In this document: positions 1 to 53,274 of the stretch, piece by piece
How the letters are laid out: each line of letters starts with the position of its first letter
How positions within the stretch are numbered: position 1 is the first letter of the stretch
Assembly: GCF_000236865.1 (NCBI RefSeq)
Contig: NZ_HE611014.1
Coordinates: forward strand, 219,876-273,149
Source: Senegalimassilia anaerobia JC110
GTDB lineage: Bacteria; Actinomycetota; Coriobacteriia; Coriobacteriales; Eggerthellaceae
DNA: 53,274 nt
Direction of reading: 5' to 3'
Notes under the pieces: generated by a model
What the model was told of the DNA's origin: nothing
The model's input: the letters and a program-made list of their open reading frames with translations, nothing else
The model's database searches: none
Made by a program: the position numbers and the translations under genes

Positions 1-2364
1 CGCGCGCTCGGCCGCGCGGGCCACGGCCGCCAGGCGGCGCGCCGTCGCGAGGACGTCGCCCGCCAGGATGCCGTGGAAAGCGTCATCCATTTCGCCGAAC
101 GCGGCGCGCATGTGTTCGATCACGGCGCCGTGGCGGTGGTCATGTTCACCTCCGGCACCACCGGCCGCTCGAAGGCCGTGCCCCTGACCTGGGACAACCT
201 GTGCGGCTCGGCGGCTGTTTCGAATGCCTCGCTCAACCGCCGCGGCGAGGGGCTGTGGCAGGCGGCGCTGCCCTTGTACCACGTGGGTGGCCTGCAGATA
301 GTGGTGCGCAGCTTCCTGAACGCGAACCCGTTCATCCTCTACGAGCGCTTCGACGCCCGCCTCGTGCTGGCCGACGCCGCCCGTCGCGGCGCCACCCATA
401 TCTCGGTGGTCGACAAGATGCTGCAGGATATGCTGGCGGCGCCGAACGCCGACCAGCTGCGCCGCTATGTGTGCATCTTGCTGGGCGGGGGCCCGTTGAA
501 CGCGCAGACGCTCGGCGGCGCCTTGGCCGCGCGCGCCCGCGTGTACGCCAGCTACGGCATGACCGAGACATCCAGCAACATCGCGAACTCCCTGGTGCTG
601 CCCGGTTTCACGGGCGGCATGCAGCTGCTTCCCGGCTATGAGGCGCGCATCGTGGACGCTGGGCCCGACGGGTTCGGCCGTCTTGCCGTGCGAGGCCCCG
701 GGTTGTTCTCCGGCTATCTGAACGCCCGCGCCGCCTACACGGCCGATGGGTTCTTCCTCACGGGCGACACGGCGGCCATCGCGCCCGACGGCAAGCTGTA
801 CGTGAAGGAGCGCACCGACGACATGTTCGTCTCGGGAGGAGAGAACGTCTACCCCGCCGAGATCCGCGAGAAGCTGCTGCGCGTGCCCGGCGTCGCCGAT
901 GCCTATATCTTCGGCGCGCCCGACGAGAAATGGGGCCGCCGTCCGGTCGGCTTCATCGAGCGCGATGCGGCCTTCGACCTGCCCAGGCCCCTGTCCGCCT
1001 CCGTCGCCTCGAGCGCCGCGGGACAGCGCGGCCGCACCGTTTCCGACCGCATGTTCGCCCAGGAGGCGGCGCGCAGCGTGGCGTCCCAGCTGTCGCGCGT
1101 GTATCAGCCGAAGCACCTGTTCGTGCTCGATGCGTTCCCGCGCACGGGCATCGGCAAGGTGGACCGCTCGGCCCTGCGCAAGCTCTATGAGCAGCGCATC
1201 GAGGTCAAGCGCGTGAACCTGTACCGCATCCGCCTGCCTTTTCGCAAACCCTTCGCCACGGCGAAGGGGACGCTGTCGTTCCGCGAATCGCTGCTGGTGG
1301 AAGTGGTGGACTATGCCGGCCGTACGGGCCTTGGCGAGTGTGCGGCCTTCCCCACCGATTGGTATCTGCCCGAAACGCTCGATCAGGACCTGCGCATCCT
1401 GCAGGAGCAGCTCATCCCCCTGGTGCTGAACACGGTGCTCCTGCACCCCTCCGAGGCGGACGGCCTGCTGGCGGCGTGCCCGGGCGCCGACGCGCTGCCC
1501 ATGGCGCGCGGGGCCATCGAGCCGGCGTTGTGGGATCTGTACGGCAAAATCGTCGGCCAGCCGCTTTGGAGGCTCATCGGCGGGCAGGCGCCCGACGATG
1601 GTCGGCCCGCATCGGCGTCGGCGGGTGCTGCCGTGCCCGTGGGCTCGGTGCCCGACACGCTGGCCGCCGTGCAGCGCTGCGTGGACGACGGGTACGCGCG
1701 CGTGAAGCTGAAGGTGACGCCGGGTACGGCGCCGTTTTGCGTGCAGGCGGTGCGCGAGGCGTTCCCTGACCTGGTCGTATCGCTGGATGCGAACCAAAGC
1801 TTCACCGAACGCGACCTTGACGTGCTGCGCGGCCTCGACGCGCTGGGAATCGCCTGGATCGAGGAGCCCCTCGATCCGCGGCGCACGCCGGCCAACGGCC
1901 CGCACGACCTGTTCGCGCGCCTGGCCCAGCTGCAGCGCCGCATCCAAACGCCGGTGTGCTTGGACGAGTCCATCTTCAGCGCAGGCAATCTGGCGAAGGC
2001 GCTCAAGCACCAGGAGCTGAAGTGCTACGCGCTCAAGATCGGGAAATTCGGCGGTATCCAGCCTGCGTTGCAATTCGTGCGCATGGCGAACGCGCGCGGC
2101 ATGAGCGTGTGGATGGGCGGCATGTACGACACCGGCATCTCGCGGCGTATGCATGCGGCGTTCCAGATGCTGCCCGGCGTGGTCGACGCGGGCGACATCG
2201 GCGCCACCTCGCGCTACTTCGACGTCGACGTCACCGATCCGCCGTACACGGTGGAGCGCGGGATGGTCACGCTCGAACGCCGAGGCCACGAGCACGGCCT
2301 GGGCTGCACGCTCGATCGATCCGCCTTGTCGCGCGTGCTCATCGACCAGCGAACCTACGAGTAA
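1..2364 (+). CDS. menE-menC: MenE-MenC fusion: O-succinylbenzoate-CoA ligase / O-succinylbenzoate synthase (5' partial)
   Basis: The frame is open from the first base, so the start lies upstream. The N-terminal part is an acyl-adenylating enzyme: P-loop TSGTTGRSK (bases 148-174), TGDT, RTDD..GGENVYP, and the C-terminal lysine motif GIGKVDRSAL. It is followed with almost no linker (about base 1210) by an enolase-superfamily O-succinylbenzoate synthase with a KLK catalytic pair, the metal ligands SLDAN, WIEEP and CLDES, and a second lysine in ALKIGK. Both halves keep their key residues, so both may be active. MenC makes O-succinylbenzoate and MenE makes its CoA thioester, two consecutive steps of menaquinone synthesis in the cytosol. 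Placing them in one chain in the order E then C is unusual. The MenC half could instead be annotated as an N-acylamino-acid racemase relative, but the MenE fusion argues for OSBS. Confidence 0.88.
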   Translation, partial: RALGRAGHGRQAARRREDVARQDAVESVIHFAERGAHVFDHGAVAVVMFTSGTTGRSKAVPLTWDNLCGSAAVSNASLNRRGEGLWQAALPLYHVGGLQIVVRSFLNANPFILYERFDARLVLADAARRGATHISVVDKMLQDMLAAPNADQLRRYVCILLGGGPLNAQTLGGALAARARVYASYGMTETSSNIANSLVLPGFTGGMQLLPGYEARIVDAGPDGFGRLAVRGPGLFSGYLNARAAYTADGFFLTGDTAAIAPDGKLYVKERTDDMFVSGGENVYPAEIREKLLRVPGVADAYIFGAPDEKWGRRPVGFIERDAAFDLPRPLSASVASSAAGQRGRTVSDRMFAQEAARSVASQLSRVYQPKHLFVLDAFPRTGIGKVDRSALRKLYEQRIEVKRVNLYRIRLPFRKPFATAKGTLSFRESLLVEVVDYAGRTGLGECAAFPTDWYLPETLDQDLRILQEQLIPLVLNTVLLHPSEADGLLAACPGADALPMARGAIEPALWDLYGKIVGQPLWRLIGGQAPDDGRPASASAGAAVPVGSVPDTLAAVQRCVDDGYARVKLKVTPGTAPFCVQAVREAFPDLVVSLDANQSFTERDLDVLRGLDALGIAWIEEPLDPRRTPANGPHDLFARLAQLQRRIQTPVCLDESIFSAGNLAKALKHQELKCYALKIGKFGGIQPALQFVRMANARGMSVWMGGMYDTGISRRMHAAFQMLPGVVDAGDIGATSRYFDVDVTDPPYTVERGMVTLERRGHEHGLGCTLDRSALSRVLIDQRTYE

Positions 2365-2386
2365 CCGGCGCCGCCCCGGCGGCGTT

Positions 2387-2426
2387 GCCGCGGCCCTGGG
2401 GGAGACGTTCTCCCCGGGGCCGCGGC
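2387..2426 (+). terminator. Long GC hairpin after menE-menC, no U-tract
   Basis: GCCGCGGCCCT pairs with the GGGGCCGCGGC side, and the stem continues as GGGGAG/CTCCCC around a 5-nt loop, with one bulged G. This gives about 17 pairs starting 23 nt after the stop codon. No T-run follows directly, so termination is likely but not certain. The rest of the gap (2427-2640) shows nothing else clear apart from an AT-richer stretch that leads into the next gene's promoter area. Confidence 0.5.
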
Positions 2427-2598
2427 GATTCCGGCGCACGGCGTTCGTCTTTTCGGGCCGTCGCTCCCTCGGTGCGCGCCGCCCTGCGGCCCCGGCCCGG
2501 TTTCGCGCGCGTCCCCGCCGCGCGAATCATCTCACGCAAAAACGCGCATACACCCCAAGCATTATTCATTTGCATCGGAAAATATCCTTTACGAATCC

Positions 2599-2625
2599 TT
2601 TAGAAAGCCTCGTGTGGGGTATAGT
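2599..2625 (+). promoter_or_regulatory. Possible promoter of the ArcD-like gene
   Basis: TATAGT at 2620-2625 is a good -10 hexamer in a locally AT-rich stretch, 35 nt before the start codon. The best -35 match upstream, TTTAGA at 2599-2604, is weak and gives only a 15-bp spacer. Confidence 0.35.
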
Positions 2626-2659
2626 GGTGAGGACTGTTTACTCTGACGAGGAGGGTTCG

Positions 2660-4180
2660 ATGAACAACGCTAACGAAGCGGCAGGCGCTTCAATGGCCGC
2701 TTCCGGCACGGTGGCAACCGGGTCCGGCGCGCTGCATGACCTGGAACATCACGGCAAGCTGGGCATTTTCCGTCTAGTAGCGTCGGTCATCACGCTGATC
2801 CTCGGCGCCGGCGTGTTCACGCTGTCCGGCGATCAGGCCGCCCATGGTGCCAACGGCGCCGCCATCCTGACGGCCTGGGGCATCTCGGCCGTGGGCGTGC
2901 TGTGCCTGGTCATGACGTTTTTTGCGCTGTCGCGCCTTAAGCCCCAGCTCAAGGGCGGCATCTACAGCTACGCCGCCGCCGGCTTCGGCGATTTTCTGGG
3001 CTTCAACAGCGCGTGGGGCTACTGGATCTCCGCCATCCTGTGCACCGTCAGCTTCTCCGCGCTCCTGTGCGGCGCCCTGTCGTACTTCTTCCCCGTCTTC
3101 GGCACGGGCAACAACCTGGCCTCCGTCATCGTGGCAAGCTGCATCATCTGGTTCTACGCGTTCCTGGTCAGCCGCGGCGTGAAGGAGGCGGCGGGCGTCA
3201 ACCTGATCATCACCATCAGCAAGTTCGTCCCCATCTTCGTCGCGCTCACCGCCATCATCTTCTTCCAGAAGTTCGACGTGAACATCTTCATGGAGAACAT
3301 GGCGCACGGCTCTGTGGAGGGTATGTCGTTCTTCGAGCAGGTCAGCGGCACCATGATGGTCACCATCTGGGTGTTCCTCGGCATCGAGGGCGCCGTGGCG
3401 ATCTCCGGCCGAGCCAAGAAGGACAGCGACGTGGGCAAGGCCACCGTCATCGCCTTCGTCTGCGTGCTCACCATCTACCTGCTGGTCTCCACCCTGTCTA
3501 TGGGCGTCATGCCGCTCTCCGAGCTCTCCGAGCTCTCCAACCCGGCGCTCGCCGGCGTCATGGAGCGCGCCGTGGGCCCGTGGGGTGCTACGCTCATCAA
3601 CGGCGGCGTGGTGCTGTCCCTGGTCGGCGCCATGCTCGGCTACACCGTGCTCTCCGCCGAGTGCCCCTACGAGGCGGCGGCCCAGGGCGGTTTCGTGAAG
3701 GCGTTCGCCCGCGTGAACAAGAAGGGCGCGCCCATCGTCACGCTGGTCGTCACGAACCTGATCATCGAGATGTTCCTCGTCATCATGCTGTTCTCCGAGA
3801 GCACGTACCAGTTCTTCTACGCGCTGTCCGCCGGCATGATCTTGCTGCCGTACCTGCTTTCGGCTGCGTATTTCGCCAAGGTTGCTTTCACCGAGGCGGG
3901 TTCATTCAAGGGCAAGCTGGGCGTTCCCGTGCCCGTTTGGCGCGTGTTCGCCGTCTTCGGCGTCATCTATAGCGTGTTCCTTGCGTGGGCAAGCGGCGCC
4001 GTCGGCGTCACGCTCATGTCTATCCTGTATGCTCCTGGCATCTTGGTGTATATCAAGGGCAAGAAGGAGCGTAACCAGCCGTTCTTGGAAAACACGCTCG
4101 ATCGCGTGGTCGCCGCCGTCATCCTCATCGCGGCCATCGTGTCGATCGGCCTGCTGGTCACGGGAACGGTTTCCATTTAG
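2660..4180 (+). CDS. APC-family basic amino acid antiporter, ArcD-like (arginine/ornithine)
   Basis: 506 residues with about 12-13 membrane segments. The first begins VASVITLILGAGVFTLSG, the GAGxF substrate-site motif of amino acid/polyamine antiporters; a KGGIYSYAAAGFG segment follows. The start is the ATG at 2660, preceded by GAGGAGGG at 2648-2655; the longer upstream frame is rejected because it crosses the hairpin and promoter region. An antiporter of this family usually exchanges arginine for ornithine in the arginine deiminase pathway. The arc enzymes are not in the window, so arginine/ornithine is an inference from sequence type and from the known arginine use of Eggerthellaceae. Putrescine or lysine exchange remains possible. 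Confidence 0.82.
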   Translation: MNNANEAAGASMAASGTVATGSGALHDLEHHGKLGIFRLVASVITLILGAGVFTLSGDQAAHGANGAAILTAWGISAVGVLCLVMTFFALSRLKPQLKGGIYSYAAAGFGDFLGFNSAWGYWISAILCTVSFSALLCGALSYFFPVFGTGNNLASVIVASCIIWFYAFLVSRGVKEAAGVNLIITISKFVPIFVALTAIIFFQKFDVNIFMENMAHGSVEGMSFFEQVSGTMMVTIWVFLGIEGAVAISGRAKKDSDVGKATVIAFVCVLTIYLLVSTLSMGVMPLSELSELSNPALAGVMERAVGPWGATLINGGVVLSLVGAMLGYTVLSAECPYEAAAQGGFVKAFARVNKKGAPIVTLVVTNLIIEMFLVIMLFSESTYQFFYALSAGMILLPYLLSAAYFAKVAFTEAGSFKGKLGVPVPVWRVFAVFGVIYSVFLAWASGAVGVTLMSILYAPGILVYIKGKKERNQPFLENTLDRVVAAVILIAAIVSIGLLVTGTVSI

Positions 4181-4225
4181 CGTAAGCCGCATGATATAGG
4201 TAGGAATCGGAAGAGGGACTGGACT

Positions 4226-4804
4226 GTGGAACTGCTTGAAGAGCGCATCAGGCGCGACGGTGTGGTGAAGTCGGAAGGCGTTCTGAAGGTGGATGGCTTT
4301 CTGAACCACCAGATGGACATCAACCTGTTCAACGAGATGGGCAAGGAGCTCAAGCGCCTGTTCGCCGACGCGCCCATCAACAAGATCCTCACCATCGAGG
4401 CTTCGGGCATCGGCATCGCCGCCGTGGTGGCACAGCATTTCAACGTGCCGGTGGTGTTCGCGAAGAAAAGCCAGTCCATTAACCTTGACGGCGACGTGTA
4501 CTCCACGAAGATCCAGTCGTTCACGCATCAGCGCATCTACGATGTCATCGTGTCGAAGAAGTTCCTGAACGCCGACGACCACGTGCTGCTCATCGACGAC
4601 TTCCTGGCAAACGGCTGCGCCCTGAACGGCCTCATCGACTTGGTCGAGGACGCGGGCGCCACGGTCGAGGGCATCGGCATCGCCGTGGAGAAGGGCTTCC
4701 AGCCCGGCGGCGACGATCTGCGCAGTCGTGGTTATCATCTGGAGTCGCTGGCCATCGTGCAGTCCATGAACCCGGAAACCGGTGAGATCGAATTCCGCCG
4801 ATGA
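4226..4804 (+). CDS. xpt: Xanthine phosphoribosyltransferase
   Basis: 192 residues, the usual length for Xpt. The N-terminus contains the family-like stretch [13 protein letters not shown], and the PRPP-binding loop reads [12 protein letters not shown] near residues 118-130. It converts xanthine and PRPP to XMP for purine salvage in the cytosol. The start is GTG at 4226 behind GGAAGAGGGA. It lies 45 nt after the permease. Its stop TGA overlaps an ATG (ATGA at 4801-4804) that begins the remnant of a purine permease, the classic xpt-pbuX arrangement. No purine riboswitch is visible in the short upstream gap. Confidence 0.93.
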
Positions 4805-4971
4805 ACATGCACATGAAGCCCTTCGATCACGACGAGCTGCTCAAGCTTGACGGCGACGTCCCGTTCGTCCGCTCCGTGCCGTACGGCATCTAGCATATCT
4901 TGGCCATGTTCGTGTCCAATCTGGTGCTGCCCCGGGATATGGAGGTCAAGGTCGCGGCTTCCGAAAAGTAA
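4801..4971 (+). pseudogene. Remnant of a xanthine/uracil permease gene (pbuX/uraA family)
   Basis: An ATG overlapping the xpt stop opens a frame of 30 codons ending VPYGI then TAG (4891-4893). The same frame continues HILAMFVSNL, which together reads as the conserved first helix of nucleobase:cation symporters (PxGxQHxLAMF). The TAG sits exactly where Gln is expected, so a CAG to TAG change is likely. After SNLV the frame jumps to a 14-residue charged tail and stops at 4969-4971, so roughly 400 internal codons are missing. The gene is therefore dead twice: a nonsense codon and a large internal deletion. Translational coupling to xpt is still visible. Confidence 0.8.
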
Positions 4972-5070
4972 CGGTTCCGTAAAACGCAGCCTGACTTTTG
5001 GATATAGCGTAAAGGAACCCCGTGAATGCGGGTTCGCATGCCAAAATAGAAGAGCTACCTGATTAGCAAG

Positions 5071-5115
5071 CCTCCGGTGTGCCGGGGGCTCGGAGGCGGG
5101 CCAAGTGCCCGCCTC
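5071..5115 (+). promoter_or_regulatory. Leader with two mutually exclusive hairpins upstream of the CNNM/CBS gene
   Basis: CCTCCG (5071-5076) can pair with CGGAGG (5091-5096). The right arm of that hairpin overlaps a second, perfect 9-bp hairpin, GAGGCGGGC (5093-5101) with GCCCGCCTC (5107-5115) around CAAGT. Only one can form at a time. The second ends 35 nt before the start codon and has no U-tract. This resembles an attenuator or ion-sensing leader, but it does not match any riboswitch consensus I recognise. The gap 4972-5150 has no gene. Confidence 0.4.
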
Positions 5116-5150
5116 TTCGATATGTACCCGACATAAGGAGACCCGCTTTT

Positions 5151-6473
5151 ATGCACATAGGCTTAAGCCTGATTCTTGTCGTTTTGTTCCTGGCCATGAA
5201 CGCGTTTTTCGTTATCGCCGAATTCGCTTTGGTGCGCGTTCGAAAATCCCAGCTCGAGCTGGCCGTCGAGCAAGGCAAGAAGGGTGCGAAAAGCGCCATG
5301 TACATTGCCGAGAACGTCAACCAGTACCTGTCCGCCTGTCAGCTGGGCATCACGTTGGCGTCGCTGGCATTGGGCTGGTTGGGCGAGCCCGCGTTCTCCG
5401 CTCTCATCCGCCCGCTGTTCGAGATGCTGCACTTGCCCGAGGCCTTGATCAGCGTGGTGGCCGTGGCCATCGGCTATTTCATCATGACCACGCTGCACGT
5501 GGTGGTGGGCGAGCTGATCCCCAAGTCGTTCGCCATCTTCGCCACCGAGCGCTATGCGCTGTTCACGGCTGGCCCGCTTATGGCGTTCTACAAGATTACT
5601 TACCCCATCATGATCCTGTTCAACGGCATCACCAACGGCGTGGTGCGCCTGACCGGCCATGACCCGGCCAACGAGCGCGAGGTGTACACGGGCGACGAGA
5701 TCAAGCTGCTCATCGACGAGTCCACGGAAAGCGGTCTCATCGACCCCGAGCAGAACGAGTTCGTGGACAACATCTTCGACCTGGGCGACAAGGACGCCGA
5801 GGCCATCATGACCCCGCGAACCGATCTGGTGTGCATCGACCTTGAGGATTCGCTGGAAGAGAACATGGCGCTGGTCACGCGCTACAAGTACACGCGCTAC
5901 CCCGTGTGCCGCGAGACCAAGGACCGCATCGTGGGCTTCGTGCACGTGAAGGATCTGTACCTGATGCAGAAGGGCTCCACCATCGACGATCTGCCCGTGC
6001 GCACCATCGAGGCCGTGCCCGAGAGCATCCCTGTGGCGAAGCTGCTGCAGGTGCTGCAGGAGGGCTCCACGAAGATCGCCGTGGTGGTCGATGAGCACGG
6101 CGGCACTGCCGGCATCGTCACCATGACCGACATCATGGAGCAGATCGTGGGCCACGTCGATGACGAGTACCGCCACGCCGACAGCGAGCTGGTGAAGAAG
6201 CTCACCGACGACACCATGATGATCGACGGCGGCATGGCCGTGGGCGACTTCGTGGAGCTCATCGGCTTCGTGCCCGAGGATGCCGAGGACTGCGAGACGC
6301 TCGGCGGCCTGATCATGGACGTGCTCGACCGCATCCCCTCCGAGGGCGAGAGTCTGACGCTCGAGGGCAAGGAGGCCACGGCGAAGCTGACGGTGGTGCG
6401 CATGGATCGCCATCGCATTGACCGCGTGAAGCTGGTGCTCACCCCGAAGCCCAAGCAAGAGGAAGAAGAATAA
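5151..6473 (+). CDS. CNNM-domain (DUF21) / CBS-pair / CorC-HlyC membrane protein
   Basis: 440 residues. The N-terminal DUF21/CNNM region holds about four membrane helices (residues 1-150). It is followed by two CBS domains (MTPRTDLVCIDLEDS onward, to about residue 345) and a C-terminal CorC/HlyC domain with GGMAVGDFVELIGF. Older annotation calls these hemolysins; family members are linked to Mg2+/Co2+ or Na+-driven Mg2+ export. The chosen start at 5151 has AAGGAGA at the right distance and begins directly with the first helix (MHIGLSLILVVLFLAMNAFF). It is monocistronic with a strong terminator. Confidence 0.88.
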   Translation: MHIGLSLILVVLFLAMNAFFVIAEFALVRVRKSQLELAVEQGKKGAKSAMYIAENVNQYLSACQLGITLASLALGWLGEPAFSALIRPLFEMLHLPEALISVVAVAIGYFIMTTLHVVVGELIPKSFAIFATERYALFTAGPLMAFYKITYPIMILFNGITNGVVRLTGHDPANEREVYTGDEIKLLIDESTESGLIDPEQNEFVDNIFDLGDKDAEAIMTPRTDLVCIDLEDSLEENMALVTRYKYTRYPVCRETKDRIVGFVHVKDLYLMQKGSTIDDLPVRTIEAVPESIPVAKLLQVLQEGSTKIAVVVDEHGGTAGIVTMTDIMEQIVGHVDDEYRHADSELVKKLTDDTMMIDGGMAVGDFVELIGFVPEDAEDCETLGGLIMDVLDRIPSEGESLTLEGKEATAKLTVVRMDRHRIDRVKLVLTPKPKQEEEE

Positions 6474-6477
6474 CAAG

Positions 6478-6507
6478 AAGGCCTCCCATTCGGGAGGCCT
6501 TCGTTTT
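6478..6507 (+). terminator. Rho-independent terminator of the CNNM/CBS gene
   Basis: A perfect 10-bp stem, AAGGCCTCCC / GGGAGGCCTT, with an ATTC loop, followed by CGTTTT, 5 nt after the stop codon. Confidence 0.9.
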
Positions 6508-6556
6508 GCCCTGCGTTAGCGAGCTCGGGTGTGTGCATTCCGCTTTCACGCCGCTT

Positions 6557-6582
6557 CCCGGCGCAGACGCCGGGGCGTTTTC
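6557..6582 (+). terminator. Second terminator-like hairpin in the convergent gap
   Basis: CCCGGCG / CGCCGGG with a CAGA loop, then GCGTTTTC. It sits between convergent genes and may be a back-up terminator for the rightward transcript. The remainder of 6583-6653 shows nothing. Confidence 0.5.
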
Positions 6583-6653
6583 AGAGAGCGGGGGTTCGGA
6601 GCGAGCCGACCTGGCAGCTGCACGTTCGCGGCTTCAACCGCGCGTTCGCCCTG

Positions 6654-7460
6654 CTACTCGACCTTCACGCCGGCGAAGCGCTCGGCGTTATGCCACAGGA
6701 TGTTCTCCAGCTCATCCTCGGTGAAGCCGGCGGTGGTGAGCGTGCGGTATTCCTCGGCGGGGTCCCACATGGGGAAGTCGCTGCCGAACATGATGCGGTC
6801 GGTGCCCCACATGCGCGTGAGCTCCACCGTGCGGCGCTGTCCTAGGAAGAACTGCGAGCTGGATTCGTCAAGGAACACGCGGTCGTTCATGGCCACCTCG
6901 TGCAGGATGTCGTAACCCACCTCGTAGCGTGACCAGCAGCCGAAATGCGCCGCGTCCACTACCAGGTCGGGGAACGTGCGCAGGATGTTCACCAGGCGGC
7001 GCGGGTGCGAGTAGTCGTAGCGGTAGTCGCCCGTGTGGATGACCACGGGCAGCCCCAGCTGCTCGCAGATGGCGTACACCTCCATGAGGCGCGGGTCGTC
7101 CATGTCCACCTTCTGCGTGTCGGGATGCAGCTTGACGCCGCGAAGGCCCAGCTCGACAGCGCGCTGCAGCTCGGCAGCGGGGTCCTCGAAGTCCTGCTGC
7201 ATGGCGGCAAAGCCGATGAACTCGGGGTGCGCTTGGCACTGCTTCGCGATGAAGTCGTTGATGGCGGTGACGGCGTGCGCGGTGGTGGCAACGGAGTGCA
7301 CGATGAAGTGCGTGATGGGCGCGCGGTCCTTCGCTGCAAGCAGGCCGTCGGCCGTGCCATCGCCGAACATGTCAACGTTGTAGAAGTCCCCGACGGCCTC
7401 CACGGCCTTCGGGGCGATTTTGTCGGGATAGATATGCGCATGCGCATCGATAACGGCCAT
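6654..7460 (-). CDS. Amidohydrolase-2 family metal-dependent hydrolase
   Basis: 268 residues, a TIM-barrel amidohydrolase of the aminocarboxymuconate-semialdehyde-decarboxylase-like group. The first strand carries DAHAHIYP (metal-binding HxH), followed by GVKLHPD, PVVIHTGD, DAAHFGC and the late aspartate in MFGSDFPMW. These positions match the metal ligands of the family. The start is the ATG at 7460 behind GAGGAG; the longer frame upstream is poor and lacks a ribosome site. The substrate is unknown; family members hydrolyse or decarboxylate small carboxylic acids. It stands alone, convergent with the preceding gene. Confidence 0.85.
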   Translation of the reverse strand: MAVIDAHAHIYPDKIAPKAVEAVGDFYNVDMFGDGTADGLLAAKDRAPITHFIVHSVATTAHAVTAINDFIAKQCQAHPEFIGFAAMQQDFEDPAAELQRAVELGLRGVKLHPDTQKVDMDDPRLMEVYAICEQLGLPVVIHTGDYRYDYSHPRRLVNILRTFPDLVVDAAHFGCWSRYEVGYDILHEVAMNDRVFLDESSSQFFLGQRRTVELTRMWGTDRIMFGSDFPMWDPAEEYRTLTTAGFTEDELENILWHNAERFAGVKVE

Positions 7461-7572
7461 AATGCAACTCCTCATTTGGAAACTTCCCCGATTGTACGGC
7501 AGCGCAAAGCCGCGTTCGCCGGACATTTCGGGAAATCTGCTGGCAGAGGCAATGGGGTTTGGGTGTTGGAAT

Positions 7573-7606
7573 GCGCAGGGGCGCGGCTGTTGCCGCGCCC
7601 CTGCGC
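7573..7606 (-). terminator. 15-bp perfect hairpin after the helicase-like gene
   Basis: Two perfectly complementary 15-base arms (7573-7587 and 7592-7606) around a 4-nt loop, 46 nt beyond the stop of the leftward helicase-like gene. On the minus strand the tail is ATTCC, so the U-tract is weak. It is the only structure in the 7461-7652 gap. Confidence 0.55.
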
Positions 7607-7652
7607 TTGCGGGCTGCGATTCGCACAAAGCCCGCTCGTATCCGGTTGCAGC

Positions 7653-9617
7653 CTAGTTCAGGCCGTACTCCGCCAGAAGCGCCTGGCCGCCCATGGTGGT
7701 GGGGGCGGCGTCGCCGGCTTCGCTCAGGAAGCAGGACGGGCGAACGATGGCCATGCGCTTGCCGTTCTCGCTCTTCACGCGCATCACCTGCATCTTCGTG
7801 CGCTCGGCCAGCTCCAGCTCGGCCTTGCTGAAGTGCGACAGCACCAGCAGGTGCTTGGCCTTCGCCACGCCGCCCATGAAGTCGCGGCGCTCGGAGTCCA
7901 TGATGCGGTTGCGCTCGCCGTCGGTGCTGATCACCTCGAAGGCGTTGCGCTGCGGGAAGAAGCCGTCGATGCAGCCGACCACGAACATGTTGTCGTACTC
8001 GGTGCCGCACAGGTTCTGCGGCAGGCAGATGTGCACGACGTGCGGGTCCTCGGTCCACACCGGGTCGGAGATGGCGGCCTGCTCAAGTTCGAGCAGGCTC
8101 TTCGCCGTCTCATCGCCCACCATGTCGGCGGCGACGGCCTCGAATTCGCTGATGCCCTCGGCGCCGATGGCCTTCATGAGGCCGAAGCCGCGGCGCGTGG
8201 CGTTCTTCTCAAGGAAGTCCTGACCGGAGCGCCACTTCTCGGCCAGCGTGCGAGCGCGCAGGAACGGCTCCTTCGCGCCGAAGCCGGCGTTGCCCACCTG
8301 TTGGAGCGCCTGGTACAGCGTGAGGCCCTCGGCCTCGGCGAAGTCTTGCAGGCCCATCCAGGCGTCGGAGTTCGTCAGCGCGTTGTCGAAGCCGCACCAG
8401 CTGCGCCATGCGATCATGTCGGTGGGGTCGGCCAGCAGTCCCAGCTTCGTGTACGCCACGAGCGCGCGGGAGCGCGTGGAGTCGCGCGGGTCGCCCGCAA
8501 GCGTGCCGGCGGCGCCGGCGGCCGATACGTTGAAGCCGCGGCGGCGCAGCATCTTCTCCACCATCACGGCCCAGCGGCGGTTGGGGACGACGACGCAGGT
8601 GAGGGCCTCGCGCGCATCTTCCTGGCCGTCCATCAGCTTGCGCAGGTACTTCGTCAGGCCGTTGAGCTCGTCCTCAGGCGTGTTCCACTTGATGGACTGC
8701 ACGCCCTGCGGCAGGCCCTCGGCCCCGGCGGCGCGCTCGATGGGCGTGGCGCTGCCGGCGATGTAGGCGCTATCCATGTCGCCTTCGGTGCACAGCGCAT
8801 CGGCCAGCGCGATGATCTGCGGGTTTCCGAACGCGCCCTGCAGATGGAACACCTCCACGTCGCGGCGCACGGCCTCGAACTTCAGGAACCCCTCGATGTA
8901 GGGGTGGTTGCCGCGCTTGGACATCATCTGGTTGGGGTTGCCCGCCACCATGATCTGCTTGTCGGCCAGCAGGCACAGCACCGTCTGCTCGGCGTGGGAG
9001 AAGTTCTGGAAGTCGTCGGCCAGCACGTAGGCGAAGCTGCCGCGAGCGCCCTCGCCGGCGTCGCTTTTCAGGAAGTCGGCGGCAAGCATGGGGGCCTCGC
9101 CGGCAAGCATGGCGCCGCGCAGCTTCAGGATGCGCGTGGCGTAAGCCAGCAGGTTGTCCGCCGCGGTGCCGGCGTTCCACTCTTCGCGCGGCTCATAGCC
9201 GGCCATCTTGCGGTCCAGGAAGCCCAGCATGCTGCGCAGCTTGCGCGGATGCTCGCCGATGGTCTTCAAATCCTCCAGGAAGAAGTTGTACTCGGCGCTG
9301 TTGAGGATGCGCGGAACGCGGCCGGTGGCCTCGCGGGCGGCGGGCTCGTCGAGCACCGACACGGCGGCGTCGAGCGCGGTGCACACGCGCACCGACAGGG
9401 CGGCGCCGATGAGGTTTGCGGGAAGGGCGCGGCGCAGACGCTTGCGGAAGGCCTGCGCGGCGAAGGCGTTGGTGACCGCTACCAAGATGGATGCGGGAGC
9501 TTCCCCGTTCTGGATAAGGTGCGCGCAGCGCGCCACGAGCGCCTGCGTCTTGCCGCTGCGCTCGGCGCCCTCGACCTTGGCGAGGCGCCCATCGAATGCG
9601 GCGATGGTATCTATCAT
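7653..9617 (-). CDS. Degenerate UvrD/PcrA-like superfamily 1 helicase
   Basis: 654 residues. A Walker A motif GAERSGKT lies at residues 17-24, and the overall order of motifs follows UvrD/Rep. Several motifs depart from consensus: motif II reads ADDFQNF (residues 200-206) where VDEFQD is expected, so the catalytic Glu is Asp and the final Asp is Asn. Motif III reads VAGNPNQMM. Motif VI reads RRDFMGGVAKAK instead of the usual R..YVALTRAK, losing the arginine finger pattern. Motif V-like GTEYDNMFVVG is present. The start at 9617 has GGGAG upstream. It could be a reduced-activity helicase, an AddB/RecB-like accessory protein or a DNA-binding ATPase. An Ala/Glu-rich unknown gene lies upstream on the same strand. 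Confidence 0.7.
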   Translation of the reverse strand: MIDTIAAFDGRLAKVEGAERSGKTQALVARCAHLIQNGEAPASILVAVTNAFAAQAFRKRLRRALPANLIGAALSVRVCTALDAAVSVLDEPAAREATGRVPRILNSAEYNFFLEDLKTIGEHPRKLRSMLGFLDRKMAGYEPREEWNAGTAADNLLAYATRILKLRGAMLAGEAPMLAADFLKSDAGEGARGSFAYVLADDFQNFSHAEQTVLCLLADKQIMVAGNPNQMMSKRGNHPYIEGFLKFEAVRRDVEVFHLQGAFGNPQIIALADALCTEGDMDSAYIAGSATPIERAAGAEGLPQGVQSIKWNTPEDELNGLTKYLRKLMDGQEDAREALTCVVVPNRRWAVMVEKMLRRRGFNVSAAGAAGTLAGDPRDSTRSRALVAYTKLGLLADPTDMIAWRSWCGFDNALTNSDAWMGLQDFAEAEGLTLYQALQQVGNAGFGAKEPFLRARTLAEKWRSGQDFLEKNATRRGFGLMKAIGAEGISEFEAVAADMVGDETAKSLLELEQAAISDPVWTEDPHVVHICLPQNLCGTEYDNMFVVGCIDGFFPQRNAFEVISTDGERNRIMDSERRDFMGGVAKAKHLLVLSHFSKAELELAERTKMQVMRVKSENGKRMAIVRPSCFLSEAGDAAPTTMGGQALLAEYGLN

Positions 9618-9649
9618 GTGAAACTCCCTTCGGTAGCGGCTATCTGGGG

Positions 9650-9680
9650 CCCCGTCGCGTGCGCGCGGCACACGACGGGG
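9650..9680 (-). other. Hairpin in the leader of the helicase-like gene
   Basis: CCCCGTCG (9650-9657) pairs with CGACGGGG (9673-9680), and a further short GTGC/GCAC-type pairing is possible inside. On the minus strand it lies 33 nt before the start codon with no U-tract. On the plus strand it is followed by CGGTTTT, but no rightward gene precedes it. The gap 9618-9782 otherwise contains only another GC-rich hairpin near 9770. Confidence 0.35.
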
Positions 9681-9782
9681 CGGTTTTCAAAAGGTGGCGA
9701 AGACGTTGCCGCACAGGCGGCGCCTTCCGACGGGCGCGGCTGTTCTGCGGCGGGGCGCGCTTGCGGCCCCCGCAAAAGGCCT

Positions 9783-10622
9783 TTAGGCCTCGAACACCTT
9801 GCTCGTGCCGTCAGTATACTCCACGGTCCACGTGCGGTACGTCGGCGCGAACGTAGGCTCATCAAGTTCGAACACAAGCTCCGGCGGCTCCATGCCGCCG
9901 CCGACGACGTCCTTGCCGTCAGCGGCATGCGCGTCGGCCTCCATCAGCTCGGGCGATTCCAGGAACGCCTCTGCGGCTGCTGCCTCTGCGGCGGCGCGCT
10001 CGGCTTCGGCAGCTGCCTCGGCCTCTGCGACGGCTGCCTCCTCGGCGGCCTTGCGCTCGGCGAACGCGGCTGCGCCGGCTTCCATTTGCGCGGCCCAATC
10101 ATCATCCGAGGGCATGCTCACGCGGGCGATTGAGTCGGTGCTGCCCAGCTTGCCCTCGTTGTAGGCGTCGCGCACGAGCGATAGCATGTCGGCGGCGTCC
10201 TCGGCGATGCCGCTCACGTCGTTCATGCGCAGGCGCACGGGCAGCGTGCCGTTCTGCAGGTCCACCTCAAGCCATGTGAACGCAAGCTCGCGCCCGTCTT
10301 CGATCTCCTTCTGGCGCTTGTTGTAGATGAGCGCCTGGTTGCCCAGCTTGCGGAACTGGTTGCGGAACCAATCGCGCATCACGTCGTTCCACAGCTCGTC
10401 GGAGCCCTCATCGCCTGCCGCCAGATACTGGCGCGTGCCCAGCTTCACCAGCATGTGCATGGTGTTCTCCACCGGGGCGTCCTCGCCCGCGGCGGCGTGC
10501 GTGCGCACCAGCGTCGACCCGACGTAGGCGTAGCTGCGGCCGATCTCCAGTCGCAGCTCCTCGCAGTCCACGCGCTCGTCCAGGTCCAGTATCAGCGTCA
10601 TCGAAGGCCTTGGTTGTGCCAT
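9783..10622 (-). CDS. Unknown protein with Ala/Glu-rich coiled-coil segment
   Basis: 279 residues, family not recognised. Residues 1-170 form a mixed globular domain (MTLILDLDERVDCEELRLEI onward). Residues about 180-225 are almost entirely Ala, Glu and Arg and should form a long helix or coiled coil. A short C-terminal domain follows with repeated aromatic and acidic residues (ELVFELDEPTFAPTYRTW). There is no signal peptide or membrane segment. The start at 10622 has AAAGGAC just before it; a second Met seven codons in is possible. It lies 165 nt upstream of the helicase-like gene on the same strand and may be co-transcribed with it. Confidence 0.72.
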   Translation of the reverse strand: MAQPRPSMTLILDLDERVDCEELRLEIGRSYAYVGSTLVRTHAAAGEDAPVENTMHMLVKLGTRQYLAAGDEGSDELWNDVMRDWFRNQFRKLGNQALIYNKRQKEIEDGRELAFTWLEVDLQNGTLPVRLRMNDVSGIAEDAADMLSLVRDAYNEGKLGSTDSIARVSMPSDDDWAAQMEAGAAAFAERKAAEEAAVAEAEAAAEAERAAAEAAAAEAFLESPELMEADAHAADGKDVVGGGMEPPELVFELDEPTFAPTYRTWTVEYTDGTSKVFEA

Positions 10623-10832
10623 GTCCTTTACCCCTAACTCTTCGTTCGGCGAACGCCTTGCGGGCTACCCGAATCGGGTTCGTCCCAGGTCATCCGCCTG
10701 CGTCCTCTTCGCTAATCAAAGTATAAATGCCCAGTTCAGAGCAAAATCATCCCGCAAGGATGATATGCGCGTGCTCATACAATCCCACCCTTATGATTCC
10801 CGTCCGGCGCACCGCCGTACCATCGGGTCATC

Positions 10833-10942
10833 GCATTGGGAACGCTGCGCCGTAGCCGCATCCGGCCCGGCCGCCACCTCCTCCCTCCCTTCCCCCTTGC
10901 AGGCGGAGGCAGGGTGCCGGCACGGCGCCGCGTTCCCAATGC
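10833..10942 (+). promoter_or_regulatory. 21-bp inverted repeat with 68-nt loop upstream of the respiratory operon
   Basis: Bases 10833-10853 (GCATTGGGAACGC then TGCGCCGT) are the reverse complement of 10922-10942 with a single mismatch. The 68-nt loop is GC-rich and can pair internally (CCTCC with GGAGG; GCCGGC self-pairing). The element ends 44 nt before the start codon of the large reductase subunit. It could fold as an RNA leader or act as a paired DNA operator. It does not match a riboswitch I can name. The gap 10623-10986 has no gene. Confidence 0.6.
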
Positions 10943-10986
10943 GGGAGACGAAGGAGAAACGAATCAGAAAAGGAGAGGAGGGGCAT

Positions 10987-13900
10987 ATGGCGATACTATC
11001 TTTGACTCGCCGCAGCTTCCTGAAGGCGTCCGCTATGGCGGGTGCCGCCGCGACCGTGGGGTTCGCGGCAGCGCCGTCCGCGGCTCTGGCCGAAGGCGCC
11101 GACCCGACGGCCGGCGAAGTGAAGCGCATCCGCTCGTGCTGCCGTGCGTGCGGCAAGGTCGAGTGCGGCACGTGGGTCACCGTTCAGGACAACAAGGTGA
11201 TCAAGGTCGAGGGCGATGAGTCCAACGCTCACAGCCGCGGTCACTGCTGCGCGAAGTCTCAGTCGTCGATGCTCGCACTGTACCACCCCGATCGTCTGCG
11301 CTACTGCCTGAAGCGCACGAACCCCAAGGGCGAGGACGATCCCGGTTGGGTCCGCATTTCCCTGGCCGATGCCTTCGATGAGGCCGGCGCCAAGCTCAAC
11401 GAGATCGTGGAGAAGTACGGCGGAGAGGCCAATTTCGCCATGGGCGGCACGTCCCGCGTGTGGGCACAGCCCCCGTACGGCACGCTGAAGTCCATCTTCC
11501 CGACCCCGAACGCCCATCTTGCGTACGAGATCTGCAAGGGCCCGCGCCACTTCGCCGGTATCCTGACCGACGAGATCGGCTCGCCCTGGATGGAAGTCGA
11601 GCAGGGTCCGCTGGTGTACGTGCAGTGGGGCACCGCCGCCGAGTACTCCAACTACGACTCCACGAACCGCACGGTCGTGGACTGCTCGCAGCGCGCTTAC
11701 AAGCATATATTGGTGGACCCGCGCATGACGCCGCTGGGAAAGGAAGCCGACCTGTGGCTGCCGCTGCGCGTCGGTACCGACCTGTGCCTTTCCCTGACCT
11801 GGCTCAAGTGGATCCTGGACAACGAGGCCTATGACGACCTGTTCGTCCGCCGTTGGACCAACGCCCCGTTCCTGTGGAACCCCGAGAAGGACGGCCGCAC
11901 GAAGAAGGGCTGGTTCCAGGAGATGAACGGCGGCGTGGATATGGAATCCCGTATCCTGACCGAGGCCGATGTCGACCGCGAGTGGATCAGCCAGTGGTGG
12001 GAGCCGGCGGACGAGAAGTACAGCTATCGCCGCTTCATCTGCTGGGACGAGAACAACAACAAGCCCACCTACTGGGATGCCGAGGCGTGCCAGTGGGAAG
12101 GCGAGAAGCATAAGATCCCGACGACCGGCACCTGGATCGAGCATCCGTACAAGCCGATCATCGCCGACGCATGGCTTCCCGACCCGTCGCACTTCGCCGA
12201 CCCGGCCGACCCGTCCTACGACGCGTATTGGAACGAGGGCAACGAGGGCGGCAAGAAGTCCAACCCCATGGGCCTGCCGAAGAACCCCGCGCTGTTCCCC
12301 GGCGGCGTGGACATCAAGCTGAAGAACGGCACCACCATCAAGGCCGGCACCGTTTGGGAGGCCTTCTCCGACAGCCTGTCCGAGTACACGCCCGAGTACT
12401 GCGAGAGCGTGACCGAGGTTCCCGCCGAGAAGATCGTCGAGGCCGTGAAGATCTACACCACGCGCCTGAACCCCCTGCACGGCAACGGCGGCATCCACTA
12501 CCAGCTGGCTCCCGACCAGACGGGCCACGCGGTGCAGAACTCCCGTGCCCTGCAGCTGATCGCCTGCATCACCGGCAACTCCGACGAGCCCGCCGGCAAC
12601 CGCGGCTCCTCCAAGGCCGAGGTCGACGGCTGCTGCGGCCGCGCGAACATGAAGGTCACCGACCATGCTCCTCAGGACTGGGGCATCCGCGAGGGCGTTG
12701 GCACCATGGAGCTGGGCAACACCCCGCGCGACCTGTCCATCGAGGACCAGGTGCCGCTGATCCAGAGCTTCGTGCAGCACCTCATCGACGTGAAGTCCCC
12801 GCTGGCCGAGCGCTATGGCAACCACGTGCCCTCCGCCGAGGAGGCTCGCTGGATCGCCGAGCGCAAGGGCGGCGCCTACAAGAGCTCCCGCGCATGGCCG
12901 GGCCTGAAGACCAGCTTCGACAGCAATGCCAAGCAGATCTCCGCAGAGCGCTTCCCGCTGCTTCGCTACTGGAACCGCTGGGCCGACTCCGCGACCATCT
13001 GGGACTCCATCAACGGCATCGACACCCCGTATCAGATCCACGGCGGCGTGTGCATGTCCGGCGACTTCATGAACGAGTCCAACCTGCTTGAGGCCTGGGA
13101 GGCCCTGACCCGCCTGGACTTCTGGCTGGACTTCAACCTGTGGAGCTGCCCGAACAACGGCTGCGCCGACATCGTCATCCCCGTCCTGCACTGGCTCGAG
13201 GTCAACACCGGCCGCGTGTCCCAGGGCGCCGGCGGCATCTTCGGCGCAGGTCAGCGCGCCGTCGAGCCGATGGGCGATTGTATCTACGACCCGGTCGCCG
13301 TCATCTGCCTGTACCTGGGCATGGCGAAGGCGGTCTCGGGCAAGGAGCATCCGACCCGCGCCGACATCCCTGCCGACCGCACGTCCGTGATCTGGAACGA
13401 CCGCGACCTGAACTACGACGGCTGGAACAACCTGGACTACAACGAGTTCGTGCAGATGGGCGGCAGCATCACCTACGAGCAGCAGGAGTATCGCGTGCTC
13501 AAGGACGCTACCGACTGGTGGCGCATCGAGGAGTTCAAGGACAAGGAGAGCAAGCCCGAGCAGGTCATCCCGGCGTTCCCAAGCTATGCCGACGCCGAGA
13601 AGCCCGCGCAGGCCATCAACGACGTGGCGGGCCCGGACTTCCCCGAGTACGCCGCGAAGTTCCAGGAAGAGGGCTGGTTTGACTGCCGCAAGTGGCATCC
13701 CGAGCGTTGGGGCACGTATCGTCGCTGGGAGATGGGTTACCGTCGCCAGCAGGGCGGCTACAACCTGTACTCCGCCGTCGACGAGAAGTGCGGCTTCATG
13801 ACCCCGACCGCCAAGGTCGAGGTGTGGTCCACCATCGCCGAGACCTACATCCCGGACACCACCAAGACGTTCGCGGAGAGCTGCAGCCCGGACCGTGCCG

Positions 13901-14778
13901 CCTATGACGGGAAGATCCCCGACATCGACAAGTTCCCGCACTGGTTCGAGCCGAAGAACTCCAAGGTGGAGGCCCCGCGCTACTACCACAAGGACCAGGC
14001 GGATCAGATCGCCACGACGGACTCCTACATCAATGACAACTACAAGGGCGATCATCTGATGGAGGAGTACAAGGAGAACCTGCAGAAGTACGGCGACGAC
14101 CACGCGTTCATCATGACCACCGGTTCCCGTCAGCCCGTGTACTTCCACTCCGAGCACCGTCAGCTGCCCTGGTGCCGCGAGCTGTGGCCGTCCCCGCGCG
14201 TCGAGATCAACCCGAAGGACGCCGCGCGCATGGGCATCGAGCAGGGCGACTGGGTGTGGATCCGCACCCCGTGGGGCGCGGTTCGCGAGGTCGCCGACCT
14301 GTACTACGGCATCAAGGAAGGCACCATCAACGCCAACCATGCCTGGTGGTACCCCGAGATGGACACCGCAAGCCACGGCTTCGAGCTGGTCGGCATCAAC
14401 TGCTGCATGGACAAGTACGCCCAGTGCTGGGTGTGCGGCGCCTCGCAGCTGCGCGGCATCCCGGCGCTGATCTACAAGGCCACGGCGGAGAACTCCCCGT
14501 TCAAGAACCCGGTGCCGTGCGATCCGGAGGGCAACCCCGCCATCACGAACGCCAACGACCCGCGTCTGAAGGAATGGTTGTCCAACGACCCGCGTCTTGC
14601 CGATGCCAAGGTGGAGCTGACCTTCGCCAATATGGACGCGAAGGGCTGCCAGCCGTCCATCCAATCCCCGGAGGTCCTGGTCACCGGCAAGCTGCCCAAG
14701 GGCGAGTGCGGAAGCGATGCCCTCGGCCAGTACAGCAACAAAGGCCAGCTGAGCGACAAGCTCGGCTCTTACAAATAA
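10987..14778 (+). CDS. Tat-exported molybdopterin oxidoreductase, catalytic subunit (DMSO reductase superfamily)
   Basis: 1263 residues, long for the superfamily (often 750-1000). A twin-arginine signal LTRRSFLKASAMAGAAATVG lies at residues 6-25. An Fe-S site follows with Cys 52, 55, 60 and 87/88 (C-x2-C-x4-C-x26/27-C; the usual second gap is x3). Cys183 in EICKGP falls where the Mo ligand is expected. The nucleotide-binding segments are recognisable (YVQWGTAAEYSNYD, HILVDPRMTPLG). The C-terminal dinucleotide domain contains TGSRQPVYFHSEHRQLPW. The sequence resembles the large, Eggerthellaceae-rich branch that includes catechol dehydroxylases and transhydroxylase-like enzymes, but I cannot assign a substrate. 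The start is ATG 10987 behind AAAGGAGAGGAGG. It is first in a Mo/FeS/anchor operon. Confidence 0.88.
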   Translation: MAILSLTRRSFLKASAMAGAAATVGFAAAPSAALAEGADPTAGEVKRIRSCCRACGKVECGTWVTVQDNKVIKVEGDESNAHSRGHCCAKSQSSMLALYHPDRLRYCLKRTNPKGEDDPGWVRISLADAFDEAGAKLNEIVEKYGGEANFAMGGTSRVWAQPPYGTLKSIFPTPNAHLAYEICKGPRHFAGILTDEIGSPWMEVEQGPLVYVQWGTAAEYSNYDSTNRTVVDCSQRAYKHILVDPRMTPLGKEADLWLPLRVGTDLCLSLTWLKWILDNEAYDDLFVRRWTNAPFLWNPEKDGRTKKGWFQEMNGGVDMESRILTEADVDREWISQWWEPADEKYSYRRFICWDENNNKPTYWDAEACQWEGEKHKIPTTGTWIEHPYKPIIADAWLPDPSHFADPADPSYDAYWNEGNEGGKKSNPMGLPKNPALFPGGVDIKLKNGTTIKAGTVWEAFSDSLSEYTPEYCESVTEVPAEKIVEAVKIYTTRLNPLHGNGGIHYQLAPDQTGHAVQNSRALQLIACITGNSDEPAGNRGSSKAEVDGCCGRANMKVTDHAPQDWGIREGVGTMELGNTPRDLSIEDQVPLIQSFVQHLIDVKSPLAERYGNHVPSAEEARWIAERKGGAYKSSRAWPGLKTSFDSNAKQISAERFPLLRYWNRWADSATIWDSINGIDTPYQIHGGVCMSGDFMNESNLLEAWEALTRLDFWLDFNLWSCPNNGCADIVIPVLHWLEVNTGRVSQGAGGIFGAGQRAVEPMGDCIYDPVAVICLYLGMAKAVSGKEHPTRADIPADRTSVIWNDRDLNYDGWNNLDYNEFVQMGGSITYEQQEYRVLKDATDWWRIEEFKDKESKPEQVIPAFPSYADAEKPAQAINDVAGPDFPEYAAKFQEEGWFDCRKWHPERWGTYRRWEMGYRRQQGGYNLYSAVDEKCGFMTPTAKVEVWSTIAETYIPDTTKTFAESCSPDRAAYDGKIPDIDKFPHWFEPKNSKVEAPRYYHKDQADQIATTDSYINDNYKGDHLMEEYKENLQKYGDDHAFIMTTGSRQPVYFHSEHRQLPWCRELWPSPRVEINPKDAARMGIEQGDWVWIRTPWGAVREVADLYYGIKEGTINANHAWWYPEMDTASHGFELVGINCCMDKYAQCWVCGASQLRGIPALIYKATAENSPFKNPVPCDPEGNPAITNANDPRLKEWLSNDPRLADAKVELTFANMDAKGCQPSIQSPEVLVTGKLPKGECGSDALGQYSNKGQLSDKLGSYK

Positions 14779-14797
14779 GGAAAGGAGGTAACAACCC

Positions 14798-15457
14798 ATG
14801 GCAAATTACGCGATCATCACCGACCTGAACCGTTGCACCGGCTGCTTGGCCTGCACGGTCGCCTGCAAGGCGATCAACGGCGTCGACGTCGGCAACTTCT
14901 GGATCAAGACGCTGCGCATCGGTCCGCACCCCATCGAGGACGGCTCGGGCGATTACCCGGACGTGGAGATGTACTTCCTTCCGGTCCAGTGCCAGCACTG
15001 CAAGAACCCCGAGTGCGTGCGCGTGTGCCCGACCGGCGCGTCCCACATCCGCGAGGACGGCACCGTGCAGATCGACAAGTCCAAGTGCATCGGCTGCCGC
15101 TTCTGCGCTCTGGCCTGCCCGTACGGCGTGCGTTACCTCAACGAGGAGGAGCGCGTCGTCGAGAAGTGCACCATGTGCGAGCAGCGCATCAGCCAAGGCG
15201 AGCTGCCGCAGTGCGTGGCCCAGTGCGGCGCCCGCGCTCGCTTCTTCGGCGACCTTGACAAGGGCGTCGACAGCTTCGAGGGCCCGGCGCATCCGGACAG
15301 CCCCGGCTGCCAGTACGACGAGATGACCAAGACCCGCGTCAAGCTCAAGGACTACGTCGAGGCGTACACGGAAAGCGATATCCATCATCTCAAGGACGCA
15401 GGCAACAAGCCTAAGCTGATGTACCTGCTCCGCGAGGGCCGAAAGTGGAGGGAGTAG
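14798..15457 (+). CDS. Four-cluster ferredoxin subunit (DmsB/NrfC-like)
   Basis: 219 residues. Four cysteine groups are visible: CTGCLACTVAC near residue 13, CQHCKNPECVRVCP near 68, CIGCRFCALACP near 96, and CTMCEQR..CVAQC near 124. This is the standard layout of the electron-transfer subunit of DMSO reductase-like enzymes, carrying electrons between the membrane anchor and the Mo subunit. There is no signal peptide; such subunits usually cross with the Tat-tagged partner. The start at 14798 has GGAAAGGAGG. It is 19 nt after the catalytic gene. Confidence 0.93.
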   Translation: MANYAIITDLNRCTGCLACTVACKAINGVDVGNFWIKTLRIGPHPIEDGSGDYPDVEMYFLPVQCQHCKNPECVRVCPTGASHIREDGTVQIDKSKCIGCRFCALACPYGVRYLNEEERVVEKCTMCEQRISQGELPQCVAQCGARARFFGDLDKGVDSFEGPAHPDSPGCQYDEMTKTRVKLKDYVEAYTESDIHHLKDAGNKPKLMYLLREGRKWRE

Positions 15458-15461
15458 ACTC

Positions 15462-16379
15462 ATGAATCCGGAATGGCCTCTAATCCTCTTCACCTTCTTC
15501 CTGTGCCTGTCCGGCGGCATCTTGGGCGCACAGGGCCTGCTCACCGTGCTCGGCAAGGGCAAGAAGATGCAGAACGTGGCGCTCATCGCCGCGCTGGCGA
15601 CGCTTGTTATCGGCGGCATCTGCGTGTTCATGCACCTGCAGCATTGGGAGCGCATCTTCAACGCGTTCGGCGCGCTGCTTGCCGGTAACGGCTACGGCGT
15701 GTCCGGCATCACCCTCGAGCTGTGGGGTTGCGTCGTGGAGTTCATCGCGATCGCGCTGTTCTTCCTGTTCGCCCGCCGCGCCGAGGACGGCGTCGCCCCG
15801 AAGTGGGCCGGCATTCTGGCCATCATCGTGGGCCTGGCGCTTCCCATGGTCACCGGCGACTCCTATCTGATGCCGTCGCTGCCCACGTGGGATACCCCGC
15901 TTCTGATCGTGTACTACCTGACGAACACGATCTTCATGGGCGGCCTGGCCGCGCTCGTGATCGCCGGCCTCACCGGCGACGTTGAAGCTCGCGACTTCAT
16001 GGTCAAGACCGCCCTGGTCGGCGCCGTGGCCCAGCTGGTCATCGTGCTGGCGTACGCGATCGTGATCAACGGCTCCGCCGCCACGTATTCCGCCGATATC
16101 GCGTTCTACTTCGACCCGACGCTGCCCGACGTGCCCATGGTCGACCGCGCCGCCGTCGTCGGCAGCCTGCTGGCCGGCTCCAACGCCGTGATGTTCTGGC
16201 TGGGCGCCATCATCGTAGGCATCATCGCCCCTGCCGCCATCCTGTGGCTCGGCAAGGCGAAGGAAGGCCAGCAGCTGGCCATCTACGCCGGCGGTGCAGG
16301 CGTGTGCTGCATCATCGGCGGCATCATCTGGCGCGTGCTCCTGTACTCGGCAGCGATGCACATCTTCGCCCTGTTCTAA
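15462..16379 (+). CDS. DmsC-like membrane anchor subunit
   Basis: 305 residues with about eight hydrophobic helices, beginning PLILFTFFLCLSGGILGAQG. The pattern fits the DmsC anchor family of DMSO reductases, which binds menaquinol and passes electrons to the ferredoxin subunit. The ATG is 4 nt after the ferredoxin stop, with GGAGGG within the preceding gene's end, so the two are translationally coupled. It completes a catalytic/ferredoxin/anchor triad. Confidence 0.85.
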   Translation: MNPEWPLILFTFFLCLSGGILGAQGLLTVLGKGKKMQNVALIAALATLVIGGICVFMHLQHWERIFNAFGALLAGNGYGVSGITLELWGCVVEFIAIALFFLFARRAEDGVAPKWAGILAIIVGLALPMVTGDSYLMPSLPTWDTPLLIVYYLTNTIFMGGLAALVIAGLTGDVEARDFMVKTALVGAVAQLVIVLAYAIVINGSAATYSADIAFYFDPTLPDVPMVDRAAVVGSLLAGSNAVMFWLGAIIVGIIAPAAILWLGKAKEGQQLAIYAGGAGVCCIIGGIIWRVLLYSAAMHIFALF

Positions 16380-16390
16380 GAGGCGAAGGG

Positions 16391-16422
16391 CGCAAGGCCG
16401 GTTCTGGTCGGCCGGCCTTGCG
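16391..16422 (+). other. Intra-operon hairpin between anchor and NapG-like genes
   Basis: CGCAAGGCCGG (16391-16401) pairs perfectly with CCGGCCTTGCG (16412-16422). No U-tract follows, so it may be a partial terminator or an RNA-processing/stability element separating the Mo triad from the NapGH-like pair. A second hairpin, AGCCCCG/CGGGGCT, lies at 16536-16551. The 216-nt gap has no gene. Confidence 0.45.
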
Positions 16423-16596
16423 GGCGAGTAGGTGGGAAAACACCTGTTCGCAAGCTGAAAAGGCGTGTTGGAGGGGGCTTACCTGAACGCCCCGCTTTCG
16501 GCAACGGAAGCCCCCTCGTATACGCGTTTTCGAACAGCCCCGACCGGGGCTTCGCGCATAGGAAGAGGAATCCGAAAGACAAGGAGAGGGGTCTTC

Positions 16597-17331
16597 ATGA
16601 GCGAAGAGAAGAAGGAGGGCGCGCAGGCGGCCGCCCCGCAGGACGTCGGCGCGGCTGCCGATGCGGCGCCTGCGCAGCCCGCTGCGAAGAAGGCGAAGGA
16701 GCCGATGAGCGTCTCGCGCCGCTCGCTGCTCATCGGCGTGGGCGGTACGGCCGCGCTGCTGGGATTGGGCGCCCTGCGCTATGCCGGGCACGTGCCGTTG
16801 AACCGCCCGCCGGGAGGCCAGGACGAGGCGCACCTGGTCAGCGCCTGCATCCGCTGCGAGAAATGCTACGAGGCGTGCCCGCGCCACGTCATCAAGCCGG
16901 CCAAGATCGAGGACGGCCTCCTGGGGATGCGCAGTCCCCAGCTTGACTTCAGCGCCGATTACTGCGACTTCTGCGCCGAGGAGAACGGCGGCGTGCCGCT
17001 GTGCGTGGCCTCGTGCCCTACCGAGGCGCTGCAGCTTCCCGCCGGCGCGGATGCGCATAATACCATCATCGGCCTGGCCGAGATCGACCGCAAGACGTGC
17101 CTGGCGTTCCGCGACACGGGCTGCCATTTCTGCTTCGACGCCTGCCGCGATGCCGGCTACGACGCCATCCAGCTCGATGGCAACGGCTACAGCCCGCGCC
17201 CGTACGTGATCGAGGACAAGTGCGTCGGCTGCGGCGCCTGCGAGAGCGTGTGCGTGTCGCTGCAGCAAGGTTCCATCGTCGTGGGAGCCACCGAGCGCGC
17301 CATCGTCGTCCGTCCTGCGTCCTCGTTGTAA
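16597..17331 (+). CDS. NapG/MauM-like Tat-exported ferredoxin
   Basis: 244 residues. An Ala-rich cytoplasmic N-terminus (1-38) precedes a twin-arginine signal SRRSLLIGVGGTAALLGLG. Cysteine motifs follow: CIRCEKCYEACP, CDFCAEENGGVPLCVASCP, CHFCFDACRDAG and CVGCGACESVC, consistent with four [4Fe-4S] clusters, as in NapG. NapG works with NapH to pass quinol electrons to periplasmic reductases. Here it is paired with a NapH-like gene 10 nt downstream and sits behind the Mo triad, so it may give this reductase a second electron route. The start at 16597 has AAGGAGAGGGG. Confidence 0.85.
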   Translation: MSEEKKEGAQAAAPQDVGAAADAAPAQPAAKKAKEPMSVSRRSLLIGVGGTAALLGLGALRYAGHVPLNRPPGGQDEAHLVSACIRCEKCYEACPRHVIKPAKIEDGLLGMRSPQLDFSADYCDFCAEENGGVPLCVASCPTEALQLPAGADAHNTIIGLAEIDRKTCLAFRDTGCHFCFDACRDAGYDAIQLDGNGYSPRPYVIEDKCVGCGACESVCVSLQQGSIVVGATERAIVVRPASSL

Positions 17332-17341
17332 GGAGGTTGCC

Positions 17342-18271
17342 GTGAAACTGAGCAAGATCCGCACCATCGTGGCGGCCGCCGTGTTCTGCGTTCTGGCCGT
17401 GGGCCTGATCGCGGGCATCAACATGGGCACGCTGTCCGGCTTCGGCTTCGATTCTTTCAGCGCGCTGTGCCCGCTCGGCGCCATCACCACCATGTTGGCT
17501 ACCAAGACCCTGGTCCCGCGCGCCGTGTTCAGCATCATCATCATGGCGCTGCTGGTGTTCCTGTTCGGCCGCGCGTTCTGCGGCTGGATCTGCCCTGTGC
17601 CCGTGCTGGGCAAGCTGCGCGCGTTCTTCCGTTCGCCGAAGAAGCGCCGCGAGCTGGAGCAGGCGAAGCGCGATGAGGCGCTCGATATCGCCAAGTTCGA
17701 GCTGGGCTGCGGCGGGAAGGGCGGCTGCGAGAGCTGCAGCGCCTGCAAGCAGCAGCGCACCAAGCTGGATTCGCGCCACTATGTGCTGGGCGGCGCGCTT
17801 CTGTCCACGGCCATCTTCGGCTTCCCGGTGTTTTGCCTGGTGTGCCCCATCGGCCTGACCTTCGCCACCGTGCTGGTGTTCTGGCGCCTGTTCGCCAACG
17901 CGGACATGACCGTGGCCGTGGTCCTCATCCCGTTGATGCTGATCATCGAGCTGGTCTTCTTGCGTAAATGGTGCACACGCTTCTGCCCCATGGCCGGCCT
18001 CATGAACCTGATGGGCCGTTTCAGCCGTACGTTCAAGCCCGTCATCGATGACGCGAAGTGCCTTGAGACGTCGAAGGGCACGGCTTGCAGCCGCTGCGCC
18101 ATGGTGTGCGAGGCGGACATCAACCTGCGTCATCCGGACTACGGCGAGCGTACGCTGGCGGACTGCACGCGCTGCAACGCCTGCGTGGACGCCTGCCCGG
18201 CCAACGCCATCACCATGCCGGTGGTCGCCAAACGCGGGCAGGATGTGAAGCTGGCTCCTAACGAGAGATAA
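17342..18271 (+). CDS. NapH-like membrane ferredoxin
   Basis: 309 residues. About four to five membrane helices alternate with CxxxCP motifs: SALCPLGAI, FCGWICPVPVLG, FCLVCPIGLTF and CTRFCPMAGLMN. The C-terminal half carries CSRCAMVCEADI and CTRCNACVDACP. An extra cysteine cluster, CGGKGGCESCSACK (near residues 122-136), is not typical of E. coli NapH and may hold another cluster. The start is GTG 17342 behind a perfect AAGGAGG. It likely oxidises menaquinol and feeds the NapG-like protein. Confidence 0.85.
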   Translation: MKLSKIRTIVAAAVFCVLAVGLIAGINMGTLSGFGFDSFSALCPLGAITTMLATKTLVPRAVFSIIIMALLVFLFGRAFCGWICPVPVLGKLRAFFRSPKKRRELEQAKRDEALDIAKFELGCGGKGGCESCSACKQQRTKLDSRHYVLGGALLSTAIFGFPVFCLVCPIGLTFATVLVFWRLFANADMTVAVVLIPLMLIIELVFLRKWCTRFCPMAGLMNLMGRFSRTFKPVIDDAKCLETSKGTACSRCAMVCEADINLRHPDYGERTLADCTRCNACVDACPANAITMPVVAKRGQDVKLAPNER

Positions 18272-18287
18272 CCGATTCGAAAGGCAA

Positions 18288-18323
18288 GCGCCCCTTGTGC
18301 ATCCTCTTCGCGCCAAGGGGCGC
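18288..18323 (+). terminator. Terminator of the respiratory operon
   Basis: A perfect 10-bp stem, GCGCCCCTTG / CAAGGGGCGC, around a 16-nt loop, 17 nt after the napH-like stop. The tail TCTGCC is poor in T. Confidence 0.65.
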
Positions 18324-18376
18324 TCTGCCGATTGCCGTGTGTTGGCGATCCCCCTCCCTTCAACATGCGGCGATAT

Positions 18377-18665
18377 CCGCCCCGGGCCCCATCGGCCCGG
18401 GGCGGTTCTCATAGGCCGCGTTTCGGGTCCCTTTCCCGGTACGCGGTTTCCGCCCCGGGCTTTCCCCGCCGGCCTGGGGTTGTTTTGCCTGGCTGCGTGT
18501 CGGGGTCCCCTTGCTCCGACGCGCGCCGTCCGCCCCGGGCCTTCGCTGGCGCCGGGGCGGTTTTGCCCGGTTGCGTTTCGGGTTCTTTTCCCGCTGCGCG
18601 CCATCAGCCCCGGTGACCGTCCGCCTCGGGCTTTCGCTGGCGCCGGGGCGGTTTTCTTTGTGGGA
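18377..18665 (+). repeat. Four tandem imperfect units, each a terminator-like hairpin
   Basis: Units begin at 18377, 18450, 18530 and 18621 with CCGCCCCGGG-type arms (CCGCCTCGGG in the last). Each returns with GGCCCGGGG, GCCTGGGG or GCGCCGGGG, then CGGTTCTC, TTGTTTTG, CGGTTTTG or CGGTTTTC. Spacers between hairpins are also related (TTTCGGGTCCCTTTCCC, GTCGGGGTCCCC, TTTCGGGTTCTTTTCCC). Unit lengths are 73, 80 and 91 nt. This looks like a terminator module amplified in place. The surrounding gap 18324-19107 has no convincing gene. Confidence 0.65.
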
Positions 18666-19107
18666 AAGTCCGCAGCGAAGCGGGGATGTGTCTAGAATAC
18701 GTTGCGTACCACGGGTAAGCGTGCCCAAGCTGTGCATTCGCGCTTCCGCGCCGCACGCGCCAGTTTTCCGGGGTTCCAGAAACACAATCGATATGCAGGG
18801 GTTTGCTCGCGCTGGCCTTTTGGCGCTGCGCGTTTGCTCCGGGAAGCGGTTTCGTTCGCCGCCGTTCGTCTTTGCCGCGGACTTCTGCGCAAGCGGGCTG
18901 CGGTTTTGCGACGGGATCGCCGCGCAAGCGGGATGGCGTCGTTCGATGCGCGTTTCAAAAGCTTGCTTCGGGGACGCGGTTCGCGCGTCTTCCCGACGCG
19001 CCGCTCCGGTCGTCATCCCGGCGAGTTTCCCGCGCAAGCGGGCGGCGCCGGCGCCGTTTTCCGCCTTTGCGTCGATTGTCCGGCCAATGCGCGTGAAAGG
19101 ATGCGGA

Positions 19108-20508
19108 ATGCAAGGGAAATCGCTGGTCATGTTGCTGGTCGTTCTATACGCCAGCGCGTTTTTGGCGGGGTTCAACGAGAACCTGGTGAACATGGCGCTC
19201 ATGTCCATCATGGGCGAGTACGGCGTCGATTCGGTTGCGGTGCAATGGCTGGTCACGGGTTATATGATCGTGGCGACCATCGTGGTCATGTGCATGGCGT
19301 TCATGTACCGCCGCTTCAAGCTGCGTCCCCTGTACTTCGCCGCTGCGGCGTTCACGCTGGTCGGCTCGGTCATGGGGTTGTTCTCCACAAGCTTCGGGCT
19401 GCTCATGGCGGCGCGTCTGGTGCAGGCCGCGGGCTCGGGTATCTTCATTCCGCTCATGATGAATACGGTGCTGGTGATCGCGCCTAAACGCAATCTGGGG
19501 ACATTCCTTGCCATCGGCGGTTGCGTGATCACGTTCGGGCCCGCCTTGGCTCCGACGGTGTGCGGCGCGCTGGTCACCTCGGCCGGCTGGCATAGCGTGT
19601 TCGCGGTGCCCCTTGCCGCCATGGCCGTGCTTGCCTTGATGGCGTTGTTCGCGGTCAAGAACATGGGCTTCTCCCCTGCTCACCTGGACATTCCGTCGAC
19701 AGTGCTCTCGGCGGCGTTCCTCTGCGCGCTGAGTTTGGGGCTCGTGGAGCTGACCATTGACATCCCGCTTGCGGTCGGGTCGCTTGCGGTGGCGGTGGTC
19801 ACGGCGGCGCTGTTCGTGCTGCGCCAGCTGCGCTGCGAGCATCCGCTCATCGACCTGACGCCCATGAAGAGCCGCGCGTTCTGGCCGTCGGTGGTGCTGA
19901 CCACCATCGCCATGATGGGCAGCTTCAGCATGAGCGTGCTGTTGCCTTTGTACCTGGAAGGCGGAACGGGCCTGACGGCGTTCGCTGCCGGCTTGCTGAT
20001 GCTGGTCCCGGTGCTGGCGAACGCGGGCACCACGCTTCTGGGCGGCCGCATCATGGACGCGCGCGGCGAGTGGCCGTTGCTGCCGGCGGGCTTCGCGGCG
20101 ATTGCCGCGGGCTTCGCCCTGATGGCGGCGCTGGCGCCTACGTTGTCGTTGCTGGCGGCGTTTATCGCGGCGTTGCTGATCATGGGCGGCACCGGCTTCA
20201 TCTTCTCGCCATCGCAGACGGCGGGCCTGCGCACCCTGCCGGCTGAGATGAACCCGTTCGGGGTCGCCATCTCCACCACGTTCGTGCAGATCGCGGCCTG
20301 TATTGGCCCCTCGCTGTACACGGGCATCATGTCCACCGCCCAGGCGGGCGCGCTGGCTGCGGGCGCCGGTGAGGCGCTGGCGACCGCGCAAGGCTTCTCG
20401 ATCGCCATGGTGGTGGCCGCGTGCATCGCCGCGGCAGGTTGTGCACTCGCGCTGGTTTATTCGCGTGCCGCGGTGAAACGCGATGCGAAACGTGCAGGAA
20501 GCATGTAA
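19108..20508 (+). CDS. MFS transporter, DHA2 (14-TM drug:H+ antiporter-like)
   Basis: 466 residues and about 14 hydrophobic helices. The first helix ends FNENLVNMALMSIMGEY, with an Asn-rich version of the DHA2 motif D1. WLVTGYMIVATIVV and ARLVQAAGSGIFIPLMMN match helices 2 and 4 of the EmrB/LfrA group, and the GP-rich antiporter motif C appears as FGPALAPTVCGALV. It probably exports a toxic compound or metabolite; the substrate is unknown. The start at 19108 is chosen because GAAAGG lies 7 nt before it; the open frame further upstream runs through the tandem hairpins and is not coding. Confidence 0.85.
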   Translation: MQGKSLVMLLVVLYASAFLAGFNENLVNMALMSIMGEYGVDSVAVQWLVTGYMIVATIVVMCMAFMYRRFKLRPLYFAAAAFTLVGSVMGLFSTSFGLLMAARLVQAAGSGIFIPLMMNTVLVIAPKRNLGTFLAIGGCVITFGPALAPTVCGALVTSAGWHSVFAVPLAAMAVLALMALFAVKNMGFSPAHLDIPSTVLSAAFLCALSLGLVELTIDIPLAVGSLAVAVVTAALFVLRQLRCEHPLIDLTPMKSRAFWPSVVLTTIAMMGSFSMSVLLPLYLEGGTGLTAFAAGLLMLVPVLANAGTTLLGGRIMDARGEWPLLPAGFAAIAAGFALMAALAPTLSLLAAFIAALLIMGGTGFIFSPSQTAGLRTLPAEMNPFGVAISTTFVQIAACIGPSLYTGIMSTAQAGALAAGAGEALATAQGFSIAMVVAACIAAAGCALALVYSRAAVKRDAKRAGSM

Positions 20509-20527
20509 AATAGACGTAAGCGAATCT

Positions 20528-20556
20528 GCGGCGCGCCTTCACGGGCGCGCCGCTTT
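20528..20556 (+). terminator. Terminator of the MFS gene
   Basis: A perfect 10-bp stem, GCGGCGCGCC / GGCGCGCCGC, with a TTCACG loop and a short TTT tail, 20 nt after the stop. Confidence 0.75.
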
Positions 20557-20590
20557 AGCGTTAGCACACGAAGAGAAACGAGCGCAACCC

Positions 20591-20893
20591 ATGGCTATCA
20601 CCGGCAAGCAGGTCCGTCAGCTGCGCAGCATGGCGAACAACTTGAAGCCCACCGTCATCGTCGGCAAGGAAGGCGTCACCGCCAACATCCTCAAGCAGGT
20701 TAACGAGGGTCTTGAGGCCCACGAGCTCATCAAGGTCAGCGTGCTGTGCGAAACGGGCAGCCAGGCCGCCGAGGCCGGTCGCGAGATTGCCGATCAGGCC
20801 GAGGCCGAGCTGGTACAGGTCATCGGCAAGCGCGTGGTGCTCTACCGCGAGACCACCCGCGACGACATCGAGAAGATCCAGCTGGTCAAGTAA
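20591..20893 (+). CDS. yhbY: YhbY-like CRM-domain RNA-binding protein
   Basis: 100 residues that make up one CRM domain: GKQVRQLRSMANNLKPTVIV then GKEGVT (the GxxG loop), VNEGLEAHELIKV, and C-terminal KRVVLYRE. This small protein associates with the pre-50S ribosome. The start at 20591 agrees with the family N-terminus; the ribosome site (GAAGAG) is weak. It is monocistronic between two strong hairpins. Confidence 0.93.
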   Translation: MAITGKQVRQLRSMANNLKPTVIVGKEGVTANILKQVNEGLEAHELIKVSVLCETGSQAAEAGREIADQAEAELVQVIGKRVVLYRETTRDDIEKIQLVK

Positions 20894-20970
20894 GTAGGCG
20901 ACCAGCGAGCGAGCAGGCATACGAGTAGGCAAGCAAGCATCATTGCGTAGCTTAAGGCTGCGTGAAGCAG

Positions 20971-21007
20971 ATCGGGCCCCGGCAAACGCCGGGGCCCGAT
21001 TGCGTTT
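20971..21007 (+). terminator. Terminator of yhbY
   Basis: A perfect 13-bp stem, ATCGGGCCCCGGC / GCCGGGGCCCGAT, with an AAAC loop, followed by TGCGTTT. Confidence 0.85.
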
Positions 21008-21283
21008 GAGGGCGGAGGTGCGGCACAGCCGCGCCGCGCAGGCCGGGCTCGTCGTGCCGGTCGGGATTGGTACGACGCCGCGGTATGCCGGCCGCAATCC
21101 GTCACGCCCCCCCGCGACGGCATATCGGCTTCGCCCTGGAGTTGTGCCCCGCTGCGACGGCGCCCCGACCTCGCTCCGGAGCCGCCCCCCCTCGCGACAG
21201 CGTTCCGGCCTCGCTCTGGGGACCACGGCCCTTGCCCTGGGCCGCGCTCCGGCGCTCTGCCCCCCGCTCTGGGGGCGCGCGAT

Positions 21284-21335
21284 GCGAAAAACCGTCGGTT
21301 TTGGTCGCTGGCGGTCAAAATAGACGGTTTTTCGC
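21284..21335. repeat. Palindromic element 1: GCGAAAAACCGTC inverted repeat
   Basis: GCGAAAAACCGTC (21284-21296) and its exact complement GACGGTTTTTCGC (21323-21335) are separated by 26 nt. A related copy lies 144 nt downstream, and a looser relative lies near 36151. Confidence 0.7.
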
Positions 21336-21427
21336 GGTCTCGGAAGTGGGAAATGGACGATTTTGCCGGTTGTTCGCGTAGGGGCTTTCCGTTAGCGCAA
21401 ATAATCGCGTGTTTTGTCCTTGAGGCT

Positions 21428-21479
21428 GCGAAGAATCGTCAATTCTGACCACGGCTGGACAAAATTGACGGTTTTTCGC
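21428..21479. repeat. Palindromic element 2, related to element 1
   Basis: GCGAAGAATCGTCAATT (21428-21444) pairs with AATTGACGGTTTTTCGC (21463-21479) with two G-T type mismatches. It is also 52 nt long and shares the GACGGTTTTTCGC arm with element 1. Confidence 0.7.
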
Positions 21480-21484
21480 AGCGG

Positions 21485-21611
21485 GAGCTCGCTGCTCGGC
21501 TCGGCTAATGCTCTGGAAACTCGCTGCTTGGCGCGGCTAATACTCTGGGAACTTGATACTTAGCTAGATTAGCATCCCGAAGTTTGATGCTCGGCTCGGT
21601 TAACGCTCCGG
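21485..21611. repeat. Four tandem 30-33-bp repeats
   Basis: Units at 21485, 21518, 21550 and 21580 follow the pattern AACTCGCTGCTCGGC then TCGGCTAAYGCTCTGG. The third unit is the most diverged and the most AT-rich. No open frame runs through the array. Confidence 0.65.
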
Positions 21612-21983
21612 AGCCCGGTTTTCGTCCTGGCGTGCGCTGGGGTGGTGCCACGGTGGTGTCCTCCAATCGGTAGGCTGATCGGAAGCCCCCCTCGATACCC
21701 GCATTACCCGGCCGTGGTCTCGGGCCCGGCAGTTTCCTATCAGTCGTTCGGAGCGGCGAGCATCCTCGGCGGCAACACCCCCGGGCCCTCGAGGGGCAGG
21801 GGCGTATGGCTATCCGGGGACGCCCGATCGGCGGCCCCTCGGGGCTTGGCCAAGCTGTAGGCCATGCGCCGAATGCTCGCCACTGAAGTTCATCGGCGGC
21901 TTATCTCAGACTGCAATGGGCGCGACCCTCGCTCTGGTGTCCGCCCCCGTTACGGCGTCTCGGCCTTGCTCTGGTGCCGCGCC

Positions 21984-22298
21984 CCCGGTTCTGGGCGGTT
22001 TTCCCGCCGCAATGCCGCAGCTCGTGCCGCCCTGTGCTGGCGCAGACCGCGTTGACCCCCCGGGGTTCTGGGTTGTTTTGCAGGAAAACGTGCCCGAATT
22101 TGTCGCCTCCCGGTTCTGGGCGGTTTTCTCGCCGCGATGCTGCGATTCGCGTCGATGGCTACGGTATAGCCCCAGGTCAGAAGCATTCACATCGTCGGCG
22201 CCCCGTTCCGCAGCCTACGAAACCGCCCAAACTTCACTCAGGCGTTTGGCCGCCGAGCGCTGGATGAACATCGTGTAGCCTGCAAAACCGCCCAGAAC
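21984..22298. repeat. Dispersed GGTTCTGGGCGGTTTT repeats
   Basis: Two near-identical 32-bp direct copies begin at 21984 and 22109 (CCCGGTTCTGGGCGGTTTTC then YCGCCGCRATGC). A degenerate copy lies at 22061-22080 and an inverted copy (GCAAAACCGCCCAGAAC) at 22282-22298. Confidence 0.6.
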
Positions 22299-22372
22299 TT
22301 TGCTCGGGTGTTAGCTGCGACATTCTATAGTGTGTCATGCTCGATATCGCGTTGCCGGGATACGCATATCGC

Positions 22373-23443
22373 CTACTTCAGGCACCTGCACAGCCATTGG
22401 TTGCCGGTGTTGGCGGCGTGGGGGCAGCCGATGCAGGTGGGCGCATCGCAGAGTTGCGCGCTTTCGGGTGCGTCGCAGAAATCCTGCAGGTCAAGCGCGG
22501 GGTTTGCAGTCTCGGGCTGCGCCCCGGCGGTGATGTCTTCGATATTGTCGTGCATGTCGCCTTCCGCTTGCGTCCTCGCGGGGTTCGGGCTCGTCGGCGC
22601 TTCTGCGTTTGTCCCCGCTCCCGCTATCGGCGCTTCCTCATCCTCGCCCGCTTTTGCTCCCGCTACCGCTTCGGCTGCTGCTTCCACTCCCGCCGCATCT
22701 GCCAGCTGCATCGCGCGCACCACCATGCTGGCGAACTGGCGCATGCCCAGATTCGTGGGGTGCGTGCCCTCGAGCGAGTCGTAGTCGCGACCGAACGCTC
22801 GCACGTCGGCTACGCGGCAGCCTTCTGCTGCGGCTGCATCGCGGATGGCGACGTTGTATTCGTCCAAGTGGTGACCGCGCAGACGGTAGCAGAACTCGGG
22901 ATGATCGACGCCGTGCGTGCGCCCAGGCAGCAGTGTGATGCAATACACCGTGGCGTTAGGGGCGGCCGCGTGGATGTTGCGCAACATGGTGCAGTATGCT
23001 GCGCCGAAACGCTCCACGGCGTTGGCGGGCGCGGCGCCGGCTATCTGCTCGGGAACGGTTGCCGGGTCGATGCAGCGCGGCATGGCGTGGCTGCGGCCGG
23101 CGGCCTGCGCCTCGGCGCCGCCCCAGCCGTAGTCGTTGATGCCGATGAACACGAGCACCGCATCCGGTGCCTGGCCGTCGGGTCCCAGCAGGGCGGCTGC
23201 GCGTTCGGGGCTGCTGGCGGCGGGGAAGCCCGCGCCCTCGACCATGCTGCCTGACCAGGCGCTATCGGCAAGCACGGTTCCGCCGAGCGCGCGCACCGCG
23301 TGCGACCACCACGTGTCCTCGGGGCGCAGCACTCCGGATCGCTCCAAGCGCTCGTCGTTGTAGAACAGCGTGTAGCCATCGGGCACGCACCCCTCGAAGG
23401 TGCTGATGGAATCGCCCATGATGGAGAACGTCTTCGCGGGCAT
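22373..23443 (-). CDS. SGNH/GDSL hydrolase with Cys-rich C-terminal tail
   Basis: 356 residues. Residues 1-245 form an SGNH hydrolase: block I SIMGDSIS with the catalytic Ser at residue 12, block III GINDYGW, and block V SLEGTHPTNLG with the His. A low-complexity Ala/Glu/Gly linker follows. The last 37 residues hold six cysteines (LCDAPTCIGCPH and WLCRCLK), which suggests a metal- or disulphide-bound mini-domain. No signal peptide is seen, so the enzyme is probably cytosolic and its ester substrate unknown. The start is ATG 23443 with AAGGAAGG upstream. Confidence 0.8.
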   Translation of the reverse strand: MPAKTFSIMGDSISTFEGCVPDGYTLFYNDERLERSGVLRPEDTWWSHAVRALGGTVLADSAWSGSMVEGAGFPAASSPERAAALLGPDGQAPDAVLVFIGINDYGWGGAEAQAAGRSHAMPRCIDPATVPEQIAGAAPANAVERFGAAYCTMLRNIHAAAPNATVYCITLLPGRTHGVDHPEFCYRLRGHHLDEYNVAIRDAAAAEGCRVADVRAFGRDYDSLEGTHPTNLGMRQFASMVVRAMQLADAAGVEAAAEAVAGAKAGEDEEAPIAGAGTNAEAPTSPNPARTQAEGDMHDNIEDITAGAQPETANPALDLQDFCDAPESAQLCDAPTCIGCPHAANTGNQWLCRCLK

Positions 23444-23919
23444 GCTCGACCGCCTTCCTTGCGTCATTCGTGATCGCGTCCCGGCGCCGCGCGTCGGGAC
23501 TGCTTTTGTCCAGTAGCACATGGTAGCAAAACCTCGCGAAGGCTCTGTTAACAGTCTATGTAGCCTCGCATTGCGGAACGCCGAAGCGTCCTTATCGCCG
23601 TCTACGCGAGGCCGGCGAACCTACCGCAATTGCCGCTGCTGGCTCGTTTTACCAGCCTCTTCCGTCTTCCATTGCTTTCCTTGTCACCGCGTTCTTGTCT
23701 GATGTCTCAGGCGATAAAGCCCAAACAACCGCAATAACTCCGCCGCAGCTTACGTTTCCGTCCGCACGCCCTTCTTCCCCGGCCTTTCGGCTCCGCGCCC
23801 GCAAACCCTTCTTTCCAAGCTCGTCAGTCTCCTTCCCGCGCTGTATTCGCCATCAGAATAGCCCCAGGTGAACCGCATAAAAACTTATGTGCAACCAGTG
23901 AATGCCGTAGACTGTCCCC
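23444..23919. other. Intergenic region with no gene seen
   Basis: The region lies between the leftward hydrolase and the rightward toxin-antitoxin promoter. No frame has a ribosome site or recognisable product, and I see no strong hairpin with a T-run. It should hold the hydrolase promoter, but no clear hexamer pair stands out on the minus strand. Confidence 0.5.
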
Positions 23920-23948
23920 TTGACGTTGTACGAAAGACGTTGTACAAT
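23920..23948 (+). promoter_or_regulatory. Promoter with overlapping direct-repeat operator for the RelB/PIN module
   Basis: TTGACG (23920-23925), a 17-bp spacer, then TACAAT (23943-23948). Two direct repeats of ACGTTGTAC (23923-23931 and 23937-23945), 14 bp apart, overlap the -35 and -10. That placement fits autorepression by the antitoxin. The 5' leader then folds into two GC hairpins, GTTGCGCCGG/CCGGCGCAAC (23973-23998) and GGCCGGC/GCCGGCC (24024-24043). Confidence 0.75.
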
Positions 23949-24086
23949 AATACGAACCACGCACTCACACAAGTTGCGCCGGCGGAGCCCGGCGCAACGC
24001 TGGTAATCGCTGCGGGGAACAACGGCCGGCGGATCGGCCGGCCGCCCGTTTCCCCGTGCAGCGAAGCGGGACGATCGGAGGTTGCA

Positions 24087-24455
24087 ATGGGCGAGGCAAT
24101 GGTCACCGGCCGCATGGCGCCCGGCAAAAAGCGCCGCGGCGGTCTTGTGCTGCAGCGGGAGGGCCTCACGGCCTCTCAGGCCATCAACCGCATGTACGAT
24201 AAGCTCATCGAGAACGGCGATGCGTCGTTTCTCACGGGCATCGTGGCGGCGGAGGACGAAGCGGCCTGGGATAACGCCGTGGAGTTCGTCGATTCCCTCT
24301 CCGAACCCGCATCCAACGGCGCATCCGATGCCGACGATGAAGCGCCCTCGGCGCTGGTCGATCGCGCTTTCGAGCACGGCGACCTGCCGCCCGACGGCCC
24401 GGACCTTGCGGCCATCGCCCGCGCCGCGCGATTCTCCTCGCGGGGGGTGATCTAG
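24087..24455 (+). CDS. RelB/DinJ-like antitoxin
   Basis: 122 residues. Residues 23-47 (LQREGLTASQAINRMYDKL) match the first helix region of RelB/DinJ ribbon-helix-helix antitoxins. The N-terminal beta-strand is basic and unusually rich in Gly/Lys/Arg (APGKKRRGG). The C-terminal half is acidic and probably binds the toxin. The start at 24087 has TCGGAGGT; the open frame upstream of it is excluded because it contains the promoter. It ends one nucleotide before the toxin gene start, so the two are coupled. Confidence 0.75.
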   Translation: MGEAMVTGRMAPGKKRRGGLVLQREGLTASQAINRMYDKLIENGDASFLTGIVAAEDEAAWDNAVEFVDSLSEPASNGASDADDEAPSALVDRAFEHGDLPPDGPDLAAIARAARFSSRGVI

Positions 24456-24456
24456 C

Positions 24457-24921
24457 ATGCCTCAGGCCCGTGTCCTGCTTGGTACCGAAGTCGTCATGGA
24501 CTTCATGAACGAGCGCCAACCGTTCTACCGGCAAACGCGCATGCTTATGGTCGCCGGCCGCGTGGGCGAGTTCGACCTGTGGGTAACCGCCCCTCAGGTG
24601 GTCGACCTCGTCTACCTGCTCTCCGAGGGCGGCAAGCCCGATCTGCTGCCGCGCGCCATGGAGCGCATCCGCGGCCTGCGCACCTTTGTGCAGGTGGCGG
24701 ACCTCACCGCCGCGAACGTCGACCGCATGCTGGCCTCGTCGGGGCAAAACCCCGAGGGTCAGCTCATGGTCAACGCCGCCATCGACCTGCGCGCGGACTT
24801 CCTGCTCACGCATGACCCGGACGGTCTTGAAAATGGCCTGGTCAAGGTCACGAACGTGCCGGGCATGTTCGAATGGCTGTGCGAGAACCGCGATCTGGAC
24901 TACACGCAAATCGAGATTTAG
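24457..24921 (+). CDS. PIN-domain toxin-like protein with altered active site
   Basis: 154 residues of the PIN_3-type family. The first strand reads VLLGTEVVMDFMNERQPFY, where functional PIN nucleases have VLLDTNVxLD: the first catalytic Asp is Gly9 and the Asn is Glu11. The later acidic region (GQLMVNAAIDLRADFLLTHD) keeps its shape, but the first acid of the usual DxxD pair is replaced. Loss of the first metal ligand should impair or abolish ribonuclease activity. It could be a decayed toxin still held with its antitoxin, or a PIN protein using other acids. It is co-transcribed with the RelB-like gene. Confidence 0.75.
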   Translation: MPQARVLLGTEVVMDFMNERQPFYRQTRMLMVAGRVGEFDLWVTAPQVVDLVYLLSEGGKPDLLPRAMERIRGLRTFVQVADLTAANVDRMLASSGQNPEGQLMVNAAIDLRADFLLTHDPDGLENGLVKVTNVPGMFEWLCENRDLDYTQIEI

Positions 24922-24952
24922 CGAAGCCTTCCCGCTGTCACCTTCCTGTCAC

Positions 24953-24980
24953 TTGACACTCCCAAGTGCCAGACTACAAT
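24953..24980 (+). promoter_or_regulatory. Sigma-A-type promoter of htpG
   Basis: A consensus TTGACA (24953-24958), 16-bp spacer, then TACAAT (24975-24980). The CIRCE operator begins 5 nt after the -10, over the transcription start. Confidence 0.85.
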
Positions 24981-24985
24981 CGAAA

Positions 24986-25012
24986 TTAGCACTCAAGCTG
25001 TGAGACTGCTAA
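24986..25012 (+). promoter_or_regulatory. CIRCE element (HrcA operator)
   Basis: TTAGCACTC, 9 nt, GACTGCTAA. This is the canonical CIRCE (TTAGCACTC-N9-GAGTGCTAA) with a single change in the right arm. Its place over the transcription start of htpG predicts heat-inducible repression by HrcA. Confidence 0.88.
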
Positions 25013-25178
25013 CGCGCCCCGCACCTGCGGGGCGTTCCGTTCGCCGGGGCATGCGCGGCCCGGCGCTCCGCCTGCGGGCGGGTGCCCGCAAGCCCGCATT
25101 CCCCACATGAACGAATCGCCCTCGCGACGCGCGGCCGGTCCCGCAGCACCAAGCACGAACGGAAAGGAAGCGCCGCAC

Positions 25179-27134
25179 ATGCGCAAGTTCAAGACAGAGA
25201 GCAAGAAGCTGCTCGATCTGATGATCAACTCCATCTACACCAATCGCGAGATCTTCCTGCGCGAGCTTATCTCCAACGCGTCGGACGCCGTCGATAAGCT
25301 GTACTTCAAAAGCCTCACCGACTCCAGCATCCAGCTGACGAAGGATCAGCTCGGCATCGACGTCGCCTTCGACAAGGATGCCCGCACCATCACCGTGTCC
25401 GACAACGGCATCGGCATGACCCAGGAGGACCTGGACCGCAACCTGGGTACCATCGCCCATTCCGATTCCATGGCCTTCAAGCAGGAGAACGCCGAGCAGC
25501 AGGGCGACGACGTCGACATCATCGGCCAGTTCGGCGTGGGCTTCTACAGCGCGTTCATGGTGGCAAAGTCCGTGCGCGTGGTGTCGAAGGCCTACGGCAG
25601 CGATCAGGCCTGGGCCTGGGAATCCGACGGCGTCGAGGGCTACACCATCGAGGAGGCCCAGCGCGAGGGCAACGGCACCGACATCATCCTGACCCTGAAG
25701 GACAACACCGACGAGGAGAACTTCGACCAGTTCCTCAGCGAGTACGGCCTGAAGGACCTCATCAAACGCTACAGCAACTACGTGCGCTATCCCGTGCGCA
25801 TGGAGGTTTCGAAGTCCCGCCAGAAGCCCAAGCCCGAGGATGCCGGCGACGACTACAAGCCCGAGTACGAACAGTACACCGAGGTCGAGACCATCAACTC
25901 CATGGTGCCGATTTGGAAGCGCAGCAAGTCCGACGTACAACAGGAAGAGTACAACGAGTTCTACAAGCAAACCTTCCACGACTTCACCGACCCGGCCGCC
26001 ACGTTCTCCATCCACGCTGAGGGCGCGCTGTCCTACGACGCGCTGCTGTTCATCCCCGGCCGCGCGCCGTACGACCTGTACAGCAAGGACTACAAGAAGG
26101 GCCTGGAGCTGTACAGCTCCAACGTGCTGATCATGGAGAAGTGCGAGGACCTGCTGCCTGACCACTACAACTTCGTCCGCGGCGTCGTGGACAGCCAGGA
26201 CCTCACGCTCAACATCTCGCGTGAGACGCTGCAGCAGAACAACCAGCTGCACGCCATCGCCCGCAAGGTGGAGAAGAAGGTCACGAGCGAGCTGAAGAAG
26301 ATGCTGAAGAACGACCGCGCCGCCTACGAGAAGTTCTTCGAGGACTTCGGCCGCGGCCTGGAGTACGGCATCTACACCAGCTACGGCATGCTCAAAGACG
26401 AGCTGGCCGACCTGCTGCTGTTCTATAGCGCCAAGGAGCAGAAGATGGTCACGCTGGCCGAGTACCTCGAGGCCATGCCTGCCGACCAGAAGTCCATCTA
26501 CTACGCCGCCGGCGACAGCACCGACCGCCTGGCCAAGCTGCCTATCGTGAACACGGTGCTCGGCAAGGGCTACGACGTGCTGCTGTGCACGAAGGACGTC
26601 GACGAGTTCTGCTTCCAGGCCATGATGACCTACGGTCCCGAGGCCGAGCAGGACGCCGAGGGCAAGGACATCGAGGGAACCGGCCCCAAGGAGCTCAAGA
26701 ACGTGGCGTCGGGCGACCTGGACTTCGCCTCCGAGGAGGAGAAGAAGGAGGCCGAGGAAGCCGAGAAGGACAACGAGGCCCTGCTCGCCGCCATGAAGGA
26801 GCAGCTCGGCGACGCGGTCACCAAGGTGGCCGTGTCCACGCGCCTGACCGATGCGCCGTCTGCCGTCACCACCGAGGGCCCCGTGTCGCTTGAGATGGAG
26901 CGCCTCATGTCGCAGATGCCCGACGGCATGGGCGAGGTGAAGTCGCAGCGCGTGCTCGAGCTGAACGCGAAGCACCCGGTGTTCCAGGTGCTCAAGGACG
27001 CCCAGTCCGCCGGCGATGCCGAGAAGGTGAAGCTCTACACCGAGATCCTGTACGATCAGGCGCTCATCGTCGAGGGCATGCCCATCGCCGATCCGGTCGC
27101 CTATGCGAACGCGGTCACGAAGCTGATGGCCTAA
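25179..27134 (+). CDS. htpG: Hsp90-family chaperone HtpG
   Basis: 651 residues. The GHKL ATPase motifs are clear: RELISNASDAVDKL, DNGIGM, and GQFGVGFYSAF. The middle domain carries the conserved arginine region LNISRETLQQN, and a charged linker (EEEKKEAEEAEKDNEALL) precedes the C-terminal dimerisation domain. It is a cytosolic ATP-dependent chaperone. The start at 25179 (MRKFKTESKKLLDLM) matches the family N-terminus and has GGAAAGGAAG; an upstream in-frame ATG at 25107 lacks one. A ~190-nt 5' leader separates it from the promoter and CIRCE. Confidence 0.97.
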   Translation: MRKFKTESKKLLDLMINSIYTNREIFLRELISNASDAVDKLYFKSLTDSSIQLTKDQLGIDVAFDKDARTITVSDNGIGMTQEDLDRNLGTIAHSDSMAFKQENAEQQGDDVDIIGQFGVGFYSAFMVAKSVRVVSKAYGSDQAWAWESDGVEGYTIEEAQREGNGTDIILTLKDNTDEENFDQFLSEYGLKDLIKRYSNYVRYPVRMEVSKSRQKPKPEDAGDDYKPEYEQYTEVETINSMVPIWKRSKSDVQQEEYNEFYKQTFHDFTDPAATFSIHAEGALSYDALLFIPGRAPYDLYSKDYKKGLELYSSNVLIMEKCEDLLPDHYNFVRGVVDSQDLTLNISRETLQQNNQLHAIARKVEKKVTSELKKMLKNDRAAYEKFFEDFGRGLEYGIYTSYGMLKDELADLLLFYSAKEQKMVTLAEYLEAMPADQKSIYYAAGDSTDRLAKLPIVNTVLGKGYDVLLCTKDVDEFCFQAMMTYGPEAEQDAEGKDIEGTGPKELKNVASGDLDFASEEEKKEAEEAEKDNEALLAAMKEQLGDAVTKVAVSTRLTDAPSAVTTEGPVSLEMERLMSQMPDGMGEVKSQRVLELNAKHPVFQVLKDAQSAGDAEKVKLYTEILYDQALIVEGMPIADPVAYANAVTKLMA

Positions 27135-27278
27135 GCGGCCGTTTGCGGCACACGGCACGCGGTCCGGGAGCGCCTGCGCAAACCCGGCGGCCTGCGGGCC
27201 CGCCGTCCCGAACGGCGCGCCCGCGCCCGCTGCGCGGCCCCGACCGCCCGTCACCTGCCGAAAGCCATTCCGAATGTG

Positions 27279-27320
27279 AAGCCTGCCGGCCCTCAACAGG
27301 GCCGGCAGGCTTTTGTATTA
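27279..27320 (+). terminator. Terminator of htpG
   Basis: A perfect 15-bp stem beginning AAGCCTGCCGGCCCT with a CAAC loop, then TTGTATTA. It lies 145 nt after the htpG stop; the GC-rich sequence between shows no gene. Confidence 0.9.
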
Positions 27321-27333
27321 TGATGTTCACGCT

Positions 27334-27471
27334 ATGCAGAAGAGCATCCACGACATATTGCAGATGATCGAAACGCCGCTTATCAGCTTCACGGTGGTGG
27401 TGCTGAGCTGCGTGTGCTTCCTGCTGTCGTTGTGGATCATCATGATCTTGGTTAGGTTCGTGGTGGGATGA
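27334..27471 (+). CDS. Small single-pass membrane protein (45 aa)
   Basis: The frame encodes MQKSIHDILQMIETPLIS, then a hydrophobic segment rich in Val, Leu and Ile, and a short basic end. The predicted helix spans about residues 17-42. It begins just after the htpG terminator and ends 49 nt before trkH. No good ribosome site precedes the ATG, which is the main doubt. It could be a small partner of the potassium transporter TrkH, or a chance frame. Confidence 0.4.
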   Translation: MQKSIHDILQMIETPLISFTVVVLSCVCFLLSLWIIMILVRFVVG

Positions 27472-27520
27472 GCTCGCAACGGCACATCTCGCGCGCCGGG
27501 CGGCGGGGTTAGGCACCGCT

Positions 27521-29056
27521 ATGTGGCAGCGCTTCACATGGTATGACGTCAGGGTCATCGGCCATTACCTGGGCATGCTGGTGCTTTTCTCGTCCGTGGC
27601 GCTTATCGTGCCGTTGGTCACCGCCATCGTGTTCCGCGAATGGGTCCCTGCAAGCCATTACCTTCTTTCCATAGGGCTATCGCTCATCGTCGGGTCGGTG
27701 TTGCGTTTCCTGCGCATCGAACCCGGGCGCCTGAACCGCCAGCAAGCGTTGGTGGTCACGGGCCTGGCGTGGGTGGTCCTGGCGTTCATGGCCACCATCC
27801 CGCTGTATCTTTCGGGCCACTACAACACGTTCCTTGATGCCATGTTCGATGGCGTTTCGGGCATCACCACCACGGGCGTCAGCATCATCTCCGACCTTGA
27901 CCACCTTTCCTGTGCCGATAGCATGTGGCGCTTTGTCACGATCTTGCTTGGTGGCTTGGGCCTGGTAGTGGTGGCGTTGTCGTTCGGTCTGTTCGGCAAG
28001 CGCTCGGGCGCCAGCCTATATATGTCCGAGGGCCGCAGCGAGCACGTGGTCCCCAACATCGTGCAAACCGCCCAGTTCATCGCAAAGTTGTCGCTGGGCT
28101 TCATCTGCGTGGGAACCGCTGTGCTGGCCGTCATGTGCGCGTTCGCCGGCATGGAGGCGTCGCGCGCGTTCCTCAACGGCCTATGGTTGGCCATTTCCAG
28201 CTTCTGCACCGGCGGCTTCGCGCCCATGAGCACGTCCATCCTGTACTACCATTCGTTCCCCATCGAAGTGGTGCTCATGCTCCTCATGATTATCGGGTCG
28301 GTGAACTTCGTGCTGCACTCCGAGCTGTGGAAGGGGCACCTGAACGTGTACTTCCGCGACATGGAGATCCGCACCATGTTCATCTGGATCGCCGTGATGA
28401 CCTTGGTGTTCGCCGCGTCGGTGTCGGCAAGCTCGGATTTCTCGAACCTTGCCACCATGATGCGCCGCGGCGTGTTCCTGATCGTATCGGCGTTCTCCAC
28501 CACGGGCTTCCAGAACGTCACCACCAACCAGCTGACCACATCGCTGACTTCCGGCGCGTTTTTGGTCATCGCCGCGCTCATGTGCGTGGGCGGCGGCGCC
28601 GGCTCCACGTCGGGCGGCATCAAGTTCAACCGCATGGGCCTGATCATCAAGTCGCTTGTGGCCACGGTGAAGGAGACGTTGGCGCCCGACTCGGCGCGCG
28701 TGGTGGTCTCGTACTACCACCTGGGAAGGCGCATCCTGTCGCCTGAAGTGGTCAAGCAGGCCATGACCGTGTTCGTGCTGTACGTGGTCACCTACGCCGT
28801 GGGCGCGCTCGTGGGCATCGCGCACGGCTACGACGCCACGCAGTCCATCTTCGAATCGGTGGCCATGGCCTCCAACGGCGGCATCTCGTCGGGCGTATGC
28901 TCCCAGGGCATGCCCGCGTCGCTCGAGCTGTTCTACATGCTGGAGATGTGGGCCGGCCGTCTGGAGTTCCTCACGTTGATTGCGCTCATCGTCGAGGTCG
29001 TGGTGACGCTCGATCCGCGCAGAGTAGTGAAGAGCAGGCTGGTGAGGCGCTCATGA
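27521..29056 (+). CDS. TrkH/KtrB-family potassium uptake protein, membrane subunit
   Basis: 511 residues with eight main helices and four pore loops. Selectivity-filter-like glycines are visible in DGVSGITTTGVS, SSFCTGGFAPMS, SAFSTTGFQN and MASNGGISSG. The fourth loop, FEMVMASNGGIS-like, is diverged in the usual way. It imports K+ through the membrane. No TrkA/KtrA regulatory subunit is present in the window. The start at 27521 follows GGCGGGGTTAGG. Its stop overlaps the ATG of the next gene (ATGA at 29053-29056), so the two are translationally coupled. Confidence 0.92.
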   Translation: MWQRFTWYDVRVIGHYLGMLVLFSSVALIVPLVTAIVFREWVPASHYLLSIGLSLIVGSVLRFLRIEPGRLNRQQALVVTGLAWVVLAFMATIPLYLSGHYNTFLDAMFDGVSGITTTGVSIISDLDHLSCADSMWRFVTILLGGLGLVVVALSFGLFGKRSGASLYMSEGRSEHVVPNIVQTAQFIAKLSLGFICVGTAVLAVMCAFAGMEASRAFLNGLWLAISSFCTGGFAPMSTSILYYHSFPIEVVLMLLMIIGSVNFVLHSELWKGHLNVYFRDMEIRTMFIWIAVMTLVFAASVSASSDFSNLATMMRRGVFLIVSAFSTTGFQNVTTNQLTTSLTSGAFLVIAALMCVGGGAGSTSGGIKFNRMGLIIKSLVATVKETLAPDSARVVVSYYHLGRRILSPEVVKQAMTVFVLYVVTYAVGALVGIAHGYDATQSIFESVAMASNGGISSGVCSQGMPASLELFYMLEMWAGRLEFLTLIALIVEVVVTLDPRRVVKSRLVRRS

Positions 29057-29634
29057 TGCGGAAAGGAATGGCTGCAGCGGCGCTTGCGTTCGCGCTGGCG
29101 CTCCCCGCGTTCGCGTGCCCGCAGGCAGCGTTCGCCGACGAGCCGGCAGAAGGCGACAACGCCGTCAACGTCACGCAGCTGCCTGACAGCTCGTTCATCT
29201 ACGACACGTCCATCACGGACCTGAGCACTGCCGACACCTATTACGACAAGCAGACGGTGCAGGTCACTGGCGAGGTGGTGGGCGATCGCATCATCGCTGG
29301 CGATGGTCGCCATTGCTGGCTGCAGCTGGCATCGCCCTCCGATTCGTCCACGGTGTCCGTTTACCTTACCAACGAGTCCGCCGACAAGGTGGACACGTAT
29401 GGCGCCTATGGCCGCAAGGGCACCACGCTGCAGGTGCGTGGCACGTTCAATCTGGCGTGTCCCGACCACGACGGCGCATCCGATCTGCATGCGCAGGTGG
29501 TGACGGTCACGGAGAAGGGCAAGGCCACTCCCGACGAGTTCGACATCAACGCGTTCACCCCGGGCATGGTGACCGTCATGATCGGCCTGGCCATGATGGT
29601 GGTGTTCTATCTGCTGCGCGAACGCCAGCGATAA
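29053..29634 (+). CDS. Exported OB-fold-like protein with C-terminal membrane anchor
   Basis: 193 residues. A signal peptide (residues 1-27, ending AFACPQAAFA) precedes a small beta-rich domain (QTVQVTGEVVGDRIIAGDG, VSVYLTNESADKV, KGTTLQVRGTF) that resembles bacterial OB-fold or tRNA_anti-like domains. A single helix near residues 170-187 (GMVTVMIGLAMMVVFYLL) anchors it, followed by RERQR. The protein should face outside the membrane. Function is unknown. Overlap with trkH and the 18-nt gap to rsgA indicate one operon. An alternative start is the second ATG at 29056. Confidence 0.8.
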   Translation: MMRKGMAAAALAFALALPAFACPQAAFADEPAEGDNAVNVTQLPDSSFIYDTSITDLSTADTYYDKQTVQVTGEVVGDRIIAGDGRHCWLQLASPSDSSTVSVYLTNESADKVDTYGAYGRKGTTLQVRGTFNLACPDHDGASDLHAQVVTVTEKGKATPDEFDINAFTPGMVTVMIGLAMMVVFYLLRERQR

Positions 29635-29652
29635 GGCTACAAGGAGGAAAGC

Positions 29653-30663
29653 TTGCAGAGAGCGCAGGTTGTGAAACTTGACCGCGGGTATCCGCTCGTG
29701 CGATGCGAGGATGGGCGCCTTGTGCGCTGCGAACACGCAACAGCCCTGGTCAAGGGCGAGAAGGTCCGTGCCGTCATCGGCGATTTCGTCGAGGTGAACG
29801 CGCCGGAGGGCCACGACAAGGGCATCATCGAGTCCATCTGCCCGCGCGAGCGCGCCTTCGTGCGCAAGGATCCCACCGAGCGCGCCGTCCCCCAGGTGCT
29901 GGCGGCGAACTTCGACCGCGTCATCTTGGCCCAGCCGCTGGCCGAGGTGAACCTGCGCCGTCTGGAGCGCGAGCTGGTGCTGGCGTACGAGACCGGCGCC
30001 GCCGTCACGGTGGTGCTCACGAAGGCCGACCTTGCCGAGAGCGAGGAGCAGGTGGAGCAGGTGGCCGACCGCGTCCGCGCGTTGGCGGGCCCCGACGTGC
30101 GCACGCTGGTGGTGTCGGACGGCAACGCGGAAAGCGTGGAGGCCGTGCGCGCCCTCATGGCCCCCGGTACCACCACGGTGCTGGTGGGGAAGTCGGGCGT
30201 GGGGAAGTCCAGCCTGGTCAACATGCTCGTCGGCGAAGAGGTGCAGGAAACGGGCACGGTGCGCGAGGGTGACGGCAAGGGCCGTCACACCACGGTCAGC
30301 CGCGAGATGGTGGCCATCCCCGGCGGCGGGTACGTGGTGGACATGCCCGGCGTGCGCGGCCTGGGGCTGTGGGACGCCGACGCGGGCATCGGCGCGGCGT
30401 TCGCCGACATCGAGCAGGCGGCGCAGCAGTGCCGCTTCCGCGACTGCAAGCATGAGAACGAACCGGGTTGCGCCGTGCGCGCCGCCGTCCAGTCCGGCGA
30501 GATAGCCCCTGAGCGTTTCGCCAGCTACCAGGCGCTCAAGCAGGAGACGGCCACGTTGCGCGACCGCCGCGAGGAGGCCCGTCGCATGCGCGGCGAGAAG
30601 GCCAGCGACAAGAAGCGCGGCGGCCAGGGAGGTCGTCCGGGCCGTGGCAAGCGCCGCCGCTAG
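29653..30663 (+). CDS. rsgA: Ribosome small-subunit-dependent GTPase RsgA
   Basis: 336 residues. An N-terminal OB-fold, then a circularly permuted GTPase: G4 LTKADL, G1 GKSGVGKSS (residues 179-187), G3 DMPGVRG. A C-terminal zinc finger follows (CRFRDCKHENEPGC). It tests 30S maturation in the cytosol. The start is TTG 29653 with a perfect AAGGAGG 5 nt before it; this non-ATG start is well supported because there is no nearby alternative. The Arg/Lys-rich C-terminus (GGQGGRPGRGKRRR) is probably an RNA-binding tail. Confidence 0.95.
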   Translation: MQRAQVVKLDRGYPLVRCEDGRLVRCEHATALVKGEKVRAVIGDFVEVNAPEGHDKGIIESICPRERAFVRKDPTERAVPQVLAANFDRVILAQPLAEVNLRRLERELVLAYETGAAVTVVLTKADLAESEEQVEQVADRVRALAGPDVRTLVVSDGNAESVEAVRALMAPGTTTVLVGKSGVGKSSLVNMLVGEEVQETGTVREGDGKGRHTTVSREMVAIPGGGYVVDMPGVRGLGLWDADAGIGAAFADIEQAAQQCRFRDCKHENEPGCAVRAAVQSGEIAPERFASYQALKQETATLRDRREEARRMRGEKASDKKRGGQGGRPGRGKRRR

Positions 30664-30850
30664 CACCTGCGACGTCCATGGCGTCTCCATCCGATTGCCG
30701 GGCCGTTTCGCGATCGCTTGCCAAACACGCTACAATATAAGGGTTAACCGAAAGCAACGCGCACGTCGGCGTGCGGCTGCTGCGCCCGGTCCACGGCCGC
30801 GGCCCGGCAACCCGCATTCGGCGTAAACGGACCCGAAACAAAGGACGTGC

Positions 30851-32146
30851 ATGAATCCGGTCATCGTAATCCCGACGTTCGTGTCGCCGCGCCGCCGAAA
30901 GGACTCCGGCAGCGTGATCGCCACGTACGACCACACCACCCCGCTGAGCAATCCCGGCGAGCTGCCGCGCCTGCTCACGTCTTTGCAAAAGGTTCGCGGC
31001 ATCGGGCAGATCATCGTGCTAGTCGCTGCCGAGCCCGCCATCTCCGATCAAGCCGCAGAGAAGGTGCAGGACATCGTCTCGCGCTTCCCCAGCCTCAACA
31101 TCGCCATCATCGGCGCCGACGAGTGCAACCTGGTGCAGCAGCGCATGGAGCAGCTGGGCCTGGGCAAGCTGTCGAAGGAGATCGGCCTTGTCGGCTACGG
31201 CGCCATCCGCAACCTGGGCCTGGTGCTCGCCAACGTCATGGGCTTCGACTCCATCGTGTTCCTTGACGACGACGAGGTCATCGACGACGCCGACTTCCTG
31301 CAGAAGGGCGTCTACGGCCTGGGCAAGCTCACGCGCAAGGGCGTGCCTATCTTGGCGAAGACCGGCTTCTACCTGAACTCCGAGGGCTCGTACCTGTCGA
31401 AAAGCCAGGACAAGTGGTACAACCGCTTCTGGCAGCAGGGCAAGGCCTTCAACAAGTGGATCACGAAGGCCATGCGCGGTCCGCGTTTGTCGCGCAGCAA
31501 CCATGTGTGCGGCGGCTGCCTGGCCATTCATAAAGAGGCGTTCAAGCGCCTGTCGTTCGACCCGTGGGTCGCTCGCGGCGAGGACCTGGATTACATGCTG
31601 AACCTGCGCATGTACGGCAGCGACATCTGGTTCGACAATCAGTGGAGCCTGCGCCACTTACCGCCGGCGTCCACCAGCGAGGGCACGCGCTTCCGCCAGG
31701 ATATCTACCGTTGGCTCTACGAGTACCGCAAGATGGAGTACAGCCGCACGCAGATCGACTTGATGCAGGTCAAGCCGCAGTCCCTCGAGCCCTACCCGGG
31801 CCCGTTCCTGGAGCCGGGCATCACGAAGCGCATCCGCATCACGGCCATCCTGCGCAGCCTTGCCCGCAAGGACAAGAAGGCGTACCGTCAGGCCGCCAAG
31901 GCCGCGCGCACCGAGGCCGTCATGTACGCGCAGCGCAACTGCTCGAAGTATTTCGAGTTCCAGTTCGTATGGCCCGAGCTCATGGCCCGTATGGACAGCG
32001 ACCAGATCTTGCACACGGCCATCGTGCAGTCCGTGGCGCGTCGTCAAGCGGCGGCGAACATGGCGGCGGCGTTCCCCGTGGCGGGAGCCGGCGCGGGCGT
32101 CGACCCGGGCGTGACCAGCGAGATTCGCCTGAACATAGCCGAATAG
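30851..32146 (+). CDS. GT-A-fold glycosyltransferase-like protein
   Basis: 431 residues. The N-terminus MNPVIVIPTFVSP is the start of a Rossmann-like nucleotide-sugar fold. A DDD triplet in SIVFLDDDEVI (near residue 139) provides the DxD metal site, and ARGEDLDYMLNLRMYG supplies the later acidic motif. There is no signal or membrane segment. The C-terminal 150 residues are helical and basic; substrate and acceptor are unknown. The start has AAAGGACG. A TACAAT at 30731-30736 may be its -10, without a clear -35. The gap 30664-30850 has no gene. Confidence 0.72.
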   Translation: MNPVIVIPTFVSPRRRKDSGSVIATYDHTTPLSNPGELPRLLTSLQKVRGIGQIIVLVAAEPAISDQAAEKVQDIVSRFPSLNIAIIGADECNLVQQRMEQLGLGKLSKEIGLVGYGAIRNLGLVLANVMGFDSIVFLDDDEVIDDADFLQKGVYGLGKLTRKGVPILAKTGFYLNSEGSYLSKSQDKWYNRFWQQGKAFNKWITKAMRGPRLSRSNHVCGGCLAIHKEAFKRLSFDPWVARGEDLDYMLNLRMYGSDIWFDNQWSLRHLPPASTSEGTRFRQDIYRWLYEYRKMEYSRTQIDLMQVKPQSLEPYPGPFLEPGITKRIRITAILRSLARKDKKAYRQAAKAARTEAVMYAQRNCSKYFEFQFVWPELMARMDSDQILHTAIVQSVARRQAAANMAAAFPVAGAGAGVDPGVTSEIRLNIAE

Positions 32147-32164
32147 GGAAGGCGGCGCGGCGCA

Positions 32165-32998
32165 ATGGACGTGTTCGCTGCCTTCATCGCGCCCGCTTTG
32201 GCGGGCGTGTTCGTCGGCGTGATGTCGGGGCTTCTCGGCGTGGGCGGCGGCACCATCATGGTGCCCATCTTCCGCCTGGCGTTCGGCATGAGCCCGCTTG
32301 CCAGCACGGCGACCAGCCTGTTCGCCATCATCCCCACGTCCATTTCGGGCGTGGTCGCGCATGCTCGCGCGAAAACCTGCGTGCCCAAACTCGGCTTGGC
32401 GCTAGGCGTGGGAGGCGCGGTCATGTCGCCGATGGGCGTGTGGCTGGCAAGCGTCTCGCCCGGCTGGCTGGTCATCTGCGTGGCGGCGATAGTCATCGGG
32501 TTCAGCGCGTTCAAGATGTTCAAGAAGGCCGTGAAGTGCGCGCCCACGCCCCGCGCGGGGCGGGCGGGCGGCAACGTGCAAGCGGCGAGTGCGAAGGCCG
32601 TGCCCGATCAGCCTGTTCTTTCCCGCAAGCAGTACCTCCAGGGCGCGTGCATCGGCTTGATCGCCGGCTTGGCATCCGGTTACGTGGGCGTGGGAGGCGG
32701 CTTCATCATGGTGCCGCTTATGCTGGCCGTCCTGGATATCCCCATGAGCTTGGCCTCGGGGACGTCGCTTATCGCCATCACGATCTTGGCCATCCCCGGC
32801 GTCATCGAGCAGGGCCTGCTCGGCAACATCGAATACCTGGCGGGCATCGCCATCGTGGTCGGCAGCATCCCCGGCGCCCTGGTGGGCGCGCGGCTGGTGC
32901 GCGTGGTGCCCGAGCGGCAGCTGCGGTTCATCTTCGGCGGCTTTTTGCTGGTGGCGGCCGTTATGCTCATGCTCAACGAATTCGGTATACTGGGCTGA
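32165..32998 (+). CDS. TauE/SafE-family anion (sulfite/organosulfonate) exporter
   Basis: 277 residues with about eight helices and the family's two internal repeats, GLLGVGGGTIMVP near residue 21 and GYVGVGGGFIMVP near 175. It is likely to move sulfite, organosulfonates or a related anion across the membrane. It starts 18 nt after the glycosyltransferase stop and is probably co-transcribed with it. An Ala/Arg/Lys-rich cytoplasmic loop (residues about 118-150) separates the repeats. Confidence 0.88.
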   Translation: MDVFAAFIAPALAGVFVGVMSGLLGVGGGTIMVPIFRLAFGMSPLASTATSLFAIIPTSISGVVAHARAKTCVPKLGLALGVGGAVMSPMGVWLASVSPGWLVICVAAIVIGFSAFKMFKKAVKCAPTPRAGRAGGNVQAASAKAVPDQPVLSRKQYLQGACIGLIAGLASGYVGVGGGFIMVPLMLAVLDIPMSLASGTSLIAITILAIPGVIEQGLLGNIEYLAGIAIVVGSIPGALVGARLVRVVPERQLRFIFGGFLLVAAVMLMLNEFGILG

Positions 32999-33056
32999 CG
33001 CCGCACGCGGGCCTTTTCGGCTTGCCCGTCGTGCCCGATAAGGAAGGAGTCGGCGT

Positions 33057-34373
33057 ATGAACGTCGATATGGAGGACAACCGCGCAAGGCTTCCGCGTTA
33101 CTTCACGCTCGAGATGCTCATGTCGGTGATGGTGGCGCTATCGGGCCTTGTGCTCATCTGGAACCTGGTATCGCCTGTCGTCAGCGTGTTGGCGCTGTTC
33201 ATCGCGGGCATGGTGTTCACCCTGTCCATCACCGTGCTCATCCGCCTGCTCATGGACCCCGACTCCGTGCGCGCGCGCCAATCCAGCAACGTGCTGCAGC
33301 TGGCAAGTCAAACCCTTGAGGCCATGGGCGAGGAAGGCCTGGACAGCAAATCCGCCCAGCGCATCTGCAGCCTGCTTTTGCCCTCCACCGCGGCCATCGC
33401 CGTGGCGATCACCGACGATCGCTTCATCTTGGGTTACGCCGGCTACGAGGAATCGCACAACCTTTCCGGCAGCGTCATCCGCACGCATGCCACGTACTCC
33501 ACGCTGGCGGACGGCAAGACGCGTGTGCTGTTCACCCCCGAGGAGATCGGCTTCCCCAAGGGCACCCATGGCATCAACGCCGCCATCATCGTGCCGTTGA
33601 CCGTGGGCAAGGACGTGAAGGGCACGCTGAAGTTCTACTACCGCCGTGCCGGCCACATCAGCGAAACCCAGAAATCCATCGCCACCGGTTTCGGCCAGCT
33701 GCTGTCCACGCAGATGGCGGCATCGGCGCTCGAGGAGCAAACGGCCCTGGCCACCAAGATGGAGCTCAAGATGCTCCAAAGCCAGATCAACCCGCACTTC
33801 CTGTTCAACACCATCAACACCATCGCGTCGTTCACGCGCACCGACCCCGCGCGTGCCCGCACGCTGCTGCGCGAGTTCGCGAAGTTCTACCGCAGCACGC
33901 TTGAGGATTCCGGCGACCTGATCGAGTTCCGTCGCGAGCTCGAGCAGACGCAGCGCTACTTCATGTTCGAGCTGGCGCGTTTCGGCGAGGACCGCTTGGA
34001 GCTGATCTGCAACGTGGAGCCCGAGGTTGAGGACATGATGGTGCCGCCGTTCTTAATCCAGCCCCTGGTGGAGAACGCGGTGCGCCACGCCATGCCCTCC
34101 GAGGGCAAGCTGACCATCCGCGTGGAGGGCGTGCGCCAGGGCGACGACGTCATCGTCTCCGTTATCGACGACGGCAACGGCATGACTCAGGAGGCTTGCA
34201 ACAACATCCTTCATCCCGGTTCCACCACGGGTTGCGGCATAGCCGTGGGCAACGTGCACGACCGCATCTGCGGGTATTTCGGCGCGGGCACGCATTTGGA
34301 AGTGGAAAGCGAGCTGGGTCAGGGCACCACGGTGCGCCTGGTTTTGGTCGAAGGCGCTCTGAGACAATATTAG
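33057..34373 (+). CDS. LytS/YpdA-type sensor histidine kinase
   Basis: 438 residues. Two membrane helices (about residues 18-60), then a GAF-like sensing domain (residues ~90-220), then a His_kinase domain with QINPHFLFNT (phospho-acceptor His247) and a GHKL ATPase with PLVENAVRHAM and DDGNGM. Unlike LytS it lacks the 5-helix 5TMR domain. The cognate regulator is probably the LytTR protein at 36295, separated by a tRNA and a peptidase gene. The start follows AAGGAG. It lies 58 nt after the TauE-like gene. Confidence 0.88.
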   Translation: MNVDMEDNRARLPRYFTLEMLMSVMVALSGLVLIWNLVSPVVSVLALFIAGMVFTLSITVLIRLLMDPDSVRARQSSNVLQLASQTLEAMGEEGLDSKSAQRICSLLLPSTAAIAVAITDDRFILGYAGYEESHNLSGSVIRTHATYSTLADGKTRVLFTPEEIGFPKGTHGINAAIIVPLTVGKDVKGTLKFYYRRAGHISETQKSIATGFGQLLSTQMAASALEEQTALATKMELKMLQSQINPHFLFNTINTIASFTRTDPARARTLLREFAKFYRSTLEDSGDLIEFRRELEQTQRYFMFELARFGEDRLELICNVEPEVEDMMVPPFLIQPLVENAVRHAMPSEGKLTIRVEGVRQGDDVIVSVIDDGNGMTQEACNNILHPGSTTGCGIAVGNVHDRICGYFGAGTHLEVESELGQGTTVRLVLVEGALRQY

Positions 34374-34375
34374 GA

Positions 34376-34407
34376 AACGAAAACGGCCCCGCAGATGCGG
34401 GGCCGTT
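34376..34407 (-). terminator. Terminator of the leftward tRNA-Leu
   Basis: An 11-bp stem, AACGGCCCCGC / GCGGGGCCGTT, with a 4-nt loop. On the minus strand it is followed by TTCGTTT, directly after the tRNA's 3' end. It may also help end the rightward kinase transcript. Confidence 0.75.
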
Positions 34408-34416
34408 GATTGCGAA

Positions 34417-34500
34417 TGGTGCCCGAGGCGAGAGTCGAACTCGCACGTCTTTCGACAACGGTTTTTGAGACCGCCGCGTCTGCCATTCCGCCACTCGGGC
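34417..34500 (-). tRNA. tRNA-Leu (CAA)
   Basis: Acceptor arms GCCCGAG / CTCGGGC, discriminator A and encoded CCA. The T-loop reads GTTCGAC. The anticodon loop CTCAAAA gives anticodon CAA (reads UUG). A long class II variable arm (TTGTCGAAAGACG) is typical of leucine tRNAs. Confidence 0.96.
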
Positions 34501-34562
34501 ATTGAGCTTTACCATTGTACCGGATGATTCTGGTCCGCACAACAGGAAATGGAGATGACTTT

Positions 34563-36074
34563 ATGGTTGAGAACGCAGCATTGACGGAGATGCCGTCGGA
34601 CGAGCTGCTCGAGCAGCGCATCGACCGTTACCTTGACGAGCATTGGGAGGATATCGTCACCGATATCGATAGGCTTGTGCGCATCCCCAGCTTCGAGGAC
34701 CTTGGCGCAGCGGTCGAGGGCGCGCCGTACGGTCCCGGCCCGCGCAAGGCGCTCGACGCCGCGCTCGCCATGGCGAACGACATGGGCTTCGAGGTTCACG
34801 ACGACGCCGGCCACGTCGGCTACGCCGATCTTGCCGGAACATCCGAGGAGCAGCTGGGCATCATCGGCCATATCGACGTGGTGCCGGCGGGCCCGGGCTG
34901 GCATTTCGAGCCGTACCAGGTCACGCGCAAGGACGGCTACTTGCTGGGCCGCGGCGTCATCGACGATAAGGGCCCGAGCGTGGTGGCGCTGCACGCCATG
35001 AACCTGTGGCGCTGCATGCAGTTCGACGGCCAGGCGCCGCGGCTTCCCTACACCCTGCGCTTCATCTTCGGCGTGAACGAGGAAACGCGCATGGACGATG
35101 TCCATTACTACCGCGCCCATCACGCCGACCCGGCGTTCCTGTTCACGCCCGATGCTGAGTTCCCCGTGTGCTACGGCGAGAAGGGCATCTATCACAGCCT
35201 TATGACCAGCGCTGATGTGCCGGTTGAGCAGCGTACGGTGATTTCGCTCGAAGGCGGCACGGCGGTGAACGCGGTGCCGGGCCATGCGCAGGCGGTGGTG
35301 CGCGCGGGGGCGTGCGAGCTTCCGACGGCGCAGGACATCGAACTGGAAGTGCTTGACGGACGCGATGCCGCGGCGGTCTTGAAGGCCGCCGGCGCACAGG
35401 CGGATGCTGCCGGCTGCCGCCTGGCGCGCATCACGGCCACGGGCCGCAGCGCGCACGCGAGCCTGCCGCAGGGCGGCGTGAGCGCCATCGGGATGCTGAT
35501 CGGTTACTTGCTGGAGAACGGCCTGATCGGCGAAGAGGAGCGCGCCTACTTCCAGACGGTGGCGCGCATCGCGGCGGCAACGGACGGGACCACGGTCGAC
35601 CTCGCCTGCTCCGACGCCGATTTCGGCGAGCTCACCATCGTAGCGGGCCATGCCGCCATGCAGGGCGGCCGCTTCACGCAGACCATCGACGTGCGCTACC
35701 CCACCACCATCACGGGCGACGAGGTGCACGCGAAGCTGGAGGCGCTGGCGCAGGCAGCGGGCGGCACGTGCGAGAAGACGCGCGACGACGCGCCGTTTTT
35801 GCTCGATCCGCAGGGACCGGCCATCCAGGCGTTGCTGGCCTCGTACAACCAGGCAACGGGCGAGGATGCCGAGCCGTTCACCATGGGCGGCGGCACGTAT
35901 GCACGCGAGTTCTCCTGCGCGGCAAGCTTCGGCCCCGAGAAGCCGTGGGAGCAGGCGCCCGAGTGGGTGGGCGGCATGCACGGGCCCGACGAAGGCGTGG
36001 GCGAGCAGCTGCTGAAGGAGGCCTTCCGTATCTACGCGCTCACCATCGGCAAGCTCATGCAGCTCGACTTGTAG
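34563..36074 (+). CDS. PepV-like M20 dipeptidase
   Basis: 503 residues. The zinc-site residues of M20/PepV enzymes are visible: IIGHIDVVPAG (His), GRGVIDDKGP (bridging Asp), FGVNEETRM (Glu pair), TPDAEFPV (Asp) and GMHGPDEG (His near the C-terminus). It probably cleaves dipeptides or beta-Ala dipeptides in the cytosol. The start is ATG 34563 with GGAG about 9 nt before; an upstream frame from 34515 lacks a site. It stands between two halves of a two-component system without clear functional linkage. Confidence 0.9.
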   Translation: MVENAALTEMPSDELLEQRIDRYLDEHWEDIVTDIDRLVRIPSFEDLGAAVEGAPYGPGPRKALDAALAMANDMGFEVHDDAGHVGYADLAGTSEEQLGIIGHIDVVPAGPGWHFEPYQVTRKDGYLLGRGVIDDKGPSVVALHAMNLWRCMQFDGQAPRLPYTLRFIFGVNEETRMDDVHYYRAHHADPAFLFTPDAEFPVCYGEKGIYHSLMTSADVPVEQRTVISLEGGTAVNAVPGHAQAVVRAGACELPTAQDIELEVLDGRDAAAVLKAAGAQADAAGCRLARITATGRSAHASLPQGGVSAIGMLIGYLLENGLIGEEERAYFQTVARIAAATDGTTVDLACSDADFGELTIVAGHAAMQGGRFTQTIDVRYPTTITGDEVHAKLEALAQAAGGTCEKTRDDAPFLLDPQGPAIQALLASYNQATGEDAEPFTMGGGTYAREFSCAASFGPEKPWEQAPEWVGGMHGPDEGVGEQLLKEAFRIYALTIGKLMQLDL

Positions 36075-36150
36075 GGCAAGCGCGGTCTTGTCAAGTGTGC
36101 GTGCTAAAACCACCGTTTACCGCTGAAACCGACCGCTCAAACCCCTAACT

Positions 36151-36197
36151 CGACCGTTCGCAGCGCAAATTGTTGGGAAAAACGGTCGGCTTTGCGC
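36151..36197 (+). other. Interleaved inverted repeats upstream of the LytTR regulator
   Basis: CGACCGTT (36151-36158) pairs with AACGGTCG (36181-36188), while GCGCAAA (36163-36169) pairs with TTTGCGC (36191-36197). The pairs interlock, so either two alternative hairpins or a pseudoknot can form, though the 2-nt last loop argues against a full pseudoknot. It ends 97 nt before the regulator start. The 36075-36294 gap has no gene. Confidence 0.45.
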
Positions 36198-36294
36198 AGG
36201 GGAGCGCCCTAGCGCATCGCCGTATGCTACACTGCGGGAAGAAACGATTCTCAGATTCGCCATCTGATAAAAGGAAAGCAAGGAGGCCCTACTT

Positions 36295-37008
36295 ATGTTG
36301 AAAGCGATGATCGTCGACGACGAGGCCCCTGCGCGCTCCGAACTGAAGTTCCTGCTCGACGAACTGGGTCAAACGGAGGTCGTCGCCGAGGCGGCAAGCG
36401 TGCGCGAGGCCATCGAGAAGCTGAAGGAATATCCCTGCGATGTCATGTTCCTTGACGTGAACATGCCCGAGGCAACCGGCCTGCAGCTCGCCGAGGCCCT
36501 GCAGCACCTGAAGTTCCCGCCTGCGGTGGTGTTCGTCACCGCCTACAGCGAGTTCGCGCTCGACGCCTTCAAGGTCAACGCCATCGATTACCTGGTGAAG
36601 CCGGTCGAAACCGACCGCCTGTCCCAGGCCATCACCCGCGTCCGCGAGCACGTGCAGCTGCATGCGCAGGCCCAGAAGTCCGAGCGCATCCCGGTCGAGA
36701 AGGCCGGCAAGAAGATCCTCATCAGCATCGATAAGATCCGTTTCGTCATGGCACGCGACGACTACGCGTATCTGCAAACCGACACGGACCGCTACTTCAG
36801 CACCGTCAGCCTGGCGCAGCTGGAGAAGCGCCTGGACGGCCATGGGTTCTTCCGCGTGCACCGCGGCTACCTGGTGAACCTGTCCATGGTCGAGGAGATC
36901 GAGCCCGTCGCCGGCGGCACGCTGCTGCTCACGCTCAACGGCGTGGAAGAGAAGATCCCCGTCAGCCGCCGTCGCGTCTCCGCGCTGAAGAAGGCCCTGG
37001 GGCTGTAA
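36295..37008 (+). CDS. LytTR-family response regulator
   Basis: 237 residues. The receiver domain has IVDDE near the N-terminus, the phospho-acceptor Asp54 in FLDVNMPEA, and NAIDYLVKPV (Lys). The C-terminal LytTR DNA-binding domain contains FFRVHRGYLVNLSMVEEI. It is expected to be phosphorylated by a LytS-type kinase; the one at 33057 is the obvious candidate. The start has a perfect AAGGAGG 8 nt upstream. It is monocistronic, with a terminator just downstream. Confidence 0.92.
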   Translation: MLKAMIVDDEAPARSELKFLLDELGQTEVVAEAASVREAIEKLKEYPCDVMFLDVNMPEATGLQLAEALQHLKFPPAVVFVTAYSEFALDAFKVNAIDYLVKPVETDRLSQAITRVREHVQLHAQAQKSERIPVEKAGKKILISIDKIRFVMARDDYAYLQTDTDRYFSTVSLAQLEKRLDGHGFFRVHRGYLVNLSMVEEIEPVAGGTLLLTLNGVEEKIPVSRRRVSALKKALGL

Positions 37009-37045
37009 GGAGAGCTGGTTGGGCTCGGGAATATGAGCAAGTATC

Positions 37046-37075
37046 AGGCCGGTGCCGAAAGGCGCCGGCCTTTTT
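37046..37075 (+). terminator. Terminator of the LytTR regulator
   Basis: An 11-bp stem, AGGCCGGTGCC / GGCGCCGGCCT (one G-U pair), GAAA loop, then TTTTGCC. Confidence 0.88.
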
Positions 37076-37184
37076 GCCGTCAGATACGGAAGGCGCTCGG
37101 CTGCTCGGTACGTGCTTACAGGCTTGCGCGCGGAATCTGCGGGCGAACCTACTGAAGTGACAGGAGCGGGGTGGAGGAGCATAC

Positions 37185-37991
37185 GTGGAGGAGGTGCGTA
37201 AGGTGCGAAGCGGAAAGCCTGTTGCGGTATTTGCTGTGCTGCTCGTCGTATCATTTGCGACTATGAACGCCATGCCATCCGATACGTTGCTGGCCGCGTT
37301 GCTGCAGGAAGCGGTGTTGGCGCTGGTCGCACTTGTGGCCGTGGGACTCGCCGTTCCTGATGCGCTTAAGCGTTGTACGCAAACCGTGCAACAACGGAGT
37401 ATTGTGCGGTTTACAGCGATCACCTTGCTCTTGGTGGGTCTTGTCGGCGGCGCGATAACGCTTCTGGCCTGGTTGTTTGCCGGTGGTGGCACTATGGCGT
37501 GCTTTGCGTCTACTGCGTTGCCATCGACTGCCGATCTTATGGAAAACCTGCTGCTCTTGTTAGGCATCTGCCTGCTCACCGGTCTGTACGAGGAATCGTT
37601 CATGCGCGTGCTGGGCATAGAGGCGTTCGAGCGGGCGTTGGATACGAAGCGCGCCATTTTGGCGTCGGCGGCGTTGTTCGCGCTGCTGCATGTGGGCGCG
37701 CCCGACGTATCGGTTGGCCAGCTGGTGCTTTTGCAGGCGGCGTTGAAGTTTGGGCAGGCTCTGCTGTTTGGCGTGATCCTGGGTGCGCTGTATGTGCGAA
37801 CGCGTCGGTTATGGCCTTGCGCACTCATCCATGCCGGCTTCGATGTACTGTACCTGGCGCCAAACGTGCTCCTAGCAGGCACGATGCCCGAAACATATGC
37901 ATCGGGGGCGGTGGGCGACACCGTGCTGCTTGCGGTGTCGGCCCTTATGCTCTCAGGTATCGTCTTGAAAATTCGCAAAGAAATTGCGTGA
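37185..37991 (+). CDS. CPBP-family intramembrane metalloprotease (CAAX-like)
   Basis: 268 residues with about eight helices. The diagnostic motifs are present: YEESFMRVLG (EExxxR, near residue 133), FALLHVG (FxxxH), and HAGFDVLYL. Members of the family cleave or modify membrane proteins, and in Gram-positives some confer bacteriocin self-immunity. The start is GTG 37185 behind GGTGGAGGAG; a GTG three codons on is possible. Base composition is noticeably less GC-rich than in the neighbours, suggesting possible recent acquisition. Confidence 0.82.
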   Translation: MEEVRKVRSGKPVAVFAVLLVVSFATMNAMPSDTLLAALLQEAVLALVALVAVGLAVPDALKRCTQTVQQRSIVRFTAITLLLVGLVGGAITLLAWLFAGGGTMACFASTALPSTADLMENLLLLLGICLLTGLYEESFMRVLGIEAFERALDTKRAILASAALFALLHVGAPDVSVGQLVLLQAALKFGQALLFGVILGALYVRTRRLWPCALIHAGFDVLYLAPNVLLAGTMPETYASGAVGDTVLLAVSALMLSGIVLKIRKEIA

Positions 37992-37997
37992 TAACAC

Positions 37998-38026
37998 TTG
38001 CGTGCATACGTCTTAGCGTGTAATAT
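37998..38026 (+). promoter_or_regulatory. Promoter of the first tRNA-Leu(CAG)
   Basis: TTGCGT (37998-38003), 17-bp spacer, TAATAT (38021-38026), 34 nt before the tRNA. The second tRNA copy has the same -35 hexamer. Confidence 0.7.
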
Positions 38027-38059
38027 ACATTTCCGCTTTGAGAAATCAGGCGCCAATTC

Positions 38060-38146
38060 GCGGGCGTGGCGGAATTGGCAGACGCGTACGGTTCAGGTCC
38101 GTATGGGGGCAACCCCATGGAGGTTCAAGTCCTCTCGCCCGCACCA
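38060..38146 (+). tRNA. tRNA-Leu (CAG), copy 1
   Basis: Acceptor GCGGGCG / CGCCCGC with A and encoded CCA. The anticodon loop TTCAGGT gives CAG, which reads CUG, the likely major Leu codon of this GC-rich genome. It has a class II variable arm (TGGGGGCAACCCCA) and T-loop GTTCAAG. Confidence 0.97.
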
Positions 38147-38156
38147 TTCAAAATCG

Positions 38157-38182
38157 AAAGACCCGCTTCGGCGGGTCTTTTT
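38157..38182 (+). terminator. Terminator of tRNA-Leu copy 1
   Basis: AAAGACCCGC / GCGGGTCTTT with a TTCG loop, then TTGCG. Confidence 0.92.
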
Positions 38183-38270
38183 GCGTCTTGGATAGGTGCG
38201 CTGCAGTTCGCTCTGCTGAAGCTTGCTTTCTCGTGCTGCAGGAAGGTGCAAGATAACATGAAATTCCCCC

Positions 38271-38299
38271 TTGCGTAGAATAAGGAAATGACGTAACAT
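38271..38299 (+). promoter_or_regulatory. Promoter of the second tRNA-Leu(CAG)
   Basis: TTGCGT (38271-38276), 17-bp spacer, TAACAT (38294-38299), 30 nt before the tRNA. So the duplicate has its own promoter. Confidence 0.68.
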
Positions 38300-38328
38300 A
38301 CTTTCTTGCCTTGTTAAGGCGCCAATTC

Positions 38329-38415
38329 GCGGGCGTGGCGGAATTGGCAGACGCGTACGGTTCAGGTCCGTATGGGGGCAACCCCATGGAGGTTCAAGTC
38401 CTCTCGCCCGCACCA
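38329..38415 (+). tRNA. tRNA-Leu (CAG), copy 2
   Basis: Identical in all 87 bases to copy 1, including CCA. Confidence 0.97.
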
Positions 38416-38424
38416 TCGAAATCG

Positions 38425-38450
38425 AAAGACCCGCTTCGGCGGGTCTTTTT
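38425..38450 (+). terminator. Terminator of tRNA-Leu copy 2
   Basis: The same AAAGACCCGC / GCGGGTCTTT stem with TTCG loop and T-tail as copy 1. Confidence 0.92.
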
Positions 38451-38627
38451 GCGTATGCGGACAATTGCAGCGCCCTGCCATTCGTTCCGCAAACCTACCT
38501 ATTTCGGTGTGAAACGCTGTGCTTCATTCTTGTTAACGCAGCGTTGCTGTCTTCGGGCCTGTCTTGCTTGCTACTATAGTGCGGAAACCTTAATACCGTG
38601 GCGATGATTCCCGAAGGAAATATGCTT

Positions 38628-40724
38628 ATGGAAATGCTCGAGTTCGTGTTGCTGTTGTTGGCGGCGGTGCTTGTCTCCGCCGTGCTCGACCAGGTCACCC
38701 CGCGCGTGTCGTTGCCGTTGGTGCAGATCGCGCTGGGCGCCGTCATCATCTTGCTGGTGGGCACGCCCGTCGACGTGGCAATCGATCCCGAGCTGTTCCT
38801 CGTGCTGTTCATCGCTCCATTGCTGTTCGACGAATCGCGGCATGCAAGCAAACGTGGGCTGTGGGACAACAAGGGGGCCATCGTGTCCCTTGCAGTCGGC
38901 TTGGTGCTCGCCACGGTTTTGGTGGTCGGTTTCGTGCTGAACTGGCTCGAGCCCTCCATCCCGCTTGCGGCGGCGTTCGCCCTGGGTGCGGCGTTGGGGC
39001 CCACCGACGCCGTGGCCGTCTCGGCCCTTGGCAAGGATATCCACCTGTCCAGCCGTCAGAAATCCCTGCTCTCCGGCGAGGCGCTCATCAACGACGCATC
39101 GGGCGTCGTGTCGTTCCAGTTCGCCATAGCGGCGGCAATCACGGGCTCGTTCTCCCTGGCCAACGCTGCACAAAGCTTCGCCATCAGCTTCTTTGGCGGC
39201 ATCGCGGTCGGCCTGGTGGTGGGCTTGCTGGCGGTGCTGGCGCTCGGCGCCATCCGTAGCTACGGCTACGAGAGCATCACGGTGCACGTGGTGTTCGAGG
39301 TGTTCACACCTTTCATCACGTTCCTAGCGGCCGAGCATTTCGGCACAAGCGGCATCCTGGCCGTGGTGGCTGCCGGCCTGCTCATCGCGCTGATGCCGCA
39401 TAAGCCAACGCCCGCCGCTGCGCGTCTGAAGCTTGCGTCGAACAGCGTGTGGGAGGCGCTCGTGTTCGTCATCAATGGCGTGGTGTTCGTCATGCTGGGC
39501 ATGCAGCTGCCGAAGGCGGTCATGCCGTCGTGGCACAGCAGCGAGACCAGCTCGCTTCTGCTGTGCGCCTTGGTGCTACTCGTCACGGCGCTGGTGGTCG
39601 GTGTGCGTTTCCTATGGGTGCTTATCATGGAGCGCATGCATCGCGGCTCCAAGCCGCGCACAGGCGGTCAGCTGATACGCGATGCCCTGGTCACCACGCT
39701 TTCGGGCCCGAAGGGCGCCATCACGCTGTCCATCATCATGACCATCCCGTTCACCCTTTCGACGGGTGAGGCGTTCCCTCAGCGCGACAACCTTATCTTC
39801 CTGGCATCGGGCGTCATCCTGTGCACGCTGCTGTTGGCGAACTTCGTGGTGCCGCTGCTTGCGCCAAAGGAGCAGGCTGACGAGCGGGACGAGCAAGCGG
39901 TGAATGCGGCGCACATCGAGATCCTCAAACGCGTCATCCGCCAAGTGCGCGAGCAGAAGACGCCGACTAACGAGGCTGCCACGCAAATCGTCGTCCGGCA
40001 GTACAGCGAGCGCATCAAGCGGCTGCGCCGCAAGAACACCTCGGCCCCGTGCTTGCTCGAGCTTCGCGCTACGGCCATCGAGCAGCAGAAGGCCCAGGTG
40101 GATAAGTATATCCGCGAAGGACGCCTTTCCCGCGCCGAAGGCGAGCGCGAGATCGAGCGCCTTGAAAGCTCAAGACGCACGCTTCTGCGTGCGCATACGC
40201 GTCGACAAGCTTTGGGCGAGGTGTGGAGTCGCTTGAAGGTGGGCACCGTGCACACGGCGCGCCGCGTCGATCGCGCGGTTCGCCACGTGGTGGACGATGA
40301 ATCGCAGATCGAGCAGCATCGCCAGCTGCGCATCGAGCTGGAGGAGTGCGCGCTTGCGTACTACAACCTTCGTATGACCGACGAGAACCTGGAAATCGCC
40401 GATGGTGCGGGCGTGCTTGCGGCGGAATGCCGCTCCACGCTGGCGTTTTTGCGCGCGGCCAATGAGCCGGAGAAGCTGGCCAGCGCCAACGTTGCGGGCA
40501 GCGTCGTCGGTATGGACGCCGGCGGCATGCGCGGCGCGCTAGAGGGCATGGACACGCAAAAGATCCAGGTGATCAAGGCGCGCGTGTCCGATGTGGAGGC
40601 AGACGCCCTGCGCATCGAGCTTGAGGAGATCCAGGCGATGCGTGACGAGGGCGCCATCAGCCGCGAGACGGCGCGCAACTTGCGCGAAGAAGTATACTTG
40701 CTTCAAATGACCATTGGAGATTAG
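38628..40724 (+). CDS. CPA1-family Na+/H+ antiporter (NhaP-like) with long cytoplasmic tail
   Basis: 698 residues. About 12 helices (residues 1-420) hold the CPA1 signatures ALGPTDAVAVSALGKD and SGEALINDASGVVSFQFA. The ~275-residue tail is helical and charged (FLRAANEPEKL and similar segments) and ends in a Glu/Arg-rich helix; it may sense pH or ions. The ATG at 38628 is chosen because GAAGGAA lies 8 nt before; in-frame starts at 38598, 38604 and 38622 are closer to or upstream of that site. It should exchange Na+ or K+ for H+ across the membrane. Confidence 0.9.
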   Translation: MEMLEFVLLLLAAVLVSAVLDQVTPRVSLPLVQIALGAVIILLVGTPVDVAIDPELFLVLFIAPLLFDESRHASKRGLWDNKGAIVSLAVGLVLATVLVVGFVLNWLEPSIPLAAAFALGAALGPTDAVAVSALGKDIHLSSRQKSLLSGEALINDASGVVSFQFAIAAAITGSFSLANAAQSFAISFFGGIAVGLVVGLLAVLALGAIRSYGYESITVHVVFEVFTPFITFLAAEHFGTSGILAVVAAGLLIALMPHKPTPAAARLKLASNSVWEALVFVINGVVFVMLGMQLPKAVMPSWHSSETSSLLLCALVLLVTALVVGVRFLWVLIMERMHRGSKPRTGGQLIRDALVTTLSGPKGAITLSIIMTIPFTLSTGEAFPQRDNLIFLASGVILCTLLLANFVVPLLAPKEQADERDEQAVNAAHIEILKRVIRQVREQKTPTNEAATQIVVRQYSERIKRLRRKNTSAPCLLELRATAIEQQKAQVDKYIREGRLSRAEGEREIERLESSRRTLLRAHTRRQALGEVWSRLKVGTVHTARRVDRAVRHVVDDESQIEQHRQLRIELEECALAYYNLRMTDENLEIADGAGVLAAECRSTLAFLRAANEPEKLASANVAGSVVGMDAGGMRGALEGMDTQKIQVIKARVSDVEADALRIELEEIQAMRDEGAISRETARNLREEVYLLQMTIGD

Positions 40725-40731
40725 GAACCGA

Positions 40732-41367
40732 ATGAGCTCGTACACCACCATCGAGGGGCGCGCCGTCGCCGAGATCGAGGAGAAGAAAAGCCGCTTCATC
40801 GCCAGCCTGGCCCATGTGGAGACCGAGGAAGAGGCGCTGGCGTTCCTCGAGGAGATCCGTGCGGCGAACCGCATGGCGCGTCACAACGTGTATGCATATA
40901 TCCTGCGCCAGGGCGGCGCGGGTGCCGCAGGGCGCGTTCGCTATTCCGACGATGGCGAGCCTCAGAAGACCGCGGGCCTGCCCACTCTCGAGGTGCTGCA
41001 GCATGCGGGGCTGACCGACGTGGTGTGCGTGGTCACGCGCTATTTCGGCGGCGTGCTGCTGGGCACGGGCGGCTTGGTTCGCGCCTACACCCAGTCAACT
41101 CAGGCGGGTATCGATGCCGCGCAGTTGGTGGTGGTGTCGCGCTGCGTGGATTTGCGCATCCGCATAGCGTACCCGCGTTACGAGCAGCTGATGCGTCTGG
41201 CGGAAGACCACGGCGCCAAGGTGCTGTCAACCGATTTCGCCGATGCGGTCACCATGAACCTGCGCATGCTCGATGGCACGCAGCAGCCTCTGCTTGATGC
41301 GCTGACGGCGCTGGAGCGCGGCCAGGAGGACGTGGAGGTCGGCGACCCCATAGACGCCGCTTTCTAG
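40732..41367 (+). CDS. YigZ/IMPACT-family protein
   Basis: 211 residues. The UPF0029 domain is clear: KKSRFIASLAHVETEEEA, RYSDDGEPQKTAG, VVTRYFGGVLLGTGGLVRAY. A DUF1949-type C-terminal domain follows. The family is thought to act on translation or RNA, but bacterial function is not settled. The ATG at 40732 lies 7 nt after the antiporter stop. Its stop (TAG) shares CTAG with the stop of the convergent luxR gene, so the two genes overlap tail to tail by 3-4 nt. Confidence 0.92.
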   Translation: MSSYTTIEGRAVAEIEEKKSRFIASLAHVETEEEALAFLEEIRAANRMARHNVYAYILRQGGAGAAGRVRYSDDGEPQKTAGLPTLEVLQHAGLTDVVCVVTRYFGGVLLGTGGLVRAYTQSTQAGIDAAQLVVVSRCVDLRIRIAYPRYEQLMRLAEDHGAKVLSTDFADAVTMNLRMLDGTQQPLLDALTALERGQEDVEVGDPIDAAF

Positions 41368-43271
41368 GACGTGTACTGGTCCATGAAGTCCAGAATCTCT
41401 TGGCGGGAGTGCAGGCCCGTTTTCGCGTAGATGCGCTTGATGTGGGCGTGTGCGGTGCTGGGGCTGATGTAAAGTTCCTCGGCAACGCGCTTCTGCGTCC
41501 AGCCCAGCGCGTACAGCGCAAGCACTTCCACCTCGCGGTCGGAGAGCAGGAACTGCTTGCCCATCTGCTCGGCATTGTTTCGCATGGTGGCCTTGCGGAT
41601 ATCGGCGATGGAATCGCCCTCGTCAAGGCCCATCAGCCGCACCAGCCGCATCCCGCGTTTGGAACCGGGCTGCGCGTTGCGGCTCTCGTCCGCCGTTTCG
41701 TCCTGATCGACGCTTTCGATGGGCATTACCCCTGCGCATTGCAAGGGGTTCGGGGTACCGACCGCACCGGCGGTACCGGCGCCCATAGGCGCCGCATTTG
41801 CGCAAGCGGCGCACTCGCTGTATTCGCCAGCGTTGTTTTTCAAGATCGTGAGCGCTTCCACATTCGCTTGCGCCCGCGACAGCTGCTTCTCCAGGCGCTC
41901 CATGCGGCGTACGTGCAGATCGTGGCGCTCATCGGCTTCCATCTGGGAGACCTTGAGGAACTGGCCGAGCGCCACCTGCGTGGAGATGACCACGCAGGTG
42001 CCCATGATGGCGTTGATGAGCAGGTCGTTCGTGGAAAGCGACTGCACGTTTATCAGCGTCACGCGCGCGATGGCGCGGCAGCCGAGCCACACGATCCAGC
42101 CGCCCAGCGCGTAGTAATACGGGTCGCGCCAGCCGAAGCTCATAAATGCGATGATGATGTACCAGGTGAACGCTACCAGCAGCGCATTGAGCGTGGTGGT
42201 GAACACCGCGCCGATGTCCGGCATATCGGGGAAGGCCGCATACAGCACCAGTGCGGCGCACGCGAACAGCTCCAAGAGGATGAACATGCCCACGGTCATG
42301 ACGCTCTTGCGCTTGTGCATCATCAAGGAAATGACGATGACGCAAATGGCTATGGTGAGCAGGCCATATGCAACCCGGGTGGCGGGCTGGAACGCGATGG
42401 GCGTACCGTCTGGGTAGCCGCGCAAGAAGCCGTCCACGATGGAGAGCACGCCGATGCTCGTTGCCGTCGCCGTGAGGAAGCGCTTGCTCGACAGCAACGT
42501 GGTGGCGAATCCGAAGAAGTCGTCGTTGGGCGTGAACGACTCGATATCGTTCGCCAGCTTGTTCTTGCGCGCGCTCAGCATGCAGGGGAACTGCAGGAGG
42601 GAGAGAGCGGCGGCAACGTAGAAGCCGTAGGTGCCGATGAGCGAGCAAACGTATATTTCCACCTCGCTGATGGCAAGGGCGCTGAACACATACAGCACGG
42701 CGGTGGTGCTGCCGCATCCGCGTGCGCGGCGCAGCCAATAGAAGATGGCGAACGATGCGAAGAACGTGACGGTCGCGCATAGCCAGAAATGCACGTTCGG
42801 CCAGAAGGCGCCTGCAATGTGGGCCAGGGGAAGCAGCAGCACGCACAGCGCCTCCAATGCAACGCACGTGCGCATGATGCGGTTGGTGGTGCGCTTTTTC
42901 AGGCGGATCTTCCGCGCTCCGATGACAAGCAGGATAACGGCCATGAAGGAAAGCGCCACGAGCATGCTGCCATCGGTGAATATCCCCTCATCGGTGTGGG
43001 TATAGCTGCCGTAGCCGGCAACGATAAGCCCCGCGCGCGCGAAGCACAGGCCCAAGATGGAGGGGAGGAGCGGGATGTACAGGCTGAGCAGCTTCATGCC
43101 GGTTGGCATAGGGTGAGCGGCGTCGTCGGGCGTAAGGCGGCCTGTGCGCGTTCGAGCACTCGGCTTCGCGCCGACGGCGCTTGAAGCGCTTGCCGGTTGT
43201 CCAGAGGCCGAGGCCCCTCCGTGCCGTTGTGCGCGCTGAGCGATCGAATCGCCCGTTTCGTTGATCCTCAC
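41364..43271 (-). CDS. Multi-spanning membrane protein with C-terminal LuxR helix-turn-helix
   Basis: 635 residues. A Ser/Ala/Arg-rich N-terminus (1-55) precedes about 11-12 membrane helices (residues ~60-440). A helical linker (SQMEADERHDLHVRRMERLEKQL) and a flexible segment follow. The LuxR HTH is at the end: FLLSDREVEVLALYALG, EELYISPSTAHAHIKRIY. This 12-TM-LuxR layout is abundant in Eggerthellaceae, where such proteins often control neighbouring respiratory enzymes. The start is GTG 43271, 4 nt after a perfect AGGAGG; the longer frame starting TTG has no site. A palindrome upstream may be its own operator. Confidence 0.88.
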   Translation of the reverse strand: MRINETGDSIAQRAQRHGGASASGQPASASSAVGAKPSARTRTGRLTPDDAAHPMPTGMKLLSLYIPLLPSILGLCFARAGLIVAGYGSYTHTDEGIFTDGSMLVALSFMAVILLVIGARKIRLKKRTTNRIMRTCVALEALCVLLLPLAHIAGAFWPNVHFWLCATVTFFASFAIFYWLRRARGCGSTTAVLYVFSALAISEVEIYVCSLIGTYGFYVAAALSLLQFPCMLSARKNKLANDIESFTPNDDFFGFATTLLSSKRFLTATATSIGVLSIVDGFLRGYPDGTPIAFQPATRVAYGLLTIAICVIVISLMMHKRKSVMTVGMFILLELFACAALVLYAAFPDMPDIGAVFTTTLNALLVAFTWYIIIAFMSFGWRDPYYYALGGWIVWLGCRAIARVTLINVQSLSTNDLLINAIMGTCVVISTQVALGQFLKVSQMEADERHDLHVRRMERLEKQLSRAQANVEALTILKNNAGEYSECAACANAAPMGAGTAGAVGTPNPLQCAGVMPIESVDQDETADESRNAQPGSKRGMRLVRLMGLDEGDSIADIRKATMRNNAEQMGKQFLLSDREVEVLALYALGWTQKRVAEELYISPSTAHAHIKRIYAKTGLHSRQEILDFMDQYTS

Positions 43272-43351
43272 TGATCCTCCTGGTTCATGCAGCGCGATTT
43301 GCCAGGTGGCCGTCCCTCTCCCCAAAAGGCCGGCTTACTTGTTCGCAAATT

Positions 43352-43364
43352 CCCTCAAAGAGGG
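43352..43364 (+). promoter_or_regulatory. CCCTCAAAGAGGG palindrome, site 3 (luxR / IscU-like divergent region)
   Basis: CCCTC-AAA-GAGGG followed by TATGCG on the plus strand, in the 177-bp region between divergent luxR and IscU-like starts. The same core occurs twice near the AOR gene. A CATCAT hexamer begins 30 bp from its centre toward the IscU-like gene, the spacing of a class II activator site to a -10. Confidence 0.6.
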
Positions 43365-43448
43365 TATGCGCGAAACGCCATGTTCGCCATCATAACATAA
43401 GGGAAATAATGCATAGTAACAGCAACGTTAACTGTAGGGGGTATCGAT

Positions 43449-44108
43449 ATGGCGAACGAGCAGGAAATCACGTTCGATGAGCCGGATGAGGGCCGTGACA
43501 TCTACCACGAGCCGGACGACCGTGCGCTCATCCGCACGAAGGACGTGTACCAGACCGAGCTGGACAACGGCGTGGAAGGCTACTCGGAAACGATGCTCGC
43601 CATCGTGGCGAACTTCAAGAACGCCGGCAAGCCCGAGGGCTTCAACGTGCAGAGCATGGTGGGCAAGTCGAAGCGCGGCGAGGTGGCGTTGCGCCTGTTC
43701 GCGGTGGTCGACGACTCCGTTGCCGACCCGGTGTTCGTGAAGGTGGGCTTCAAGAGCCGCGGGTGCCTGGCCATGACCGGTTGTGCAAGCGCCATCTGCT
43801 CCATGATCGAGGGCAAGACGTTCTCGCAGGCGTTGGAGCTGACGCCCAAGGACGTGGAGCTTGCGGTAGACGGCGTGCCGAAGGGCAAGGGGCATACCAC
43901 CCTGTTCGCCATCGAGGCCGTGCGCGGCCTGGTGGGCGACTGGATGTACCGTTGCGGCATGCCGCTTGCGGAGATGGACGAGAAGCTGCCCTGCGACGAG
44001 ATGTCGGTGGCGTGCTTGATGTGCGAGCATTGCAGCCTGCGCGACACGCGCGTCGAGATGAGGGTTAACGAGGCCATCGCGAAGCAGAAGGCCGGCGAGG
44101 CGAAATGA
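43449..44108 (+). CDS. IscU/NifU-N-like scaffold protein lacking two canonical cysteines
   Basis: 219 residues. Residues 45-165 align by eye with IscU: the N-terminal ETMLAIVANFKNAGKPEGFN, then FKSRGCLAMTGCASAICSMIEGKT with Cys106 at the IscU Cys63 position. The first IscU ligand (ACGD) is replaced by KRGE (Arg76), and the third (HC) by HT (His149-Thr150). Extra cysteines occur nearby (GCASAIC) and at the end (CLMCEHC). So it keeps the fold and one ligand but has moved the others. It may bind a different cluster, or serve as a redox or carrier protein. It overlaps the next gene by ATGA. An acidic N-terminus (1-32) is extra. Confidence 0.75.
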   Translation: MANEQEITFDEPDEGRDIYHEPDDRALIRTKDVYQTELDNGVEGYSETMLAIVANFKNAGKPEGFNVQSMVGKSKRGEVALRLFAVVDDSVADPVFVKVGFKSRGCLAMTGCASAICSMIEGKTFSQALELTPKDVELAVDGVPKGKGHTTLFAIEAVRGLVGDWMYRCGMPLAEMDEKLPCDEMSVACLMCEHCSLRDTRVEMRVNEAIAKQKAGEAK

Positions 44109-45331
44109 GCGAGCAGATGAAGACGGCCGGGGAGCCTCTGGGCCAGGATGTCGTTTCGGAAGACGCGGAATCGGCGGTGGGGGAGGTTGCCGCCAACCAG
44201 GGCGTCGCAGCCGCTGGGAATGCGGAAGCTGCCGCAGTCGGCGTCGATGAGGCGCCTGAAGGGGAAGCGGCCGACGAGCCCACGGAGGAGGAGCTTGCGG
44301 CCGCACGCGAGCTGGCGGAGAACAACGCACTTGCCGATGTGTTCGATGACGTGCGCAAACAGTCTGCCGACAGCCACCTGGTCACGCCCGAGCGTTGGCC
44401 TGAGATCGGCTTGGTGCCCGAGCATATGACGGCCGAGGACTTCGAGATGTTCGTGTACGAATGGCTCGATGATTACCAGGCGGAACACAAGGAAGAGATC
44501 GAGGCGGAACGCGCCGCCGAGCGCGCGAAGGCCGCCGCGGTGCGTTCTGCCACTCGAGCGGTGGGCGTGCCCCCGAAGATCCCGAACCGCCGCTTGAAGC
44601 AGATCGAGGCCGACAACGAGGCGAAGGCGGCCGAGGCTGCCGATAAGGCGCCGGAAGCCGTTGAGGATTCCGCTGAAGCCGAGTCCGCCGCGGGCGTCGA
44701 TGCTTCCGTGCAGGTCGATAACGCTGCGGAATCCGCCGAAAGCGCCGCCGTCGCCGTAACGCCTGCGGCTTCCGAGCCCGCCACGGCTTCCCCTGATAGC
44801 GCAGCCGAAGATGACCAGCCTGCCGAGGACGACAGGAGCCCCTTCGCCGGCTTGCGCATCCCCGAGGGCTACCGCCTTGAGCAGATCGACGGCGAATGGG
44901 TGCTTGTGGAGGACGAGAACGCGGCACCCGTGCGCAAGGAGATCAAGTGCAACCGCATCAAGGTGCTCATGGGTATGCACAGCTACTACCTGTACGATGA
45001 GACGCTCATGACTGCCAGCTACGCGCGCTGGGCGTTCCTAGCGGCCGAGGACAACCCGGTGGTAACGTTCGTCGAATGCGTGCGCGAGGATTCGCGCGTG
45101 TACCCTCGCCCCTATGCCGCCGAGTGCCTGAAGAACCCGCCCTTCCGCATGACCGACGAGCAGATCGAGGAAACGTGGCAGGCTGTGCGCGATTCCGGCA
45201 ACTATCCGGACATCGAGCGCACCGAGGCATCCAACGGCGACGTGTACTACTATTCCACGCAGTACCTCGAGTCCGGCTATGCGGCATCGCTGGCCGAATA
45301 CGATGCGGTGGAGCGCCCCGCCGACGTGTAA
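44105..45331 (+). CDS. Unknown acidic protein, coupled to the IscU-like gene
   Basis: 408 residues, family not recognised. Residues 1-75 are acidic and Ala/Glu-rich; residues 80-165 are helical, with basic patches (SATRAVGVPPKIPNRRLK). Residues 190-255 are a low-complexity Ala/Ser/Asp/Glu linker. The C-terminal ~145 residues look globular (PFAGLRIPEGYRLEQIDGEW, SYYLYDETLMTASYARWAFL). There is no signal or membrane segment. Overlap of ATG with the previous stop (ATGA at 44105-44108) implies obligate co-expression, so it may be a partner of the IscU-like protein. Confidence 0.8.
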   Translation: MSEQMKTAGEPLGQDVVSEDAESAVGEVAANQGVAAAGNAEAAAVGVDEAPEGEAADEPTEEELAAARELAENNALADVFDDVRKQSADSHLVTPERWPEIGLVPEHMTAEDFEMFVYEWLDDYQAEHKEEIEAERAAERAKAAAVRSATRAVGVPPKIPNRRLKQIEADNEAKAAEAADKAPEAVEDSAEAESAAGVDASVQVDNAAESAESAAVAVTPAASEPATASPDSAAEDDQPAEDDRSPFAGLRIPEGYRLEQIDGEWVLVEDENAAPVRKEIKCNRIKVLMGMHSYYLYDETLMTASYARWAFLAAEDNPVVTFVECVREDSRVYPRPYAAECLKNPPFRMTDEQIEETWQAVRDSGNYPDIERTEASNGDVYYYSTQYLESGYAASLAEYDAVERPADV

Positions 45332-45373
45332 TGCCCGATGAGGGCCTAGCGCGCAGCAGCCATACGCAACGCA

Positions 45374-45411
45374 ATGCGTCCCGAGCAGTCTCGCTCGGGA
45401 CGCATTTTTTT
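45374..45411 (+). terminator. Terminator of the IscU-like operon
   Basis: A perfect 13-bp stem, ATGCGTCCCGAGC / GCTCGGGACGCAT, AGTCTC loop, then TTTTTT. Confidence 0.92.
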
Positions 45412-45424
45412 GCTAACCCTAGAA

Positions 45425-45469
45425 CGCAAAAACGCCCCCCGCTGTCTGCGCAACGGGGGGCGTTTGCGA
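45425..45469 (-). terminator. Terminator of the AOR gene
   Basis: An 11-bp stem, AACGCCCCCCG / CGGGGGGCGTT, around a 12-nt loop. On the minus strand it is followed by TTTGCG. It faces the plus-strand terminator, closing two convergent operons back to back. Confidence 0.8.
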
Positions 45470-45509
45470 TTCAAGCTTGCTTTGCCGGTCTAGCTTGCCA
45501 GCTTAGCGT

Positions 45510-47648
45510 TTACGGCAGCAGGTTCAGGCTCTGCAGCTCGGCCTTGACGTCGTCCATGCCGTAGTAGTCCAGGCAGTCGGCCGTCGGGCAGCCTTTCTCG
45601 GAATCCCAACCAAACTTCTCGTACAGCATGGTCAGGCCCTTCTGGAAGTCTTCCTTCTCCATCTTGTCGGTGCCCTTGGTGAACGGCTCCTTGTCCGGGT
45701 CCTTGGTGAACGGCCACTGGGTGATGACGTCGTGGATGGTGCGGCAGTCGTTGCAGCCGATCTTGCCGTCCTTGTCGGTCATGCCGCGCACGGTGTTGGC
45801 GCGCTGCAGCGTCATGATCTTAGCGGCGCGCTTGTACAGCTCGTCGGTGGTGATGTCCTCGCCGGTGACGGCCTTGTAGAACTTGGCCTCCAGGTCGAGG
45901 TCGCCGCGGTAGTTACGGCTCTTCGACGGGGACTGGGCCATCGGCCACACCCAGTTGCACAGCGTCAGCGAGTCATGCAGCACGTCGGTGACGATGGACC
46001 ACCAGCAGAAGTTCGCCTTGTGCTCATTCATCGGCTTGTAGTCCTTGGCGTCGTCCAGAGCGTCCTCGCCGCCCCACAGCTCGGCAGCGATCTGCTGCTT
46101 CAGCTCATGCGGAAGGCCGCACTGCAGCATGTTCTGATGCGAGTGGATCATGGGGTCGCGGTTGAACACCATGTTCAGCAGGCCGCCGACCTGGCCGTAG
46201 GACTCGATTGCGTGGTGCACCGGCCAGCCGCGGTAGTTGATCAGGCAGCTAGCGGTGGTGTCGAACCACTCCATGTCGTCCCAGCGCGGGCACCACACGA
46301 GCGGGCCGTGGCCAAGGTAGGACATCTCGTTGTCGTTCTGGGCGATGTGCTTGAGCAGTTCGACCATGATGGTCGGGTCGTTCTTCTCGAACTTGGTCCA
46401 GTCGAACATGTTGTACTCGGCCTCGGGCAGCACCTTCTTGAAGATGCCCTTGGACACGCAGTGCGCGATGTCGCGGTAAATCTGAGCGTAGTTGCACCAC
46501 ATGCCCAGGTCGTCCATCGTGCCGCCGACAACCTGGTCCCAGATCAGGCCGTCCTCGGTGGAAGCCTTGACGGGGGTGTGCTCGCCCAGGATCTTCACCA
46601 TGTAAATGGAGAACGGGAAGTTCGGCACGCAGGTGTTGCCGGTGATCTCGAAGCCGCCGTTCTTCTTGGCGTTCGGCACGCGCATGTCGGAGTAGCAGTG
46701 AATCGGGCAGCTGTGGCAGCCGTTCATCTTGATGGTGTACTTCTCGGCCTCGGGACCCTCGTCCTTGGTGGTCTTCATGCAGCGGTAGCCGACGGTGTTG
46801 ATCTCGCCCGGCTTCGGTTCGCCGGTCTCGATCGGCTCGCCCTCGGCGTCGGCCCAGTACAGGCCCTTGCGAGCAGTCCAACGGGTGCCCTTGTCGTAGT
46901 ACTCTGCCCATTCCTGCTGGGTGGACGGCACGACATGGTTGTTGTTGGAGCCGACGATCTCGCGCAGCATGTAGTCGGACAGATCGGCCAGGGCCTTCGG
47001 GTCCTTGACGTTCACGCTGCCGTTGCCCTCGACGACCAGTGCCTTGAGCTTCTTGGAGCCCATGATGGTGCCCAGGCCAGCGCCGGCGGAGTGGTTACGG
47101 GAGTTCATCATGACGGCGTAGGGCAGCAGGTTCTCACCGGCAGGACCGATGGTCGCCACGCAGGCACGGTTGCCCTCGAGGCGGTTCAAAGCCTCGGTGG
47201 TGGAACGGGTGCCCATGCCCCAGACGAAGGAGGCGTCCTTGATCTCGACCTGATCGTCCTTGATGTGCAGGTACACCGGCTTGTCGGATTTGCCCTCGAC
47301 GATGATGGCATCGTAACCGGCCAGCTTGATGCGGGCGCCGATCATGCCGCCGCAGTGTGCGTCGACGACCAGATGGTCCTTGCTGAACGTGGACAGGAAG
47401 CTGATGGTGGTACGGCCAGCCAGCGGCACGCCGGAAGCGGTCAGCGGACCGACGGCGTAAACGATCTTGGACTCCTCGGAAAGAGGATCGGTGCCAGCGG
47501 GCACCTCATCGTACATGATCTTGTTGGCAAGGCCCATGCCGCCGATGTATTCCTTATAAGGTGCGGTGGACTCGGTGGTGATGCTGCCCGTCGTCAGATT
47601 GACGCGCAGGATCTTGCCGGCCCAGCCGTATGACTTCTCGTCAGCCAT
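45510..47648 (-). CDS. Aldehyde ferredoxin oxidoreductase (AOR) family tungsten enzyme
   Basis: 712 residues, longer than archaeal AOR (about 600) and near the YdhV-like group. The N-terminal domain reads GKILRVNLTTG, EYIGGMGLANKIM and AGRTTISFLSTFSKDH. The [4Fe-4S] ligands are CHSCPIHC (Cys311, 314, 318) with a late Cys in KIGCNDC. The tungstopterin contact segment AGAGLGTIMGSKKLKA is intact. There is no signal peptide, so it is cytosolic. Members oxidise aldehydes or related compounds with ferredoxin; substrate is unknown. The ATG at 47648 follows GGAGAT. It is divergent from a Tat-type ferredoxin, as ydhV is near ydhY in enterics. Confidence 0.92.
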   Translation of the reverse strand: MADEKSYGWAGKILRVNLTTGSITTESTAPYKEYIGGMGLANKIMYDEVPAGTDPLSEESKIVYAVGPLTASGVPLAGRTTISFLSTFSKDHLVVDAHCGGMIGARIKLAGYDAIIVEGKSDKPVYLHIKDDQVEIKDASFVWGMGTRSTTEALNRLEGNRACVATIGPAGENLLPYAVMMNSRNHSAGAGLGTIMGSKKLKALVVEGNGSVNVKDPKALADLSDYMLREIVGSNNNHVVPSTQQEWAEYYDKGTRWTARKGLYWADAEGEPIETGEPKPGEINTVGYRCMKTTKDEGPEAEKYTIKMNGCHSCPIHCYSDMRVPNAKKNGGFEITGNTCVPNFPFSIYMVKILGEHTPVKASTEDGLIWDQVVGGTMDDLGMWCNYAQIYRDIAHCVSKGIFKKVLPEAEYNMFDWTKFEKNDPTIMVELLKHIAQNDNEMSYLGHGPLVWCPRWDDMEWFDTTASCLINYRGWPVHHAIESYGQVGGLLNMVFNRDPMIHSHQNMLQCGLPHELKQQIAAELWGGEDALDDAKDYKPMNEHKANFCWWSIVTDVLHDSLTLCNWVWPMAQSPSKSRNYRGDLDLEAKFYKAVTGEDITTDELYKRAAKIMTLQRANTVRGMTDKDGKIGCNDCRTIHDVITQWPFTKDPDKEPFTKGTDKMEKEDFQKGLTMLYEKFGWDSEKGCPTADCLDYYGMDDVKAELQSLNLLP

Positions 47649-47755
47649 GTTGCATCTCCAAATCTCTTCTCGATACATGCGTTGCGTGACATGTCGGGCG
47701 ATTCGGGTGCAGACGACAATTCGTCACTGGGCAGTGTTGCGCACCTTATGAATCG

Positions 47756-47775
47756 GGTATCCCCTCTTTGAGGGT
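47756..47775 (-). promoter_or_regulatory. CCCTCAAAGAGGG palindrome, site 1 (AOR side)
   Basis: Read on the minus strand: ACCCTCAAAGAGGGGATACC, with a GATACC extension pointing to the AOR gene. The core centre (47768) is 120 bp upstream of the AOR start. With site 2 it forms a 20-bp inverted repeat with one mismatch. An AACACT hexamer begins 30 bp from the centre toward AOR. Confidence 0.65.
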
Positions 47776-47852
47776 AATTTATGGAAATGGCCTGGTAAAC
47801 GGCGAACGGATTGGATTTTCCGGCGAATGAGGGGACAAATTCGACCGCATTG

Positions 47853-47872
47853 ACCCCCAAAGAGGGGATACC
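47853..47872 (+). promoter_or_regulatory. CCCTCAAAGAGGG palindrome, site 2 (ferredoxin side)
   Basis: ACCCCCAAAGAGGGGATACC, GATACC extension pointing to the ferredoxin gene; core centre 47860. A CATACT hexamer begins at 47890, 30 bp from the centre. The rest of the 47649-48033 intergenic region shows no gene. Confidence 0.65.
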
Positions 47873-48033
47873 GAAAAAGAGGTGAGCCGCATACTACTTA
47901 CCGTTGCGTGACCCGGAAAGGGCGAAGAGTGTGCGCCGGAAATCAGAAGGGACGAGGCGGACGAGGCCTCGGCTGAGGGAGGAACCGGCGCAAGGTAGCG
48001 ACTCACCAATATATGTGAGGGGGAGTACTGAGA

Positions 48034-48723
48034 ATGTCAGATACGAATACAAGCGGCAGCGCCCCGGTCAAGAAGAACATCACCCGCCGTGACGTGCTGG
48101 CCATGGCCGGCTGCGGCGTTGCAGGTTTGGTCGTCGGCGGCGCGCTGGCCAGCTGGGGCGTCACCCAGGAGTCCATCGCATCCGGCCGCATCGAGCTGCG
48201 CACCACGCCCACCAAGATGATCGTCACCGATCGCGCCCGTTGCTCGGGTTGCCAGCGCTGCGAGATGATGTGCACGTTGAAGAACGACGGCCGCGTGTGC
48301 CAGCACATCGCCCGCGTGCGTGTGTGGGATAACTATTACTGGGGCAAGTCCGCCGACACCGGCGACGGCTCCTTCGGCGACGGCAAGGGTGCTTGCGAGT
48401 TCACCGTCGAGCACTGCAAGCAGTGCGCCGACGCGCAGTGCGTGAAGTACTGCCCGGTCCACGCCATCTACGCCGACGAGAAGACCGGCGCCCGCACGGT
48501 CGACACCAAGAAGTGCATCGGCTGCGGCATGTGCAGCCAGGCTTGCCCCTGGAACATGCCCCGCGTCGACACCGAGACCGGCGTGTCCACGAAGTGCATC
48601 TCCTGCGGCCGCTGCGCCGAGCAGTGCCCCAATGGCGCCATCCAGTTCATCGATTGGCAGGATATCGCGCAGAAGATCATCGACGAGGGCATCGTTCGTA
48701 CGACGACCGCGGTCACCGCGTAA
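48034..48723 (+). CDS. Tat-type four-cluster ferredoxin paired with the AOR enzyme (YdhY-like)
   Basis: 229 residues. The N-terminus has a twin-arginine, hydrophobic segment (TRRDVLAMAGCGVAGLVVGG, residues 12-31). Four cluster motifs follow: CSGCQRCEMMC, CKQCADAQCVKYCP, CIGCGMCSQACP and CISCGRCAEQCP. It probably moves electrons between AOR and another carrier. If exported, it would be separated from the signal-less AOR, so the segment may act as a membrane anchor. The start follows GAGGGGGAG. A CCCGCGC/GCGCGGG hairpin (48760-48778) lies before the chaperone gene. Confidence 0.88.
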   Translation: MSDTNTSGSAPVKKNITRRDVLAMAGCGVAGLVVGGALASWGVTQESIASGRIELRTTPTKMIVTDRARCSGCQRCEMMCTLKNDGRVCQHIARVRVWDNYYWGKSADTGDGSFGDGKGACEFTVEHCKQCADAQCVKYCPVHAIYADEKTGARTVDTKKCIGCGMCSQACPWNMPRVDTETGVSTKCISCGRCAEQCPNGAIQFIDWQDIAQKIIDEGIVRTTTAVTA

Positions 48724-48832
48724 TCGTTTCGGGGCGATATACCTCGCATGATGCGAACGCCCGCGCGGCAAGCGCGGGATGTGAAAGGTCGAAAACCTTA
48801 TAACCGCGACCAAGGAAAGGAGTGAGCGCGAG

Positions 48833-49525
48833 ATGATGGACGACGCAGCGGTGTTCTCGGTGCTTTCGAAGTGCTTCGGTTCCGTTGAGAAGGACGAATG
48901 GAAGCAGATGACGCGCAGCGCTGCCTGGGCCGAGTTCATGGACGGCGTTCGCCGTCTTTTGCAGGACGACACGCGTTTCGGCAAGCAGGCAACCCCCATC
49001 GAGCGCATGCATGTGCGCGCGCCCATGCAGGAATTCCTTTCCGCCAACGAGGTCGACGAGCTGTTCTGCCCTCCGCTTTTCGATGAGAAGCAGGGTTTTG
49101 CGGCGCGTCACTTCACCGGAGGGCTTCCCCAGTCGGCGATTCCGGTGGAATCGCTGTACACGGATTGGAACACTCCCGACAACGTGAATCCGCTCATCGG
49201 CAAGCAGAAGGGCCTGTACCTGGGCGCTTCGGCGCGTTACATGCGGGCATTGATCGAGCAGCTGGGCCTGGAGGTGCCGGCGGAATACGCCGACTGCCCC
49301 GATCACCTGGCATTGGAGCTTGACCTGGTGGCAGTTCTGCTGCGAAGCGGCATGGACGCCGAGGCTCGACAGTTTGTGGCCGAGCGCTTCGATTGGTTGA
49401 CCGACTACCGGTTGAAGTTGCTGAAGCTTGACGATGACGCGCGGTTCTACATCAGCCTGGTCGACGTGATCTTGGGCATTTGCGCGGAACAGCGCGCGGA
49501 GTCCGAGTCCGACCAGACGGCTTGA
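48833..49525 (+). CDS. TorD/DmsD-family redox-enzyme maturation chaperone
   Basis: 230 residues, all helical. The family motif region reads EYADCPDHLALELDLVAVLL (PDH with hydrophobic helix) and VAERFDWLTDYRLKLL. These proteins bind the Tat signal of molybdoenzymes and help insert the cofactor in the cytosol. It lies just before a Tat-exported reductase, its likely client. The start is ATG 48833 behind AAGGAAAGGAG; ATG 48836 is an equal alternative. Confidence 0.88.
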   Translation: MMDDAAVFSVLSKCFGSVEKDEWKQMTRSAAWAEFMDGVRRLLQDDTRFGKQATPIERMHVRAPMQEFLSANEVDELFCPPLFDEKQGFAARHFTGGLPQSAIPVESLYTDWNTPDNVNPLIGKQKGLYLGASARYMRALIEQLGLEVPAEYADCPDHLALELDLVAVLLRSGMDAEARQFVAERFDWLTDYRLKLLKLDDDARFYISLVDVILGICAEQRAESESDQTA

Positions 49526-49584
49526 TGGCGGTTCGCATCATGGATGAAACGATGACGCAGGATGCATATAGAGAGGAATCAGCA

Positions 49585-51789
49585 ATGTCAGAAAACGCTA
49601 TTACCAGGCGAAGCTTTCTGGCCGGCAGCGCCGGGGTCGCAGCAGTAGCGGCCGGCGCGGGCTTCATGAGCTTCGGCGCCTGGGAGCAGGCTGACGCGAG
49701 CGGGACGAAGGATGTGGAATCCCACACCGCTTACTCGCTGTGCAACTCCTGCTCTTCCAAGTGCGGGTTCAAGGGGTACGTGGTCGACGGCAAGCTCACC
49801 AAGATGATCGGCGAGCCCAGCCATCCCCACTGCGAGGGCACGCTGTGCGGCCGCGCATACGGCTACGCGTCCATCGCCTACTCCGAGGACCGCTTGACCG
49901 ACCCCTTGAAGAAGAACGCCAAGGGCGAGTTCGAGAAGATCAGCTGGGACCAGGCCTACTCCGAGATCGCCGAGAAGGTCAAGTCCATCATCGGCTCCGA
50001 CGGCCCCGAGGCCCTGGCCATGGTCCAGGACCCGCGCCCGTCCGGCTCCTACTACACCAAGCGCTTCATGCAGGCGCTCGGCAGCGCCAACGTGTACACG
50101 CACGGCGCGGCCTGCAACATGTCGAAGAACTCCGGCTTCACGCAGGTCATCGGCGCGGGCGACTACCTGGCCGACGTCGAGAACGCCAAGGCCTGCATGT
50201 TCATCGGCCGCAGCTACGCCGACGCCATCCGCCCGAGCCAGCTGCACGCCCTGGAGAAGGCGCACGAGAACGGCGCGTACATCGTGCTGGTCGACCCGCG
50301 CCTGAACAACTCCATCGCCTTCGCCGACGAGTGGCTGCCCATCAACCCGGGCACCGACCTGGCGCTGGTGCTGGCCATGAGCCACGTGCTCGTCGACCGC
50401 GGCCTGTACGACAAGAAGTTCGTGTCCGAGCAGGCAACCGGCTTCGACGAGTGGGCCGCCACCCTGGGACAGTACACGCCCGAGTGGGCAGCTGAGATCA
50501 CCGGCCTGAAGGCCATCGACATCGAGCGCGTCGCGGTGAAGTTCGCCGAGTGCGCCCCGGCCGCCTGCATCGAGCCCAGCTGGCGCGGCGCCTATGGCTG
50601 CAGCTATGCCAACTCCGGCGAGACCGCCCGCGCCGTGGCCTGCTTCAACGGCCTTCTAGGCTGCTGGAACCAGAAGGGCGGCGCCCTGTTCAGCGCGTCG
50701 GTCAAGGCCGGTGACGTGGACAAGGCCAAGTTCCCGTCCGTGCCCAAGGTCGAGGCGAAGATCGCCGGCCAGTCCGAGTACCCGCTGTCCCTGTCCGGCA
50801 TGGGCGTCAACGTCTACGCCGCGCAGCTTGCCAAGGAAGGCAAGATGAAGGGCATGTTCTTCTACAACTCCAACATGGTGGCGGGCTATTCCAACCCGGC
50901 CTACCTGCAGGAGTGCCTGGCCAACCTGGAGCTGTCGGTGTGCATCGACGTCCAGATGACCGAGACGTGCCACGCGTGCGACTACGTCCTGCCCGACACC
51001 AGCTACCTCGAGCGCCTCGAGCTCCCCGAGTTCTACGGCGGCAAGATCCCGGCCGTGGCCATCCGCGACCAGGTCATCGAGAAGGTGCACCCCAACACCA
51101 AGCCCGTCGACCAGATCTTCTCCGAGCTGGCCGATGCGTGCGGCGTGGGCCAGTACTTCGACTTCACCGTCGAGGAGCTCGCCGATGCACAGCTCAAGAC
51201 CGTGGGCCTGTCCCTCGACGGCCTGCGCGCCTGCGGCGTGAGCACCTTCCCCGAGAAGGCGTTCAAGTACGGCTCGTACCCGAAGTGGAAGACGCCCTCC
51301 GGCAAGTTCCAGTTCGCCTCCGATGCCTGCGAGAAGGCGGGCCTGCCCCGCACCCCGCAGTGGCTTGAGCCCGCGGTGGCCGTGCCCGAGGACGGCAAGT
51401 CCTTCCGCCTGATCGGCGGCAAGCAGGCCATCCACACCCACACGCAGACCGCCGACTGCGAGCCGCTCATGGCCATCACGAAGCAGTACGGCCTCGAGCG
51501 CGTGTGGATGAACGCCCAGCGCGCCGAGGAGCTCGGCATCTCCGACGGCGACACCGTCGAGGTCTCCAACGAGCAGCACACGGGCAAGGTCCAGGTGAAG
51601 GTCACCCAGCGCATCAACCCCGACGCGCTGTACATGCCCAGCCACTACGGCTGCTCCTCGAAGGAGGAGAAGACGGCGTACGGCGTCGGCCTGCGCCAGA
51701 TGGACTACGTGCCCTTCCGCATCGAGCCCGGCTACGGCGGAATCTGCTCCCAGGAGGCCGTCGTCACCGTCAAGAAAGTAGGTGCATAG
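49585..51789 (+). CDS. PsrA/PhsA-like Tat-exported molybdopterin reductase
   Basis: 734 residues, typical of polysulfide/thiosulfate reductases. Twin-arginine signal ITRRSFLAGSAGVAAVAAG; Fe-S ligands CNSCSSKCGFK then CGRAY (C-x2-C-x3-C-x27-C). A Cys in THGAACNMSKNSG is the probable Mo ligand. The C-terminal domain ends YMPSHYGCSSKEEK and VGLRQMDYVP. It should reduce polysulfide, thiosulfate or a related acceptor outside the membrane with menaquinol electrons. The start at 49585 has GAGAGGAA. It is followed at 3 nt by its ferredoxin subunit. Confidence 0.9.
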   Translation: MSENAITRRSFLAGSAGVAAVAAGAGFMSFGAWEQADASGTKDVESHTAYSLCNSCSSKCGFKGYVVDGKLTKMIGEPSHPHCEGTLCGRAYGYASIAYSEDRLTDPLKKNAKGEFEKISWDQAYSEIAEKVKSIIGSDGPEALAMVQDPRPSGSYYTKRFMQALGSANVYTHGAACNMSKNSGFTQVIGAGDYLADVENAKACMFIGRSYADAIRPSQLHALEKAHENGAYIVLVDPRLNNSIAFADEWLPINPGTDLALVLAMSHVLVDRGLYDKKFVSEQATGFDEWAATLGQYTPEWAAEITGLKAIDIERVAVKFAECAPAACIEPSWRGAYGCSYANSGETARAVACFNGLLGCWNQKGGALFSASVKAGDVDKAKFPSVPKVEAKIAGQSEYPLSLSGMGVNVYAAQLAKEGKMKGMFFYNSNMVAGYSNPAYLQECLANLELSVCIDVQMTETCHACDYVLPDTSYLERLELPEFYGGKIPAVAIRDQVIEKVHPNTKPVDQIFSELADACGVGQYFDFTVEELADAQLKTVGLSLDGLRACGVSTFPEKAFKYGSYPKWKTPSGKFQFASDACEKAGLPRTPQWLEPAVAVPEDGKSFRLIGGKQAIHTHTQTADCEPLMAITKQYGLERVWMNAQRAEELGISDGDTVEVSNEQHTGKVQVKVTQRINPDALYMPSHYGCSSKEEKTAYGVGLRQMDYVPFRIEPGYGGICSQEAVVTVKKVGA

Positions 51790-51792
51790 CAT

Positions 51793-52335
51793 ATGGCACG
51801 CTATGGAATGCTTATCAACACCAAGAAGTGCATCGGCTGCTACGCCTGCCGCACCGCGTGCCAGCGCCAGAACGGCTTGGATCCGACTGACTCGTTCATC
51901 CGCTTCGAGGAGCGCGAGGTCGGCGAGTATCCGAGCGTGAGCGTCGAGCACGTGCCGCTGCAGTGCATGCACTGCGAGGACGCGCCGTGCGCCAGCGTCT
52001 GCCCGACCGGAGCCGCCCACATCGGCCCCGACGGCATCGTCGAGGTCGACCAGGGCCGCTGCATCGGCTGCCTGTACTGCATGGCCGCCTGCCCCTACCA
52101 GGTGCGCAACCGCAACGAGAAGACCGGCGCCGTCGACAAGTGCCGCTTCTGCAACGTGTCCAACTACACGAGCGGCACCGAGATGTGCAGCTGCGTGACG
52201 GCCTGCCCGACCGGCGCGCGCATCTTCGGCGACCTGGACGACCCGGACTGCGAGCTGGTGAAGGAGATCGCCGCCACGCACGCGGCCCCCATCGCCGGCG
52301 ACCTTACCAAGTCCAAAGTCTATTACGTGAGGTGA
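51793..52335 (+). CDS. PsrB-like four-cluster ferredoxin subunit
   Basis: 180 residues. Cluster motifs: CIGCYACRTACQ, CMHCEDAPCASVCP, CIGCLYCMAACP and CRFCNVSNYTSGTEMCSCVTACP. This is the electron-transfer subunit joining the NrfD-like anchor to the Mo subunit. The ATG is 3 nt after the catalytic gene's stop, and 7 nt separate its stop from the anchor gene, giving a tight psrABC-like order. Confidence 0.93.
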   Translation: MARYGMLINTKKCIGCYACRTACQRQNGLDPTDSFIRFEEREVGEYPSVSVEHVPLQCMHCEDAPCASVCPTGAAHIGPDGIVEVDQGRCIGCLYCMAACPYQVRNRNEKTGAVDKCRFCNVSNYTSGTEMCSCVTACPTGARIFGDLDDPDCELVKEIAATHAAPIAGDLTKSKVYYVR

Positions 52336-52342
52336 TGCTGAG

Positions 52343-53239
52343 ATGGAGTACACACCTATTTGGAGCGGCATCATCGCCTGCTATCTGTTCCTAGGCGGCC
52401 TGGGCGGCGGCGCGTTCGCCACCTCGGCCTTCCTGGCCTGGCGTCATCCCGAGGCGGTCACCATGCGCAAGCTCGGCCACTGGATCGCGCCGATCGTCGT
52501 CATCGTCGGCCTCGTGCTGCTGATGTTCGACGCCAAGGCGGGCCTGCACAACCCGCTGCGCTTCGCGCTGCTGCTGACCAACTTCGGGTCCGTGATGACC
52601 TGGGGCGTCGTCATCCTGGCCGCGTTCGTGATCGTCGCGCTGGTCGCGCTGATCATGGACCTGAAGAAGCGCCGCGTGCCCATGGCCCTCGAGATCGTCG
52701 GCGCGGTGCTCGGCATCTGCGTGGCCATCTACACCGGCTGCCTGCTGGGCGTGTGCAAGACGTTCCCGCTGTGGAACAACGCGCTGCTGCCCATCCTGTT
52801 CCTGGTGTCTGCCGTGTCCACGGGCATGGCCGCCGTGCTGCTGGCCGGCGTGTTCAAGTGCCCCGAGGAGTTCAACCGCGTGGGCGTGCTCAAGAAGTTC
52901 CACTTCTGCTTCCCGTGCATCGAGATGCTGCTGGTGGCGGCGCTGCTGTTCATCACGGCGACCAACTCCACCGCGGGCCTGGCCTCGGTGCAGGCGCTGG
53001 CGTGCGGCAGGTACGCCGTGGTCTTCTGGGTGCTGTTCGTCGCCGTGGGCCTGGTGATCCCGACGGTGCTGGAGACCAAGATGCTGTTCTTCAGCCCCAA
53101 GGAGTTCGAGGAGTCCCGCAAGGCCCACATGATCAGCGCCGGCTCCGACATCGGCGTGCTGGTCGGCGGCTTCGTGCTGCGCCTTCTGGTGCTGCTGGCC
53201 GCGCTGCCGGTGACCATGACGGTCGCCTGGACGCTCTAG
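52343..53239 (+). CDS. NrfD/PsrC-like quinol-binding membrane anchor
   Basis: 298 residues with about eight helices. The N-terminus GIIACYLFLGGLGGGAFATSAF is the NrfD first-helix signature (GGxGGG). This subunit oxidises menaquinol and delivers electrons to the ferredoxin subunit. It is the last gene in the window. Downstream (53240-53274), GC-rich CCGCGGGGCGGGGCGCC sequence may begin a terminator, cut off by the window end. Confidence 0.92.
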   Translation: MEYTPIWSGIIACYLFLGGLGGGAFATSAFLAWRHPEAVTMRKLGHWIAPIVVIVGLVLLMFDAKAGLHNPLRFALLLTNFGSVMTWGVVILAAFVIVALVALIMDLKKRRVPMALEIVGAVLGICVAIYTGCLLGVCKTFPLWNNALLPILFLVSAVSTGMAAVLLAGVFKCPEEFNRVGVLKKFHFCFPCIEMLLVAALLFITATNSTAGLASVQALACGRYAVVFWVLFVAVGLVIPTVLETKMLFFSPKEFEESRKAHMISAGSDIGVLVGGFVLRLLVLLAALPVTMTVAWTL

Positions 53240-53274
53240 CCGCCCGCGGGGCGGGGCGCCCGGCCCCGCGCCTG

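Follow-up and report, generated by a model that had tools for sequence, protein, structure and literature searches.

What an IscU-like protein that has lost two of its cluster ligands does beside a set of redox enzymes is the question raised by one locus in the 53,274-nucleotide stretch of Senegalimassilia anaerobia JC110 analyzed here (hereafter the window; contig NZ_HE611014.1, positions 219,876 to 273,149). The gene at issue (43449..44108, forward strand) encodes 219 amino acids and is joined, through a shared ATGA stop/start overlap (44105..44108, forward strand) already pointed out in an earlier note on this DNA, to the gene for an acidic protein of 408 residues (44105..45331, forward strand; pI about 4.2). 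The large subunit of a tungsten/molybdenum oxidoreductase (45510..47648, reverse strand; 712 residues) and a YdhY-like 4Fe-4S ferredoxin subunit (48034..48723, forward strand) with a Tat-type N-terminus (TRRDVLAMAG) lie downstream of the pair. Beyond them are found a NarJ/TorD-type chaperone with a molybdopterin oxidoreductase (48833..51789, forward strand), which occur in only part of the related loci and are placed outside the core unit, and an NrfD-type membrane subunit (52343..53239, forward strand), likewise present in part of the loci. On the other side, a membrane LuxR-type regulator is encoded divergently (41364..43097, reverse strand; start codon uncertain) and is kept in 70 of 80 loci.

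The family to which the 219-residue protein belongs can be approached through its open reading frame, profile matches, a fold model and an alignment of orthologues. Residues 45-165 match PF01592 (NifU_N) with 44.3 bits (E 2.4e-11; gathering score 22), and an AlphaFold2 model built from 27 orthologues (mean pLDDT 89.2, pTM 0.83) has as its best structural match the IscU of A. fulgidus (4eb5_C; Z 17.6 over 138 residues, rmsd 2.0), with the A. aeolicus, E. coli and human IscU proteins among the other top matches. The profile match and the structural matches therefore identify the predicted fold as that of IscU, and not an unrelated one, which agrees with the resemblance claimed in the earlier note and places the modeled protein in the IscU/NifU_N superfamily. 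Within NCBIfam the closest model is clostridial NifU (TIGR03419), ahead of NifU, IscU and SufU, but the equivalog cut-offs of all four are missed by far (51.7 bits against 187.9, 44 against 273.3, 27.5 against 192.4 and 13.3 against 92.5, respectively). In common with IscU and the clostridial-type NifU, the Coriobacterial protein keeps the fold (residues 45-175), the position equivalent to Cys63 and the conserved GF..(R)GC and VP..K segments. Unlike them, it replaces Cys37 by R, K, H or S, Asp39 by E, T, S or V and Cys106 by T, reduces the LPPVK motif to VPxxK/R, and adds a C-terminal motif; it is, moreover, tied to one enzyme. SufU, a zinc-dependent sulfurtransferase, belongs to the same fold superfamily, but its three-Cys zinc site is lacking here, two of the three cysteines being missing. 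At the N-terminus, an RTxDxYQ motif occupies residues 29-35, with R29-T30 invariant (77/77 orthologues), and the C-terminal cysteine extension, at about residues 173-219, is confidently modeled (block-mean pLDDT 90-96 over residues 181-219).

In IscU, the thiolates of Cys37, Cys63 and Cys106 accept sulfur and build the [2Fe-2S] cluster. Because the patterns used to scan genome contigs included part of the C-terminal motif of the family, the cysteine counts were redone on 77 orthologues gathered by similarity, without use of the motif. The two substitutions noticed at the outset hold across this set: the Cys37 position, Arg76 in the window, is occupied by R, H, K or S in the 77 orthologues (R, K or H in 76) and by Cys in none, and the Cys106 position, Thr150 (43896..43898, forward strand), carries Thr in 68 of them and Cys in a single one. 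The Cys63 equivalent, C106 (43764..43766, forward strand), is indeed present here, as had been stated, but it cannot be called kept throughout the family, since it is Cys in 71 of 77 orthologues, Asp in four and Ser in two. The alignment on which these equivalences stand is sound, because canonical NifU copies in related bacteria and the SufU of the same genome retain all three cysteines together with Asp39. The latter position (residue 78) is never Asp in the orthologues (E in 51, T in 24, S and V in one each), whereas K75, in the former Cys37 loop (residues 72-78, GKSKRGE; 43662..43682, forward strand), is invariant (77/77) and position 147 is K or R in 75/77. In the four orthologues with Asp106, which form one lineage, Arg is found at position 150 and His or Arg at position 76; in that lineage the old pocket therefore cannot bind a cluster as IscU does, and it is unlikely to be the metal site. 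None of the 77 orthologues regains three cysteines in the same pocket, and the protein lacks the residues on which de novo cluster assembly, as described for IscU, depends. A larger set of 87 orthologues reveals, in addition, an acid swap within the loop (window 43668-43682), with S74/E78 in 56 and E74/T78 in 27; the two positions flank the invariant K75, as if the loop had to keep one acid.

New cysteines are found elsewhere in the protein. Those highlighted in the earlier note, in GCASAIC (C112, C117) and CLMCEHC (C189, C192, C195), are all present, but C112 and C117 vary among orthologues. The tail motif, C182-x6-C189-x2-C192-E-x-C195-S-L-R (residues 182-198; 43992..44042, forward strand), lies outside the NifU_N domain and has the family form C-x6-C-x2-[CTAS]-E-x-C-S-L-R, in which C182, C189, C195, S196 and R198 are invariant (77/77) and C192 is Cys in 48/77. 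At least four of C106, C182, C189, C192 and C195 are found in every one of the 77 orthologues. All six orthologues without C106 have C192, but mutual exclusion of the two residues was not upheld, with p = 0.08 among sequences that are related and not independent.

The 408-residue partner, formerly thought to belong to no recognized family, can now be assigned to one. Its residues 276-403 (44930..45313, forward strand) match NCBIfam NF007411 (YdhW; E 1.9e-26), as do all 32 of its aligned homologues, and a profile made from the Coriobacterial sequences recovers E. coli YdhW (E 3.1e-34), a Proteus homologue and the protein adjoining the Cetobacterium large subunit. With 93.3 bits to NF007411 it stays below the equivalog cut-off of 203, and its sequence marks it as a diverged relative of YdhW, not an equivalog. 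YdhW is an unexplained product of the E. coli ydhYVWXUT operon, which encodes a clade-41 "Class V" oxidoreductase. Like its E. coli counterpart, the Coriobacterial protein is encoded next to YdhV and YdhY genes and contains the internal repeat seen within the YdhW family; unlike it, it has long acidic linkers and an IscU-like partner, to which it is often fused. A conserved N-terminal part (about residues 68-150) is followed by a low-complexity acidic linker and a conserved C-terminal part.

The large subunit encoded next to the pair contains AFOR_N and AFOR_C domains and is 50% identical to E. coli YdhV. A published tree of these enzymes distinguishes 92 clades, of which clade 41 constitutes Class V of the tungsten-containing oxidoreductases, with Coriobacteria listed among its hosts (PMC13328260). 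The YdhV-like large subunit and the Tat-type ferredoxin subunit both resemble those of Class V, and we infer from the identity to YdhV and from the published host list that the enzyme probably falls in clade 41. The Coriobacterial clade-41 large subunits have extra conserved cysteines (in window numbering, C290 in 73/75, C510 in 72/75, C692 in 67/75 and C99 in 57/75) that the enzymes of E. coli, Proteus and Cetobacterium lack, and among which covariation gave no disulfide-like pairs. A second clade-41 large subunit sits beside the first in some genomes (L037, at 11351-13486; L104; G253).

To what extent the IscU-like protein, its partner and this enzyme belong together was examined in 80 loci from a genome collection, all from Coriobacteriia. 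The suggestion that the downstream acidic protein is a constant partner is well supported, as the YdhW gene adjoins or is fused to the IscU-like gene in 78 of these loci, the remaining two being contigs shorter than 4.2 kb. YdhW precedes the IscU-like gene in 41 loci, the order is reversed in 22 and the two form a single fused frame in 15. A tree of the IscU-like protein implies a minimum of five changes in fusion state and of two in gene order; adjacency has thus outlived rearrangement. The clade-41 oxidoreductase lies within the DNA examined around 66 of the 80 loci and is absent from two of the 51 full-length ones. In L064 (Gordonibacter pamelaeae) and L107, the pair has no such gene within 9 kb, and the enzyme is presumably encoded elsewhere in the genome. 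A survey of 296 Coriobacteriia genomes, in which the oxidoreductase was counted at 60% identity or more, found the IscU-like gene in 71 and the enzyme in 73 (Fisher p about 7e-67, without correction for relatedness), with no case among them of an IscU-like gene without the enzyme. Both genomes with the enzyme and no IscU-like gene are explained by contig breaks, the contig ending inside YdhW in one (G006) and just past the oxidoreductase gene in the other (G289). Of 49 full-length loci that have the clade-41 oxidoreductase, on the other hand, 22 lack the neighboring molybdopterin enzyme, and hence it is the oxidoreductase that the pair follows. The earlier idea of a tie to the nearby redox enzymes is accordingly upheld as a coupling to the clade-41 enzyme, and not to molybdoenzymes in general.

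Outside this group, the association takes a simpler form. Two distant Coriobacteriia genomes (G156 and G178) encode an oxidoreductase 39% identical to that of the window; in G156 the genes for ferredoxin, oxidoreductase and YdhW follow one another and an IscU-like gene is absent, the G178 contig ends at the oxidoreductase, and neither genome yields an IscU-like match at E 1e-30. The comparison beyond Coriobacteriia covered E. coli, Proteus and Cetobacterium; in these three loci no IscU-like gene was found beside the clade-41 enzyme, while YdhW adjoins YdhV in all of them, as it does in G156. YdhW is thus the general partner of these enzymes and the IscU-like protein a Coriobacterial addition, one that cannot be universally needed, since the E. 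coli, Proteus, Cetobacterium and G156 loci lack it.

Given that the IscU-like protein always occurs with YdhW, at times in the same polypeptide, and with one tungsten/molybdenum enzyme, it is probably a dedicated helper. We put at roughly 0.5 the probability that the pair is an assembly or maturation module dedicated to the Coriobacterial clade-41 (YdhV-type) oxidoreductase, with YdhW acting as adaptor. YdhW would dock on the large subunit while this is still cytoplasmic, ahead of its export through the Tat system with the ferredoxin subunit. The IscU-fold protein may receive a ready-made unit, most likely a cluster from SUF, from the housekeeping machinery, hold it at its C-terminal cysteines and hand it to the large subunit. 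Cofactor loading should take place in the cytoplasm, where the pair would reside, because neither protein of the pair has a signal peptide, as judged by eye from sequence, and the ferredoxin subunit is of Tat type. General cluster assembly is covered in this genome by a SUF operon distinct from the pair, in which SufU is intact. When expressed heterologously without its operon, a clade-41 large subunit was partly loaded in the case of E. coli and inactive in that of C. somerae (PMC13328260).

Several other explanations have to be weighed against such a module. That the pair delivers sulfur or the pterin cofactor, the basic pocket handling a metal-pterin or an oxyanion or the tail cysteines relaying persulfide, is unlikely in our estimation and still a serious rival, on account of that pocket (K75, R/K/H76, K/R147), the distribution of FdhD and a co-purification result. 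FdhD serves formate dehydrogenases as a sulfurtransferase, and the IscU-like protein might be its analogue, as a factor devoted to the sulfur or cofactor supply of a pterin enzyme, although the two are tied by genome distribution only and we know of no sequence relationship between them. FdhD (PF02634) was not found in the 99.96% complete source genome, in spite of the two molybdopterin-enzyme clusters in the window, nor in ten other genomes with both the oxidoreductase and the IscU-like gene; it is present where the clade-41 locus has no IscU-like gene, in E. coli and the two distant Coriobacteriia genomes, and in Cetobacterium it lies inside the clade-41 operon. Its absence, however, may merely reflect that of formate dehydrogenases, many genomes have both, sulfuration is no known requirement of clade-41 enzymes and a persulfide relay normally requires a conserved solvent-exposed cysteine. 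A cysteine desulfurase did co-purify with a recombinant clade-41 large subunit, but was considered unrelated by the authors (PMC13328260, section 12). The bolder version of this idea, in which the IscU fold has been turned into a dedicated metal-pterin or sulfur carrier with a basic anion pocket and new tail thiolates, replacing, together with YdhW, the FdhD type of maturation in gut Coriobacteria, seems to us quite improbable.

It is also doubtful that the two proteins are structural or electron-transfer subunits of the Coriobacterial enzyme, the tail cysteines permanently holding a cluster or zinc. Strict co-occurrence with the oxidoreductase and the invariance of C182, C189 and C195 are consistent with such a role, and the third protein of C. 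somerae has itself been regarded as possibly a subunit (PMC13328260, section 12). Against it, the pair forms its own transcription unit of variable order, and in 42 of 66 loci this unit lies on the strand opposite to the oxidoreductase, an arrangement more in keeping with an accessory role than with a stoichiometric subunit; in addition, the acidic linkers of YdhW are long and poorly conserved, and no signal peptide is seen on either protein. The pair might instead be a sensor-regulator, with the IscU-fold protein responding to the state of metal or clusters and YdhW as the DNA-binding part at the promoter of the divergent LuxR gene; this would agree with the presence of that regulator gene next door and with a YdhW model resembling tandem winged helices that the acidic linker separates. 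This reading is very unlikely, as the matches of the model are weak, with no convincing fold match in the structure library (Foldseek E >0.1, best Z 7.5), and the protein is strongly acidic, both conserved parts having a pI below 4.5 (E. coli YdhW, 4.6). Finally, the fold and the PF01592 match would suit an ordinary IscU-type scaffold that tolerates substitutions, but this is hardly credible when the whole family has replaced Cys37 and Cys106 as well as the residue at Asp39, the pocket of one lineage reads H/R-D-R, the equivalog cut-offs are missed so widely and the genome already possesses SufU and SUF.

The enzyme class, YdhW and the IscU fold were already known, and it is the IscU-like partner that appears to be undescribed, as we found no description of it. 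The open-licence papers searched contain nothing relevant on an IscU- or NifU-like protein with tungsten, AOR or molybdoenzymes, and NifU, IscU or a scaffold go unmentioned in the main text of the 2026 classification paper (PMC13328260). The clade-41 enzyme thereby gains two concrete partners, YdhW across phyla and an obligate IscU-fold protein in Coriobacteria, the latter being an IscU fold that selection has maintained beyond the loss of its defining chemistry. The natural fusions of the two are well suited to structure work. Elsewhere in the window, the segment 10942-18271 encodes another large molybdopterin enzyme of Tat type along with a ferredoxin and a membrane subunit, and after them a pair of NapG/NapH-like ferredoxins, in an arrangement that we take to resemble the dehydroxylase clusters of Eggerthellaceae.
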